Part shown: piece by piece, positions 1 to 51,436 of the stretch
Layout of the letters: each line of letters begins with the position of its first letter
Numbering within the stretch: the first letter of the stretch is position 1
DNA from: an uncultured Clostridia bacterium
GTDB lineage: Bacteria; Bacillota; Clostridia; Christensenellales; Borkfalkiaceae
Assembly: GCA_947629665.1 (NCBI GenBank)
Contig: CANREJ010000007.1
Coordinates: 1 to 51,436 of the forward strand
Direction of reading: 5' to 3'
Length of the DNA: 51,436 nucleotides
Made by a program: the position numbers and the translations under genes
The notes under the pieces: model-generated
Told to the model about the DNA's origin: nothing
Database searches by the model: none
Seen by the model: only the letters and a program-made list of their open reading frames with translations

Positions 1-355
1 GGCGTAAGGGCAACGCCGTGTTCGGTCACCGTTCGCGCGGAACGATATGCGCTCACTCATCTCGCGCGGCAAAACAGTGCACTGTACTGTTTTGAGAAAC
101 TCCGCGCTCGTCTCAATTTGTGCATACCTGCACCTCAGCGAGGTGAATGCCTGCGATTATATATTTCGCGTGCCCTTAAAAATCGCAGGCAGAGGACGAG
201 TAGTCCTCAAACTCACGAAAATTCGCAGCGCACGGGCTGCGCGAGAATTTCGTGAACTTTTTATATGCGTTTAGCGGCAGCGTGCGAAGTGGCGGCGAGG
301 TCAAAAAACCTCGCCGCCACTTCGCACATAAGGGCGGCGATTTCTCGCCCGCCCC
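1..355. repeat. Composite dispersed repeat, copy A, with strong hairpins
   Basis: Non-coding. It shares the segments 'caccgttcgcgcgg', 'gcgctcactcatctcgc', 'gcccttaaa' and an imperfect inverted repeat (213-255, arms based on TCACGAAAATTCGCAGCGC) with five or six other intergenic places in this window. A second hairpin has a perfect 20-bp stem (282-301 with 308-327, 6-base loop), and a third small one lies at 332-354. No protein-like reading frame is convincing here. The hairpins lie just past the stop of the leftward gene at 362 and could help end its transcript, but no T-run follows them on that strand. Confidence 0.75.
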
Positions 356-361
356 CACCGC

Positions 362-961
362 TCACGACTGCAAATTTTTCACCTGCAATTTAAGCAGAAA
401 ATTTTCGTCGGTCAGCTTTTTGACAAGCGCGGTAAGCCGTTTGTTTTCATCCTTCAAAGAGCTCGCAAGCTCGTCGTAGAGCACGTTTATCCTGTCCTCT
501 ATCGCCTTTCTGTTCTCGTCGGGCGCGCCGTATCCGCACTCGCGCATTATGCGCTCTATGCGCTCGGGCTGTTTGTTGAGCACGTTGCGGTATTTGTTCT
601 GATAGCGCAACATGAGTTTGTCGTCGCCTTGCGAAAGATTCAGAACCGCTTTGCGCACGGAAACGCCCTTGCTTTTCTGTTCCAAAATTGCGCGCAGAAT
701 CTTGTCCGTCTCCTCTTCCGTGAAGGGGCGGACATCCTCGGCTTTGAGGTCTGTCCCCGCGAGAATGGCGCGCACCTGAGCGTCGTCCGTGCTGCGCAAG
801 AGGGCGTAATAGTAATTGCGCACGCTGCCCTTCGCCCTGCCCGAGCGGGCGGCGTACTCTTCGAAAATCTTGGTCAACGTCTTGCCCTTGCCCCTGCCGT
901 CGCAAACGTATTTGACAAGGCTTTCCGCTTCTTCCTTTGTGTAGCCGTTGATTTTGTTCAT
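362..961 (-). CDS. Conserved hypothetical, basic, possible DNA-binding, C-terminal coiled coil
   Basis: A 199-residue protein if translation starts at the ATG at 961, which has a clear ribosome site (CGGAGG) seven bases upstream; a longer in-frame extension exists but lacks such a site. It is rich in Lys/Arg/Glu. The N-terminal half (about residues 1-60: YTKEEAESLVKYV, then SGRAKGSVRNYYYALLR) resembles a helical, helix-turn-helix-like module; the last 40 residues (NRKAIEDRINVLYDELASS, then EDENKRLTALVKKL-like heptads) look like a coiled coil. I do not recognise a named family. It is divergently transcribed from the gene at 1055, with 93 bp between them. A role as a sporulation- or chromatin-type DNA-binding protein is only a guess. 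Confidence 0.75.
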   Translation of the reverse strand: MNKINGYTKEEAESLVKYVCDGRGKGKTLTKIFEEYAARSGRAKGSVRNYYYALLRSTDDAQVRAILAGTDLKAEDVRPFTEEETDKILRAILEQKSKGVSVRKAVLNLSQGDDKLMLRYQNKYRNVLNKQPERIERIMRECGYGAPDENRKAIEDRINVLYDELASSLKDENKRLTALVKKLTDENFLLKLQVKNLQS

Positions 962-1054
962 AAAACGCCTCCGAAATATGTATCTGCAAAGGGTATTGAC
1001 ATAAAAAATTATTTTCATACATACAATAACCAACACGATTTCAAAAGGCGTTAT

Positions 1055-1999
1055 ATGAGAATTTATTTTGTTTCATCGATGGCGGCGGGTCTGAAAATCG
1101 ACGGCGTCTACGCGGGGATAATAGACGGCTTCGAAAAGTTTTTCGATATAGGCGAGGACTTCAACCTGCTTTGCGAGATAATCCCGTGCGAGGGATTCAA
1201 ACCCCTTCACTTCTTTTTAAACGACGGCTTTTTATCCAAGCCGCCCACCTTTGCGGACGTCTACCTTTCGGGCGGCGACGCGCTCATATCCTTTACGCGG
1301 TACAAGTCCGCCGACGACGGCATAAAGGTCGTCGCGCAGGCGCGATATTGCTCCAACCTCGCCACCCTGATTTTAAACGGCGGCGCGCCCTGCCTGATTA
1401 TCGAGGCGGACGGGGCGGAACACCATGAGCTCCCCGCCGAATTTGCCGCGGCAACGCTGGTCGAGGGCAAAATTAACGACTTCCCCGTGCTCTTCGCGGT
1501 GGGCGAGGGTTGCCTTGCCGTGTTCTCCGAAAGCGGAAAACAGGTGTTTTTGAACCCCGCCGAAAGCTACACCGCAGGCGAAAAACTCGAAATTACTACG
1601 CCCTATCCTACATGCGCGGGGATAGTCGCAAGGTGCACGTTTTCCTACGACGGGCGGGAGATGAAGCTCGAAAAGAGCATAGCCGAAGAGACGCAAAAAC
1701 CCGATTTATCCTGCCTTCACTTCGCGTTTTTCGAGAGCGTTTTGCACTTCGCCGACTGCGCCAAATATCTGTGCGAAGAACTCCGCCCGCGCGCACGGGA
1801 ATTGCACGAATTTTTGGGAGACTTCACCGAAGTCACCATTCCGCCCGAAAAATTCATGCTCTCCCACCCCGAGATACGCCCGCCCGAAAGGTACGCCGCA
1901 GGGCTCGTCTACCCGCTCGCACCCAACCTGTTTGAGGTGAAATACTTTGCGGCGGATATGAAGGACGGCTTGATAGAAAACCTCCGCGAAATAGAGTGA
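1055..1999 (+). CDS. Conserved hypothetical, 314 residues
   Basis: The chosen ATG at 1055 begins MRIYFVSSMAAGLKIDG; the open frame extends upstream, but that part overlaps the divergent gene antisense and is unlikely to be translated. Only a weak AAGG lies before the ATG. A TTGACA at 996-1001 may be its -35 box. The protein is soluble-looking, with alternating beta-strand-like segments in the first 220 residues (repeated 'GxxxLxxxFS/TY' stretches) and a C-terminal helical part. No signal peptide, membrane segment or catalytic motif is evident. Its divergent neighbour (199 residues, coiled coil) may be functionally linked, but only position suggests that. I do not recognise the family. Confidence 0.75.
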   Translation: MRIYFVSSMAAGLKIDGVYAGIIDGFEKFFDIGEDFNLLCEIIPCEGFKPLHFFLNDGFLSKPPTFADVYLSGGDALISFTRYKSADDGIKVVAQARYCSNLATLILNGGAPCLIIEADGAEHHELPAEFAAATLVEGKINDFPVLFAVGEGCLAVFSESGKQVFLNPAESYTAGEKLEITTPYPTCAGIVARCTFSYDGREMKLEKSIAEETQKPDLSCLHFAFFESVLHFADCAKYLCEELRPRARELHEFLGDFTEVTIPPEKFMLSHPEIRPPERYAAGLVYPLAPNLFEVKYFAADMKDGLIENLREIE

Positions 2000-2009
2000 G
2001 AATTCACCG

Positions 2010-2470
2010 CTGCTGTCATTCTTAACGAGGGATAGACCCTTTGTCGCACTGCCCGAGGGCGTAAGCCCCTTATTCTGTCATTCTGCCGAGGGCGTTAGCC
2101 CGATGGTTTGTAGAAAATTTTTGCGATTAAGCAAAAATTTTCACAAAGCGAAGTGAGGCGATTATTATTTTTTATTGTCATTCTGAGCGGAGCGTTAGCG
2201 AAGTCGAAGAATCCGGAAGTAATAAGTGAAAACGCCGCCGCTTTGCGGCGATAGGTAAACCCCACACCCTACCCTGCCCTTCCCACTCCCCTCAACCAAG
2301 GGGAGTGGGAAGGTATAAGGTTAGCGTCATTCCGAGCGTAGTCGAGGAATCCCGAGGATAGAAGTGAATAAGCCGTTTCAAAGTTATTTCCTACCACCAC
2401 CATGGGATTTCTCCACTCAATCGAGCGCTACGCGCTCTCAATCTGTCGAAATGACAACCCTTTAATTAGC
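2010..2470. repeat. Cluster of TGTCATTC-type dispersed repeats and hairpins
   Basis: No gene. At least four units of the widespread bacterial 'TGTCATTCTGAGCGnAGCGAAGAATC' type occur in both orientations (near 2013, 2077, 2176, 2327, and inverted at 2405-2455). Between them lie a perfect 15-bp hairpin (2278-2292 with 2299-2313, loop CAACCA) and an AT-rich hairpin around 2114-2143 (GAAAATTTTTGC arms). This repeat type is known from many unrelated genomes; its role is not established. Confidence 0.8.
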
Positions 2471-2479
2471 GCGGCACAT

Positions 2480-3050
2480 AATTAAAAAATTGCGGGAGCG
2501 GTAATTATTACACAAACGCTCGGATATATTTGTAATTACGAAGTCTATAAACGCAGAGAAGCAAGCATTTTCCAAAATAATCAACGGCGCAAGCAAAACC
2601 GCGCTTTTGCGCAGCCCTCTCGCCAACGGCAAGGAAAAACCGTTGGCTCGGTCACCGTTCGCGCGGGACGTATGCGCTCACTCATCTCGCTTCGGCACGC
2701 ACAGCGCACTGTGCTGTGCTATGAAATGCCTCGCTCGTCCCAATTTGCAAACACTTTTGCCTCAGCGGGGTGAATTTGCGCCATTATATATTGGTGCGCC
2801 CTTAAAATATGACGCAAAGAGGGGCGGCGCCCCTAAAAATCACGGAAATTCGCAGTGCGCGCAACCGCACGAGAATTTCGTGAACTTTGCTTTTACGAAG
2901 TCCTGCGGTGGGTAGAAGCGAGCAGAACGAGGAGCGTGCGGCTTTGCGACGGGGAGTGTACATTGAAGTACATGACCCAAGCAAAACGTAAACGCGACAA
3001 TGTTATGCGACGCTTATACACGCCGCAACGGGAGCTACGCCTGCACGCTT
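2480..3050. repeat. Composite dispersed repeat, copy B
   Basis: Non-coding copy of the composite family. It carries the 'gtaattacgaagtc' end module, 'caccgttcgcgcgggac', 'tttgcctcagcggggtgaat', an inverted pair around 'gtgcgcccttaaa', the hairpin starting TCACGGAAATTCGCAGTGCG, and the end module 'acaatgttatgcgacg'. The nearest relative is copy C at 7.85-8.32 kb, in the same orientation. It abuts the stop codon of the Lrp-type gene. Confidence 0.75.
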
Positions 3051-3529
3051 AACCGCGCTCCCCCATCACCCTTCCCCGTCATATCCGCGCCCTCTATTTT
3101 GTATTTCTTCAAAATGAAGTGCGTGGCGGTGGAAATTACCGTATCGTAGGTGGAGATCTTTTCGGATACAAACCGCGCCACGTCGCGCAGGGATTTTCCG
3201 CGCACTATGACCGCCAGATCGTACCCGCCGCTCATTAAATATAAGTTTTGCACTTCGGCGTGGGCGGCTATTTCGCGGGCTATTTTATCGAACCCGTGCC
3301 CGCGCTGGGGGGTTACTTTTACCTCTATGAGCGCTTCAACCGACTCCTCTTCAAGCTCCTCCGCGTTGGTTATGGCGGTGTATTTTACTATAACTCCGCT
3401 CTCTTCCATGGCGCGTATGCGTTTTTTTGCCTCCTCTTCGGCAACGCCTGCCGCCGCCGCAACCTGTTTGGCGGTCAGCCGCGAATCTTCGCGCAGAATT
3501 TCCAGAATATCCCTGCTGAGTTTATCCAT
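3035..3529 (-). CDS. Lrp/AsnC family transcriptional regulator
   Basis: A 164-residue protein with the standard two-part layout. Residues 1-55 form a winged helix-turn-helix (MDKLSRDILEILREDSRLT start, then AAGVAEEEAKKRIRAMEESGVI, the classic 'L..R...LE..GVI' wing). Residues about 65-145 form the RAM/AsnC ligand-binding fold (VEALIEVKVTP ... VQNLYLMSGGYDLAVIVRGKS). Lrp/AsnC proteins form octamers and switch amino-acid metabolism genes in response to bound amino acids; the ligand cannot be read from the sequence. An AAGGA ribosome site precedes the ATG. It lies 23 bp downstream of, and probably in one transcript with, the 86-residue gene at 3553-3813. The last dozen residues (GKGDGGARLSVQA) are outside the family core and lie next to a repeat. 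Confidence 0.92.
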   Translation of the reverse strand: MDKLSRDILEILREDSRLTAKQVAAAAGVAEEEAKKRIRAMEESGVIVKYTAITNAEELEEESVEALIEVKVTPQRGHGFDKIAREIAAHAEVQNLYLMSGGYDLAVIVRGKSLRDVARFVSEKISTYDTVISTATHFILKKYKIEGADMTGKGDGGARLSVQA

Positions 3530-3552
3530 TTTTCCTTTCCTTTTTGATTATT

Positions 3553-3813
3553 TTATATCACAAGATTGTCCAGCACCAACTTGTCAAATTCGGGAACTTC
3601 GGCAAAGTCCCGCGGCAAAAAGCGCACCGTGTTGAACTTGGCATAGTTGAATATGTGCGTTTTAAGCAAGATGGGCGTGGCTATGTCCAGACCCTCGCAG
3701 ATGTCCGAAAGATAGGTGAAAAACTGCGAGTATGTAAACTTATCCCCGCGCTCGTACGTAAGCTGTTTTACTATTTTGCCGTCCTTTATGACCTTTGCCC
3801 AAATCCTGAACAT
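3553..3813 (-). CDS. Small conserved hypothetical, 86 residues
   Basis: Begins MFRIWAKVIKDGKIVKQLTY. It is a compact alpha/beta protein with no signal peptide or membrane segment. I recall no function for it. It has no ribosome binding site. Instead a TTGCGT-17-TATAAT promoter on this strand ends six bases before the ATG, so the mRNA probably starts at or beside the start codon (leaderless). It lies immediately upstream of the Lrp/AsnC gene, same strand, 23-bp gap, suggesting a two-gene operon. Confidence 0.75.
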   Translation of the reverse strand: MFRIWAKVIKDGKIVKQLTYERGDKFTYSQFFTYLSDICEGLDIATPILLKTHIFNYAKFNTVRFLPRDFAEVPEFDKLVLDNLVI

Positions 3814-3819
3814 ACTAAA

Positions 3820-3848
3820 ATTATATTAAAATACCGCAAAACACGCAA
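3820..3848 (-). promoter_or_regulatory. Sigma-A-type promoter giving a probable leaderless mRNA
   Basis: Reading the minus strand: TTGCGT (3848-3843), 17-bp spacer, TATAAT (3825-3820), then six bases to the ATG at 3813. No Shine-Dalgarno sequence lies in between. Confidence 0.7.
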
Positions 3849-3955
3849 ATGTTTTTGGTTTATATTTTCAAAAAAATCCAAAGGCGGGGCGACAAAGGTA
3901 CAAATACTGCCGCGCGGGCATAATAACGCAAAAACGCCGCATACTTTTTTTAAGT

Positions 3956-4165
3956 ATGAGGCTTTCATGTAATCTTTGTGTGCTGATTGTTTGCGCTCTG
4001 GCGGTGTGCGGCGGGATATACGCCTTTTCGGGCTTTAATCTCCTGCTGTTCCTATGTTTTTATAACACAGTGATATACCGCAGCGCGCTTGCCGTCGGCC
4101 TTGTTGCGGCGCTTTTCAATATTTACGCGCTGCTGGTGTTCAGGCCCTTCCGCGGCTTGAAATAA
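3956..4165 (+). CDS. Possible small membrane protein, 69 residues
   Basis: The frame encodes two hydrophobic segments (about residues 5-35 and 42-62) separated by a short polar turn, ending in basic FRPFRGLK, a plausible two-span membrane protein. It starts at an ATG without a recognisable ribosome site, and a short inverted repeat (CATACTT/AAGTATG) covers the start. It is convergent with the gene at 4168-5058, their stop codons only 2 bp apart, a spacing that favours a real gene. No family recognised; it could be a chance frame. Confidence 0.4.
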   Translation: MRLSCNLCVLIVCALAVCGGIYAFSGFNLLLFLCFYNTVIYRSALAVGLVAALFNIYALLVFRPFRGLK

Positions 4166-4167
4166 TA

Positions 4168-5058
4168 CTATTTTTGCGGAAGTATCTGCTTGCCGGTCTC
4201 CGCGCTCTGGTACATCACCCAAAACCCGTCCCCGTGCCGCGTTTTGACCCCTATGTACTCCGCCAAACCCTGCATGCTTGCGGGCGGCGCGGCGGACGAC
4301 GCGGGGATTCCGTAGCACAGATATTTTGGATTGCCCCCCGAATATATCACGCCGAAAACATAGAACGCCCCTCCGCCGTAGTCTATTTCCACCCACCGCG
4401 AGTCCTCTGTTTTTTGGCAGAGTTCGGCGCACGGCGGATAGCCGTTTAACACCCGCTCTATTTCGTTTTCCATTCTTTTGTAGAAGTTTCCCTCCTGGAA
4501 AGAGAAAGCGCCCGCCTCATCTTCACGAGGTTTATCCCCGTCCGCTTCTTCTTTTTTATCCTCGCGTACAGGCTCACCGTTCTCATCAGCATTGTGGATT
4601 TCATAGTAATTCTCCGCGGCGATCGCCTCGTCGTCGTAACCGTTTACGGGCGCCGCCTTGACTTCTTTTTTTTCGGGCGGGGAGGCCGGCGTATTTTCGG
4701 CGCGCTCTATGCTCTCCTTTAAAGCGGCTACCGCATGCGCAAAATTCCCGCACGCCGCCGTAGCCACCGGCTGTACAACGCCGTTCACATAGCACACGCA
4801 CGCCGCAAAGCCCGCGGAGGTATCCACCGCGGAAGCGCCCTCAAACAGCCCGTTTTCCACAATCTGCGCGTTTTTGCCGTCGCCTATTGCGGCTACGTAC
4901 CTGCCCTCGGTAAGGGGCGCAAAATTTATAAGGCTCACCTCGCAACGGAGCTTGCCCGAATAACTTTCGCACTTTACAAGCCCCGAAAGTTCCCCGCCGT
5001 CCGCCGAAAATCCGCCCTGTATTCCCTTTATTACGGCTACGTTTTTGGTATATCCCAT
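4168..5058 (-). CDS. Conserved hypothetical, 296 residues
   Basis: The start at 5058 (MGYTKNVAVIKGIQGGFSAD) is chosen because AGGGGA lies six bases upstream; the frame runs further but without a site. The N-terminal domain (about 1-125) is Gly- and Cys-containing and begins like a conserved clostridial protein of unknown role (the pattern 'GLVKCE.Y..KLR.EVSLINFAPL.EG.Y'). A charged low-complexity linker (about 140-195, many E/D/K) joins it to a C-terminal domain (about 200-296) with FYKRMENEIERVL and WVEIDYGGG. No signal peptide. Function unknown; the two-domain, linker-joined layout suggests a scaffold or regulatory protein, by inference only. Confidence 0.8.
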   Translation of the reverse strand: MGYTKNVAVIKGIQGGFSADGGELSGLVKCESYSGKLRCEVSLINFAPLTEGRYVAAIGDGKNAQIVENGLFEGASAVDTSAGFAACVCYVNGVVQPVATAACGNFAHAVAALKESIERAENTPASPPEKKEVKAAPVNGYDDEAIAAENYYEIHNADENGEPVREDKKEEADGDKPREDEAGAFSFQEGNFYKRMENEIERVLNGYPPCAELCQKTEDSRWVEIDYGGGAFYVFGVIYSGGNPKYLCYGIPASSAAPPASMQGLAEYIGVKTRHGDGFWVMYQSAETGKQILPQK

Positions 5059-5211
5059 ATTCTGTCCCCTGTGCGCGGGGGAGCCTTCCGCCCTCCCACT
5101 AATATAATATATTTGTTCACAGACCATTATTTTGAAAATTTATGTAAAATAACAAAATTTTTTGGGCTTTTCTTTCACATAAATTTAACACACCCACTTT
5201 GTTTTAACCGT

Positions 5212-5240
5212 TTGCATTTTTTTTATTTTTTAAGTATAAT
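5212..5240 (+). promoter_or_regulatory. Promoter of pckG
   Basis: TTGCAT (5212-5217), 17-bp T-rich spacer, TATAAT (5235-5240), 42 bases before the pckG ATG, with an AAGGAG ribosome site in the leader. Confidence 0.75.
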
Positions 5241-5282
5241 GGTATTTGGTAAAGATTTTGATTTTAAGGAGCAAAACAACTA

Positions 5283-7091
5283 ATGGCACCTACCAAAAAC
5301 AAGAAAGTTCTTGAATTTGTAGAAGAGAGCGCGGCTCTCGCACAGCCCGACGAAATTGTTTGGATTGACGGAAGCGCGGCACAGATTGCCGCTTTAAAGG
5401 AAAAGGCCGTTAAAAGCGGCGAACTCATTAAGCTGAACCAGACTCTTCTGCCCGACTGCTATCTTCACCGCACAAAGGTAAACGACGTTGCCCGCGTTGA
5501 GGACAGAACGTTTATCTGCACAAAAAACAGGGAGGACGCAGGCCCCATCAACTATTGGATGGACCCCAAACAGGCCTACGAGCTTGCCCACGAAATTGCC
5601 CGCGGCAGAATGAAGGGCAAAACAATGTACGTAATCCCCTATTCCATGGGCGTTGTGGGAAGCGACTTCGCCAAAATCGGCATAGAAGTAACAGACTCCA
5701 TCTACGTTGTGCTGAACATGAACATAATGACGAGGGTCGGCAAAAACTGTCTTGCCGCGCTCGGCAAGGACGGCGACTTTATCAAGGGCTTCCACGCAAG
5801 CTGTGATATAGACGCCGAAAAGAGATATATCCTGCACTTCCCCGAAGACAACGCCATAATTTCGGTAAATTCGGCTTACGGCGGCAACGTCCTGCTCGGC
5901 AAAAAGTGCTTTGCACTGCGCATCGCCTCCTGGCTGGGCAAAAACGAAGGCTGGATGGCAGAGCATATGCTCATTCTGGGAGTAACTTTCCCCGGCGGCG
6001 AAAAGAAGTACGTTGCGGCGGCTTTCCCCTCGGCATGCGGCAAAACCAACCTCGCAATGCTCATTCCCCCCAAACATTATTTGGACAGGGGCTACAAGGT
6101 TGAGTGCGTAGGCGACGATATTGCCTGGATACGCGTGGGCGAGGACGGAAGGCTGTGGGCGGTAAACCCCGAAAACGGCTTCTTCGGCGTAGCCCCCGGC
6201 ACTAACGAACACTCCAACTACAACGCGCTGGAATCCACAAAGCGCGGCACAATATTTACAAACGTGGCTTTAAACACGGACGATATGACAGTTTGGTGGG
6301 AGGGACTCACAAAGGAGCTTCCCCAAAACGTCATAGACTGGACGGGCAAGCCTTGGGACCCCAAAAAGTTTGACAAAAAAGACAAGTCAACCTGCGCGGC
6401 TCACCCCAACAGCCGCTTTACCGCACCTGCGGTAAACTGCCCCTGCGTTTCCCCCGAATTCAATTCCTTAAAGGGCGTTCCCCTTTCGGCCATAATCTTC
6501 GGCGGCCGCCGCGCCACCACGACGCCCCTCGTCTACCAGTCCCGCGACTGGAACCACGGCGTGTTCATAGGCTCGGCAATGTCCTCCGAAACAACGGCCG
6601 CCGCAACGGGCGCGACGGGCGTTCTGCGCCACGACCCCATGGCGATGAAACCCTTTGCCGGCTATCACATGGGCGACTACTTCGCGCACTGGATAGAGAT
6701 GGGCAAGAAAGTTAAAAACCCGCCCAAGATATTCAACGTCAACTGGTTCCGCCAGGACGAAGACGGCAACTTCATGTGGCCGGGATTCGGCGACAATATG
6801 CGCGTTTTGGAGTGGATTTTAAAGCGTTGCGACGGCACTGCGGACGCACGCGAAACGGAAATAGGCTACGTGCCCTACGCAAAGGATATAGACCTCAGCG
6901 GGCTGGATTACGAAATTTCCAAGGGCAGAAAATTCACCGTTGACGACCTTGACTCCATTCTCGAAGTGGATAAGGCAAAGTGGGCGGAGGAAGCCAAAGA
7001 GATTGAAGGCTACTACAAGGGCACCATTAAGGACAGAATCCCGCAGGAGCTCTGGGATTGCCTCGAAACTTTAAAGAAAAACACAAAATAA
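5283..7091 (+). CDS. pckG: Phosphoenolpyruvate carboxykinase (GTP)
   Basis: A 602-residue cytosolic enzyme that interconverts oxaloacetate and phosphoenolpyruvate using GTP/GDP and a divalent metal. The length matches the GTP-dependent family (about 600). The P-loop of this family is plain (FPSACGKTNLAML, about residues 247-259), as are the GGRRATTTPLVY and DWNHGVFIGS segments and the substrate-site region GVVGSDFAKIG (about 122-132). In anaerobic gut Clostridia the enzyme often runs toward oxaloacetate, fixing CO2 and making nucleotide triphosphate; direction here is inference. It has its own strong promoter and ribosome site and ends in a bidirectional terminator shared with the convergent queT. 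Confidence 0.98.
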   Translation: MAPTKNKKVLEFVEESAALAQPDEIVWIDGSAAQIAALKEKAVKSGELIKLNQTLLPDCYLHRTKVNDVARVEDRTFICTKNREDAGPINYWMDPKQAYELAHEIARGRMKGKTMYVIPYSMGVVGSDFAKIGIEVTDSIYVVLNMNIMTRVGKNCLAALGKDGDFIKGFHASCDIDAEKRYILHFPEDNAIISVNSAYGGNVLLGKKCFALRIASWLGKNEGWMAEHMLILGVTFPGGEKKYVAAAFPSACGKTNLAMLIPPKHYLDRGYKVECVGDDIAWIRVGEDGRLWAVNPENGFFGVAPGTNEHSNYNALESTKRGTIFTNVALNTDDMTVWWEGLTKELPQNVIDWTGKPWDPKKFDKKDKSTCAAHPNSRFTAPAVNCPCVSPEFNSLKGVPLSAIIFGGRRATTTPLVYQSRDWNHGVFIGSAMSSETTAAATGATGVLRHDPMAMKPFAGYHMGDYFAHWIEMGKKVKNPPKIFNVNWFRQDEDGNFMWPGFGDNMRVLEWILKRCDGTADARETEIGYVPYAKDIDLSGLDYEISKGRKFTVDDLDSILEVDKAKWAEEAKEIEGYYKGTIKDRIPQELWDCLETLKKNTK

Positions 7092-7111
7092 TTAAAATCG
7101 GTTCACAAAAA

Positions 7112-7141
7112 AACAGACATTCGGTGAATGTCTGTTTTTTT
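7112..7141. terminator. Bidirectional intrinsic terminator between pckG and queT
   Basis: An 11-bp stem (AACAGACATTC at 7112-7122, GAATGTCTGTT at 7126-7136) with a 3-base loop, flanked by an A-run on the left and a T-run on the right, so it can stop both convergent genes. It is closely similar to the terminator after parB (22876-22904). Confidence 0.85.
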
Positions 7142-7163
7142 CATGTTTTTTGATATTCTTATT

Positions 7164-7733
7164 TTACGCCTGTCCGCGCTTTTTTCGCTTTAAGGGTTCG
7201 TCGGTGAACACCCGCACGCCACGCTTTTGAAGGTTGGCTATGGCGATATAGAGAGGTATGCCCAGGCCGTAAATCCACACGGCTTCGGTTGCGGCAAGCG
7301 AGCCGAAGTTTATCCAATATGCAACGGTTGAAGTATAGCCCATTGTGTCGCCGCACAAAAATACTATTATAACGGGAATCAAAAGGGCGTTGACGAGTAC
7401 GGGAAAGAAGCCGCCGAGGGCCATTCTCGCCGCGTGGTTTTTTATAAAATAGCCCACTGCATATGTGAGCAAAGCGGCAACAAGCGTGGCCGCGCCGCCT
7501 ACCGGCACGTCGTACATAATGAAGGGCGACATTAAATTTGCCAGCATACAGCCTATCCACAGCGCAGGTACGGCCTCCGCATAAAACAGCGGAAGGATTG
7601 TAAGCGCTTCCGCGGGACGTATCTGGACTATTCCGTTATAGGCAATCGCGCCGAACGCATAGGTCATTGCCACGTACAGTGCGGCAATGACCCCCGCCCT
7701 GCACAGCCGTTTGGTTGTAAAAAGATTTTTCAT
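7164..7733 (-). CDS. queT: QueT family transporter (queuosine-precursor type ECF substrate-binding component)
   Basis: A 189-residue integral membrane protein with about five hydrophobic helices. It starts MKNLFTTKRLCRAGVIAALYVAMTY, with the family hallmark QIRPAEALTILPLFY (about 37-51) and WIGCMLANLMSP (about 59-70). QueT proteins are S-components of energy-coupling-factor transporters and are thought to import queuosine precursors such as preQ1, usually under preQ1 riboswitch control. No ECF A or T component is nearby, consistent with a shared-module system. The leader upstream carries a nested hairpin ending in a T-run (7744-7799). The tail is basic (KRKKRGQA). Confidence 0.88.
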   Translation of the reverse strand: MKNLFTTKRLCRAGVIAALYVAMTYAFGAIAYNGIVQIRPAEALTILPLFYAEAVPALWIGCMLANLMSPFIMYDVPVGGAATLVAALLTYAVGYFIKNHAARMALGGFFPVLVNALLIPVIIVFLCGDTMGYTSTVAYWINFGSLAATEAVWIYGLGIPLYIAIANLQKRGVRVFTDEPLKRKKRGQA

Positions 7734-7743
7734 ATTCTGTTTC

Positions 7744-7799
7744 AGCGTAATTTAAAATTAAAAACGGGCGGCCAAAAACCGTCCGTTTCGCATTACGCT
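7744..7799 (-). promoter_or_regulatory. Structured leader upstream of queT, terminator-like
   Basis: Read on the minus strand, an outer stem AGCGTAAT/ATTACGCT (7799-7792 with 7751-7744) encloses an inner hairpin ACGGACGG/CCGCCCGT (7786-7779 with 7771-7764, one mismatch), followed by TTTTTAATTTT before the gene. A preceding ACCGAGGAGT could be part of a fold. This looks like a transcription-attenuation leader. I could not fit it to the preQ1-I or preQ1-II consensus, so no riboswitch class is named. Confidence 0.5.
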
Positions 7800-7850
7800 A
7801 CTCCTCGGTTTTTTTAATGATGTGTTTTATCCGAAAACCATCGATAAGAA

Positions 7851-8320
7851 TTAAGTTCACAAAATTCTCGGCAAGCCGTGCCTGCGCCCGCCTTAATGCG
7901 CGTTGCAATTATTTTAAAATTGCGTGAGCCGCAATTACAAAGTTAGCAACGGGTTAAAAACAAGCATGACTACAATTATTATAAATAATTATGTTGCAAG
8001 CAGGGTTTCCCTGCGCCGCAAGCCACAATTTGCAAACACTTTTGCCTCAGCGGTGGGAATTGCCGCCATTATATTATTGTGCGCCCTTAAATATGGCGGC
8101 AAGGGCGGCTGGCCGCCCAAACTCACGGAAATTCGCAGTGCGCGCAACCGCACGAGAATTTTTGTGAACTCTGTTTTTACGAAGTCTGCAAGTGCGCAGA
8201 TACGAGCAGAACGAGGCGCCTGCGAATTTTGCGACAGGAGTTTACTTAACGGTAAATGACTGAGCAAAAACGCAAAGGCAACAATGTTATGCGACGTATA
8301 TCCGCGCTTGCCGCGCGAGC
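7851..8320. repeat. Composite dispersed repeat, copy C
   Basis: Same orientation as copy B, with 'caatttgcaaacacttttgcctcagcgg'-type centre, the inverted 'ttgtgcgcccttaaa' core, the TCACGGAAATTCGCAGTGCG hairpin and the terminal 'acaatgttatgcgacg' and 'ccgcgcttgccgcg' modules. It ends exactly at the stop codon of jag. No gene seen. Confidence 0.8.
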
Positions 8321-9136
8321 TTACTCTTTGTTGTTGCTGTTCCCCAAATACGTCCCAAAAATAATTTCCTTTTTGGCGCGCTTTTCGCCCGAAGGCTTGC
8401 CTGCGCCCCGTCTTTCTCCGCGGCCCCTTCCGTGTTCACGTTTGTCGCCGCGGCCGTTTCCGCGGCCATCGCGGCCGCGCCTGTCCCTCTCGCCGTAGCG
8501 TATGCCGCGGTCGCCGGGCTTTGCCGTGTCGGGTATAACAACCACGTATCTGCCCGGCTCCCTGCCTTCGGAAGCCGTTTTAACGTGTTCGCTGTTCACC
8601 AGCGCGGAGTGGATTATCCTTCTTTCATAGGGGTTCATGGGTTCGAGATTGACCTTTCTGCCCGTCTCTATTGCCTTTTGTTCAACTTTATGGGCGAGGT
8701 TTACAAGCGTCTCTTCGCGCTGGCTGCGGTAATTTTCGCAGTCTACAACGACTTTGATATACTTTTCCCTGCCGATATTGGCAACCGCGCCCGCTATGCA
8801 CTGTATCGCGTCCAAAACGTCGCCGCGCTTGCCTATTACCCTTGCGCTTGCGGGCGTCTTTATGTCGATTTTAATTCCGTCTTCCTCCGAAACGACTTCG
8901 CCGCCGCCCTCTATGCCGAGAATTTTCAAAAGCCCGTCTATAAACTGTACGGCGCGGTCCCCGTCCTTCTTCTTTTCAACCGCGCGTATCTTCCACTTTG
9001 TGGAGCCGAATAACTTTTTTTTGCCCTCTTCCAGCACGGTTACTTCCAATTCTTCAAGGGGCAGAGCAAGCTCCATGCGCGCGTTGTTTAACGCCTCTTC
9101 GTACGTTTTGCCATAAAATACGTTCTGTTCTTCCAT
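8321..9136 (-). CDS. jag: Jag/KhpB RNA-binding protein
   Basis: A 271-residue cytosolic RNA-binding protein of the SpoIIIJ-associated family. Residues 1-52 form the Jag_N domain (GKTYEEALNNARMELALP ... KKKLFGSTKW). A KH domain follows (about 62-140, loop VIGKRGDVLD), then an R3H domain (about 145-205, PMNPYERRIIHSAL). After that comes a tail of some 60 residues of Arg/Gly/Asp-rich low complexity, longer than typical, likely disordered and RNA-binding. Jag acts with KhpA in cell-envelope control in other Firmicutes. It is the last gene of the rpmH-rnpA-yidD-yidC-jag operon, 1 bp after yidC, and its 3' end abuts a dispersed repeat. Confidence 0.95.
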   Translation of the reverse strand: MEEQNVFYGKTYEEALNNARMELALPLEELEVTVLEEGKKKLFGSTKWKIRAVEKKKDGDRAVQFIDGLLKILGIEGGGEVVSEEDGIKIDIKTPASARVIGKRGDVLDAIQCIAGAVANIGREKYIKVVVDCENYRSQREETLVNLAHKVEQKAIETGRKVNLEPMNPYERRIIHSALVNSEHVKTASEGREPGRYVVVIPDTAKPGDRGIRYGERDRRGRDGRGNGRGDKREHGRGRGERRGAGKPSGEKRAKKEIIFGTYLGNSNNKE

Positions 9137-9137
9137 T

Positions 9138-10475
9138 TTACTTTAACCTCTTTCTGCCGGCGCGGCTTTGAAGTTTTGCCCTCTCCTTTTTGTCGCTGTC
9201 CTTTTCAAAACGCACCGAAACTATTTTATTTATAATAAGTGTGGAAATCAGGCTGTAAACGGTGTTCACTATCATGTATATCGAGAATGCCGCGCTGTAA
9301 AAGAATGAGAATATACCGAAGATAATGGGCATGATTACCATCATCATCTTGTTGGTGGCGGCCGCCTGTCCGTCCACCGAACTCAGCTCGTTTGCCGCCT
9401 TTTGCGAGCGCATGGTTATGAACTGTTGCAGGAACATAAAGCCTATTGCCAGCACTATAAGCACAAAATATCCGTTGTATGTGTTCTTTTGTTTTGTTAA
9501 ATTGTATGTTACCTCGTTGTAACTTTCCTCGTAGTTGGCGTCTATGGCGCCCGCCGCTCTCTGTATGGTTGAGCGGAAGTTTGCAAAGGTGGGCACCTCT
9601 TTGTTGAGCATGGAGTCGGGATACCACAGATTTCCTATCCACAACAGCGAGGTCTGCGGCCTGCGGGAGATATAGTAATCTGCCGCCGCTCTCCTTGCGC
9701 CCAGCCTCACAAAATCGGAGACGAACAGGTTTTTCTGCTCCTCCGTCTGCGTTGCCCAGTCCGCGGGCAGGGGAGTTGCTCCCTCCGTCTGCGAACAATA
9801 CACGTTATAGTAAGCGGCAAACTTGTCGTAGTCCACATAGTAGCCGTAAATATCTATTTCCTTGCCTTCGCCGTCGGTGAACTTGCCGTTTTCGTCCCGC
9901 TTGGGGGTGTATTTCTGCGGGTTGTTCAGCCCGTCCTCAACCGCCGCAACCAAAAAGTATTCGTCGCCCTGTTCGTCCTCCGCCTGCACGTATTCGTACA
10001 CGGCGTTGGAGTATGCCTTGGTCATTTCGTTGTACGCCGTGAGGTTTGCATACTGCGAGTACTGCGAAAACGCCGAAAACACAACCATGAATATCACGAG
10101 GGATACTATCGAAGGCAGGCAGGCGCCCAACGGGTTATATCCGTTTGCCCTCTGCAACTCCAAGACCTTCTGGCTGTACATATTTTTGTCGTTCGCATAC
10201 TGTTTTTGCAGTTTTTCCATTTCGGGGCGCATGCTCTCCATGAGAAGGGATTGCTTCTTCATCTTCACCCTCGAATAGATGTCGAGGGGCAAAACTATTG
10301 TTTTGAGCATGAGAGTAAATATTATAACGCCCACCGCAATAGCGCCGGGGAAATCGGATACCAGATTGAATATCCAGCTTATGACAAAACCTATCCAGTT
10401 GAGGTCCACGGTGCCTATGCCGTCCACCGAAACCTGTATAAGCTGCGAACTTGTAAGTAAATTTGCTAAACCCAT
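9138..10475 (-). CDS. yidC: YidC/Oxa1 membrane protein insertase with large internal insertion
   Basis: A 445-residue polytopic protein that inserts membrane proteins alone or with SecYEG. Core segments are clear: AIAVGVIIFTLMLKTIVLPLD with the conserved basic region after it (about 44-90), ACLPSIVSLVIFMVVFSAFS (about 118-138), TSLLWIGNLWYPDS (about 275-290), YFVLIVLAIGFMFLQQF, and the C-terminal pair around MIMPIIFGIFSFFYSAAFSIYM. Gram-positive YidC proteins are usually 250-300 residues. Here about 130 polar residues, rich in Tyr, Glu and Asp, are inserted between the second and third core helices, on the predicted outer face. There is no lipobox. It lies 4 bp after yidD, in an operon. Confidence 0.96.
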   Translation of the reverse strand: MGLANLLTSSQLIQVSVDGIGTVDLNWIGFVISWIFNLVSDFPGAIAVGVIIFTLMLKTIVLPLDIYSRVKMKKQSLLMESMRPEMEKLQKQYANDKNMYSQKVLELQRANGYNPLGACLPSIVSLVIFMVVFSAFSQYSQYANLTAYNEMTKAYSNAVYEYVQAEDEQGDEYFLVAAVEDGLNNPQKYTPKRDENGKFTDGEGKEIDIYGYYVDYDKFAAYYNVYCSQTEGATPLPADWATQTEEQKNLFVSDFVRLGARRAAADYYISRRPQTSLLWIGNLWYPDSMLNKEVPTFANFRSTIQRAAGAIDANYEESYNEVTYNLTKQKNTYNGYFVLIVLAIGFMFLQQFITMRSQKAANELSSVDGQAAATNKMMMVIMPIIFGIFSFFYSAAFSIYMIVNTVYSLISTLIINKIVSVRFEKDSDKKERAKLQSRAGRKRLK

Positions 10476-10479
10476 TATA

Positions 10480-10764
10480 TTAAAGTACCCATTTGAATTT
10501 AAACCGTTCGGGCGGGGGATCGAAGCCCCCTTTCGAGAGGGGATTGCAGCGCAATATCCGCCAGATCCCCAAACATATCCCCAAAATAAGCCCGCGGTTG
10601 TTTATTGCCTGCTTTGTATATTCCGAACACGTCGGGCTGTACAAACAGGTGTGGCGCGAGAGACGCCGCTGGTAAAAAACTATCGTTCTCATCGCGGCGG
10701 CCTTCAAAAAGGGTTTGAATACCTTTTTTTTTAAAATTTTCAGCGTCTTTTTTATTTTTCCCAT
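10480..10764 (-). CDS. yidD: YidD membrane protein insertion efficiency factor
   Basis: A 94-residue peripheral membrane protein with the family core [19 protein letters not shown] and the end pattern [18 protein letters not shown]. It assists YidC-dependent insertion. The ATG at 10764 lies inside the end of rnpA (13-bp overlap), so translation is probably coupled. Order rpmH-rnpA-yidD-yidC-jag is the ancestral bacterial one. Confidence 0.97.
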
Positions 10765-11078
10765 CCGTTTACCTTTTTAAAGCAATTTAAAAAGCTCTTT
10801 TCAAAGGCAACAAAGCTGTATTCCTCCGCAGGATGAGGCATAACCACCACCGCCCAATTTTTTTTAAGCATGTGGGAATTTTTGTTGAACGCCTCGCGTA
10901 TCAGCCTCTTTATGCGGTTGCGCACCACGGCCTTGCCGTGCTTTTTTGAGAGGGCTATGCCCATTCTCATCTCCGCGGAAGGAACAACAATCAACGTGAG
11001 AGCGGGGGAATACACTCTTTTCCCCCTCTTGAATATCTTTAAAAACTCCGAATTTTTTTTAATTTTGAGGTAGTTCAA
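10752..11078 (-). CDS. rnpA: Ribonuclease P protein component
   Basis: A 108-residue basic protein that binds the RNase P RNA and aids tRNA 5'-end maturation. The signature [12 protein letters not shown] (about 53-64) and the N-terminal [13 protein letters not shown] are clear. The start is a TTG (codon at 11078) separated by a single base from the rpmH stop codon, so expression is coupled to rpmH; no ATG suits the family start. Confidence 0.97.
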
Positions 11079-11079
11079 C

Positions 11080-11214
11080 TTACGCCGTGAGCTTCTTTCT
11101 GCCCTTGTTTCTTCTTCTCTTCAAAACCTTTCTGCCTGCGGTTGAGGCCATTCTCTTCCTGAAACCGTGAACCTTGCTTCTCTGTCTTTTCTTGGGCTGG
11201 TAAGTCCTTTTCAT
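11080..11214 (-). CDS. rpmH: Ribosomal protein L34 (bL34)
   Basis: A 44-residue very basic protein, translated by hand from the minus strand: begins [18 protein letters not shown], contains [11 protein letters not shown] and ends KGRKKLTA, fully typical of bL34. A good ribosome site (AAGGAGCAAGAC before ATG) and a consensus promoter precede it. It heads the rpmH-rnpA-yidD-yidC-jag operon. Confidence 0.98.
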
Positions 11215-11264
11215 GTCTTGCTCCTTTTATTTTACGTTTTTAAACTTTTTTATTTATCTTCCGC

Positions 11265-11293
11265 ATTATACTTGTAAAACCGTTTAAAGTCAA
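11265..11293 (-). promoter_or_regulatory. Promoter of rpmH operon
   Basis: Minus strand: TTGACT (11293-11288), 17-bp spacer, TATAAT (11270-11265), 51 bases upstream of the rpmH ATG. The -35 box overlaps the dnaN stop codon (11290), so there is no room for a dnaN terminator before it. Confidence 0.8.
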
Positions 11294-12396
11294 GCGTTAT
11301 TGGAAGTGCGTACGGGTAAAATGAGATACAGCGCGCTCTTATCTTCAAGATTCTGGCAGGTGAAGGGCTGTACCTGGTTGTTGAAGGATATCACTATTTT
11401 ATCCTCCTGCAAGGCGTTCACCGCCTCTATTATGAACTTGGAGTTCATCGCTATTTTTACGTCCTTGCCCTCCATATGCGCCTTTACGGGCTCCTGCACG
11501 TTGCCTATTTCCGAAGAGGAAGAGATTTCTATCTTGTCGCCCGTTATGTCAAAGGTTATCAGGCTGTTCTTATCCCCCCTCACAAGTATTGCCGCACGCT
11601 CTATGGACTCCTTTAATTTGTCCTTTTCCACCGTAACTTCGGTTATGAACGAGCGGGGGATTATGTTCTCCTTCTTGATAAAGTCCCCGCCGTAGAGCCG
11701 CGACGTCAGCACGGTGTTGTCGCTGGATACGAGTATCATTCCCCTCTGCACGAAAATTTCCGTTTCCTCGGCGCTTTCGGGGATCATCTTTTCTATTTCG
11801 TTCAGCGTCCTTGCGGGGCAGACTATCTCCATGTTGCCCGTGGAGGACACAACCTTGCCCGAAACGGTAGCCAGCCTGAACCCGTCGAGGGAGGTTACGC
11901 ATATATCGTCGCCGTTTATAATGAACTGGCAGCCCTTCAAAATGGGTCTGGAATCGTCCGCGGCACAGCAGAAGGAGGTGGAAGTTATGAACCTTTTGAG
12001 GTCGGCAGTCTTTAATTTAAAGCTGTTCTCCTTTATTTCGAGGTCTATCCGCGGAAATTCATCGGCGGAGAGCACCTGCATGCTCGTCTGGCTGTCCGAG
12101 TACACTATGTCCATCTTTTTGTCCTGGGTGGAGAGGATTATCTGCACGTCCTCCAACTTTTTGATAAAATCGCAAAAATATTTGCCGGGGACGCACACCT
12201 CGCCGTCCTCGTAAACTTCGGCGGGAATGGTCTTTATTATGGCAATTTCGCCGTCCGTCGCCGAGAGCGTGAGCTTATCGTTTTTTGCCGAGAGCTTTAT
12301 GCACTCCAAGACGGGAACGGTAGTCTTTGAGGAACAGGCCTTTACAACTTTAAGCACCGCTTCCGACAGATTGATTCCTTCACAAACACACTTCAT
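11290..12396 (-). CDS. dnaN: DNA polymerase III beta subunit (sliding clamp)
   Basis: About 368 residues forming three repeated clamp domains, starting MKCVCEGINLSEAVLKVVKACS. The family segments TTVPVLECIKLSA, RPILKGCQFIINGDDICVTSLDGFRLA and the C-terminal end SALYLILPVRTSNNA (the usual 'L.LPVR') are visible. It forms a dimeric ring that tethers DNA polymerase. ATG at 12396 is preferred over the upstream TTG because AAGGGG lies nine bases before it. Normally dnaA sits directly upstream; here the upstream neighbour is a 390-bp AT-rich gap and divergent rsmG, with dnaA absent. The transcript continues toward rpmH. Confidence 0.98.
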   Translation of the reverse strand: MKCVCEGINLSEAVLKVVKACSSKTTVPVLECIKLSAKNDKLTLSATDGEIAIIKTIPAEVYEDGEVCVPGKYFCDFIKKLEDVQIILSTQDKKMDIVYSDSQTSMQVLSADEFPRIDLEIKENSFKLKTADLKRFITSTSFCCAADDSRPILKGCQFIINGDDICVTSLDGFRLATVSGKVVSSTGNMEIVCPARTLNEIEKMIPESAEETEIFVQRGMILVSSDNTVLTSRLYGGDFIKKENIIPRSFITEVTVEKDKLKESIERAAILVRGDKNSLITFDITGDKIEISSSSEIGNVQEPVKAHMEGKDVKIAMNSKFIIEAVNALQEDKIVISFNNQVQPFTCQNLEDKSALYLILPVRTSNNA

Positions 12397-12402
12397 ACCC
12401 AA

Positions 12403-12787
12403 AAACCCCTTTGCGGCGCACAGCCGCCCTATGTTTTATTTTTATTTTATTAAAAGATTATTAAAGTATAATTAATAATAATGGGCGGTGGAAATGTGTA
12501 CAATTACGCGCGCCCGTACAAATATAGATATATAATATCAAAAATAACGGAAAAAAGCAAACGATTAGGCGGGAATATATCAACAAAACGCCCGATTTTT
12601 TTGGGGATTTAAGGGTTGAAGGATTGTGGAAAGGTGGAAACAAAGCCGCCCGTTCAGCTGTCTTTATTTTAATAATTTAAAAAAATAAGGAGGCGCGGAA
12701 AAATTTTAAGGGGTTATCAACCGGCTTTTGTGGATTGTGGATATTTTATATGTTGAAATTGTTTAAAATTTTTGGTATAATGCGGGT
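12403..12787. other. AT-rich dnaN-rsmG intergenic region with DnaA-box-like sites
   Basis: No gene. On the minus strand the boxes ATATCCACA (12744-12736) and CAATCCACA (12737-12729) overlap by two bases; CTTTCCACA (near 12624-12632), TTATCAACC (12713-12721) and TTGTACACA-like sequence near 12495 are further weak matches to TTATCCACA. Runs of A/T surround them. It sits at a switch from leftward to rightward genes. This may be a second, weaker origin element or a DnaA-regulated promoter. Confidence 0.5.
12753..12781 (+). promoter_or_regulatory. Promoter of rsmG, probable leaderless transcript
   Basis: TTGAAA (12753-12758), 17-bp spacer, TATAAT (12776-12781), then six bases to the ATG at 12788. 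Transcription would begin at about the A of the start codon, and no Shine-Dalgarno sequence is present. Confidence 0.75.
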
Positions 12788-13468
12788 ATGGACGAACAGC
12801 GGCTTAAAGACCTTATCGGCGGGGAATACAGCGAAAAATTCACCCTCTACAAAGAACTCTTGCAGGAGTACGGAAAAATGTTCAATATCACCTCCGTTCT
12901 GGACGACGGGGGCATATTTTACAGGCATTTTTTGGACAGCATAGCGGGTGAAGAGTACTTTTTTGGGGGAGCGGACGTGGCAGAAGTTGGGTCCGGCGGC
13001 GGTTTTCCCTCCATTCCCCTCAAAATAATAAGGGACGATTTAAAGTTTACTTTGATGGAAAGCACGGGCAAAAAGTGCGCGTTTTTGCAGACCGTTGTGG
13101 ATAAACTCGGCTTAAACGGTGTACAAGTGCTGAATGTACGCGCGGAGGACGCGGGCAGGGACGAAAGATACAGGCAAAAATTCGGCGTTTGCTGCGCGAG
13201 GGCGGTTGCAAGGCTGAACGTGCTTGCCGAGTACTGCCTGCCCTTTGTTGAAGAGGGCGGGAGGTTCATCGCCTACAAGGGCGACTGCGCGGACGAGATA
13301 ACCGGGGCGAAAAACGCGATTAAGATTTTGGGCGGGGAGATAGAGGATATAGTTGAATACAACCTGCAAAACTGCGGCAAGCGCACGCTTGTGATAGTAA
13401 GAAAAATTGCGCCCACCCCGTTTAAATATCCGCGGGGCAACGCAAAGGTGAAAAAGAATCCGCTATGA
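12788..13468 (+). CDS. rsmG: 16S rRNA (guanine527-N7)-methyltransferase
   Basis: A 226-residue cytosolic SAM-dependent methyltransferase that modifies G527 of 16S rRNA. The SAM-binding motif VAEVGSGGGFPSIPL (about 65-79), the preceding FYRHFLDSI and the later CARAVARLNVLAEYCLP and GGRFIAYKG match the GidB/RsmG family. In most Firmicutes it follows mnmE-mnmG; those genes are missing here and it faces dnaN instead. Its ATG follows the -10 box by six bases. Its stop overlaps the next gene's start (ATGA). Confidence 0.97.
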   Translation: MDEQRLKDLIGGEYSEKFTLYKELLQEYGKMFNITSVLDDGGIFYRHFLDSIAGEEYFFGGADVAEVGSGGGFPSIPLKIIRDDLKFTLMESTGKKCAFLQTVVDKLGLNGVQVLNVRAEDAGRDERYRQKFGVCCARAVARLNVLAEYCLPFVEEGGRFIAYKGDCADEITGAKNAIKILGGEIEDIVEYNLQNCGKRTLVIVRKIAPTPFKYPRGNAKVKKNPL

Positions 13469-13911
13469 GCGTCTGTTGTTTTACGGGACACCGCGTTTTG
13501 AAGGATTTGGACGCGGCGCTTCTGGACAGGGTTATAACCAATCTCGTAAAGGCGGGTTGCAGGCGCTTTTTATGCGGGATGGCAAAGGGCTTTGATTTGG
13601 CCGCCGCCGAGAGCGTGATTGCTCTCAAAAGGGCATATCCGGGGGTCAATCTGGTTGCGTGCATACCTTGCGGGGAGCAGGCGGACGGTTATTCGGCGAC
13701 CGATAAGTGGCGTTATAAAAGGATATTGTCCAACTGTGAGGAAGTTATAGTGCTGTCGGAAAGTTACTATAACGGCTGTATGCACGTGCGCGACCGGTTC
13801 ATGGTGGACAACAGCGACATTGTGTTGTGTTATTTGAGGGAAAAGTCCGGCGGGACGTATTATACGGTGAGGTATGCCGGGGAGTGCGGTTTAAAAATAA
13901 TCGAGTTGTAG
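13465..13911 (+). CDS. SLOG-fold protein of the YpsA/DUF1273 type
   Basis: A 148-residue protein. The N-terminal CCFTGHRVL (residues 4-12), then LCGMAKGFDLAAAESVI (about 37-53) and VLSESYYNGCMHVRDRFMVDNSDIVLCY (about 96-123) fit the SLOG Rossmann-like nucleotide-binding family of B. subtilis YpsA. SLOG proteins are thought to bind nucleotides or nucleotide-derived ligands; YpsA affects cell division in B. subtilis, but function here is not shown by the sequence. The ATG overlaps the rsmG stop (ATGA), implying translational coupling. SLOG proteins also occur in defence loci, and the accessory cassette begins 0.6 kb downstream. Confidence 0.87.
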   Translation: MSVCCFTGHRVLKDLDAALLDRVITNLVKAGCRRFLCGMAKGFDLAAAESVIALKRAYPGVNLVACIPCGEQADGYSATDKWRYKRILSNCEEVIVLSESYYNGCMHVRDRFMVDNSDIVLCYLREKSGGTYYTVRYAGECGLKIIEL

Positions 13912-14410
13912 CTCCCGCGGCAAGCGCGGATATACATCGCATAACATTGTTGTCTTTACGTTTTTGCTCGGTTATTTACGTCTAAGTAAACTCCCGTCGC
14001 AAAATCCGCAGGCGCCTCGTTCTGCTCGTATCTGCGCACTTGCTAACTACGTAAAAACAGAGTTCACAAAAATTTTCGTGCGGTTGCGCGCACTCAAATT
14101 TTTCGTGATTTGAGGAGCCGGCTCCTCTTTGCACCATATTTAAGGGCGCACAATAATATAATGGCGCAAATTCACCCTGCTGCGCGAGCGAAGCGACGCC
14201 CTGCCGAGGCTCCCTGCGGGAAACGGCAGAGGCAAAAGTATTTGCAAATTGAGTGCGCTGGCGCAAAAGCGTGGTTTTGCTTGCGCCGTAAAATATTCAG
14301 GAACATGTACACTCCCGTCGTCGCTTACGCACACTCCTTGTCTTGCTTGTTTCTAACCCGTTGTAGACTTCGTAAATACAGAGTTCACAAAAATCTCGGC
14401 AGGCTTCTTT
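13912..14410. repeat. Composite dispersed repeat, copy D (inverted)
   Basis: The inverse of copies B and C: starts with 'ccgcggcaagcgcggatat' and 'cgcataacattgttg', then 'gagttcacaaaaattttcgtgcggttgcgcgcact', 'aagggcgcacaataatataatggcgc', and ends with 'cttgtagacttcgtaaat' type sequence and 'gagttcacaaaaatctcgg'. It fills the space between the SLOG gene and the HNH gene. No gene seen. Confidence 0.8.
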
Positions 14411-14529
14411 CACTTAAAATTATAAAAAAATGCAATATATATCGCAAAATTTAATGGAAAATATGTAATTTTTTATAGTTCTCTTTACTTTGCCGATAAT
14501 TGATGGTATCATTTATTAAGGATAAAATT

Positions 14530-15039
14530 ATGTTTACATTGGAAGAATTAGCGTCAGATGAGACGATAAAAAAAGAGTACAAAAAATCATTACTGCTCAA
14601 TATATTTAAAAAATTAGTTGTGATGATGAAAAGAGACGATACAATGAAATTAAAAGTACGCAAGCTGTTTTTGCAAACAACAGATGCGGAAATGACAACG
14701 AAAATCATAGTTTCCAAGTATTTTAATTTTGATCTTTCCAAAGAAGATGCCCATACAATGTTTCAATGGATCAATGCTCACTTTAATAAACAGCCAAAAA
14801 GAAAAATTATTTCTTTGGATTTCAAAGAGAAATTATATCGGTTACAAAACGGCAAATGTGCTGTGTGTGGCGAAGATTTGGGGGAAGATTTGTCTAAAAT
14901 ACAAGTAGACCACATTATTCCATGGGTGTTGGTAGGCGACGAATTGGAGAATAACTATCAATGCCTTTGTCAAACTTGTAATGAGTGTAAAAGCGCACAT
15001 ACCGATTATATTTTCAAAAAACTTATAAATTTAAATTAA
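14530..15039 (+). CDS. HNH endonuclease
   Basis: A 169-residue protein from the ATG at 14530, which has AAGGA seven bases upstream; an in-frame ATG at 14503 lacks such a site. The C-terminal half is a zinc-stapled HNH nuclease: C110-x2-C113, D127-H128-IIP, N142, C147-x2-C150-N151, K154. The N-terminal half (1-90) is helical, rich in Lys/Glu/Leu, with no recognised domain. It would cut DNA or act as a nickase, using one metal at the HNH site. It lies 10 bp upstream of the DGQHR gene, same strand, so they are probably co-transcribed. The pair is visibly more AT-rich than neighbours, and is flanked by repeats, signs of horizontal acquisition. A defence or mobile-DNA role is inference. Confidence 0.92.
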   Translation: MFTLEELASDETIKKEYKKSLLLNIFKKLVVMMKRDDTMKLKVRKLFLQTTDAEMTTKIIVSKYFNFDLSKEDAHTMFQWINAHFNKQPKRKIISLDFKEKLYRLQNGKCAVCGEDLGEDLSKIQVDHIIPWVLVGDELENNYQCLCQTCNECKSAHTDYIFKKLINLN

Positions 15040-15049
15040 AGGGTATCAT

Positions 15050-16126
15050 ATGAAAAAAATTTATTTGCAAAAAATAGAACAATACAATTCTGTATCGTAT
15101 GTTGGAAAAATTGATCCGAGGGATTTAATACAAGTCGCCACGAAGATAGAAATAGGGGAAACACAGGATGCTCAACGGCCGTTAAGTGCAAAAAGAATCA
15201 AAGAAATCGCCAAATATGTTGGGGATGAAAAAGGTATTCTTCCAAACACCTTAACCATATCAACCAAAGACAGCCGGTTCAAAATCAATCGCGAGCCGAC
15301 TACGGATTTTTTCTATATTGAGTTTCCCAACGAATCTGCGGAATTTGCCGATTATAAGGACGCCATAGATATTTTGGATGGTCAGCACAGGCTATATTCT
15401 TTTATGGAAGAATTGCGCAAAATCAATGATAATGATAAATATGAAATCGGTTTTACTATGTATATATGCCCCACACTATTCGAACGCCGCAGAATTTTTA
15501 TTAGTTGCAACGAAAAGCAGGAAAAAGTCAGTGGCAATCTCTTAATGTGGTTCAGAGAAAAATTAAATATGCTGTCTTCGGAAGAGAAAAAGCTATACAA
15601 TATAGTAACAAAGTTAAACCAGGAATATCCGCTGAAAGGACGCATAATTTTAAGTGCCGAAAAGGTAGCAAACGGCATAAAATCAAAAGAAATTATGAAT
15701 ATTATAAGACAGGCGAAGATATGTAACATCTCGATAAACGATGAGATCCTCACGGAGGATCAAATTGTAAAATTGATATGTACATACTTGCGGGCATGGG
15801 AAAGCGTAGTGGATTTTAAATTTTCTTCGCCGATTATCAAGAAAGACGGGCCCGCAGTTAAGCAAGCCGGCATACGGTATATGCTATTGATTTTACCTAC
15901 GGTTTGGGATAGGGCACTGGCTATGCATGAAAAATTCACCGTGGAATTTGTACAACAAACGCTGATTCAGTTCATGACAACGCAAGGTGTTGTAAGAAAT
16001 GAATTTTTTACGTGCGATGAAAACAAATTTAAATTCAGGGATCGTTCGGTGATAGAACAATTTGCAAATGAAAGTATTCAAAAAATTAAAACAATGAATG
16101 TAGGCGATTTCAATCCGTTGTCGTAG
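15050..16126 (+). CDS. DGQHR-domain protein (DndB-like family)
   Basis: A 358-residue protein with the eponymous DGQHR at residues 110-114 in the context AIDILDGQHRLYSF. An AQRPLSAKRIKEIAKYV segment (41-57) precedes it, as in ParB-like/DndB proteins where target positions follow. DGQHR proteins include DndB, the regulator of phosphorothioate DNA modification genes, and standalone members found in defence islands; no dndC, dndD or dndE gene is present here. A ribosome site (AAAGGG) precedes the ATG. The C-terminal 200 residues are helical, without recognised motifs. Adjacent to the HNH gene, AT-rich codon use, then a hairpin and the 70-bp repeat array. Function inferred only from family and context. 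Confidence 0.88.
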   Translation: MKKIYLQKIEQYNSVSYVGKIDPRDLIQVATKIEIGETQDAQRPLSAKRIKEIAKYVGDEKGILPNTLTISTKDSRFKINREPTTDFFYIEFPNESAEFADYKDAIDILDGQHRLYSFMEELRKINDNDKYEIGFTMYICPTLFERRRIFISCNEKQEKVSGNLLMWFREKLNMLSSEEKKLYNIVTKLNQEYPLKGRIILSAEKVANGIKSKEIMNIIRQAKICNISINDEILTEDQIVKLICTYLRAWESVVDFKFSSPIIKKDGPAVKQAGIRYMLLILPTVWDRALAMHEKFTVEFVQQTLIQFMTTQGVVRNEFFTCDENKFKFRDRSVIEQFANESIQKIKTMNVGDFNPLS

Positions 16127-16150
16127 ATACATTATGGTTTGTAATTTAAA

Positions 16151-16172
16151 CGGCGCGCCATTCGGCGCGCCG
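16151..16172. terminator. Hairpin after the DGQHR gene
   Basis: Perfect 9-bp GC stem CGGCGCGCC/GGCGCGCCG with loop ATTC, 25 bp after the stop codon. The T-run is poor (CTATGTTT), so termination strength is uncertain. It abuts the first 70-bp repeat. Confidence 0.5.
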
Positions 16173-16185
16173 CTATGTTTGAATA

Positions 16186-16650
16186 GCGCCCAAGTTCGTC
16201 TACTGCCAACGCAATTAAGAAACCCAGGTGTAGCGTTACGCTTCCTGCTTGACTTGCGCCCAAGTTCGTCTACCGTCAAAGTAATTAAGAAACCCAGGTG
16301 AAGCGTTACGCTTCCCCGTTTGTCCTGCGCCCAAGTTCGTCTACTGCCAACGCAATTAAGAAACCCAGGTGTAGCGTTACGCTTCCTGCTTGACTTGCGC
16401 CCAAGTTCGTCTACCGTCAAAGTAATTAAGAAACCCAGGTGAAGCGTTACGCTTCCCGCTTGACCTGCGCCCAAGTTCGTTTACCGCCAACGCAATTAAG
16501 AAACTCGGGTGAAGCGTTACGCTTCCCGCTTGACGGGCGCAAAAGTTCGTCTACCGCCAACGCAATTAAGAAACCCAAGTAAAGCGTTACGCTTCCCGCT
16601 TGACCTGCGCCCAAGTTCGTCTATTGTCAACGCAATTAAGAAACTTGGCC
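16186..16650. repeat. Tandem array of about seven 70-bp repeats
   Basis: Unit starts (GCGCCCAAGTTCGTC or variant) fall at 16186, 16256, 16327, 16397, 16467, 16537 and 16607, a period of 70 bp with one of 71; the last is truncated. Each unit contains AATTAAGAAACCCAGGT and the palindrome GAAGCGTTACGCTTC or a one-base variant. Alternating sub-types (CTACTGCCAACGC versus CTACCGTCAAAGT) show two-unit duplications in the first four units. The period is not a multiple of three, and no frame reads as a sensible protein. The last unit overlaps the 3' end of yyaC. Related solitary units lie near 23.4 and 30.7 kb. Confidence 0.92.
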
Positions 16651-17205
16651 ACAGCGACACGCTGCTTGGAGGAAGGTGGCAATGCCTTCGGCGATAATTT
16701 CGGACATTTTATAGACAATATTCAGCCGCGTTGCCGAGAACAGCGAATAATTAAACACCGAGCGCTCGGCAACAATACCCATCACGGACACGTCGCCCAC
16801 CTTATTTAATTTTTTGTTTGCGCCGCTCCCCGGTTTAATTGCCCGCTTTGCGATTTTAATCAGCCCGATATCCCCGGCAACGCCCACGGCGGCGTCCACC
16901 GCGATAACGGGACTGCCGGGGTGCGTGAACTTTAAAAAATCATTCATATATTTAACTTCGTGAGCGGTGATGGGCTTTGCCAGCGTGCCGTACACAAAAC
17001 AGCTGAGCCCCGCAAGTTTCTCTTTAAGCTTGGTGCCGGTAACCGGCCCTAAACTGTCCCCCACGGAGAGGTCGCTGCCGATACACAAAACCACGGGCGC
17101 AACCCCGGTTTGCGGCACGTTTTTTTTGAGCGACAGACACACCCCGTCCGCCGCGAGCGAATTGTACAGGTTAAACGAATAGTCCATAACAACGTTTATT
17201 GCCAT
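16636..17205 (-). CDS. yyaC: YyaC family spore protease-like protein (DUF1256)
   Basis: A 189-residue protein. The core VVLCIGSDLSVGDSLGPVTGTKL (about 38-60), VYGTLAKPITAHEV (about 71-84) and VIAVDAAVGV (about 100-109) match the sporulation-linked DUF1256 family, which is structurally related to the germination protease/hydrogenase maturation protease fold. It is typically found only in endospore formers and often near the chromosome origin with parA and parB, as here. A GGGGA ribosome site precedes the ATG. The last 10-12 residues (LQAACRCGQVS) are encoded by the terminal truncated 70-bp repeat, so the original 3' end may have been replaced. Confidence 0.92.
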   Translation of the reverse strand: MAINVVMDYSFNLYNSLAADGVCLSLKKNVPQTGVAPVVLCIGSDLSVGDSLGPVTGTKLKEKLAGLSCFVYGTLAKPITAHEVKYMNDFLKFTHPGSPVIAVDAAVGVAGDIGLIKIAKRAIKPGSGANKKLNKVGDVSVMGIVAERSVFNYSLFSATRLNIVYKMSEIIAEGIATFLQAACRCGQVS

Positions 17206-17365
17206 TCCCCGCGCAAAATATCCTCAATTTTCCAAAAACCCCACCATACCATATTATGACCGCAATTTAACGGGCGGTTATTTTTTATGCGCCCCCAAAA
17301 AATCTTTGCGCCAAAGCCCGTTCGGCGCAATCCAAAAACGTCGGTGCAGACAAAGAGCTGAAAAA

Positions 17366-17600
17366 TTATCAACATTGTATCCACAATTCAACAACAATTA
17401 CACAACCCGAAAGCGCAACAAAAGCGGCAAAAAGCGTGGAATTTTATCCACAATTATACACAAAATAAGATATATTGAATTCCGCCCGCCCCAAAACCCA
17501 AAAAAGTTATCCACAATTTGTAAAGAATGTGTAAAGATTTCCACAAAACCCGCACCATAGAAGAAACTGAAAGCCGAAAAAATTATCCACAATGTCCACA
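17366..17600 (+). other. Probable oriC: cluster of DnaA boxes
   Basis: Perfect TTATCCACA boxes at 17444-17452, 17507-17515 and 17583-17591; close variants TTATCAACA (17366-17374), GTATCCACA (17377-17385), TTATACACA (17454-17462), ATTTCCACA (17537-17545) and ATGTCCACA (17592-17600). All lie on the same strand. AT-rich, T-rich sequence follows to 17880, with two parS-like sites beside it, all in a 700-bp gap between yyaC and ftsH. This is the strongest origin signature in the window. dnaA itself is not adjacent. Confidence 0.8.
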
Positions 17601-17623
17601 AACAGCGGTTTTTACGCGCTTTA

Positions 17624-17639
17624 CGTTCCACGTGAAACA
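17624..17639. promoter_or_regulatory. parS-like ParB binding site 1
   Basis: CGTTCCACGTGAAACA differs from the TGTTNCACGTGAAACA consensus only at the first base. It lies between the DnaA boxes and ftsH, 4.3 kb from parB. Confidence 0.85.
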
Positions 17640-17666
17640 AAAACGTGGCACAAAAATTTGGTTAAA

Positions 17667-17682
17667 TGTTTCACGTTAAACA
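17667..17682. promoter_or_regulatory. parS-like ParB binding site 2
   Basis: TGTTTCACGTTAAACA, one mismatch (T for G at position 11), 27 bp beyond site 1 and next to the AT-rich part of the presumed origin. Confidence 0.75.
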
Positions 17683-17822
17683 TTTTTTGGGTAGTAATTT
17701 CAAGGGGCGCACGCACAATTTTTTTAACAAAACAATATTTTACGAACAATTGAACGCTTTTAAAGGGGTGCGGAAGTTAAATAAAAATTGTGTGATAAAG
17801 TTGCTTTTGGACGTTTAAACGC

Positions 17823-17851
17823 TTGAAATGCGCGCAAATGTATGATAAAAT
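17823..17851 (+). promoter_or_regulatory. Probable ftsH promoter
   Basis: TTGAAA (17823-17828), 17-bp spacer, TAAAAT (17846-17851), 49 bases before the TTG start of ftsH. Confidence 0.6.
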
Positions 17852-17900
17852 GAGTAGTATCTTAATAAAATAAACCTATATTGAATAAAGGAGTTGTATT

Positions 17901-20048
17901 TTGAGCAAAAAAGGCAAAATAGTGATGTGGGTGATTATCCTGGCGCTCGTTATCGCTGTGGTGGTTACGCTTGTAATGAATATGTTGCCGCGCGCCATTT
18001 CGGTCGATTACAGCGTGTTCCAGGAATACGTTGAAAACGCCAAGTATTTTGACGACGACGGCAAGGCCACCGACGTTAACGGCACCCCCGAAGGCTACAC
18101 CATTGAAGACGACAAGTGGGTCAAACACACACAGAACCAAAACGGACAGGACGTTACAGAGGAACTTATAGCCATCAAGCGCATACAGTTTGACGCCTAT
18201 GAATACACCGGCACCCGCCTCAATTCAAACGGCACCTGGGGCCAGCAATACACCTGCTTTGGGCCTTCGGCGTTTTCTACGGAGAGCTTAAAGGAAGATT
18301 CCATGTTGCAGACTTGGATGGACAACGGCGTTGCGCTGAGCTTTGAAAACCCCAACGCAGGCAGCTGGTGGTCCTCCGCACTTACGATAGGCTCGCTTAT
18401 AATAGTTGTGCTGATATTCTTCTTCCTCATCCGCTCGACCATGGGCGGCAGGGGCGGCATAGCCAGCTTTGCAAAGAGCAAGGCCAGCGTAACCACAAAT
18501 ATCCGCGTGCGCTTTACAGACGTGGCGGGCGCAGAAGAGGAAAAGGTAGAGCTTGCCGAGATAGTTGAGTTTTTGCGCCAGCCTAAAAAGTTTGCGGATT
18601 TGGGGGCGCGCGTACCCAAGGGCGTGCTTTTGGTCGGCCCTCCCGGAACGGGTAAAACGCTGTTTGCAAAGGCCGTTGCGGGCGAAGCGGGCGTGCCCTT
18701 CTTCTCCGTTTCCGGCTCCGACTTTGTGGAAATGTACGTGGGCGTGGGCGCGTCGCGTGTGCGCGACCTATTTGATATGGCCAAAAAGAACCAGCCCTGC
18801 ATAATCTTCATCGACGAAATCGACGCAGTCGGCCGCCACCGCGGGGCAGGCCTCGGCGGCGGGAACGATGAACGCGAGCAGACCCTCAACCAGATACTTG
18901 TGGGCATGGACGGCTTTGAAAGCAACGAGGGCGTGATAATAATGGCGGCAACCAACCGCGCAGACATTCTCGACCCCGCGCTCATGCGTCCCGGCAGGTT
19001 CGACAGGCAAATTTACGTAAACCTTCCCGACGTAAAGGGCAGGGAGCAGATATTAAAGGTACATTCGCGCAACAAACCGCTTGCGCCGGAAGTAAACTTT
19101 AAGACGGTTGCAAGAATGACGGCGGGCTTTTCGGGCGCGGACCTTGCGAACCTCTTGAACGAGGCGGCCATTCTCGCCGCCCGCGCGGGCAAAAAATTCA
19201 TAACCAACACCGAGCTGTACGAGGCCATAAACAAGGTTTTGATGGGCCCGCAAAAGAAGAGCTGGGTTGTTACGGAGAGCGACAAGCGCATAACCGCCTA
19301 CCACGAATCTGGGCACGCCATAATCGCGCGCCTGTGCGAAAACTGCGACCCCGTGCAGGAAGTAACCATAATCCCCCGCGGCAACGCGGCGGGCTACACC
19401 ATGACCCGTCCGGACAACGACGACATGCACCTTTCCAGGGCCAAGCTCAAAGACGTTATCTGCATGATGCTCGGCGGCAGGGTTGCCGAGGAGATTGTTA
19501 TTAAAGATATAACCACGGGCGCCTCCAACGACTTGGAGCGCGTAACGGAAACGGCAAAGCGCATGGTAACGGAGTGGGGCATGAGCGAAAAGCTGGGGCT
19601 TGTTACCTACGGCTCCAACTCCCAGACGGTGTTCCTCGGCAAGGACATGGAAACGCACAACGCCTACTCCGAGGAAACGGCAAGGGCGATAGACGCGGAG
19701 ATGAAATCCATTATAGAAACCGCGCACGCACGCGCAACAAAGCTCCTCACCGACAACAGGAGCGTGCTTGACAACATGGCGCGCGTACTCATAGAGCGCG
19801 AAACCATATACACCGAAGAGGTAGACCTTTTGATGGAAGGCAAGAGCCATGCGGAGGTGATTGCCTACATGGACGAACACGACAGCATAAACAAGGAAAA
19901 TCCCTTCAAACGCTACGAGGAGAACGTACAAAAAGAAGAGAACGAGCCCAAGTCAACGCCCGCGGAGAACGGGCAAAAAGAGGAAGAACAGCCCAAGGGC
20001 GGACCAGCAAACGGTGGGGAGAACAAGGGGGACGGGGAAGCCTCCTGA
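17901..20048 (+). CDS. ftsH: ATP-dependent zinc metalloprotease FtsH
   Basis: A 715-residue membrane-anchored AAA+ protease that degrades misfolded and regulatory proteins. Two membrane segments (about 8-28 and 155-178) flank an outer domain. The AAA module has Walker A GPPGTGKT (about 245-252), Walker [12 protein letters not shown] (about 300) and RPGRFDRQI. The zinc protease has HESGH (about 468-472). A charged tail ([20 protein letters not shown]) closes it. The start is TTG, with AAAGGAG seven bases upstream. In Bacillus ftsH follows tilS-hpt near the origin; here it lies directly beside the presumed oriC. A parS-like site follows its stop. Confidence 0.98.
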
Positions 20049-20074
20049 TGAGAGGTTTTTCCCACGCAATAAAA

Positions 20075-20090
20075 TGTTTCTCGTGAAACA
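20075..20090. promoter_or_regulatory. parS-like ParB binding site 3
   Basis: TGTTTCTCGTGAAACA, one mismatch from the perfect palindrome TGTTTCACGTGAAACA, located in the 51-bp gap between ftsH and parA, also near the parA ribosome site, so ParB binding could autoregulate parA. Confidence 0.8.
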
Positions 20091-20099
20091 AGGTGGGAT

Positions 20100-20864
20100 A
20101 TGGGTAAGATAATATCGTTTTCAAACAAGAAGGGCGGCGTAGGCAAAACCACTACCGCCGTAAACATGGCGGCGTATTGCGCGTCGCTGGGCAAGCGGGT
20201 TTTGCTTGTGGACGTGGACTCCCAGGGCAACGCGACTACGGGTCTGGGCTTTTCAAAATCGGCCCTGAAAAAATCCGTCTACAACGTGCTTGTGGACGAC
20301 GAGCCGGCACAGCAAAACATTTTGCCCACAAACGTACAGCTTCTGGACATTCTGCCCGCCAACGTGGATTTGACGGGCGCAGAGGTGGATCTGGTCTATA
20401 AACGTGCACGTGAGAAACTTTTAAAGGAAGCGCTTATTAAGGTAAAAGACAACTACGACTACATATTTATAGACTGTCCCCCTTCGCTGGGGCTGTTGAC
20501 AATAAACGCCTGGGTGGCGAGCGATTCGGTAATAATCCCCCTGCAAGCCGAGTATTACGCTTTGGAGGGCGTGAGCCAGCTCATGAACACCATAAGCATG
20601 GTCAAACAGCACCTCAACCCCGCGCTTAAAATAGAGGGGGTAGTGATAACGCTCTACGACGGCAGGGCGCTGATTGCAAAGCAGATAGCCGTTGAAATCA
20701 AAAAATTCTTTAAGGACAAGCTGTACGAGATAATAATTCCCCGCAACATAAGGCTTGCCGAGGCGCCCTCGCACGGGTTGCCGATAATGCTTTACGACCC
20801 CAAATGTGTGGGGGCGCGGGCGTATAAGGCCCTGACGGAAGAGTTTTTGTCGAGGCAGAGATGA
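20100..20864 (+). CDS. parA: ParA/Soj chromosome partitioning ATPase
   Basis: A 254-residue cytosolic ATPase of the Soj family. The deviant Walker A KKGGVGKTTT (residues 10-19), LVDVDSQGNAT (about 37-47) and YIFIDCPPSLG (about 119-129) are intact. With ParB and parS it separates replication origins and, in Bacillus, influences DnaA activity and sporulation entry. A parS-like site and an AAGGTGGG ribosome site lie directly upstream. The stop overlaps the next gene's ATG. Confidence 0.98.
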   Translation: MGKIISFSNKKGGVGKTTTAVNMAAYCASLGKRVLLVDVDSQGNATTGLGFSKSALKKSVYNVLVDDEPAQQNILPTNVQLLDILPANVDLTGAEVDLVYKRAREKLLKEALIKVKDNYDYIFIDCPPSLGLLTINAWVASDSVIIPLQAEYYALEGVSQLMNTISMVKQHLNPALKIEGVVITLYDGRALIAKQIAVEIKKFFKDKLYEIIIPRNIRLAEAPSHGLPIMLYDPKCVGARAYKALTEEFLSRQR

Positions 20865-21883
20865 CGGAAGAGTTAAGGCGGCTCCTTAAAGAGAACTTTG
20901 TTGACGCAACGGTTGAAGCGGGTGGAAAAATTTACAGAATCGAGCCGCAGGTAAGCGTAAATTTTAAAAACGGGACGTTCGAAACGCGCGTGGAGGCCTT
21001 CAAAGTGTTTTGCGGCGATAAGGAAACTTCGTGCGGAAGTTTTGAAAGGCTTTTAAAACTTTTAACGGGTAAGGGCGGAGAGCAAATAAAAATCGTTGCC
21101 GCCGGGAACTTTGACAGTTATGCCGAATACCTTGCCGACGAGCAGTTCAAAAAAATCGATATGGCGGGACTGCTTGAAAAATATCTGCCCATAGCCGACG
21201 AATTTTCGCTTACAACAACTTTCAACTCCTACGACGAAGAGCACCCCTGCGGGATATATAAAGTGGGGGAGAGCCAGGCCGCGGAGGCCGCAAAGGGCAT
21301 AGGGGAATATGCAAAAAACTCGGTCCTGTCGGCTTATAAACGGCTTACCGACGGGCAAAAGAGGGAACTTCCGCCCTTTGATAAACTCTATGAAGAAATC
21401 AAAGCGGAGTACGGGAGTTTTGCAACTTCACGCGGGCAGTTAATGGAAAAGCACGGCGGAAGCGTGTTTTTCGGGGACGAGTTTGCAAGGGGCAACGCAA
21501 AGTATTCAAAGTATGAGGGTCTGCGCGGGGCGTACTACGCGGTTGATTTTGAGGGCGCGTGCCTGTTTAACCTTGAAAAGATGAAGAAAAACACCAAAAT
21601 CCGCCCGGACGACTGGGAACTCGCGCTTGAATATTACGCACCGCTGAAAAGTTCTTTAAAGAGGATAGAGACGGGCTTTGAGTGGCACTGCACGGCATCG
21701 GCTCAGCTTTCCAAGACAATGTATTTCGAACTGAACGGCGGGAGCATAAGCTGGCTCAAAGGGCTGAAAAACGACTACGACATGCGCCGTTTGGAGGATT
21801 TGGCTTTTTACAGGTCGGGCAAATGTGTGTTTTCTTCGTGCACCCACGAGCAGTTCCATCGCGATTTCAGCGCAGAGAAATAA
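20861..21883 (+). CDS. Unknown protein encoded between parA and parB, 340 residues
   Basis: The ATG overlaps the parA stop (ATGA), so it is translationally coupled to parA, and parB begins 66 bp after its stop. It is not recognised as a member of any family I know. The first 110 residues begin MTEELRRLLKENFVDATVEA with alternating strands; the middle is helical (LSAYKRLTDGQKRELPPFDKLYEEIKAEYG, in two parts); the end has YFELNGGSISWLKGL and FSSCTHEQFHRDF. No membrane segment, signal, P-loop or HTH seen. Cys residues at positions near 51, 58 and 331 are unremarkable. Position suggests a role with chromosome segregation, but this is inference. Confidence 0.82.
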   Translation: MTEELRRLLKENFVDATVEAGGKIYRIEPQVSVNFKNGTFETRVEAFKVFCGDKETSCGSFERLLKLLTGKGGEQIKIVAAGNFDSYAEYLADEQFKKIDMAGLLEKYLPIADEFSLTTTFNSYDEEHPCGIYKVGESQAAEAAKGIGEYAKNSVLSAYKRLTDGQKRELPPFDKLYEEIKAEYGSFATSRGQLMEKHGGSVFFGDEFARGNAKYSKYEGLRGAYYAVDFEGACLFNLEKMKKNTKIRPDDWELALEYYAPLKSSLKRIETGFEWHCTASAQLSKTMYFELNGGSISWLKGLKNDYDMRRLEDLAFYRSGKCVFSSCTHEQFHRDFSAEK

Positions 21884-21949
21884 TAATAAAAAAATCATAC
21901 GGCGCATAAAAATTTTTGACGGCGCAAAGAAAAATTGAGAGGTAAAAAC

Positions 21950-22864
21950 ATGGCAAGAGGATTGGGAAAAGGTTTAAACGATTTAATGCAGGAGACGGAC
22001 GCCGCATATGAGGAGGCGTTTAAAAACCATAAAAACGCCTTTGAATTTACCGAGGAAGAGAGAAAGAACGCCGAGGAAATGGAGCTTACAAAGATATTTG
22101 CAAACCCCAACCAGCCCAGGAAAAACTTTGACGAGCAGTCCTTGAAGGAGCTTGCCGATTCCATCAAAAAGCACGGCGTTATAATGCCCATAGTGGTAAA
22201 CGACAACGGCGACGGCACATATATGGTAATAGCCGGCGAGCGCAGGTTCCGCGCCTGCAAGCTGGCGAACAAGGCTACCATTCCGGTAGTTATAAGGAAG
22301 TACACCGACAGGGAAATAAAGGAGATTTCCCTCATTGAAAACTTACAGCGCGAGGACTTGAACCCCATAGAGGCGGCAACGGCGATGAAGCAGTTGATGG
22401 TGGACTACAAGCTCACGCAGGACGAGCTGGCGGAGAGGATAGGCAAGTCCCGTCCGGCGGTTGCCAACACGCTGAGGCTTTTAAACCTCACGCCCGAAGT
22501 AATGATGATGGTTGCCGAAGGCAGGCTGTCCGCGGGGCATGCCAGAACGATAGTGCCCCTGCCCGCAGACGACCAGCTTGAATTTGCGCAGGATACAATA
22601 AAGAACCAATACTCCGTGCGCGAGCTGGAAAAAAAGGTGCGCGCCTACAACATTCCGCCCGAACTTCTGGAAGAGAAGAAGAGGAAGAAGCGCGCGCTTG
22701 CCTCCGTGGAGCTAAAACAGCTTGTGGAGCGCATGAGGTTTGCGTTCCGCACAAAGGTGAGCCTTATCGGCACCGACACCAAGGGGCGCATATATATAGA
22801 TTACTATTCGCGGGATGATTTGGATAGGATTTCGGAGATACTTGACATAATAGGGAAACAGTGA
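21950..22864 (+). CDS. parB: ParB/Spo0J chromosome partitioning protein
   Basis: A 304-residue DNA-binding CTPase. Start MARGLGKGLNDLM (classic N-terminus), box I IFANPNQPRKNF (about 49-60), box II GERRFRACKL (96-105), and a helix-turn-helix region LTQDELAERIGKSRPAVANTLRLL (in two parts, about 150-175). The long linker and basic C-terminal dimerisation domain follow. ATG at 21950 has GAGAGG before it; a TTG upstream in frame is less likely. It binds the parS-like sites near 17.6 and 20.1 kb. A strong terminator follows the stop. Confidence 0.98.
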   Translation: MARGLGKGLNDLMQETDAAYEEAFKNHKNAFEFTEEERKNAEEMELTKIFANPNQPRKNFDEQSLKELADSIKKHGVIMPIVVNDNGDGTYMVIAGERRFRACKLANKATIPVVIRKYTDREIKEISLIENLQREDLNPIEAATAMKQLMVDYKLTQDELAERIGKSRPAVANTLRLLNLTPEVMMMVAEGRLSAGHARTIVPLPADDQLEFAQDTIKNQYSVRELEKKVRAYNIPPELLEEKKRKKRALASVELKQLVERMRFAFRTKVSLIGTDTKGRIYIDYYSRDDLDRISEILDIIGKQ

Positions 22865-22875
22865 GTTCACAAAAA

Positions 22876-22904
22876 AGCAGACATTCGGCGATGTCTGCTT
22901 TTTT
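22876..22904 (+). terminator. Intrinsic terminator after parB
   Basis: Stem AGCAGACAT/ATGTCTGCT (22876-22884 with 22891-22899), loop TCGGCG, then a T-run; A-run on the left makes it usable in both directions. Nearly the same as the pckG terminator. Confidence 0.85.
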
Positions 22905-22914
22905 CGTGATTTTC

Positions 22915-23345
22915 AGGGCTACTTTCTCACACGGTGTAAGGACAACACCGTGTTCGGGCACCGTTCGCGCGGGACGAATGCGCTCACTCATCTCACATCG
23001 GCACGCACAGCGCACTGTGCTGTGCTATGAAATGCCTCGTTCGTCCTCTTTGCGCCATTTTAAGGGCGCACTTTTTATATAATGGCGCAAATTCACCTCG
23101 CCGAGGCGCAGGTATGCGCAAATTGAGGCTTGCGGCGCAAAAGCGTGGTTTTGCTTGCAACGTAAATTATTTTAAAAATTCGCGCGCCTTGCATAACTCG
23201 CTTCTAACCGCTTGTAGACTTCGTAATTGCAAATTACTCCGTAATTACCGCTCCCGCAACTTTCTAAATATTTATGCGATTAATTACTCCGTGTCATTTC
23301 GAGCGTGAGCGAAGCGGTAAGCGAGAGAATCCCATAGTGTCCTGG
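22915..23345. repeat. Composite dispersed repeat, copy E (mosaic)
   Basis: Carries the 'caccgttcgcgcgggac' and 'gcgctcactcatct' modules in the orientation of copies A and B, joined to the 'ttaagggcgcac ... ataatggcgc' core in the orientation of copies D and F, then 'cttctaaccgcttgtagacttcg' and a TGTCATTTCGAGCG-type repeat (about 23290-23333). It shows the family is assembled from exchangeable modules. No gene seen. Confidence 0.75.
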
Positions 23346-23389
23346 TCGAGGTTGGATAAAACGGCAACAAAATTCAAGTTTGACCTGCG

Positions 23390-23446
23390 GAAAAGTAAGT
23401 CAAGTGTAAAAGTAATTAAGAAACCCAGGTCAAGCGTTACGCTTGC
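23390..23446. repeat. Solitary relative of the 70-bp array unit
   Basis: Contains AGTAATTAAGAAACCCAGGT followed by CAAGCGTTACGCTTG, the signature core and palindrome of the 16.2-16.65 kb array, in the same orientation. It ends at the stop codon of the leftward gene at 23447. Confidence 0.85.
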
Positions 23447-24106
23447 CTAGTAATCTTCCTTTTCTTCGGAGGAGATGCCGCGGGTGCGGGTGGTAACAAT
23501 ATGGTAACGGTTCCTGCCTGTAATTTCGAACAGGCTCACGTCTTGCACGGAGGAAGCCACCGCCCCCGAAACGTCCGCAAAGTAAGCGGTTTTGCCCGCG
23601 CACATAACTATGGGCACGCCGTACAGATATGCGTAGGCGCGTATTAAAAGCGGCGGGATATTATCCTTAATATTTTCCAGGATAACCACCACGGCGTTAC
23701 AGCCGCACAAAGACAGCGCGCCGAAAGTATCGGGAAACAGCAAGTCGTTTTCCACGCACAGCCCTATTTTACAGCCGTTCACCCTGTAAAACCCCAGCCC
23801 CACGCCGCTTTTGAACTGTTCCCCGTCCAAAACGTGGTTCATGTCCGAAATACCGAGCAATTTGCCGCGGTCGGCAACGGCGACGGACTTCCTCACCAAG
23901 CCGCGGCTTATGGTTTTACAGCCGCAAATTATTCCGCAACCGAATTTTTGGGATAATCTTGCGGCCGCTTCGAATTTTTCGCTCTCGCCCGTAAGCTCCC
24001 TTTCGAAGTCCACCTCGCCCAGCCCGCCGAACCCGAAAACCGCCAAATCGCACTCCGGTAATGGGAAATTTTCTATTCCGCCCTCGCAAACCACGCCGAA
24101 CACCAT
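23447..24106 (-). CDS. Nitrilase/carbon-nitrogen hydrolase-fold protein, probably degenerate
   Basis: A 219-residue protein. The segment GCKIGLCVENDLLFPDTFGALSLCG (about 111-135, in two parts) matches the nitrilase nucleophile region (usual 'iCyD..FPe'), so the catalytic Cys seems kept. The expected Glu near the N-terminus reads GFGGLG and the Lys of the usual YRK.HL reads SDMNHVL, so two of the three catalytic residues appear absent. Length is short for the family (about 260-300). It could be a non-catalytic or diverged member. Divergent from the M1-like lipoprotein gene. Its promoter may be TTAACA-18-TACAAT ending seven bases before the ATG. Confidence 0.65.
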   Translation of the reverse strand: MVFGVVCEGGIENFPLPECDLAVFGFGGLGEVDFERELTGESEKFEAAARLSQKFGCGIICGCKTISRGLVRKSVAVADRGKLLGISDMNHVLDGEQFKSGVGLGFYRVNGCKIGLCVENDLLFPDTFGALSLCGCNAVVVILENIKDNIPPLLIRAYAYLYGVPIVMCAGKTAYFADVSGAVASSVQDVSLFEITGRNRYHIVTTRTRGISSEEKEDY

Positions 24107-24199
24107 ACTCTACATTGTATTTTATCCGCGTAAAATATGTTAAAAAAAGTTTTACGCCGAACTTTTGGAGCATACAATATCACAGTTGAGAGGTGTTAC

Positions 24200-25654
24200 G
24201 TGAAAAAATTATTGTTAACGGCCGTTGCGGCAAGCCTTATTATAAGCGCCGTACCGCTTGCCGCCTGCTCCAAAAAAAAGACGGAGCCGCGCTCCAATTA
24301 CGACCTGTCCGTAAGCTACAACGCGGAGGACGGCACGCTTGCGGGCGAGGAGAGTTTTACGTTTTACAATTCCTGCCAAAACGAGCTTACCGAGCTTAAA
24401 TTCAACCTGTACGGCAACGCTTTCAGGGAGGGCGCAAAGTATAAACCCGTGTCCGAGAGCTTTAAAACGCGCGCATATTATGCGGGGGAGAGCTACGGCG
24501 GGCTTACAATTTCCTCGGTGGAAAACTGCGCAAACTGGTCTGTCGGCGGCGAGGACGAGAACATTTTGACCGTGGAACTCAACAGTCCCGTGTATCCCGG
24601 CGAAAGCGTGCAGGTGGATATAGATTATGTTTTAACGGCGGCAAAAATCAACCACCGCACGGGGATAACGCAGAACGCGGTCAATTTGGGCAATTTTTAT
24701 CCCGTGCTGTGCGCATACACGGAGGGCGGGTTTGCGGAGTGCCCCTACTACACCTGCGGCGACCCTTTTTATTCGACGTGCGCAAACTACACCGTTACCC
24801 TGGATATGCCTGAGGGCTACACCGCCGCGTCGAGCGGAGAAGTGAAGGACAGCCAAACTTCGGGCGGCAGGCAAAAAGTTACATACAGCTTAGAAAACGC
24901 CCGCGATTTTGCAATGGTACTCTCCGATAAATTCACGGTAAAGACCGAAAGTTGCAACGGCGTGGAAATAAAATATTACTGCGTGGACGAAAGCAACGCC
25001 GGCGAGGGCTTGAAGGCGGCAAAGGAAAGTTTGGAATATTTCAGCCAAACGTTCGGCGGGTACGCCTATCCCACATATTCGGTAGTGGAGACGGGTTTTT
25101 GCTACGGCGGAATGGAGTATCCCGCGCTGTCTATGATAGCCGAGGGACAAAAGACGCCCGACGCGGTGTACACTACCGTACACGAAACGGCCCACCAATG
25201 GTGGTATGCGATGGTTGGCAACGACCAGATAAACTGCGGCTGGCAGGACGAGGGGCTCGCCGAATATTCCACGCTCTTGTTTTTTGAAAACAACCCCGAT
25301 TACGGCTACACGCGGGCGGCGATAGTGGACTCGGCAACGCGGGCGTACAGGGCGTTCTTTTCGGTATATAACCAGCTCAACGGCAAGGTAGACACGACCA
25401 TGAACAGGTGCTTAAAGGACTTTTCGGGCGAGTTCGAATATACCAACATAGCCTACAACAAACCGCTCATCATGTTCGATATTTTAAGAAAATCGGTGGG
25501 CGACGAAAAATTTACCGGCTGTCTGCGGGATTACTTCAACGCCTACTGCTTTAAAAACGCCCCCGCCGAGGGTCTGATTGCTTCGTTTACCGCCTGCGGA
25601 AAGGATTTGGAGGGAATATTCAACTCGTTTATAGAGGGAAAAATTCTCATTTAG
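24200..25654 (+). CDS. M1-family metallopeptidase-like lipoprotein
   Basis: A 484-residue lipoprotein from a GTG start with GAGAGGTG upstream. The signal peptide ends in a lipobox (VPLAAC, Cys near residue 23). An N-terminal beta domain follows, then an M1 (gluzincin) catalytic region: GGMEYP (about 315), HETAHQWW zinc site (about 332-339) and the third ligand Glu in QDEGLAEY, 18 residues after the second His, the HEXXH-x18-E spacing. It would trim peptides outside the membrane. It is shorter than full M1 aminopeptidases, lacking the usual helical C-terminal domain. Divergent from the nitrilase-like gene. Confidence 0.93.
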   Translation: MKKLLLTAVAASLIISAVPLAACSKKKTEPRSNYDLSVSYNAEDGTLAGEESFTFYNSCQNELTELKFNLYGNAFREGAKYKPVSESFKTRAYYAGESYGGLTISSVENCANWSVGGEDENILTVELNSPVYPGESVQVDIDYVLTAAKINHRTGITQNAVNLGNFYPVLCAYTEGGFAECPYYTCGDPFYSTCANYTVTLDMPEGYTAASSGEVKDSQTSGGRQKVTYSLENARDFAMVLSDKFTVKTESCNGVEIKYYCVDESNAGEGLKAAKESLEYFSQTFGGYAYPTYSVVETGFCYGGMEYPALSMIAEGQKTPDAVYTTVHETAHQWWYAMVGNDQINCGWQDEGLAEYSTLLFFENNPDYGYTRAAIVDSATRAYRAFFSVYNQLNGKVDTTMNRCLKDFSGEFEYTNIAYNKPLIMFDILRKSVGDEKFTGCLRDYFNAYCFKNAPAEGLIASFTACGKDLEGIFNSFIEGKILI

Positions 25655-25669
25655 CCGGGCACAAAAAAC

Positions 25670-25824
25670 TTGCCAAAAAAAATATAATGTTATATAATCG
25701 TATTGAAATCGAAATTACGGATATAATTATGGAACATCCAAGTAGAAAAAACAAAATTTAAAATATCCGTACAAATGAAGCCGCGTAAGCTGTTTGCACG
25801 GATAAATTCCGTGCAAATTTTTTT
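25670..25824 (+). ncRNA. Promoter and terminated leader RNA upstream of corA
   Basis: TTGCCA (25670-25675), 17 bp, TATAAT (25693-25698) predicts a start near 25705. The transcript then holds a perfect 8-bp stem ACGGATAT/ATATCCGT (25717-25724 with 25763-25770) enclosing a 38-base AT-rich loop, and a full intrinsic terminator: 10-bp stem TTTGCACGGA/TCCGTGCAAA (25793-25802 with 25808-25817), loop TAAAT, seven Ts. About 120 nt in all, ending 48 bp before the corA ATG. It may be a riboswitch-like attenuator of corA or an independent small RNA. It is too short for an M-box Mg2+ riboswitch, and I recognise no known class. Confidence 0.55.
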
Positions 25825-25872
25825 CGTTTTGCGCAGACGTGTTGAGTTTTGCGGGACGGAAGCGAGGTGGAT

Positions 25873-26871
25873 ATGGTAAAATATTTTGTAAACGGCGAGA
25901 ACGGCAGACTTAAACAGACCACAACTTATTTCGACGGTTGCTGGGTGGACATGGTAAACCCCACGGACGACGAGTGCGAGGAAGTGTCCCTGTTTACGGG
26001 AGTGGGGGAGGACATGATAAAGGCCGCCCTCGACGAGGAAGAGAGCGCGCGTTCGGAATTTGACGACGGTTGCAGTATGTTCATAACCGATTGCCCCATA
26101 ATCGAGGAGGGGACAAACGGCGACAGCTACACGACCCTGCCCCTTGCGGTAATTTACAATAAGAACTGTATAATAACGGTGTGCTTAAAGGGCAACACCG
26201 TGCTTAAAGATTTTATAACGGGCAGGGAGCGCGTCAACTGCCAAAAAGCCGTGCACTTCACGCTGACTTTTATGTTAGGCAACGCAAAGCGGTTTTTGTA
26301 TTGCTTAAAGCAGATAGACCGCAAAAACCACCGCATACAGGCGGAGATGGAGCGCACCATGCGCAATTCCCAGATAATTCAGCTCCTCGATCTGCAAAAC
26401 GCGCTGGTATATTTTTCCACTTCGCTCTCTGCAAACGACAGGGTCCACGCAAAGCTCGCGCGCGCGGAGGCCGTTGCAAGGCAGGAAGAGCTTGCCGATT
26501 TATCGGAGGACGTGGAAATAGAGACGAGGCAGGCGATTGAAACCTGTAATATCTACAAGAGCATACTCTCCGTTACAATGGACGCCTACGGCTCGGTGAT
26601 ATCCAACAACTCCAACGACTCCATGCAGCGGCTGACAATAATAACCATACTGCTCGCCGTGCCCACAATGATAGCGGGATTTTGGGGAATGAACATGCCC
26701 GTGCCCTTCCAGAGCGGCATTGCCTTTTGGCAGACGGGCTGGTTCTGGCTGGTTATATCGGGCGCGGCCCTGCTCACGGTGCTGATTGCCGTGCTTTTGG
26801 TCAAGGGCGGTTCCTTCCGCAGGTCGAGGGGAACGGGAAAGCGGCGCAAAAAAAAGGATCCGAGGGAATGA
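25873..26871 (+). CDS. corA: CorA family magnesium/divalent-cation transporter
   Basis: A 332-residue protein. A soluble N-terminal funnel domain (about 1-255) leads to two C-terminal membrane helices with the family GMN motif (GFWGMNMPVP, about 280). The loop after GMN is short and acidic-poor. It ends in a basic tail (RRSRGTGKRRKKK). CorA proteins form pentameric Mg2+ (or Co2+/Ni2+) channels. The start at 25873 is chosen by AGCGAGGTGG just upstream; an earlier in-frame start has no site. The FmdB-like gene follows after 3 bp, so they are co-transcribed. Confidence 0.94.
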   Translation: MVKYFVNGENGRLKQTTTYFDGCWVDMVNPTDDECEEVSLFTGVGEDMIKAALDEEESARSEFDDGCSMFITDCPIIEEGTNGDSYTTLPLAVIYNKNCIITVCLKGNTVLKDFITGRERVNCQKAVHFTLTFMLGNAKRFLYCLKQIDRKNHRIQAEMERTMRNSQIIQLLDLQNALVYFSTSLSANDRVHAKLARAEAVARQEELADLSEDVEIETRQAIETCNIYKSILSVTMDAYGSVISNNSNDSMQRLTIITILLAVPTMIAGFWGMNMPVPFQSGIAFWQTGWFWLVISGAALLTVLIAVLLVKGGSFRRSRGTGKRRKKKDPRE

Positions 26872-26874
26872 TAT

Positions 26875-27072
26875 ATGCCCCTTTTACAATACAAATGCCA
26901 AGGCTGCAACATAATTTTCGACGAACTTGTGCCAAGCTGTAAAAGCGAAGTCGTCTGCCCCAACTGCAAAAAGCCCGTCCAAAGGGTGTGGAGCGGCACA
27001 GTCTATTCTTCAACGGGCAAACCGCCCAAAAAATGTACGGGCAATTGTTCGGGCTGTTCGGGCTGTAAATGA
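26875..27072 (+). CDS. FmdB-type zinc ribbon protein
   Basis: A 65-residue protein beginning MPLLQYKCQGC, with CxxC at 8-11 and CPNC near 30-33, the zinc-binding pairs of the FmdB/CxxC_CxxC_SSSS family of small putative regulatory proteins, and a Cys/Gly-rich tail (CTGNCSGCSGCK). The exact function of the family is not established. It starts 3 bp after corA with GAGGGA as ribosome site. Confidence 0.88.
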   Translation: MPLLQYKCQGCNIIFDELVPSCKSEVVCPNCKKPVQRVWSGTVYSSTGKPPKKCTGNCSGCSGCK

Positions 27073-27144
27073 GCCGCACGTGTTGTAAACGCCACATATT
27101 ACCGTATATTTATAAAAAAAATAAAAAAAAGCGGCGCTCAACTA

Positions 27145-27173
27145 TTGATTTTACGGCAGAAACAATGTATAAT
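27145..27173 (+). promoter_or_regulatory. Promoter of the DUF2188 gene
   Basis: TTGATT (27145-27150), 17-bp spacer, TATAAT (27168-27173), 32 bases before the ATG, which has GTGAGG upstream. Confidence 0.7.
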
Positions 27174-27205
27174 ATATTTCAATAACTTACATGTGAGGTA
27201 TTTCT

Positions 27206-28063
27206 ATGGAGTGGTTTACAAAGACTACGTTAGGATTTGCAAATTGGGCGTGGGTAGCAATCGCCGCCGTGCTTTTGGTTATAGTAATCGTCTTGGTTGC
27301 GGTTATTTGTGCTAAAAACAAAAAGAAGAAGGCCGCCGCCCGCAGAAGGGAGGAGATGGCCGCCGCGGCTGCCGCACAGAACGCCACCGACCCCGCCCCT
27401 GCAACGTCAAGCGAGGAAACCGCTCCGCAAAATACGGAAGTTGTTGCCGATTCCGCAGAGCAAGCACAGCCCGTTGAAGAGGCTCCCGCCCCTGCCCAAA
27501 AGGAACAGAAGGCAGAGCCCGTCGTTGTTGTCATGAAGGACGGCAAGGCCGAGGAAACCCCTGCTCCCGCGCAGAAGCAGCCCGCGGTCAAACCCGCCGC
27601 CGCAACCGCGCAAAAGAGCCAGACAGCGGCAAAGCCCGTTCCCGCGCAGAAGCAACCCGCGGCCAAACCCGCACCCGCTCCTGCGAAAAACAACCAACCT
27701 GCGGCGAAACCCGCAACCGCGCAAAACAGTCAGCCTGCGGCAAAACCGGCATCCGCTCCCGCAACTGCGCAAAAGCAACCTGCGGCTAAACCCGCTCCCG
27801 CGCAAAACAGTCAGCCCGCGGCTAAACCCGCTCCCGCAGCAGCGGCGGCCCCCGTGGCCAAACCCGCTACAAAGGTATATCATATATCTTTGAGAAAGTC
27901 GGACGGCATGTGGCAGGTAAAAGCGGCAGGCGCAGGAAAGGCAATAAAGCTGTTCAACACGCAGGCGGAGGCAATCGAATACTGCAAGCCGCTTGCCGAA
28001 AACCAGGAAGCCAACATAATGATCCACAAAAAGGACGGCTCTTTCAGGAAACTCACCTATTGA
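27206..28063 (+). CDS. Membrane-anchored DUF2188 protein with Ala/Pro/Lys-rich linker
   Basis: A 285-residue protein with one N-terminal membrane helix (about 13-34, AWVAIAAVLLVIVIVLVAVI) followed by KNKKKKAAARRR. A long low-complexity stretch (about 55-215) is built of Ala, Pro, Lys and Gln with repeats of the type AKPAPAQK; the DNA repeats are imperfect tandem copies. The C-terminal 65 residues (VYHISLRKSDGMWQVKAAG ... ANIMIHKKDGSFRK) match the DUF2188 fold. The Lys-rich cytoplasmic or wall-spanning arm suggests DNA or peptidoglycan contact, by inference. Strong promoter and a following terminator mark it as a single-gene unit. Confidence 0.85.
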   Translation: MEWFTKTTLGFANWAWVAIAAVLLVIVIVLVAVICAKNKKKKAAARRREEMAAAAAAQNATDPAPATSSEETAPQNTEVVADSAEQAQPVEEAPAPAQKEQKAEPVVVVMKDGKAEETPAPAQKQPAVKPAAATAQKSQTAAKPVPAQKQPAAKPAPAPAKNNQPAAKPATAQNSQPAAKPASAPATAQKQPAAKPAPAQNSQPAAKPAPAAAAAPVAKPATKVYHISLRKSDGMWQVKAAGAGKAIKLFNTQAEAIEYCKPLAENQEANIMIHKKDGSFRKLTY

Positions 28064-28084
28064 TAAAACAAATAAACTTAACGG

Positions 28085-28110
28085 GTCCCGCGAAAATTCG
28101 CGGGACTCTT
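28085..28110 (+). terminator. Hairpin after the DUF2188 gene
   Basis: Perfect 10-bp stem GTCCCGCGAA/TTCGCGGGAC (28085-28094 with 28097-28106) with a two-base loop and a weak T-tail (TCTTTGG). It overlaps the -35 region of the next gene (28114). Confidence 0.65.
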
Positions 28111-28113
28111 TGG

Positions 28114-28142
28114 TTGACTATACAAAAAAAAGGGTATAAAAT
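28114..28142 (+). promoter_or_regulatory. Promoter of the first CobW gene
   Basis: TTGACT (28114-28119), 17-bp spacer, TAAAAT (28137-28142). ATG at 28178 has GAGGTG upstream. Confidence 0.65.
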
Positions 28143-28177
28143 AACTGTGAAAATTTAAAGGATTTACGAGGTGCAAA

Positions 28178-29284
28178 ATGACAAAGATCGATATTTTTTC
28201 GGGATTTTTGGGCGCAGGCAAAACCACGCTCATCAAAAAGCTCATTAAAGAGGCTTATGCGGGCGAAAAACTCGTATTGATTGAAAACGAATTCGGCGAA
28301 ATAGGCATTGACGGCGGCTTTCTGGCGGACGCGGGCATAAAAATCAACGAACTGAACTCCGGCTGTATTTGCTGTTCGCTCGTGGGCGACTTTGCAAAGG
28401 CTCTCAAAAAAGTGCAGGAGGAATACGCCCCCGACAGGATACTCATAGAGCCGTCGGGCGTGGGCAAGCTCTCGGACGTTATCCGCGCCGTGGCGGAGGC
28501 GGGTCTGCAAGACGCCAAAATCAACACCTTCTCGGCAGTTGTGGACGCGGGCAAGTGCAAAATGTACATGAAGAACTTCGGCGAGTTCTTTAACGACCAG
28601 ATAGAAACGGCGGCATGTATAATCTTTTCGCATGCCGACGTAACCTCCCCCGAAAAGCTCGCAAAGGCGGTGGAACTCGTGCGCGGACACAACGCCGGAG
28701 CCACTATTGTAACCACCCCCTGGCAACAGCTCGACGGCAAGGATATACTCTCGGCAATGGAACACGCCGACACGCTTGAAAGCGAGTTGCGGGAGCTTAT
28801 GGAGGACGTCTGCGACGATGACGACCATGACGACCATGACGATGATGAATGCTGTTGCGGCCATCACGACCACGGCCATGAACATGAGCACGAACACGAG
28901 CATGAACATTGCCACCATGACCATGAGGACGAGCATGAGCACGAACATTGCCATCATGACCATGAGGACGAGCATAACCATGAGCATCATCACCATCACC
29001 ACCATGCGGACGAAGTGTTTACAAGCTGGGGAGTTGAAACGGGCAAGGCGTTCGGCGCGGAGGAACTCAAAGACATGCTCTCACAGCTTTCCGACGCGGT
29101 GCGCTTCGGCACTATACTGCGCGCAAAGGGCATAGTTGCGGGCGGCGACGGCAAGTGGTTGCACTTTGACTACGTGCCCAGACAAACGGACATCCGCGAG
29201 GGCGCGGCGGCGTACGCGGGCAGACTGTGCGTGATAGGTTCAAAGATCGACGAAGAGGAGCTGAAAGAGCTCTTCGGCGTCTAA
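28178..29284 (+). CDS. CobW/COG0523 GTPase with His-rich metal-binding insert
   Basis: A 368-residue G3E GTPase. Walker A FLGAGKTTL (10-18), switch-like ENEFGEIGID (36-45), the COG0523 metal motif CICC (63-66), EPSG (about 94) and SHADV (about 151). Residues about 210-280 are an extraordinary His/Glu/Asp/Cys stretch with about 29 histidines, ending in seven in a row; the DNA shows imperfect 36-39 bp tandem duplication of an EHEHCHHDHEDEH-type unit. A CobW C-terminal domain follows. COG0523 proteins act as metal (often Zn) chaperones. A second CobW-like gene follows after 34 bp. Confidence 0.95.
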   Translation: MTKIDIFSGFLGAGKTTLIKKLIKEAYAGEKLVLIENEFGEIGIDGGFLADAGIKINELNSGCICCSLVGDFAKALKKVQEEYAPDRILIEPSGVGKLSDVIRAVAEAGLQDAKINTFSAVVDAGKCKMYMKNFGEFFNDQIETAACIIFSHADVTSPEKLAKAVELVRGHNAGATIVTTPWQQLDGKDILSAMEHADTLESELRELMEDVCDDDDHDDHDDDECCCGHHDHGHEHEHEHEHEHCHHDHEDEHEHEHCHHDHEDEHNHEHHHHHHHADEVFTSWGVETGKAFGAEELKDMLSQLSDAVRFGTILRAKGIVAGGDGKWLHFDYVPRQTDIREGAAAYAGRLCVIGSKIDEEELKELFGV

Positions 29285-29318
29285 AAACTCAACATATATT
29301 GACATTTCAGGTATAATT

Positions 29319-30266
29319 ATGGACGAAATTTCCGTCTATCTTTTTCTCGGCTTTTTGGAGTCGGGTAAAACCAAATTCATTCAGGAAACGCTTGAAGACC
29401 CCCGCATGGAGAACGGCGAAAAGACCATGCTTTTAGTGTGCGAGGAGGGCGAAGAGGAGTACGACCCGCACACGTTCAAGGTTAAAAACGTGGTAGTGGT
29501 TACCCTTGAAAACGCTGGGGAGCTTACGCTTGAAAATCTGGAAGAACTCACAAATAAGCACAAGCCGCAGAGGATAATTGTGGAATACAACGGCATGTGG
29601 CTCTTACAGCAGTTCTTTGACGCCATGCCGGAGAGCTGGGTCATTAACCAGATGATGACCTTCTTTGACGCAAACACTTTTTTGGGCTACAACCAAAACA
29701 TGCGCCAGCTTGTATTCGATAAAATACAGATGACGCAGATGGTGGTTTTCAACCGCTTCAAGCCGCAGATGGACAAAATGGAGTTCCATAAAATAGTCCG
29801 CGGCGTTTCCAGGCGGCCGGACATAGTGTATGAATATTTGGGCGGAAATCCCGAATTTGACGACATAGAGGACCCGCTCCCCTTCGACAAGAACGCAAAA
29901 ATCATAGAGATAGAGGACAGGGACTTCGCCTGGTTCTACCGCGACATGGCAGAAAACACCATGGACTACGTGGGCAAGCGCGTAAAGTTTAAGGGAATGG
30001 TTGCGCTCTCCAAAAAGGTGCCCCAGGGCTATATAGTTTTGGGCAGACATATAATGACCTGTTGCGAGGCGGATATCGCCTACGACGGTTTTGCCGTCAA
30101 GCTCGGCGACGGCGCGCCGCAAGTGCAAACGCGGGACTGGCTCACCGTAACGGCAAAAATAATATATGAATACAACGCCGTTTACCGCTCAAAGGGCCCG
30201 GTGTTGGTTGCCGAAAAGGTGGAGAGGGCTGTACAGCCCGAACAGGTAGTAGTAACGTATTACTAA
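29319..30266 (+). CDS. CobW-like GTPase fused to a TIGR03943/DUF1980-type domain
   Basis: A 315-residue protein. The N-terminal part is a G3E-like NTPase (LGFLESGKTKF, residues 10-20) but lacks the CxCC metal motif and reads VCEEGEEEYDP instead. The C-terminal part (about 225-315: FKGMVALSKKVPQGY, LGRHIMTCCEADI) matches the TIGR03943/DUF1980 family, normally the YcgQ partner of a YcgR/DUF318 permease; no such permease is here. The fusion implies coupling of GTP turnover to a metal-cofactor or membrane-protein function, by inference. It lies 34 bp after the His-rich CobW. A TATAAT ends one base before the ATG, with no suitable -35. A composite repeat begins at its stop. Confidence 0.85.
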   Translation: MDEISVYLFLGFLESGKTKFIQETLEDPRMENGEKTMLLVCEEGEEEYDPHTFKVKNVVVVTLENAGELTLENLEELTNKHKPQRIIVEYNGMWLLQQFFDAMPESWVINQMMTFFDANTFLGYNQNMRQLVFDKIQMTQMVVFNRFKPQMDKMEFHKIVRGVSRRPDIVYEYLGGNPEFDDIEDPLPFDKNAKIIEIEDRDFAWFYRDMAENTMDYVGKRVKFKGMVALSKKVPQGYIVLGRHIMTCCEADIAYDGFAVKLGDGAPQVQTRDWLTVTAKIIYEYNAVYRSKGPVLVAEKVERAVQPEQVVVTYY

Positions 30267-30620
30267 AAGAGTTCACGAAATTCTCGTGCGGTTGCGCGCA
30301 CTGCGAATTTCCGTGATTTTTAGGGCTCCTCGCCCTCTGCCCGCGATTTATAAGGGCGCACATATAATATAATCGCGGGCATTCACCCCGCAGAGGCGCA
30401 GGTATGCGCAAATGGGGTGCGCTGGCGCAAGCGTAGCTTGCTTGCGCCGTAATTTATTTTAAAAATTTAGCGCGCCTTGCTCTGCTCGCTTCTAACCGCT
30501 TGTAGACTGCGTAATTACAGCTTCCGCAATTTTTAAATATGTACGTAGCTAATTACTTCATGTCATTTCGAGTCGCGGAGCGCGAGAGAATCCCCTCGTG
30601 GATTGGTCGGGGTACGATGG
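30267..30620. repeat. Composite dispersed repeat, copy F (inverted)
   Basis: Begins at the stop of the preceding gene with 'gttcacgaaattctcgtgcg', whose inverted repeat ends TTTTTAG and may act as its terminator; then 'ataagggcgcacatataatataatcgcgggc', 'aaccgcttgtagac', and a TGTCATTTCGAG-type repeat at 30561-30600. Orientation as copy D. No gene seen. Confidence 0.8.
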
Positions 30621-30669
30621 AACGGTAAATAAAAACGCCTGGTTTGCATTTTTGCAAGCCAGGCGGCAT

Positions 30670-30770
30670 TTTTTTGTTTGAATAGCATCAACCTTCGTCA
30701 AGCGTAAAGGCAATTAAGATACCTGTCAGCGGCGACACGCCGCTACGTTTGACTTGCGGTAAAGTATGCT
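30670..30770. repeat. Diverged relative of the 70-bp array unit
   Basis: Contains TTTGAATAGC, AACCTTCGTC, GCAATTAAGATACCTG and a palindrome GCGGCGACACGCCGC, aligning with the array units (GTTTGAATAGCGCCCAAGTT, AATTAAGAAACCCAG), followed by GTTTGACTTGCGG. Confidence 0.65.
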
Positions 30771-30801
30771 TGTATTGGTGTTTGTAAAAACAGAACCAAA
30801 T

Positions 30802-30835
30802 AAAAAAACTGCGGAGAAAACTCCGCAGTTTTTTT
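30802..30835 (-). terminator. Terminator after ypeB
   Basis: A 15-bp stem (AAAAAAACTGCGGAG at 30802-30816, CTCCGCAGTTTTTTT at 30821-30835), loop AAAA. On the minus strand it directly follows the ypeB stop (30842) and supplies its T-run. It could also work rightward. Confidence 0.85.
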
Positions 30836-30841
30836 ATTTGA

Positions 30842-32722
30842 CTACATTAACGCTCTGCCCTGGGCGGTGCCTACAACCGTGAACAGCTGTATTTCCTGGC
30901 CGGTTTTTGCGTCGACGTACACGTAGTAATCGTTATCGCCGTACACTCCGTAGAATTCCCAGGCAAGTCTTTCGCCCTCTTCAACGGGTATAAGAGCCAG
31001 CCTTGAAGTCTTAATTTGCAGGTTCGTGTTGAGTTTTTCCCTTGCTTCCGCCTTGGAGACGGCCGCCGTGGGCATGTTCCTCTTTGTATGGTTGAGAACG
31101 TAGCTTATGGCCTCCATGCCCGTTACAATGCCGCGTTCCTCGCACACCTTTACCTTCACCATATCGCTGTAAACTATTACGCCGTCGTCAACGTAGGCAA
31201 AGTTGAGGTTGCATGTCGTGCCGTTTTCGCTCGTCCACACTGCCTTCATGCCCGTGTAGCCGAGATCCTCCAAAAAGTCCTCCGCAATGGCGGTGCACCT
31301 TTCAACCGAGAAGTTTTTATCGGAGCAATCCTTGTAGCTGTTGAATTCAACTACCTTGCCGCCGTTTTTGGAAATTTGCGCCCACATATCGCCGTCGTCT
31401 GTGGAGACGGTAACGTTGTAGCAAGCTATTTCCTTTGCAATCACCTCGCCCGTGCAGCTTACGCCCGTAACGCCGTAGTCGGCAAAGTACTTTTGGGCAA
31501 GTTCCTCGGCTTTTGCCGCGCTTATCTCTTCAAGCCCCGCCAGGTTTTTCGCGCTCACCTTGTCGGTATTTTCGGCAAAGGGACCGTCGTTTATCTCCGT
31601 GGGCACCTCAACGGGGGTGTTCTCTATATCGTCAAAGGCAACGTATATTATGCCGTCCGTGTTGCCGCGGAGCATTTCGAGTATATCGTTCTGTCCCGCC
31701 GCCGAGGCGATCCCGTTCACCGTTTCCTTTAACTTTTTATTGGTTTCGTACATATAATCGATAGTCGCTATCTGGCTGTCGGTAAGTCTCTTGCCGTTCG
31801 CCACCGAGTAAAGCATGCTCTGCGCACTGTCGCCCATCTTGTTCACAAAGGACGTCATGTTCTGCGTGAGCTGTGCGTCCACGGGGAAGCGCTCCAAAAT
31901 GGTTTCGGCCATTTCACTCTCCACGGCGATATCCGAAAGGAGTCTCACCTGCTCGTTTCTGGTGTTGGCAACGCGCGCCTTTGAAAGATTTGCGTCGAGA
32001 TTATCTATAACCGAGTTGAGTTCGTACAGGCTCTCCGTGTGGATAGACGCCATGTCCGCCTGAACCCCGCCCATATACATCCAGCCGAAGGCCAGCATTG
32101 TGCCGAGGGCCAGTGTAACAACGCCCAGGCTTATAACCGCCGCCAGCCAGCCGCCGAAACCGGGCGCATGCCTTCTGTCGTTCTTGGCGGCGCGTTTTTG
32201 TGCGCGAACCTTCAAGCGGTGTTCCCGCCTTGCCTGTCTCTCGGCGGCGGCCGCCTGACGCTTTGCAACTTTTGCCTCTATGCGCGCCTGCTTTTCGGCC
32301 TTTTTGCGCTCTATTCTCGCCTCTTTGGTCTCGTGCTTCAAAAGTTCCCTGCGTTCCTTGCGCTGTTCCTTTCTCTCCGCGCGCTTTTCCTTTGAAAGGG
32401 CAATCCTGTCCAGCTTTTTCTGTTTTGCTTCCAGCTTCTTTTCAAGCCTTTTTTGCTTCTTTTCGGCGCGTATCTTCGCGCGCTCGGTTTTTTTGTTTTC
32501 TTTCTCCTGCTTTTTTTGCGCTCTCTTCTGGTTTACAACCTTATCCTTGGCCGCCGTTTTAGACTTTTTTGCGGGAACGTGTTGAGTTTTTTTGGTTGAA
32601 GGTGCAGATTGCTCCTTCACCGTGCTCTTGTTTCCGCCCTTGGAAGAGGAGCTTTTTTTGGATTTTGCGGTAGTTAAATTTTCGGCTTTTTCTGCGCCGC
32701 TCGAAACTTGTTTTTTCTCCAT
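30842..32722 (-). CDS. ypeB: Germination protein YpeB with long basic N-terminal extension
   Basis: A 626-residue protein; YpeB of other spore formers is about 450. Residues 1-185 are a very Lys/Arg/Glu-rich, Ser-containing extension (SKKSSSSKGGNKSTVKE, then helices of alternating KK/EE) predicted to be disordered then coiled coil; a membrane helix follows (about 191-216). The rest is the YpeB outer part with the N-terminal helical region and the repeated PepSY-like domains (TEINDGPFAENTD, TCTGEVIAKEIAC-type stretches). YpeB stabilises and localises the spore cortex hydrolase SleB. It lies 10 bp after sleB, same strand; GGGGG ribosome site. Confidence 0.93.
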   Translation of the reverse strand: MEKKQVSSGAEKAENLTTAKSKKSSSSKGGNKSTVKEQSAPSTKKTQHVPAKKSKTAAKDKVVNQKRAQKKQEKENKKTERAKIRAEKKQKRLEKKLEAKQKKLDRIALSKEKRAERKEQRKERRELLKHETKEARIERKKAEKQARIEAKVAKRQAAAAERQARREHRLKVRAQKRAAKNDRRHAPGFGGWLAAVISLGVVTLALGTMLAFGWMYMGGVQADMASIHTESLYELNSVIDNLDANLSKARVANTRNEQVRLLSDIAVESEMAETILERFPVDAQLTQNMTSFVNKMGDSAQSMLYSVANGKRLTDSQIATIDYMYETNKKLKETVNGIASAAGQNDILEMLRGNTDGIIYVAFDDIENTPVEVPTEINDGPFAENTDKVSAKNLAGLEEISAAKAEELAQKYFADYGVTGVSCTGEVIAKEIACYNVTVSTDDGDMWAQISKNGGKVVEFNSYKDCSDKNFSVERCTAIAEDFLEDLGYTGMKAVWTSENGTTCNLNFAYVDDGVIVYSDMVKVKVCEERGIVTGMEAISYVLNHTKRNMPTAAVSKAEAREKLNTNLQIKTSRLALIPVEEGERLAWEFYGVYGDNDYYVYVDAKTGQEIQLFTVVGTAQGRALM

Positions 32723-32732
32723 AATTTACCCC

Positions 32733-33470
32733 CTAAATTGCAAATACGTGTTTACCTATCGTGGTAACCGTTTCCCTGCCGAATATCCAGCTGCTCGTTG
32801 CCACCGCGGGGTTGTAGTAATAAAGGCAACCGTAGGTGGGATCCCAGCCGTTTATGGCGTCCTGCGCGGCGTTTAACGCCGTTTTGTCGGGCGAAAGATT
32901 TATCTGTCCGTCGGATACGGCCGTAAACGCGTTGGTCTGGTATATAACGCCCGAAATGGTGTTGGGGAACTTGGAAGAGCGCACGCGGTTTAAAATGACC
33001 GCGCCCACGGCAACCTGTCCCGCGTAGCTCTCCCCGCGCGCCTCGGCGTAGATACATTTGGCCAAAAGGTATGTGTCGGAGCTTGTATAGGAAGAGTTGG
33101 ACCCCGCGCTCTGGCCGCCGTTGTTTTCAAGGGCCTTTGCCGATTCGTTCATGCCCAGCGCCTCGAAAGTGGCCTTGCCAGCTATGCCGTCGGCTTTGAG
33201 CCCGTTTTTGCGCTGGAAGTATTTAACGGCTTCGGCAGTGCCTTTGCCGTAAATTCCGTCCACCGCGCCGGAGTAATATCCCCACTGCTTTAAACGCCTC
33301 TGTAATTCCTTAACTTCGCCGCCGCTTGCACCCTGCTTCAAAACAGCAGTTTGAACGTAAGGGGGCGCGGCGAGTTCATCGCTTGTGTGTCCCAATTGGA
33401 ACAGGGCGGTGGCGCAACCCACTGCGGCAACCGCAACGCACGCCACACCCATTTTAAGTGCTTTTTTCAT
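32733..33470 (-). CDS. sleB: Spore cortex-lytic enzyme SleB
   Basis: A 245-residue secreted hydrolase. Signal-like N-terminal hydrophobic segment (1-25), then a peptidoglycan-binding domain 1 (about 47-105: GGEVKELQRRLKQWGYYSGAVDG, GKGTAEAVKYFQRKNGL), then the hydrolase_2 catalytic domain (about 133-245: YLLAKCIYAEARGES, VGAVILNRVRSSKFPNT, YYNPAVATSSW). The Glu in YAEARGE is the usual catalytic residue. It lyses cortex peptidoglycan (muramic lactam) during germination. Excellent AAGGAGG site. Upstream of ypeB. Confidence 0.97.
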   Translation of the reverse strand: MKKALKMGVACVAVAAVGCATALFQLGHTSDELAAPPYVQTAVLKQGASGGEVKELQRRLKQWGYYSGAVDGIYGKGTAEAVKYFQRKNGLKADGIAGKATFEALGMNESAKALENNGGQSAGSNSSYTSSDTYLLAKCIYAEARGESYAGQVAVGAVILNRVRSSKFPNTISGVIYQTNAFTAVSDGQINLSPDKTALNAAQDAINGWDPTYGCLYYYNPAVATSSWIFGRETVTTIGKHVFAI

Positions 33471-33508
33471 TTTTCCTCCTTGCCCGCAAACGGCGAGCGT
33501 ATTATATG

Positions 33509-34042
33509 TTAAGCGGATTTATTAAAAAACTTCCGCACTATGTCGTAAATTGCCGAACGGTAGCTCACGTTTCCGTTCCCCGCGGTAAAGCACAGCGGCG
33601 GATACACAACGCACCACCAATTGTCGCCCGTGCCCGAACCGAGTTCTATTATCAGCGCGTCGTATACGCCCTCTTCAAGCGTAAGGTCGCCGTAGACCCG
33701 CGTGGGGAACTTTTCTTTGCGCAGGCTTGCCTTTGAGCCGTACCCGAACCCCCGCTCCTTTAAAACGCCGTTGCACACGTTTTCGATTTCGGGGAGAAGG
33801 GAGGTGATGATCTCCTCCGCCCGTTGCTTGCTTGTACATTGGGCGGCGTAGGGGGTAAAAAATTTAACCACCTCGTCCTTTATCTCGTATTTCACGTCCT
33901 GGTCGGCCTCGCTGTTGGAGTTTGCCCGCACGTGAATGCGCAAATATTCCGTTTCCGTGCGCGGCTCACCCAACGTAACCGCGCAAACTGCCGTTGCAAT
34001 TATTATGATTAATACCAAAAAAACTATACAAAAATTTTTCAT
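33509..34042 (-). CDS. spoIIR: Stage II sporulation protein R
   Basis: A 177-residue secreted signalling protein. N-terminal hydrophobic segment (3-22), then LRIHVRANSNSEADQDVKYEIKD (about 34-56, in two parts) and WWCVVYPPLCF (about 142-152), diagnostic of SpoIIR. Made in the forespore, it activates SpoIIGA to process pro-sigma E in the mother cell. No clear ribosome site is visible: an imperfect GC inverted repeat (GCGGCAATAACCGC) precedes the ATG. Probably in an operon with sleB (38-bp gap). Confidence 0.96.
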   Translation of the reverse strand: MKNFCIVFLVLIIIIATAVCAVTLGEPRTETEYLRIHVRANSNSEADQDVKYEIKDEVVKFFTPYAAQCTSKQRAEEIITSLLPEIENVCNGVLKERGFGYGSKASLRKEKFPTRVYGDLTLEEGVYDALIIELGSGTGDNWWCVVYPPLCFTAGNGNVSYRSAIYDIVRKFFNKSA

Positions 34043-34086
34043 ACCGCGGTTATTGCCGCAGGTGAAAAAATTTATACGTTAATTTT

Positions 34087-35034
34087 TTATTTTTTAAGGC
34101 AGTCCGTTTTTTTGTATTCCGCCAGCTCTTCCGCAGAGGGCAGAATTATCTCGCCCGCAAATTTTTCGGCGGAAATGTCCGCCTTCAACTTAAAATATCC
34201 GCTCACCGGGCTGCCGAAAACTTCCCCGCCCAAGTCAAATTTGCAGTCCATATCCATTATAAGTCCCGCGCGTATAAAGCCGCCGTCCGCGTCCGTTTCC
34301 AGGTACAGCTCCGCCGTGCAAGTATCGAATTTAACGTCCGTCCTCACCTTCTCCTCCGCAAGCCCCGTTGCCCGCGCCAGCGCGGCGTAGGCCGAGCTTT
34401 GGTCTGCCGAAAGTTTGAGTTTTATCCCCGCAGAGCCGTCCCAAAACGCCTTCAACTTGTACTTTTGCATAATTTCGGGCAGTTCCGCGGTATTTTTTTG
34501 TAAATAGGAGAGCGCGGCGCCCACTTTTTTGACCGGGTCGCACTCCGCAAAATACTTGCCGTCCTTCGTACCCATAAAACCGTCCAACCCCGACAGGGCA
34601 AAGTAAACGTTTTTGCCGCCGCAGTATATAACGACGGAACAGTTTGTCTTTTTGCCGTTCCCGAAATTGCCTGTAAGGCGCTGGCTGCTCTTTGCTTTAA
34701 GTTGAGCGTTTTCCTGTTGTTTGGTCATTACAAACTGCGTCTGCCCCGTGAGTTCCGCCCCGCAAAAAAATACAGGGGAGCCGCCTTCCGCAGTGCGGGC
34801 TTCGGCCTCGAACCCAATGTTGTTTTCAATGTCCGCGCCGAACTTCCAATCTTCCTCATTGCTGTCGCCGAACAACCCGTTTTGGCCGAACGTGTTTAGT
34901 TTTTCGCCGAGTTCAACGGCGGTAATCTCTTTATAATCGCCGATAATTTCCCCATCTCTCCGCGGGGTTGCGCAGGCCGGAAAGGCAAGCGCGGCAAGTG
35001 CGGCGAGGGCGGCGGACGCCAATATCTTTTTCAT
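34087..35034 (-). CDS. Lipoprotein of unknown function
   Basis: A 315-residue protein. Start at 35034 has GGAGAG six bases upstream; the signal peptide (KKILASAALAALAALAFPAC) ends in a Cys about residue 20. The mature part resembles a beta-rich periplasmic-type binding or carrier protein, with repeated 'YFxLxADIS' and 'KLKLSADQSS' stretches and a pair of Cys (FFCGAEL, YCGGKN). No family named with confidence. It is the first gene of a leftward set with spoIIR, sleB and ypeB, so it could matter in sporulation, by context only. Confidence 0.8.
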   Translation of the reverse strand: MKKILASAALAALAALAFPACATPRRDGEIIGDYKEITAVELGEKLNTFGQNGLFGDSNEEDWKFGADIENNIGFEAEARTAEGGSPVFFCGAELTGQTQFVMTKQQENAQLKAKSSQRLTGNFGNGKKTNCSVVIYCGGKNVYFALSGLDGFMGTKDGKYFAECDPVKKVGAALSYLQKNTAELPEIMQKYKLKAFWDGSAGIKLKLSADQSSAYAALARATGLAEEKVRTDVKFDTCTAELYLETDADGGFIRAGLIMDMDCKFDLGGEVFGSPVSGYFKLKADISAEKFAGEIILPSAEELAEYKKTDCLKK

Positions 35035-35102
35035 TTCCACTCTCCTGTGCGGCAGGGCCGTATAAGCGGAGTATGCGCAAAACAAAGTTTTAAATTCTCG
35101 TG

Positions 35103-35131
35103 TTGACGTATCCGTGCCGCCGTGCTATAAT
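35103..35131 (+). promoter_or_regulatory. Promoter of comF, probable leaderless transcript
   Basis: TTGACG (35103-35108), 17-bp spacer, TATAAT (35126-35131), then six bases (AAAAGA) and the ATG at 35138. No ribosome site between. Confidence 0.75.
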
Positions 35132-35137
35132 AAAAGA

Positions 35138-35875
35138 ATGGAAAAACAAAAAATAACCGTGCGCAATGCGATAAAAGCCGCCGCGGAAGAATTCTATCCC
35201 CGCAGTTACAGGTGCCTTTTATGCGGCATTGAAATTTTTGAGGGAGATTTTTGCGCGGACTGCTTTAAGCGGCTACGCTTCAACGACGGCGCAACCTGTC
35301 CCGTTTGCGGCAGAAAAACCTCAAAAAACGAGATATGTATTGAATGTAAGGCCGATTTGCCCAAATACAAAAAGGCAGTTTCCGCCCTTGTTTACGAGGA
35401 TTATTCCGTGCTGCTTTTGATAAACTTCAAGCGGCGCGCGGCCTATCTTTGCGGCTGGCTGGCGGAGCGGATGGCGCAAAAATTGCCACTTTTGCCACAC
35501 GCGGACGGAATAGTTTTCGTGCCCATGACCCGCAGGGCGGAGCAGAAGCGGGGCTACAACCAGGCGGAACTGCTCGCCCAAAGCCTTGCGGAACTTTCGG
35601 GAATACCCCTTCTGCGCGGCGCGGTGCAAAAAACAGAGGACACGCCAATGCAGAAGGAACTGTCAAAGGCCGGGCGCGAAAAGAATCTTTTAAAGTGTTT
35701 CAAGGCGGAGAGGGAGGCGGTAAAGGGCAAGACACTGTTGCTGGTGGACGACATAGCCACTACGGGCGCAACTTTAAACTCCCTGGCCGAATGTTTAAAA
35801 AAGTCGGGCGCGGCGGAAGTTTACTGTATAACCGCCGCATCGGTGCCATATTCTCCCCCGGTTGGGAATAATTGA
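35138..35875 (+). CDS. comF: ComF family amidophosphoribosyltransferase-like protein
   Basis: A 245-residue cytosolic protein of the ComF/GntX family. The N-terminal zinc finger has paired Cys (CLLCG, CADCF, CPVCGRKTSKNEICIEC, residues about 20-75), then a phosphoribosyltransferase domain with LLLVDDIATTGATL (about 205-218). Required for DNA uptake in Bacillus; also linked to helicase loading in other bacteria. Here no comFA is adjacent. The start is chosen from the promoter geometry; an upstream in-frame GTG overlaps the -10 region. Confidence 0.93.
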   Translation: MEKQKITVRNAIKAAAEEFYPRSYRCLLCGIEIFEGDFCADCFKRLRFNDGATCPVCGRKTSKNEICIECKADLPKYKKAVSALVYEDYSVLLLINFKRRAAYLCGWLAERMAQKLPLLPHADGIVFVPMTRRAEQKRGYNQAELLAQSLAELSGIPLLRGAVQKTEDTPMQKELSKAGREKNLLKCFKAEREAVKGKTLLLVDDIATTGATLNSLAECLKKSGAAEVYCITAASVPYSPPVGNN

Positions 35876-35939
35876 CAAAAAATATTGCCTGTACTCTTTA
35901 ATTTTTACCGTCCAAAATCGCAAATGGGCGGTATTTTGC

Positions 35940-35968
35940 TTGCATAAAGCAACGATATGTGATATAAT
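35940..35968 (+). promoter_or_regulatory. Promoter of the envelope operon
   Basis: TTGCAT (35940-35945), 17-bp spacer, TATAAT (35963-35968), 113 bases upstream of the lipoprotein start at 36082. Preceded by a direct repeat of the -10-like TATAAT at 35972-35977. Confidence 0.65.
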
Positions 35969-36081
35969 TTGTATAATTATACGAAATTGCAAAAAAATGC
36001 AGAATATTAATATAGATGAAAGGCGCGCGCATTGAATAATTTTATAATATTTGCAGTTCGCGGCGTTACTTTGAGGTAAAT

Positions 36082-37296
36082 ATGAAAAAATTTGCAACGG
36101 CCGTACTTTTGTCGGTTTTTGTCATATGTCTGTCTCTTGGCCTTGCGGCGTGCGTTCCGGGCAACTTGCAGGCGCACAGCTGGTCAAGGGAATGGAAACA
36201 CTCCTTTACGGAACACTGGCACGAGTGTACCGACCCCGGTTGCAGCGGCAAAACGAGCGTGGCGGCGCACGACTGGCGGCTTGTGGAGAGCATGGTTGAG
36301 GAGAGTCCCACCTGCGGCAGTGCGGGCTGGGGCAGGTACGTGTGCGTAATGTGCGGAGCAACCAAGGACGACGAGATCCCCGCCACGGGCGAACACGCAT
36401 ATTCCCTTTTGACGGTTGCCGACCCCGCCACGTGCATACACGAGGGGCAGGAGCTGTGGCTGTGCGATGTCTGCGGCGACTTGCAGAGCCGCACCGTTCC
36501 CGCCACGGGCGAACACGAATTTGACCTTACAAAGTGGAAATTTGACGAACAGGGGCACTACCGCGTGTGCAAAAACTGCGGCGAAAAGGGGGAGACGATT
36601 CCTCACGAAGATATAGATAGCGTAACCCCGGAGGTCAAAAACCCCACGGGCACGACCGACGGCAGCAGGACATACCGTTGTACTTGCGGCTATGTTCTCA
36701 AAACGGAGGTAATTCCCAACCTCAGCGTTGCCGTGGACTTCGGGTTTTCCATAAGGAGGAATTATGACAATGCGACCGTGGAGGTAACCGAGGACGCGGC
36801 CGACCTCTACAAGGGCAAACCGGTGTTGCACGCCGAATTTTGGAGCGAGGACAGCTTCCCCCAGGGGGTTGATGACACAAGCGTGCGCGCCTACACAATA
36901 AGCATAGCGAACAGTGTAAACGCCAACGGTACCACCGTGCCCATGTCCTACGCCGAGGGCAGGAGCGAGTTGCGGGTATATATCTACGATGAATATAAGG
37001 ATATTGAAACGAGAATGTCTTTAACCGTGTCGGGATACCGCTTTGCGGGAGCAAACGGCGGGAATAATCCCCCCTATACTCTCGGCATAAAGAACTACAA
37101 TAAAAATGACCCGACTGAAAACGAACACGCCTTTATATTCAGGTACGTTACCATATCGGGCACGGGCGAAAACGCCGTAGAGACGGTGCGCGCGGAGAGG
37201 ATGCTGATTGTAACCTGCACCCAATACAGCCGGGCGGCAAGGAGCACAGCTTCCCGCGAAGTGGCGTATCTTGAAAAAAAGGAAAATAATCCGTGA
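36082..37296 (+). CDS. Lipoprotein with Cys/His-rich repeats
   Basis: A 404-residue lipoprotein. Signal peptide ending LGLAAC (Cys about residue 24). Residues 30-190 hold four or five small Cys/His modules of the pattern 'H.W....HWHEC...C' and 'CVMCG......A.GEHAY', of the zinc-ribbon-like type common in Firmicutes surface proteins (HWHECTDPGC, YVCVMCGATKDDEIPATGEH, LWLCDVCG, VCKNCGEKG, YRCTCGY). The remaining half is beta-rich. It may bind metal or cross-link through disulphides. GAGG ribosome site. The next gene's start lies 8 bp beyond its stop. Confidence 0.88.
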   Translation: MKKFATAVLLSVFVICLSLGLAACVPGNLQAHSWSREWKHSFTEHWHECTDPGCSGKTSVAAHDWRLVESMVEESPTCGSAGWGRYVCVMCGATKDDEIPATGEHAYSLLTVADPATCIHEGQELWLCDVCGDLQSRTVPATGEHEFDLTKWKFDEQGHYRVCKNCGEKGETIPHEDIDSVTPEVKNPTGTTDGSRTYRCTCGYVLKTEVIPNLSVAVDFGFSIRRNYDNATVEVTEDAADLYKGKPVLHAEFWSEDSFPQGVDDTSVRAYTISIANSVNANGTTVPMSYAEGRSELRVYIYDEYKDIETRMSLTVSGYRFAGANGGNNPPYTLGIKNYNKNDPTENEHAFIFRYVTISGTGENAVETVRAERMLIVTCTQYSRAARSTASREVAYLEKKENNP

Positions 37297-37304
37297 GGAT
37301 AAGA

Positions 37305-38834
37305 ATGGACGGCAACTTTAAAAAAATAAAGAAAAAATATATCATAGGCGCGGTGCTGAACAGTCTTCTCTGCGCGCTTGCGGCGGGGCTGGCAACGGCG
37401 GGCATAATTCTTCTGTCGCTCAAACTCGGCGGGGTTGAGGCAAAAATTCTTTTCTATCTGCCCGCGGGTATAGGCGCGGCCGTCTTGTGCGGCGCGGTTG
37501 CCTTTTTTGCAATGAGACCCACCGATAAAAAGGTTGCGCGGCGGATAGACGAGGAGTACGCTTTGAACGAGCGCGCCCAGACCGCCCTTGCGTTCGGCGG
37601 CAAAGACGGCGCGGTTGTGGAGATACAGCGCGCGGAGGCGGGCGAAAAATTGGCGGCGCTCTCCGTTTCCGCTGTCAAGTTTTCAAAGATATGGAAGTTT
37701 TTGGCGGCGTTCGCGGTTGCGCTCGCAATAGCCGTTGCGGGCATAGCCGTCCCCGGCGGCACGGCTTCGGCGGGGCAGGGCCCGACAGGCGACGACATTC
37801 CGGCAGAGATAACCGAATCACAGATAGTCAAACTCGAAGAACTGATAGCCGAAGTGAACAAGAGCCGCCTCGGCGAGGACGCCAAAGGTGAGATAACCGA
37901 GGGGCTGGAACTTCTCAAACGGGAACTCGGCGAAACTTTAACCAACGGCGAACTCCGCACCAAGGTGGAGACGGCAAGGCAGACGGCCACAAGCGCCACC
38001 CAAAAGGGAGTAAACTATGCGGCGCTCGCCGGTGAATTTGCAAACCTGGGGGCGGAAGGGCTCTCCTCGGCAATAATGGAGGGCGGAAACACCTACCTGT
38101 ATTACGAAGCGCTCGCCTACAAAGACTTGGATAGGTTCTATAAGCAGGACATGTACACGGGCGTGGATTTGGGTTTTGCCGCCGGCTTTGACGGGTTCAG
38201 GGAGACGCTTGCGCAGGAAGAGGGGGAGGAACCCGCCGCAACCTGTGCAAAAATAAACGCCGCGGCGGCCACGCTGTTCGGCGGGCTGGCGCTGGCGCTC
38301 ACCAACGAGGAAATAACCTCCGGGCTGGGGCTGGAAATGGCAGACTTCGCCCGCGGGCTGAACGCGCTTGCGGCCAACGTATCCGCCGAAGAAGAGGAAC
38401 TGCAAAACGGCTTGAACGATATTTTCGGGAAATATAAACTGAGATTCGAGGACGCGCTCTGCGTGCAGACGTACAGCCTTTTGGCGGGTAGATATGTGCG
38501 CAACGCGCTGGCGCAGATATTCGATAATCTTGGGTTCACCCTCGAACTTGCGCAGAACAGACCCTCCGACGGCTCCGGTATCGGCGGCGAAGGCGGCGGC
38601 CAGGGCGACGGCACGGGCAACAATGAGGGCGGTTCGGGCACGGGTAGCATGGAAGGCGGCTCGGCGGACGAAATTTACGACCCCTTTACGGGCTCATACC
38701 GCAAATATATCGACGTGATAAACGATTATTACGCGATAGTGCAGGAGCTTGTGAACGGCGGGAATATAACCGACGAACAGAGAGCGGCCGTAACACTTTA
38801 TTTTGAATTTTTATTCGGCACGAAACAGCCGTAA
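37305..38834 (+). CDS. Membrane protein with coiled-coil-like ectodomain
   Basis: A 509-residue protein. Start at 37305 is preferred because TGAGGATAAG straddles the upstream stop as ribosome site. Three hydrophobic segments: about 20-43, 52-72 and 127-150. The extracellular part (about 160-430) is helical and acidic (ESQIVKLEELIAEVNKS, TEGLELLKRELGETL). A Gly/Ser-rich low-complexity strip (about 430-460) precedes a C-terminal helix. Not recognised. Position just before the MoxR ATPase suggests a partner in the MoxR/VWA complex. Confidence 0.85.
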   Translation: MDGNFKKIKKKYIIGAVLNSLLCALAAGLATAGIILLSLKLGGVEAKILFYLPAGIGAAVLCGAVAFFAMRPTDKKVARRIDEEYALNERAQTALAFGGKDGAVVEIQRAEAGEKLAALSVSAVKFSKIWKFLAAFAVALAIAVAGIAVPGGTASAGQGPTGDDIPAEITESQIVKLEELIAEVNKSRLGEDAKGEITEGLELLKRELGETLTNGELRTKVETARQTATSATQKGVNYAALAGEFANLGAEGLSSAIMEGGNTYLYYEALAYKDLDRFYKQDMYTGVDLGFAAGFDGFRETLAQEEGEEPAATCAKINAAAATLFGGLALALTNEEITSGLGLEMADFARGLNALAANVSAEEEELQNGLNDIFGKYKLRFEDALCVQTYSLLAGRYVRNALAQIFDNLGFTLELAQNRPSDGSGIGGEGGGQGDGTGNNEGGSGTGSMEGGSADEIYDPFTGSYRKYIDVINDYYAIVQELVNGGNITDEQRAAVTLYFEFLFGTKQP

Positions 38835-38865
38835 AACAACATAAATGTGAGTGAGGACAGCTAAA

Positions 38866-39996
38866 ATGAAAAAATTTAAAAAATCCACGGAAGCGGCGGA
38901 AAAAGTAGAACTGCCTGCCGGAGAAACAAACGGGCAAGAGGAAAACGTTGGCCAGGCGGAGGCCGTGCAGAACGTAACCGCGGAGGAGAGGCCGGAGCCC
39001 GTTGCCCCGCCCGTAAGCGAGGAGAACGCTCAAAAGGTCAAAAAGTTCAGCGACGCGGTCGCAAGGATTCGCAGCGAACTCAAAAAGGACGTCGTCGGCA
39101 TGGAGGACGTAGTAGACAACGTGCTGTGCGCCATAATTGCGGGCGGCAACGTGCTGTTGGAGGGCGTGCCGGGGGTCGGCAAAACCCGTTTGGTGCGCGC
39201 GCTCGGCAAAACCATGAGCCTGCCCTTTTCGCGCATACAGTTCACCCCCGACCTCATGCCCTCGGACGTAACGGGTACTAACGTAATAGAAAAGGACGAC
39301 AACGGCAAAATGACAACCGTTTTCAGGCATGGTCCCATATTTGCCAATCTGGTGCTTGCGGACGAAATCAACCGCGCCACGCCCAAAACGCAGTCCGCCA
39401 TGCTCGAAGTTATGCAGGAGCATAAAGTAACGGTTGCAAAGCAGACCTACCGGCTCAGCGAGCCCTTCTTTGTGCTGGCAACCGAAAACCCCATCGAACA
39501 GGACGGCACCTATCCTCTTCCGGAGGCGCAGATGGACCGCTTTATGTTCAAACTGATAGTGTCCTTCCCCTCGCAAAAGGAGCTTGCCGACATAGTTTCC
39601 ATGACGCAGATAACCATGGACGAGACGGCGGAAGCCGTTATTGACGGACAGACAATCCTGGAAATGCGCGAACTTGCCAAGGGCGTGCCCGTGATAGACG
39701 AAGTGTTGAATTTTGCGGTGGATCTTGTAACCAACACCCACCCCGAACTCGAAGGCGGCAGTGCGGCGGCAAAAAAATATGTGCGCTACGGCGCGTCCCC
39801 CCGTGCGGCACAGGCTCTCATCACCTGCGCAAAGGTGCGCGCGCTGATGAACGGCAACTACAACGTATCCTACGCCGACATAAAGGCGCTGGCATATCCC
39901 GTGTTCAGGCACAGGATAAAGCTCAATTATACGGCGGTGGCGGAAAAACTCACCGTCGACGACGTAATCAAACAGATAATAAGCGAAACAAAGTAA
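38866..39996 (+). CDS. MoxR family AAA+ ATPase
   Basis: A 376-residue cytosolic ATPase. An acidic N-terminal extension of about 60 residues precedes the AAA module: Walker A GVPGVGKTRLV (about 103-113), PFSRIQFTPDLMPSDVTG (about 124-141), Walker B LADEINRATPKTQSA (about 165-179), sensor 1 FFVLATENPIEQDGTYPLPEA. MoxR proteins act with DUF58 and VWA proteins to assemble or activate envelope or metal-protein complexes; exactly that set follows here. GAGGA ribosome site. ends 3 bp before the DUF58 gene. Confidence 0.95.
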   Translation: MKKFKKSTEAAEKVELPAGETNGQEENVGQAEAVQNVTAEERPEPVAPPVSEENAQKVKKFSDAVARIRSELKKDVVGMEDVVDNVLCAIIAGGNVLLEGVPGVGKTRLVRALGKTMSLPFSRIQFTPDLMPSDVTGTNVIEKDDNGKMTTVFRHGPIFANLVLADEINRATPKTQSAMLEVMQEHKVTVAKQTYRLSEPFFVLATENPIEQDGTYPLPEAQMDRFMFKLIVSFPSQKELADIVSMTQITMDETAEAVIDGQTILEMRELAKGVPVIDEVLNFAVDLVTNTHPELEGGSAAAKKYVRYGASPRAAQALITCAKVRALMNGNYNVSYADIKALAYPVFRHRIKLNYTAVAEKLTVDDVIKQIISETK

Positions 39997-39999
39997 AAA

Positions 40000-40884
40000 A
40001 TGGGCTATTCGGTGATAAATGAGGAGTTTTTGTCAAGGATAGAACTCTTGCAGAGCCTCCTCAAAAACAACGTGGCGGGGCGCTTCGGCGGCAACCACCA
40101 ATCAAAGACGTTCGGTTCTTCCTGCGATTTTTCCGACTACCGCGACTATGTTGCGGGCGACGACATAACCAAAATCGACTGGAATGCCTACGCGCGCTTT
40201 GAAAATCTGTACTTAAAGCTCTATCTGGACGAGCGGCAGGTACATACCCGCATATATATAGACGCCAGCCGTTCCATGGCGTACGGCAAGAGCAAAAAGG
40301 ACGAGCAGGCGATAAAAATCGCCGCCGCACTCGCCTTTATTTCCGTGTGCGAAATGGACAGGGTTTCAATCTATGCCGTCCGCGGCGGCAGGGCGGAGGA
40401 AATAATTTCCAACATGCTCGGCAGGGAGGCGTTCTACAACAATATAGACAAACTCAACGGTATAGAGTTCGACGGCGACAGCAGGATATCGGAGGCCATT
40501 TTGCCCTCCACGGTGGGGTACGGCGACGGGTTTTCGGTTATAATCTCCGACTTTTTGACGGACAGCGACTTCACCGCCGCAATCGACCATCTCGCCTCGA
40601 AAAAGAGGGATATTCTCTGCGTGCAGGTGCTCTCGCGGGAGGAGCTAAACCCCAAAACGCGGGGCAAAATGCACCTTTTCGACAGCGAGGATCCGTCCAA
40701 ATACTACCGCAAAAACATAAACAGGGAAATAGTGCGCGCCTACAAACGCGCGCTGGAATTTGCCACGGGCAGGATACGCGACTACTGTCTTGCCCGCAAC
40801 GGGCACTATATTCTTGCGGCGTCCAACGAGGAGCCCGACAAGATATTTTTGGATAAACTTATAACCGCGGGGGTGTTCAAATGA
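40000..40884 (+). CDS. DUF58 domain protein
   Basis: A 294-residue cytosolic protein with the DUF58 signature FSDYRDYVAGDDITKIDWNAYAR (about 45-67) followed by a VWA-like domain (IYIDASRSMAYG, about 87-98, a DxSxS-type metal site). Works with the upstream MoxR and downstream VWA proteins in known clusters. Its stop overlaps the ATG of the next gene (ATGA), coupling translation. Confidence 0.95.
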   Translation: MGYSVINEEFLSRIELLQSLLKNNVAGRFGGNHQSKTFGSSCDFSDYRDYVAGDDITKIDWNAYARFENLYLKLYLDERQVHTRIYIDASRSMAYGKSKKDEQAIKIAAALAFISVCEMDRVSIYAVRGGRAEEIISNMLGREAFYNNIDKLNGIEFDGDSRISEAILPSTVGYGDGFSVIISDFLTDSDFTAAIDHLASKKRDILCVQVLSREELNPKTRGKMHLFDSEDPSKYYRKNINREIVRAYKRALEFATGRIRDYCLARNGHYILAASNEEPDKIFLDKLITAGVFK

Positions 40885-42728
40885 GATTTTTAAATCCCCT
40901 CGGATTTTTGGCGTTGCTCGGCATACCCGTACTCATATTGATATATATAATCAAAAACAGGTACACAGAGCAGACGGTTGCCTCCACATATCTCTGGACG
41001 CTCAGCGAAAAATTTTTAAGGCGCCGCGTGCCCATAAACAGGCTCACGGGCATACTCAGTTTGATATTGCAGATACTCGCCGTAATTTTGGTTGCGGTAA
41101 TAGTGTCCCAGCCCATAATTTCGGTGAACGGCGCGGCGGAAGCATATTGCTTTATTTTTGACGGTTCGGGCAGTATGAGCATGACCGAAGGCGGCTCCAC
41201 CCGCTTTGACGAGGGCAGGGAGAGGATAAAGGAAATTATAAACGGCTCCGTAAAGGGCAGTACGTACACGCTCATATACGCCGGCGGCACAACCGAAACC
41301 ATATTCGAGGACTACACCGTAAAGGAGCGCGCCATAGAGGCGATAGACGGCTTGGAGCGGGCGTACAAGGACACGGGGCTTTCGGACGCGCTCACAGAGG
41401 CGCAAAAGTACTTCAACCAAAACCCCGCCGCCAAGACATATTTGATAACGGATAAAGTTTACGCGCAGAGCCAAAACGTGGAAATAATAAACGTGAACGG
41501 GGAAGCGGAAAACTTTGCCGTTTCCTCCGCGGAGTACGCCTTTACCACGGGCGGAATGGACATAACGGGCAAGGCCGTATCCTATACGGGCGCGGCGGAA
41601 GTAACGCTTGAACTTCGCGTAAACGGGGAGGAAGAGCCCTTAAAAACGCAAAAACTCTCCCTTGCCGCCGGCGAAGAGCAGGACTTCACCATTGAAACGG
41701 ATTTGAGCGACTTTGCCTCGTTCGAGCTTAAAATAGCCGAACAGGACGACCTCGCTCTCGATAATTCGCTCACAATATATAACATCAGGCACGAGAACGC
41801 CTCGCGCACATTGCTCGTTTCGGACGGCGCAATATTCCTGCGCTCGGCGCTTACGGCGGCGGGCAACACGCAGGTGGACAGGATAAGCACGGAAGAGTAC
41901 AGCGGCCAGACGGGCTACGGGCTGTACATATTCGAAAATTTCGTGCCCGACTCCACCCCCACGGACGGCTCGGTGTGGTATGTAAACCCCGGTGAAAGCC
42001 CGGAGGGCGCAAATTTCAGCTACCAGACGGAAGTTGAAGCCCGCTTGCCCGCGGCCTACTCCACGTCCACCAAAACCGCCGTGAGAAAGGTACTTTCGGG
42101 CGTGCAGGAGAGGGAGTTCCTCTTAAAGAAATACGTAAAACTCGGCACGGGCGGGGGCGACTTCACGGTGTACGCCACCTGCGACGGCAGTCCTTTGATT
42201 TTTTCGGGCGCAAACGCCTACGGCAACCGCGAGGTTGTGTTTGCCTTCGGCTTGCAGGATTCCGCGGCGTTCACACTCTCGCTCGACTGCGTAACTCTCA
42301 TCTCCAACCTACTGTCATATTCCTTCCCCGAAGTGGTTGAACAGACCTCTTTTATGTGCGGGGATATGTTGCAGATAAACATTTTGCCGGGCTGTAAGGG
42401 GGTCAAAGTGGTTTCCCCGTCCGGCAAGGAGAGTTATCCCGACATAAACACCGTTGTAAGCGAGTGCGAACTCACCGAAGTGGGCGCATACAAAATATAT
42501 TTGACCATGGGCGACGGAACGGAGCGCGGGCTGAACGTCTTTTCCGCACTGCCCTACGCCGAACGCCAACCCGTTTCGGAGGAGGAGTCGTTTGTACTTT
42601 CGGGCCAACCTGCGGCAGGGGGATTGCCCGGCATTTACGACGATTTACTTATAATATTTATAATTCTTGCCGTTGTGGTTGCGGTGGATTTTGGGGTGTA
42701 TTGTTATGAACAGTATCAACTTCGCTAA
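40881..42728 (+). CDS. BatA-like membrane protein with VWA domain
   Basis: A 615-residue protein. The N-terminus FLNPLGFLALLGIPVLILIY (aerotolerance-type BatA domain) has a membrane helix (about 5-25) and a second one at 58-80. The VWA domain carries the MIDAS DGSGSMS (94-100). A long beta-rich middle follows, with repeated EVELRVNGEE-type strands. The C-terminal helix is about 585-607. It ends 23 bp into the next gene. It is a partner of MoxR and DUF58. Confidence 0.92.
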   Translation: MRFLNPLGFLALLGIPVLILIYIIKNRYTEQTVASTYLWTLSEKFLRRRVPINRLTGILSLILQILAVILVAVIVSQPIISVNGAAEAYCFIFDGSGSMSMTEGGSTRFDEGRERIKEIINGSVKGSTYTLIYAGGTTETIFEDYTVKERAIEAIDGLERAYKDTGLSDALTEAQKYFNQNPAAKTYLITDKVYAQSQNVEIINVNGEAENFAVSSAEYAFTTGGMDITGKAVSYTGAAEVTLELRVNGEEEPLKTQKLSLAAGEEQDFTIETDLSDFASFELKIAEQDDLALDNSLTIYNIRHENASRTLLVSDGAIFLRSALTAAGNTQVDRISTEEYSGQTGYGLYIFENFVPDSTPTDGSVWYVNPGESPEGANFSYQTEVEARLPAAYSTSTKTAVRKVLSGVQEREFLLKKYVKLGTGGGDFTVYATCDGSPLIFSGANAYGNREVVFAFGLQDSAAFTLSLDCVTLISNLLSYSFPEVVEQTSFMCGDMLQINILPGCKGVKVVSPSGKESYPDINTVVSECELTEVGAYKIYLTMGDGTERGLNVFSALPYAERQPVSEEESFVLSGQPAAGGLPGIYDDLLIIFIILAVVVAVDFGVYCYEQYQLR

Positions 42729-45474
42729 CCCCTGGTTACTCTTAATAGGCCTGCCGCTTGCGCTCGTATTCCTCGTGCCCTTCTTTATTTCGGTGAGAAA
42801 GGAGAACAGGAACGGCCACAACATAGCTTCCATAGTCATGCACGTCGTAATGGCGCTTTTAATAGCGTTTGCGGCGGCGGGAACAACATTTATTTCCGTC
42901 CTCACGGGAACGGAAGTTTATGTTGTTGCCGACGTATCCTATTCCGCCGACAAAAATCTCGACGAGGTGGACGGATATATACAGAACTTAAAGCTCCCCC
43001 AAAACAGCAAAGTGGGGCTGGTTTGCTTCGGCAAGGACTATGAACTTGTCTCGGAGCCCGTAAATCCGGGCGATTTGCCCAGCGTGAAAACCGCGCAGGT
43101 CGACAACAGCCAAACGGACATAGCTTCTGCGCTGAACTATGCCGGTGGGCTGTTCGGCAACGACGTGATAAAGAGAATAGTGCTTATAACCGACGCAAAG
43201 CAGACGGACGAGAGCGACACATACGCCGTCCGCCGCGCCGTGGACGCGCTGGAAGCGGCCGACATACGCGTGGACGCAATATTTTTGGACGACAACCTTT
43301 CGGAAAGTTCGCGGGAAGTGCAGATATCCGACGTAAAATTCACACGTTCGGCATTTTTGAACGCCGAGGAACGTGCGGAAGTAACCGTTCGTTCGAGCTA
43401 CGCCACAAGCGACGCCATTCTCACGCTGTATAAAGACGGTACGGAAGTGTCGCGCACCGCGCCCGACCTCACTGCGGGGGAAAACAATGTATCCTTCTAC
43501 CTGGATACGTCTGCGGCGGGCGTTTTCGGTTACGAGGTTAAAATAACCGCCGGAGAGGACGCGAGCGACAAAAACAACTCCTATACCTTTACGCAGACGG
43601 TGTCCGCCGACATAAACGTACTTGCCGTAACGGGCGATTTCGGCACCGTAAGGGCGCTTGTCGACAGGTACGGCGGCAAGTGCGGCATAGATATCTACGA
43701 AAACGACGACACGGTCAAGGCAAGGACCAAGGCGGAGTATATCAACGGCATACATACCGCGGGCGTAAAAATATACGACTTCACCGAGGGCATATCCGCC
43801 GATAATAACCTCGGCCTGCCCGTAAAGGACGTGCCCTTCACGGTGGAAGAACTGTGCAAATACGATGAAATAATACTTTCGGATGCGGACGTAACGGCCT
43901 TCAAGGGCGCGGGTGAGTTTGTTGGCAACCTCGATACAGCCGTATCCATGTTCGGCAAGAGCCTTGTAACCTACGGCGACCTCGGTTTGCAGAACAGCGC
44001 AGAGGACGCGGCAGTCTCCCTTGGGGAAATGTTGCCCGTACAGTTCGGCAACAACAGCGACGCCCGCCTTTTGGCGCTGGTTGTGGACTCCTCGTACAGC
44101 ATGAACCAGCAAAACCATTTCAGGGTTGCAAAGCAGGTTGCTACGCGGCTTGCGGGATTGCTCGGCGAGGGAGACCAGGTGTGCCTGGTAACCTTTTACG
44201 GTGAGGCAAAACTTGTGTTACAGCCCACCGACGGCTCCAACCGTGCGGTAATATCCAAGGCGATAGACGATCTGCGCGTACAACAGGGCACGCTGATAGG
44301 AAGCGGACTGTACAACGCGTATCAAATAATAGAAAATTTACCTTACAGCCAAAAGCAGGTAATGCTCATAACGGACGGCGCAAACTTCGGCAGCGACCCG
44401 CACGATCCCGTGGAAGTTGCGGCGGAAATGTACAACGCAGGCATAACCACGTCTGTTTTCGACGTGGGCAGAAAGACGGGCGACGACTCCGGCGGCACGC
44501 TGTTGGAACATATTTCGCAGACGGGGCACGGCGATCTTTATCTTTCGGATAACCAGGAAGATTTGAACGAGGACTTATTTAAGGAGATTGTCGATTCGCA
44601 GACGGAGCAAGTAATTCAGGAAGACACAACCGTGCGCGTCAGCCGCGCTTCGGATAGCGTGCTTGACGATATAGACGTGAGGAACATACCGCAGATTTCG
44701 GGATTTGTGAACAGCCGTGCGAAGTTGAGCGCAACCACCGTGTTGCAGGCGGAGTACAGGCGCACCGAAAACGCAAGCGCAAGACCCGTGCCGCTGTACA
44801 GCTATTGGAACTACGGCAACGGCAAAGTTTCCACCTTTACGGGCGCATTCGCGGGCAAGTGGGTGGAAGGCTGGGAAGGCGCGGGAATTTTGGAAACTTT
44901 CTCCCGCAACGTACTGCAAACGGCTCTGCCTTCCCAAAAGACGGACTACCCGTTTGTGCTGGACGTGGAGCGCGGCGGCGGATACACTTCCGTTAGGATA
45001 GTGCCCGCAACCTCCCGCTTCAACGCCGTTGCGACAATAGAGGTTACCGCCCCCGACGGCAGTGTTACAAATCAAAATTTTGCATTTAACCAATACTATT
45101 ATTACTACGACTTTGCCAGCGCAGACGTGGGCAGATACGATATTTCCGTAACGTACAGCTACTACGACTTGACTTATACTACCGAAGCGTACGTAAACGT
45201 GCCCTATGCCGACGAATACAATGAATTTGCCTCCTTTGACGCGGGCGTGCTTTTCAGGGCGCTGAACGGCAGGGGGCAGGTGAGCCTGGACGGCGAACTC
45301 ACACTCGAAAACGACGAAAACTCCACGGGCACCTACGCAATAGATTTAACTTTGCCTCTGCTTATAATCTGCATTGTGCTGTACGTGGCGGATATAGTTG
45401 TGCGCAAACTCAAATGGGAGGACGTTGTAAGTTTCTTCGGCGCTTTTAAGAAGGGCGGAGGTGAAACAAAGTGA
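42706..45474 (+). CDS. Large VWA-domain membrane protein
   Basis: A 922-residue protein from the ATG at 42706, overlapping the previous gene by 23 bp. Again a BatA-like N-terminal pair of helices (INFANPWLLLIGLPLALVFL and about 40-62). A first VWA-like region (ADVSYSADKNLDEVDGYIQNL), an aminotransferase-like glutamine-type domain region (about 290-420), a second full VWA domain with the intact MIDAS DSSYS (about 466-470), beta-sheet repeats and a C-terminal helix (about 880-902). Two VWA-type modules in one protein are notable. MoxR/DUF58 system partner. Confidence 0.9.
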   Translation: MNSINFANPWLLLIGLPLALVFLVPFFISVRKENRNGHNIASIVMHVVMALLIAFAAAGTTFISVLTGTEVYVVADVSYSADKNLDEVDGYIQNLKLPQNSKVGLVCFGKDYELVSEPVNPGDLPSVKTAQVDNSQTDIASALNYAGGLFGNDVIKRIVLITDAKQTDESDTYAVRRAVDALEAADIRVDAIFLDDNLSESSREVQISDVKFTRSAFLNAEERAEVTVRSSYATSDAILTLYKDGTEVSRTAPDLTAGENNVSFYLDTSAAGVFGYEVKITAGEDASDKNNSYTFTQTVSADINVLAVTGDFGTVRALVDRYGGKCGIDIYENDDTVKARTKAEYINGIHTAGVKIYDFTEGISADNNLGLPVKDVPFTVEELCKYDEIILSDADVTAFKGAGEFVGNLDTAVSMFGKSLVTYGDLGLQNSAEDAAVSLGEMLPVQFGNNSDARLLALVVDSSYSMNQQNHFRVAKQVATRLAGLLGEGDQVCLVTFYGEAKLVLQPTDGSNRAVISKAIDDLRVQQGTLIGSGLYNAYQIIENLPYSQKQVMLITDGANFGSDPHDPVEVAAEMYNAGITTSVFDVGRKTGDDSGGTLLEHISQTGHGDLYLSDNQEDLNEDLFKEIVDSQTEQVIQEDTTVRVSRASDSVLDDIDVRNIPQISGFVNSRAKLSATTVLQAEYRRTENASARPVPLYSYWNYGNGKVSTFTGAFAGKWVEGWEGAGILETFSRNVLQTALPSQKTDYPFVLDVERGGGYTSVRIVPATSRFNAVATIEVTAPDGSVTNQNFAFNQYYYYYDFASADVGRYDISVTYSYYDLTYTTEAYVNVPYADEYNEFASFDAGVLFRALNGRGQVSLDGELTLENDENSTGTYAIDLTLPLLIICIVLYVADIVVRKLKWEDVVSFFGAFKKGGGETK

Positions 45475-46982
45475 AAAGAGCTATAATTTTAATAATAACA
45501 TTGATATTGGCGGCGGCGTTTTCGGCCGGTTGCGGCGGAGTGTACACCCCGCCCATAATAACCGACCAGGGCGACGGCGGCGGACAGGACGGCGGAGACG
45601 GCGGAAGCAGCGGCGGTGAAGAGGAAGGTTATACTTTTACCGTTACCCTGACCGAGCAGGGCGGCGCCACCTATAATCCCGTGGGCATTACGGCGCGCTG
45701 GACGGACGACGGCGGGCACATTGCCGAGGCGGAGTTCAACGCAAACGGAGTTGCAACGAAAAGCGGCATGGACGGCGACTACCGCGTAACGATATCCAAC
45801 CTGCCCGCCGGGTTCACCTATAATCCCAACGGCAACTATGCCGACAACGACAACCGCGATGTAACAATAGAGCTGTTGCCCATAGTATCGCCCGCGGGCG
45901 GGCATAAAGGTTCCGACCCCTACACCGACTGCATAGTCATGGACACCACGGGCACCTACCGCGCAATAGTATCTTCGGCGGAGGAGGGGCTGTATTACAG
46001 CTACCGCCCTACCGTGCCCGGCAAATACTATATAGAGTCCTGGGTGGACGCGGCGGTAAACGAAATAAACCCCAGGATAAGGAGATTTTCCGGCTCCTTT
46101 GCCAATATTAACGAGAACGACTACGAGGACTGCGATACGGGCGGCGCGTCCTCCTCATTCACCAGAAACTTCCGCTATGTTGTGGAGTGCCCGCAGGGCT
46201 ATGTGGGCAACGTGTGGACTTTTAAGCTGTTTGCCGACTGCGTTTCGGAGGAACTCTATCCCGCAACGGTTGACTTTTCCATAACCTACGAGGGCGACGC
46301 TTCAAGCGCAGAGGGCGAAACATACGTAATAACTTCCAACGGGCCGTACTACCCCTATGACGACGAAAATGGTGAGCATTTCGCCAGATTTGCGGAGAGA
46401 GGTATAAATCTGGACGACATAGCGTACAGAAGGAATGCCGACGGCACCCTTACCGACCGCATTAAACTCAACCCGGAGGATGGTTTTTACTATATCATAG
46501 ACCCCGACACGGGCGAATATCTCAAAAAGATATATGTCAAATTAGAAAGCGCCACGTATTACTTTGAGAATGTGGGAGAACCGCCCTACGACGCGTTTTT
46601 GCACAACTACTACTTCCACCCCGAATGGGAGGAAGACCAAAATCCGCGTCTGGACAGTTTTGATTTGCGGCTGGGCGTGGGCGACTATAACTACGACGAG
46701 TTCCACTACAACGACTATCATCACTTTATGGAAACGTACACGGGCCGTTACAGGGAGCCCGACCCCGAACGCGAGGGCAAAGAGATAATTGTTTTACATG
46801 AAGATTTAAGAAAGTGCAACTCGGACGGCGCGCACCCCGTAAACGAGGAACTCAAAACATTTTTGCAGGAATACGCAAAGCACTATCTCATTTTCAGGGA
46901 TGGCGACGGAGGCGGCGAAGAGCTGGGTATAAGCTCTTCCGAAAAGTGCATGTGGCTGTTTGCCTGCGGAACATATGAGTAA
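45471..46982 (+). CDS. Lipoprotein of the VWA operon
   Basis: A 503-residue lipoprotein from a GTG overlapping the upstream stop (GTGA) with GGAGGTG before it. Signal peptide ends FSAGC (Cys about residue 21). A Gly/Asp-rich stretch (DQGDGGGQDGGDGGSSGG) follows, then beta-strand domains with Tyr/Asp-rich motifs (FYYIIDPDTGEY, DYNYDEFHYNDYHHF). Unknown family. It is probably exported and membrane-anchored, part of the same transcript as the VWA proteins. Confidence 0.82.
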   Translation: MKRAIILIITLILAAAFSAGCGGVYTPPIITDQGDGGGQDGGDGGSSGGEEEGYTFTVTLTEQGGATYNPVGITARWTDDGGHIAEAEFNANGVATKSGMDGDYRVTISNLPAGFTYNPNGNYADNDNRDVTIELLPIVSPAGGHKGSDPYTDCIVMDTTGTYRAIVSSAEEGLYYSYRPTVPGKYYIESWVDAAVNEINPRIRRFSGSFANINENDYEDCDTGGASSSFTRNFRYVVECPQGYVGNVWTFKLFADCVSEELYPATVDFSITYEGDASSAEGETYVITSNGPYYPYDDENGEHFARFAERGINLDDIAYRRNADGTLTDRIKLNPEDGFYYIIDPDTGEYLKKIYVKLESATYYFENVGEPPYDAFLHNYYFHPEWEEDQNPRLDSFDLRLGVGDYNYDEFHYNDYHHFMETYTGRYREPDPEREGKEIIVLHEDLRKCNSDGAHPVNEELKTFLQEYAKHYLIFRDGDGGGEELGISSSEKCMWLFACGTYE

Positions 46983-46997
46983 CAAACAGGAGGATAT

Positions 46998-48461
46998 ATG
47001 AAAGTCAAAAAAATATTGATTGCCGCAATATGCGCGCTCTGCGCGTCGGCAATGGCGGTCGGGCTTGTTGCCTGCGCAAAGGAAGAAAAAAAGCAACCCC
47101 TGAACGCCCCCGAAATTTCGGCGGACGGCAGGGTCATAAGTTGGAGCGCGGTGGAAAACGCCACGGGCTACGAAGTGTATGAAAACGACGCCTTAAAGCA
47201 GACGACGGAAGAGACATCTTACACCGTAACGCAGACGGCGGGCGGCGAATACGCATACACCGTAAAGGCGGTGTGCGCGGACGGCAGTTATCCGGACAGC
47301 GAAGCCTCCAACGCGGCGACAATCAAAATTTTGTCTGCGCCGCAAATCACCTTAAACGGCACAAAAATAACATGGGGCGCGGTGGAAAACGCCGCAAGCT
47401 ACCAGATATACTTAAACGGCGAAAGGGACAGACGCTATCCCAAGACCACCGTCAGCTATACCATAAATCCCGCCAACCTCGCCCCCGGCACATACGAATA
47501 TACCGTTGTGGCGATGGGTGAAGACGAGTATCTGGACAGCGTGCCTTCAAACGCCGTACAATACAAATCGCCCTTGCCCGTAACGGTAAACGCGCCCGCG
47601 GACTACACGGGCAAAGTTACGGTGGAGATATACAGCGGCGCAACCAAGGCGGGCAGCAGCGAAGTTACTCTTACAGACGGCACGGGCACTGCGGAATTTG
47701 ATTTGAATATAGGCAACTATGTTGTAAAAACCACCGTTGACGACGGATATGTAGCGGCGTGGGAGTATATAACCGCGGCAAATCCGGGCGCAACGGTAAA
47801 TATAATAAAGCTGACGGAGGAAAACACCCTTGTAATCGGCGAAAACACCGTTACCGTACCTGCGGCCACGGGCGAGGACGAAGAGTCCTTCATGCAACTT
47901 GTGTATGTTGCGCAAAAGACGGGCACACACTCCATAGTGGGCACGGCGGGCGACGCATACACAGTAACGTTTAACGGCAGAACGGTTGTAGCCCCCGCAA
48001 GCGGCATAGAGATAGGCAACTTCGAGGTTGAAGAGGGCCAGCCGCTCGTGTTTACAATATCGGGCGCGGGCGAACACACCTTTGAGCTGGCGGACAGGGA
48101 CGTTCCCCATCCCATAAAACTCAGCCCCTACTACGTTGTAAACAAGCAGGAGGAACACCCCGAAGTTGTAGCCAATATCATTACGGGTTCCTGCACGGGC
48201 GAAATAGAGATAGCGGAAGAAGAGGAATACACCTTCTTTTTCACCACGGCAACTTTGGGCGAGCGCACCGTAACAATAACGGTTGACGGCACGGACTATG
48301 TGTTCAACGGCGAAGTCAGCCAGCAAACAATAGCGCTCAAAGCGGGCAAAAATACCATAACAATAAAGGTGGAGGGAGAAAACTCCGACGGCCTGAATAT
48401 TGCGATGTTTGTGTTTAACGGTCCCGTCTACCAGGATTTTCCTGCCGAGGACAACGGCTGA
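46998..48461 (+). CDS. Lipoprotein with fibronectin type III-like domains
   Basis: A 487-residue lipoprotein. Signal peptide ends VGLVAC (Cys about residue 26). At least two fibronectin III-type modules (residues about 35-110 and 115-190: 'I.W.AVENATGYEVY' and 'ITWGAVENAASYQIYLNG', each ending 'YEYTVVA' style), then two beta domains with repeated E-T-T-V. It is 15 bp after the previous stop, with AGGAGG ribosome site, and closes the envelope operon. Surface adhesion or scaffold role is inferred. Confidence 0.88.
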   Translation: MKVKKILIAAICALCASAMAVGLVACAKEEKKQPLNAPEISADGRVISWSAVENATGYEVYENDALKQTTEETSYTVTQTAGGEYAYTVKAVCADGSYPDSEASNAATIKILSAPQITLNGTKITWGAVENAASYQIYLNGERDRRYPKTTVSYTINPANLAPGTYEYTVVAMGEDEYLDSVPSNAVQYKSPLPVTVNAPADYTGKVTVEIYSGATKAGSSEVTLTDGTGTAEFDLNIGNYVVKTTVDDGYVAAWEYITAANPGATVNIIKLTEENTLVIGENTVTVPAATGEDEESFMQLVYVAQKTGTHSIVGTAGDAYTVTFNGRTVVAPASGIEIGNFEVEEGQPLVFTISGAGEHTFELADRDVPHPIKLSPYYVVNKQEEHPEVVANIITGSCTGEIEIAEEEEYTFFFTTATLGERTVTITVDGTDYVFNGEVSQQTIALKAGKNTITIKVEGENSDGLNIAMFVFNGPVYQDFPAEDNG

Positions 48462-48660
48462 TAAACTTCGCAATACGGTGTCGCGCTTACGCACTCCTCG
48501 GTTACGTACGTCTATGTACGCTCCCGTCGTCGTTTACGCGCGCTCCTTGTCTTGCTCGTTTCTGAGCCGTTGTCGAAAGCGGATTATAAGCGTTCGCTTC
48601 TAACCGCTTTCAACTCCGTAAATGCGGCTCCCGCAAGAGGATTTAAGCGTTCGTTTCTAA
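48462..48660. repeat. Partial composite dispersed repeat, copy G
   Basis: Contains 'acgcactcctcgg', 'tacgtctatgtacgctcccgtcgtcg', 'cgctccttgtcttgctcg' and 'cgcttctaaccgcttt' modules found in copy D (14.29-14.36 kb), orientation as D, without the 'aagggcgcac' core. Confidence 0.6.
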
Positions 48661-48666
48661 CAGCAT

Positions 48667-48707
48667 AAAAAAAACCGCCCGACGTGCGTAAAAGCACGTC
48701 GGGCGGT
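48667..48707 (-). terminator. Terminator of the leftward LRR gene
   Basis: Perfect 14-bp stem (ACCGCCCGACGTGC at 48674-48687, GCACGTCGGGCGGT at 48694-48707), loop GTAAAA. An A-run on the plus strand left of it gives a T-run on the minus strand, 12 bp past the LRR stop. Confidence 0.85.
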
Positions 48708-48718
48708 AATTTATTTAA

Positions 48719-50176
48719 TCAATTGTCATAAACTTTGGGCATGCCGTCAACATATCTCCAATGTTGCGCGTCCTGCTCCGTTTCGCTGTAATAGAACTTT
48801 ACGGCGTCGATAATAAGCGCGTTCGGCATAAAGAGGGGAGTCGGCCTGGTTTCGTCTATGACAATGTCGTTCCAGCTCTCGGCAGTGCCCGTGTAGTATA
48901 TATTCAGCGGTAAAGTTTCGGGGTCGGTTGCGGAATACGTGCGGAGCCCGAACAACGCTTCACGTATTTCCCGCAATCCACTGCCCAACACAAGGGTTTG
49001 CACGTTCATACACTGTCCAAAAGCGTCGTTATCAAGCACTTCTATGCTGTCCGCAAGAATTATGGTTTTAAGGTTATAACAATATGCAAAGGCGTATGCC
49101 GCAATTTTTTCTCCGCCCGTAACTCTTACGTATTCAAGCGTTTTGGGCACGTAGTCGCCGTTCATCTGGTCGTTGCCGCTGAAAGTGGGCGCGCCGAACA
49201 AATATCCCAGGTGCGTCTTTTCCGTCTGTTCGTCTACGCCCCCGTCGTCCTCTGTCTCCCCGCCTTCCTCCGGCTGTACCTCAGGCTGTACCTCCGGCGG
49301 GTCGAGCAGGGCAAGCTCCCTCGACGCCCCGACAAACGGGATAGTCAGTTTTTCAAGCGAGGTGCAGTGCAACAGCACGTTCAAACCAAAGGAAATTACG
49401 CTGTCGGGCAACACTATTTGCTTTAACGCCGAACACTCGGCAAACGCCGACGCGCCGACATTTTTAAGCGCTGTGCCTAAATTTACATCAATGAGCGCGG
49501 TGCAATTGGCAAACGCCCTTTCGCCCAGCTCTTCCACTGCGGAAGAAGAGAACGATTGCAGCGAAGAACAGCCCGAAAACGCCTGCGCCTCAATGGTTTT
49601 AACGCTGTCAGGCACAGTGAATTTGGTAAGTTGCGTGCAACCGTTGAACGCGCTCCCGCCTATGGTTTGCAGTGCGCTTCCCTCGGCGAATATAACTGCG
49701 CGCAACCCACTGCAATTGCGGAACGCGCCCTGCCCCAGAGTCTGTACTGCGGCGGGAATCCTCACGCTCTTCAACCCCAGGCACGCCGCAAACGCGTTGT
49801 TGCCTATCTGCGTTACGCTGTTTGCAATGGAAACGCTCACAATATCCGTACAGCCGCTGAACGCGCCTTCGGCTATTGCCGTTACCGCCCCGCCGTTGTA
49901 CGCGGAGGGCACGGTGAGGTCGGGTTTAGCCTCGGCTTCGGGGTCAAACCCCATTACGGTATAGCTGCCGTCGGCGTTTTGCTCGAACAACAGCCCCGAA
50001 TTTTGTGTGGAACCGCCAACATAGTCGGGCGGGCCGCTCACGTCAAAATCCTCCACGTTGCCCGGCACGTCCACAATCTCGTTGTTGCTCTCCCCGCGCG
50101 AGCAGGCGGCAAGCCCGAAAGCAAGCCCCGCGGCGGCAACTCCCGCCAATATCACGGCTAAAAATTTACCTTTCAT
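48719..50176 (-). CDS. BspA-type leucine-rich repeat lipoprotein
   Basis: A 485-residue lipoprotein. Signal peptide ends FGLAAC (Cys about residue 25). Tandem LRR_5 repeats run from about residue 85 to 270 and again from about 340 to 415 (pattern 'I....F..C..L..V.IP..V..IG..AF..C..L'), separated by an acidic Pro/Glu linker (PPEVQPEVQPEEGGETEDD). Such surface proteins occur in gut bacteria, often as binding or adhesion proteins. Three or more clear copies 'GxGAFxNCSxLxxV' are visible. No other domain. Confidence 0.92.
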   Translation of the reverse strand: MKGKFLAVILAGVAAAGLAFGLAACSRGESNNEIVDVPGNVEDFDVSGPPDYVGGSTQNSGLLFEQNADGSYTVMGFDPEAEAKPDLTVPSAYNGGAVTAIAEGAFSGCTDIVSVSIANSVTQIGNNAFAACLGLKSVRIPAAVQTLGQGAFRNCSGLRAVIFAEGSALQTIGGSAFNGCTQLTKFTVPDSVKTIEAQAFSGCSSLQSFSSSAVEELGERAFANCTALIDVNLGTALKNVGASAFAECSALKQIVLPDSVISFGLNVLLHCTSLEKLTIPFVGASRELALLDPPEVQPEVQPEEGGETEDDGGVDEQTEKTHLGYLFGAPTFSGNDQMNGDYVPKTLEYVRVTGGEKIAAYAFAYCYNLKTIILADSIEVLDNDAFGQCMNVQTLVLGSGLREIREALFGLRTYSATDPETLPLNIYYTGTAESWNDIVIDETRPTPLFMPNALIIDAVKFYYSETEQDAQHWRYVDGMPKVYDN

Positions 50177-50321
50177 TTAAGTCCTCTCACAGGTCAATTA
50201 AAACTGCATAATTATTTGATTTGTTTGAATATTTTTATTATATCACACTTTATTTCTTTTATCAAGCGATTAAACGTGCAAATATATTATACTTGTCCGC
50301 GCGTGCGCATTATAATCAGAG

Positions 50322-50350
50322 TTGACAGTAAGCCTCTTTTTTTGTATAAT
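50322..50350 (+). promoter_or_regulatory. Consensus promoter of the frameshifted lipoprotein
   Basis: TTGACA (50322-50327), 17-bp spacer, TATAAT (50345-50350), followed by AAGGAG and ATG at 50371. Confidence 0.8.
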
Positions 50351-50370
50351 CGTTGTAAAAAGGAGTACTT

Positions 50371-51179
50371 ATGAAAAAAGCAATTATTTCCTTTTCTGCG
50401 GCTCTGGCGCTCGCGTTTGCGTTCGGTTTTGCGGCGTGCGGAGGTGCAAAGGAGTCGGGCGGGAACGCTACCCAGAGCCCCAGCGGTTCGTATGACGGCA
50501 ACGGAGATATGGGCAGTGGCGAGGACGCCGTGGCGGGGGGGACATCGCAACCGCGGCGCAGTGGAAGCAGGCGTTTGCCGACACCCTCGCGTCGAAAACG
50601 ATAGGCATAGGATCCGTTTTAAAGTCGGGCGGGACGACGTACAGATCCGAATATCTTATAGATTATGTCGGAGGCAAAGCATATTTAAAGAGTGAAAGCG
50701 TCGCGGACGGCTCACCTCTGACTAAAAGAGAAGAAGTGTACACCGTTGCGGCAGGCGGCAGCGTAAAAAAATATACGTATTCCGAATATTATTATACGGG
50801 CGAGTACTATTGGAGCGTACATACGCAGGATTACGGCACCGCCGAAGAGGCGATAGCGCAGATCGGCACGCAGTACCCCCTGTCACAAATTCTGCCCGTA
50901 AGCTATGAATACGCCGCAACGGCGGGCGCTGCAACAGTAAAAGGGAAGATAGAGGATCTGTTTGCGGCATTCGTCTACGACAGCTTATCTGAGACGTACT
51001 CCGCAAAGCTCACTCAAAATCCCGGCACGGAGTGGGCGGAGACCGAAGTTTATAAAATTTCCTTTAAGGACGGAAAAGTTTATAAAATATCGTGGGGAGG
51101 GGCGACCTTAACCTTGGACTACGGCGAAGTTTCCATAGAGGTTCCCCGTGAGGCGCTGGACGCCGACCACGGCACGTAA
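50371..51179 (+). pseudogene. Lipoprotein gene with a frameshift at a poly-G run
   Basis: The first frame gives a lipoprotein (signal peptide, AFGFAAC lipobox, Cys about 24) but breaks at the GGGGGGG run (50535-50541). Adding one G restores a continuous frame of about 269 residues: AAQWKQAFADTLASKTIGIG and TYRSEYLIDYVGGKAYLKSE follow, then YYYTGEYYWSVHTQDYG and FKDGKVYKISWGGATL near the end at 51179. The joined protein reads naturally and has a strong promoter and ribosome site. The break could be a real inactivation, phase variation at the G tract, or an assembly error. Family not recognised. Confidence 0.8.
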
Positions 51180-51244
51180 GCACATTTTTATCATTTTCGG
51201 GCAACGTAACGCTAAAAAACAGCTTTTAAAGGCCGTGATGATAG

Positions 51245-51276
51245 CGGCGGGCGCATTTGCGCCCGCCGAGTTTTTT
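51245..51276 (+). terminator. Terminator after the frameshifted lipoprotein
   Basis: GC-rich stem CGGCGGGCGCA/TGCGCCCGCCG (51245-51255 with 51258-51268) followed by GAG and a six-base T-run. Confidence 0.75.
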
Positions 51277-51374
51277 GTGAACTATTTTATTGAATTGTCA
51301 AACTAAGTGCAACAGCATGAGATAAAAAAGTTAAATAAATCAACAGGTTTTTTGTAAGATAAAACTTTTTTAGG

Positions 51375-51403
51375 TCTGGCGTTAATAAGCGCCAGATTTT
51401 TTT
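51375..51403 (+). terminator. Second terminator-like hairpin at window end
   Basis: Stem TCTGGCG/CGCCAGA (51375-51381 with 51390-51396) plus seven Ts. The gene it ends is not visible; the 190 bp before it contain no clear ORF. Confidence 0.6.
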
Positions 51404-51436
51404 GTAAAGTTTTGTCGGCGATATGTGAAAGATTCC

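Follow-up and report, generated by a model that had tools for sequence, protein, structure and literature searches.

The systems closest in logic are GmrSD/BrxU, SspE and DndI, each of which combines an HNH nuclease with a ParB-like NTPase on one chain (PMC4619093, PMC11662687, PMC12373910, PMC13251355). In SspE, cleavage by the HNH part is coupled to recognition and to the hydrolysis of GTP (PMC13251355), and DndI, a ParB-like/HNH protein, spares phosphorothioated self DNA through control of its ATPase and is harmful in cells without the modification (PMC11662687). A further paper describes a DndB-like protein that binds ATP and GTP, and ParB-HNH fusions in bacteria (PMC12704722). In E. coli ECOR17, type IV restriction requires two adjacent genes, GmrS1 and GmrSD2 (PMC12373910).

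The locus described here is a pair of adjacent genes for an HNH nuclease and a DGQHR-domain protein. GmrSD/BrxU is built of DUF262 and DUF1524 and has the motif DGQQR, whereas the pair consists of two separate small genes and has DGQHR. We did not find DUF262 (PF03235) in the DGQHR protein, which matched only PF14072 at E<=1, nor DUF1524 (PF07510) in the HNH protein, which matched HNH, HNH_5 and other models at that threshold. SspE and DndI each consist of one chain and go together with Ssp or Dnd modification genes, in contrast to the pair, whose 12 genomes gave no DndC. DndB and DpdB belong to the same domain family as the DGQHR protein (TIGR03187, PF14072); however, this protein falls far below their equivalog cut-offs and its constant partner is an HNH nuclease. 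The likeness to GmrS1-GmrSD2 lies in the two adjacent genes. Both of those proteins carry a ParB-like domain, one of them fused to the nuclease, whereas in the pair the nuclease and the DGQHR protein are fully separate. On the features tested here, the pair is neither a GmrSD nor a DndB or DpdB system. It probably acts in the manner of GmrSD/SspE but lies outside these families. The first-pass annotation had suggested that the pairing may be undescribed and, in keeping with this, we found no description of it in the literature searched, which covered few subscription papers or bioRxiv preprints, and no PADLOC model for it.

Layout of the locus and its two proteins

The window, that is, the whole stretch of DNA that was analysed, is 51,436 nucleotides long. 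The features of the locus are the following.

13960..14390, + strand: left-flank dispersed repeat, not part of the system (61 own-genome matches at 40 merged places)
14530..15039, + strand: HNH nuclease gene, 169 aa (Pfam HNH/HNH_5)
14803..15036, + strand: catalytic domain of the HNH protein, of the HNH (His-Me finger) type (profile and fold matches)
15050..16126, + strand: DGQHR-domain gene, distant relative of DndB/DpdB (TIGR03187 and PF14072 over cut-off)
15071..15526, + strand: probable ParB/sulfiredoxin-like NTPase domain, residues ~8-159 (QR, DGQHR and FxxxN motifs)
16152..16171, + strand: 8-bp GC-rich hairpin after the DGQHR stop (from a fold of 16127-16190; no T run after it)
16186..16673, + strand: seven-unit array of a 70-bp repeat, a copy of a dispersed family and not part of the system (genome-wide matches)

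The HNH ORF scores 32.8 bits against a cut-off of 21.4 with Pfam HNH (PF01844), and the DGQHR ORF, of 358 aa, scores 100.6 bits against the curated 58.85 with TIGR03187, which places it in the DGQHR family. Both genes lie on the + strand with 10 bp from the HNH stop to the DGQHR start, and each is preceded by a Shine-Dalgarno-like stretch (for HNH, AAGGA 7 nt before the ATG). The GC content of positions 14401-16130 is 0.34 vs 0.515 elsewhere in the window. Among 4,624 further stretches of 1,730 bp, taken at steps of 10 bp, the minimum was 0.444, so that no other one comes as low. The cumulative GC skew of the window has its minimum near 12.5 kb, and from our own reading of the ORF translations we take rnpA, yidD, yidC, dnaN, parA and parB to be origin-region genes; rsmG was placed among them by the same reading and a Pfam match. 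The spacing of the two genes, their AT-richness relative to the neighbours, the hairpin followed by seven 70-bp units and the neighbourhood of a replication origin had all been noticed in the first-pass annotation and were confirmed here. A search of positions 12000-18000 against Rfam gave no match at E<=1.

The HNH protein has an all-helical N-terminal domain (residues ~1-90) and a zinc-type HNH domain at the C-terminus (~92-169), in a structure model with a pLDDT of 90.5. Residues C110, C113, D127, H128, N142, C147, C150, N151 and K154 are identical in all 12 pair loci, and the same-numbered set is invariant across an alignment of 30 sequences; with its zinc and catalytic residues kept and its score over the cut-off, the protein belongs to the PF01844 HNH nucleases. 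Its profile matched solved HNH domains (best E 4e-5), and the top fold matches of the domain were the HNH nickase 4h9d and T4 endonuclease VII, at E 0.007-0.012, none reaching E<=0.001. In PADLOC, the protein scored highest, with 29.4 bits, against the model of a type II restriction enzyme, a match that spans the HNH part only.

The DGQHR motif is likewise present in 12 of 12 pair loci. In a structural comparison of the DGQHR model with a second-look aligner, rows of the ParB/Srx type came out on top, with moderate resemblance; the resemblance rests on this aligner because Foldseek and a PDB sequence search with the protein gave nothing significant. We regard the DGQHR protein as a probable ParB-like nucleotide-binding protein. 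The best PADLOC models were DpdB, at 38.6 bits, and DndB, at 13.9 bits, with none better, and the equivalog scores were 15.8 bits vs a cut-off of 328 for DndB and 36.8 bits vs 300 for DpdB, so that the protein is assigned to neither. To our knowledge, DGQHR proteins are frequent in sequence collections and, apart from those of Dnd and Dpd, mostly unexplained.

Conservation and distribution of the gene pair

A DGQHR profile made from 38 sequences identified 29 loci in the GTDB contig collection, of which 11 (L023-L033; 47-58% identity) form the close family. These represent several phyla, with members in Bacteroidaceae, Alistipes, Prevotellaceae, Lachnospiraceae, Spirochaetaceae, three other Clostridia, Elusimicrobiaceae and two unplaced bacteria. 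In all 11, the DGQHR gene is immediately preceded by the same HNH gene. The gap measures 1-22 bp except in L033, where it is 53 bp and the DGQHR frame is disrupted near its start. In the DNA examined around each of the 18 distant loci, no ORF matched the HNH profile at E<=0.01. Clustering of ORFs of at least 80 aa revealed no third gene common to all 11 pairs, the next cluster being present in 3 loci, a count limited by the flanks of L025, L027, L028, L029 and L031, which are shortened by contig ends. The mirror-tree correlation between HNH and DGQHR was weak. Among the 120 DGQHR clusters listed (395 in total), 37 shared their longest-contig size with the list of 117 HNH clusters, which supports the pairing only indirectly. 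A fusion search that scored the 7,999 candidates sharing most words with a 527-aa concatenated query returned no HNH-DGQHR fusion among the best 120 of 206 matches.

The pair was also approached from the HNH side. Over 398 genomes of the window's phylum, 12 genomes matched the HNH profile at E<=1e-10, and a full-length match in a small ORF occurred only in the window's own genome and in G521, in both cases beside a DGQHR gene (in G521 at a profile E of about 1e-63). The G521 proteins are 34% (DGQHR) and 32% (HNH) identical to those of the window, and the gene order is swapped, DGQHR coming first and the first HNH ATG lying 2 bp past the DGQHR stop. That the order is swapped yet the partnership is kept argues that the products work together. 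In the six loci examined among the ten other matches, the match was to the HNH domain and not to the whole small protein, with no DGQHR neighbour within ~1.5 kb. Among 395 genomes of the phylum of L023, the only full-length small-ORF match was in L023's own genome; 11 other genomes had an HNH match, and two of these matches covered most of the profile within longer frames, in G727 (333-aa frame, residues 9-156; no DGQHR ORF within ~1.5 kb) and in G965 (853-aa frame, residues 8-158). Each of the 12 pair genomes has one strong HNH match, and 5 of them have weaker partial ones as well. Conservation of the two genes as neighbours, which had been proposed as a check, is thus seen in 11 of 11 close relatives and in one distant relative with swapped order.

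Two genes, tightly coupled, patchily distributed and with no third gene common to all are also what a toxin-antitoxin or abortive module would look like, in which the HNH protein attacks the DNA of its own cell and is restrained by the DGQHR protein until infection. The harm that DndI does in cells without modification (PMC11662687) would fit as well. However, the second protein is the larger and keeps three NTPase-type motifs, more than a simple antitoxin would be expected to need, and we consider such a module unlikely.

Within the genus, the close DGQHR family was found in 1 of 93 genomes, the window's own, with weak matches in G145 (757-aa frame) and G265 (778-aa frame); a search of 200 genomes of the order agreed with this, giving the own genome and, weakly, G145. 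Of 61 genomes of the genus searched for yyaC, 45 gave a match. A SLOG gene together with yyaC occupies the same site in 19 of 29 relatives examined, and none of the 29 has an HNH or DGQHR gene in the DNA examined around the locus. Both flanks of the pair in the window are dispersed repeats, which indicates that the pair entered a repeat-rich intergenic site, and recombination at the repeats may have been the route of entry. The narrow occurrence in the genus agrees with the mobility suggested earlier: the pair looks horizontally acquired and has probably been transferred between lineages.

Carriage of the pair by phages or plasmids was considered and set aside, a tblastn search with the DGQHR protein giving no match in either. 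A scan of viral contigs with the same protein gave none; the DGQHR profile found two distant loci there, without the HNH of the pair, and the HNH profile found ten weak or partial loci, none with a DGQHR ORF in the DNA examined. The distant L121 DGQHR protein gave no match in the viral contigs and none in phages, and three plasmid records at about 25% identity.

Genomic context and proposed function

Recognisable defence genes lie near 5 of the 11 pair loci. C5 methyltransferases accompany L023 and L024, the latter with a TIR protein too; around L026 there are ThsB-like TIR proteins, a caspase-like and an AbiLi-like protein; L029 is surrounded by methyltransferases and a restriction enzyme, all of type II, and L032 by type I R-M subunits, an NgoFVII-like nuclease and a member of the C5 methyltransferase cluster. 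At E<=1e-15, the 93 neighbour ORFs of at least 150 aa from the 11 pair loci matched 168 PADLOC families vs 28 for 115 control ORFs from 11 arbitrary stretches of the same genomes, so that the controls gave fewer matches, not zero. The commonest methyltransferase model was matched by 6 of the 93 pair neighbours vs 1 of the 115 controls, in which the commonest model was mad3 (4 of 115). These are counts of ORFs; one control ORF (L109:1-7794) was dropped and the control stretches L112 and L113 are short.

DndC was not found in any of the 12 pair genomes, which are drafts, in agreement with the first-pass annotation, which had seen no dnd genes with the pair; the same search in controls gave matches in 5 of 14 genomes, none over the cut-off. 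DpdA did not exceed its cut-off in any of the 12, the one weak match, in G290, scoring 21.2 bits vs 200. Dependence of the pair on Dnd or Dpd modification was consequently rejected as unsupported.

The pair might instead be the nuclease partner of a self-marking restriction-modification system, cutting DNA without, or with, a host mark laid down by another enzyme, for example a C5 methyltransferase, in place of detecting a phage-specific modification on its own. The C5 methyltransferase is the next commonest cluster beside the pair, in 3 of 11 loci, and its L023 copy begins 50 bp past the DGQHR stop; the ATPase-controlled sparing of phosphorothioated self DNA by DndI (PMC11662687) offers a precedent. 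Against these points, 8 of the 11 loci have no member of the C5 cluster in the flanks examined, several of which end at contig ends, and the 12 pair genomes gave neither DndC nor a DpdA over its cut-off. We give this arrangement only a small chance.

Another reading takes the DGQHR protein merely for a DndB-like transcriptional regulator and has the HNH protein act alone; the short tandem repeats upstream of HNH in L026, L027 and L031 could then be regulatory. However, the DndB equivalog score is far below its cut-off, DndC was not found in the pair genomes, and in G521 the DGQHR gene precedes HNH, so that the order is free while the partnership is kept. We think it quite improbable.

We regard the HNH-DGQHR pair as a real, conserved, uncharacterised two-gene unit for which, judged from sequence, the case for NTP-gated nuclease defence appears good. 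In the mechanism that we propose, the DGQHR protein, with its ParB/sulfiredoxin-like fold and C-terminal helical domain, would bind and hydrolyse nucleotide and would detect some feature, most likely a modification, of the invading DNA; its change of state would license or release the HNH protein, which would dock on it through the N-terminal helical domain and would nick or cut DNA. The NTPase activity, the formation of a complex and the trigger are all presumed, as is the defence role itself. We put at about even the chance that the pair is a horizontally moving two-gene operon whose two proteins together make up an NTP-gated DNA nuclease, acting in the manner of GmrSD/SspE. That it is a hitherto undescribed anti-phage system of two components, with a DGQHR NTPase of ParB fold gating a separate HNH nuclease in trans, moving by itself and without Dnd/Dpd genes across several phyla as a new branch of type IV-like, modification-dependent restriction built on DGQHR and not on DUF262, we hold with a confidence just short of even. 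The compact two-gene defence or mobile system of the first-pass annotation therefore survives in part: the conserved pair and its horizontally acquired look stand, the defence role is plausible, and the array is no part of the system. Because the partnership of DGQHR and HNH is strict and stands apart from Dnd/Dpd, the pair, which is small enough to clone, lends itself to the question of what DGQHR domains sense. If the proposal is true, the NTPase-HNH scheme known from GmrSD and SspE can also operate in trans.

The hairpin and the 70-bp repeats

The hairpin past the DGQHR stop lies in a 64-nt segment that folds at -26.4 kcal/mol (z -2.8). Downstream, TRF reported an array at 16186-16644 with a period of 70 bp, 87% matches and a score of 713; the starts of its seven units are spaced by 70, 71, 70, 70, 70 and 70 bp, and, since the last unit overlaps the 3' end of yyaC (stop 16636-16638), the array reaches to about 16673. 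The first-pass annotation had proposed the array as a regulatory, target or self-recognition DNA, and adjacency is the one point in favour of its serving the pair as target, operator or self-recognition DNA. However, the repeat has 50 matches in its own 1.86-Mb genome (40 of 55 first-look candidates scored), which merge within 300 bp into 37 places on 25 contigs. In two genomes without the pair it also stands beside yyaC, as five adjoining units in G205 and as single units on both sides of the gene in G251. Nor does it travel with the pair, as no unit was found at E<=1 in the DNA examined at the 11 other pair loci. These findings, together with the covarying palindrome described below, led us to reject the array as part of the system, and we consider a role as the target of the pair very improbable.

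Matches to the repeat occur in 10 of 61 genus genomes. Of the 21 repeat clusters in the own-genome sequences examined, none is contained in an ORF of 130 aa or more, and three (the window's, L012 and L019) overlap the end of an ORF by 15-29 bp. A Y1 transposase (PF01797), such as REP elements moved by a RAYT would call for, was not found in the one genome searched, about 91% complete.

We aligned 86 repeat units from 19 own-genome sequences, the window and 18 loci. Among the 83 units that are unique, complementarity across the six stem pairs of the palindrome is 96% (474/493), vs a mean of 77% (maximum 80%) for shuffled controls and 19-53% for slid partners, and five of the six pairs vary on both sides; the units are related by duplication, so the covariation counts are not independent events. 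Because the sequence of the palindrome changes while complementarity is kept, a hairpin in RNA or single-stranded DNA appears to fit better than a fixed protein-binding site, which also speaks against the array as a target of the pair. Short tandem repeats of other, unrelated sequence are present ~260 bp or less upstream of the HNH gene in 3 of the 11 other pair loci (L026, L027 and L031).

Dispersed repeats and the end of yyaC

The array adjoining the HNH-DGQHR gene pair belongs to a dispersed family of 60-70-bp units, each with a covarying hairpin, which come in runs of 1-9 in the window and at loci L002-L020 (repeat loci of the same genome). Within this genome (1.86 Mb), 50 matches to the family fall into 37 merged places (matches within 300 bp counted as one), and the repeat is also present in some close relatives; a Y1 transposase was searched for in the same genome and was not found. 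A second family, mosaic and dispersed, gives 61 matches in 40 merged places of the genome.

Repeats in the window
16186-16673, array-type repeat (also at L002-L020)
23386-23446, array-type repeat
30689-30744, array-type repeat
13960-14390, second family (further copies elsewhere)
8048-8271, second family
2763-2986, second family

The array closes with a unit that reaches into the 3' end of yyaC (window 16636-16673), such that the final yyaC codons come from the repeat.

Distant DGQHR genes

Directly downstream of distant DGQHR genes, at the loci listed below, lie other genes of about 305-350 aa whose starts are group-specific. This arrangement suggests more than one kind of partner for DGQHR domains, with several alternatives in use.

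Gene directly after the distant DGQHR gene
L034, L036-L039, L046, L047: 305-350 aa
L040-L043: 336 aa
L044, L049: about 315 aa

Two genus relatives carry long frames (L022 403-2673, minus strand, 757 aa; L108, 778 aa) that match the DGQHR query weakly and fall outside the DGQHR family of the pair; a DndB Pfam domain is present in the L022 frame.

Short tandem repeats

Shortly upstream of the HNH gene, 3 of the 11 close-family pair loci in other genomes have short tandem repeats (3-28-bp units), which bear no relation to the 70-bp array of the window.

Tandem repeats upstream of HNH
L026 7369-7449
L027 750-842
L031 862-910

In the window itself, a short tandem repeat at 28876-28987 contains many CAT/CAC triplets and might encode a His-rich stretch if translated.
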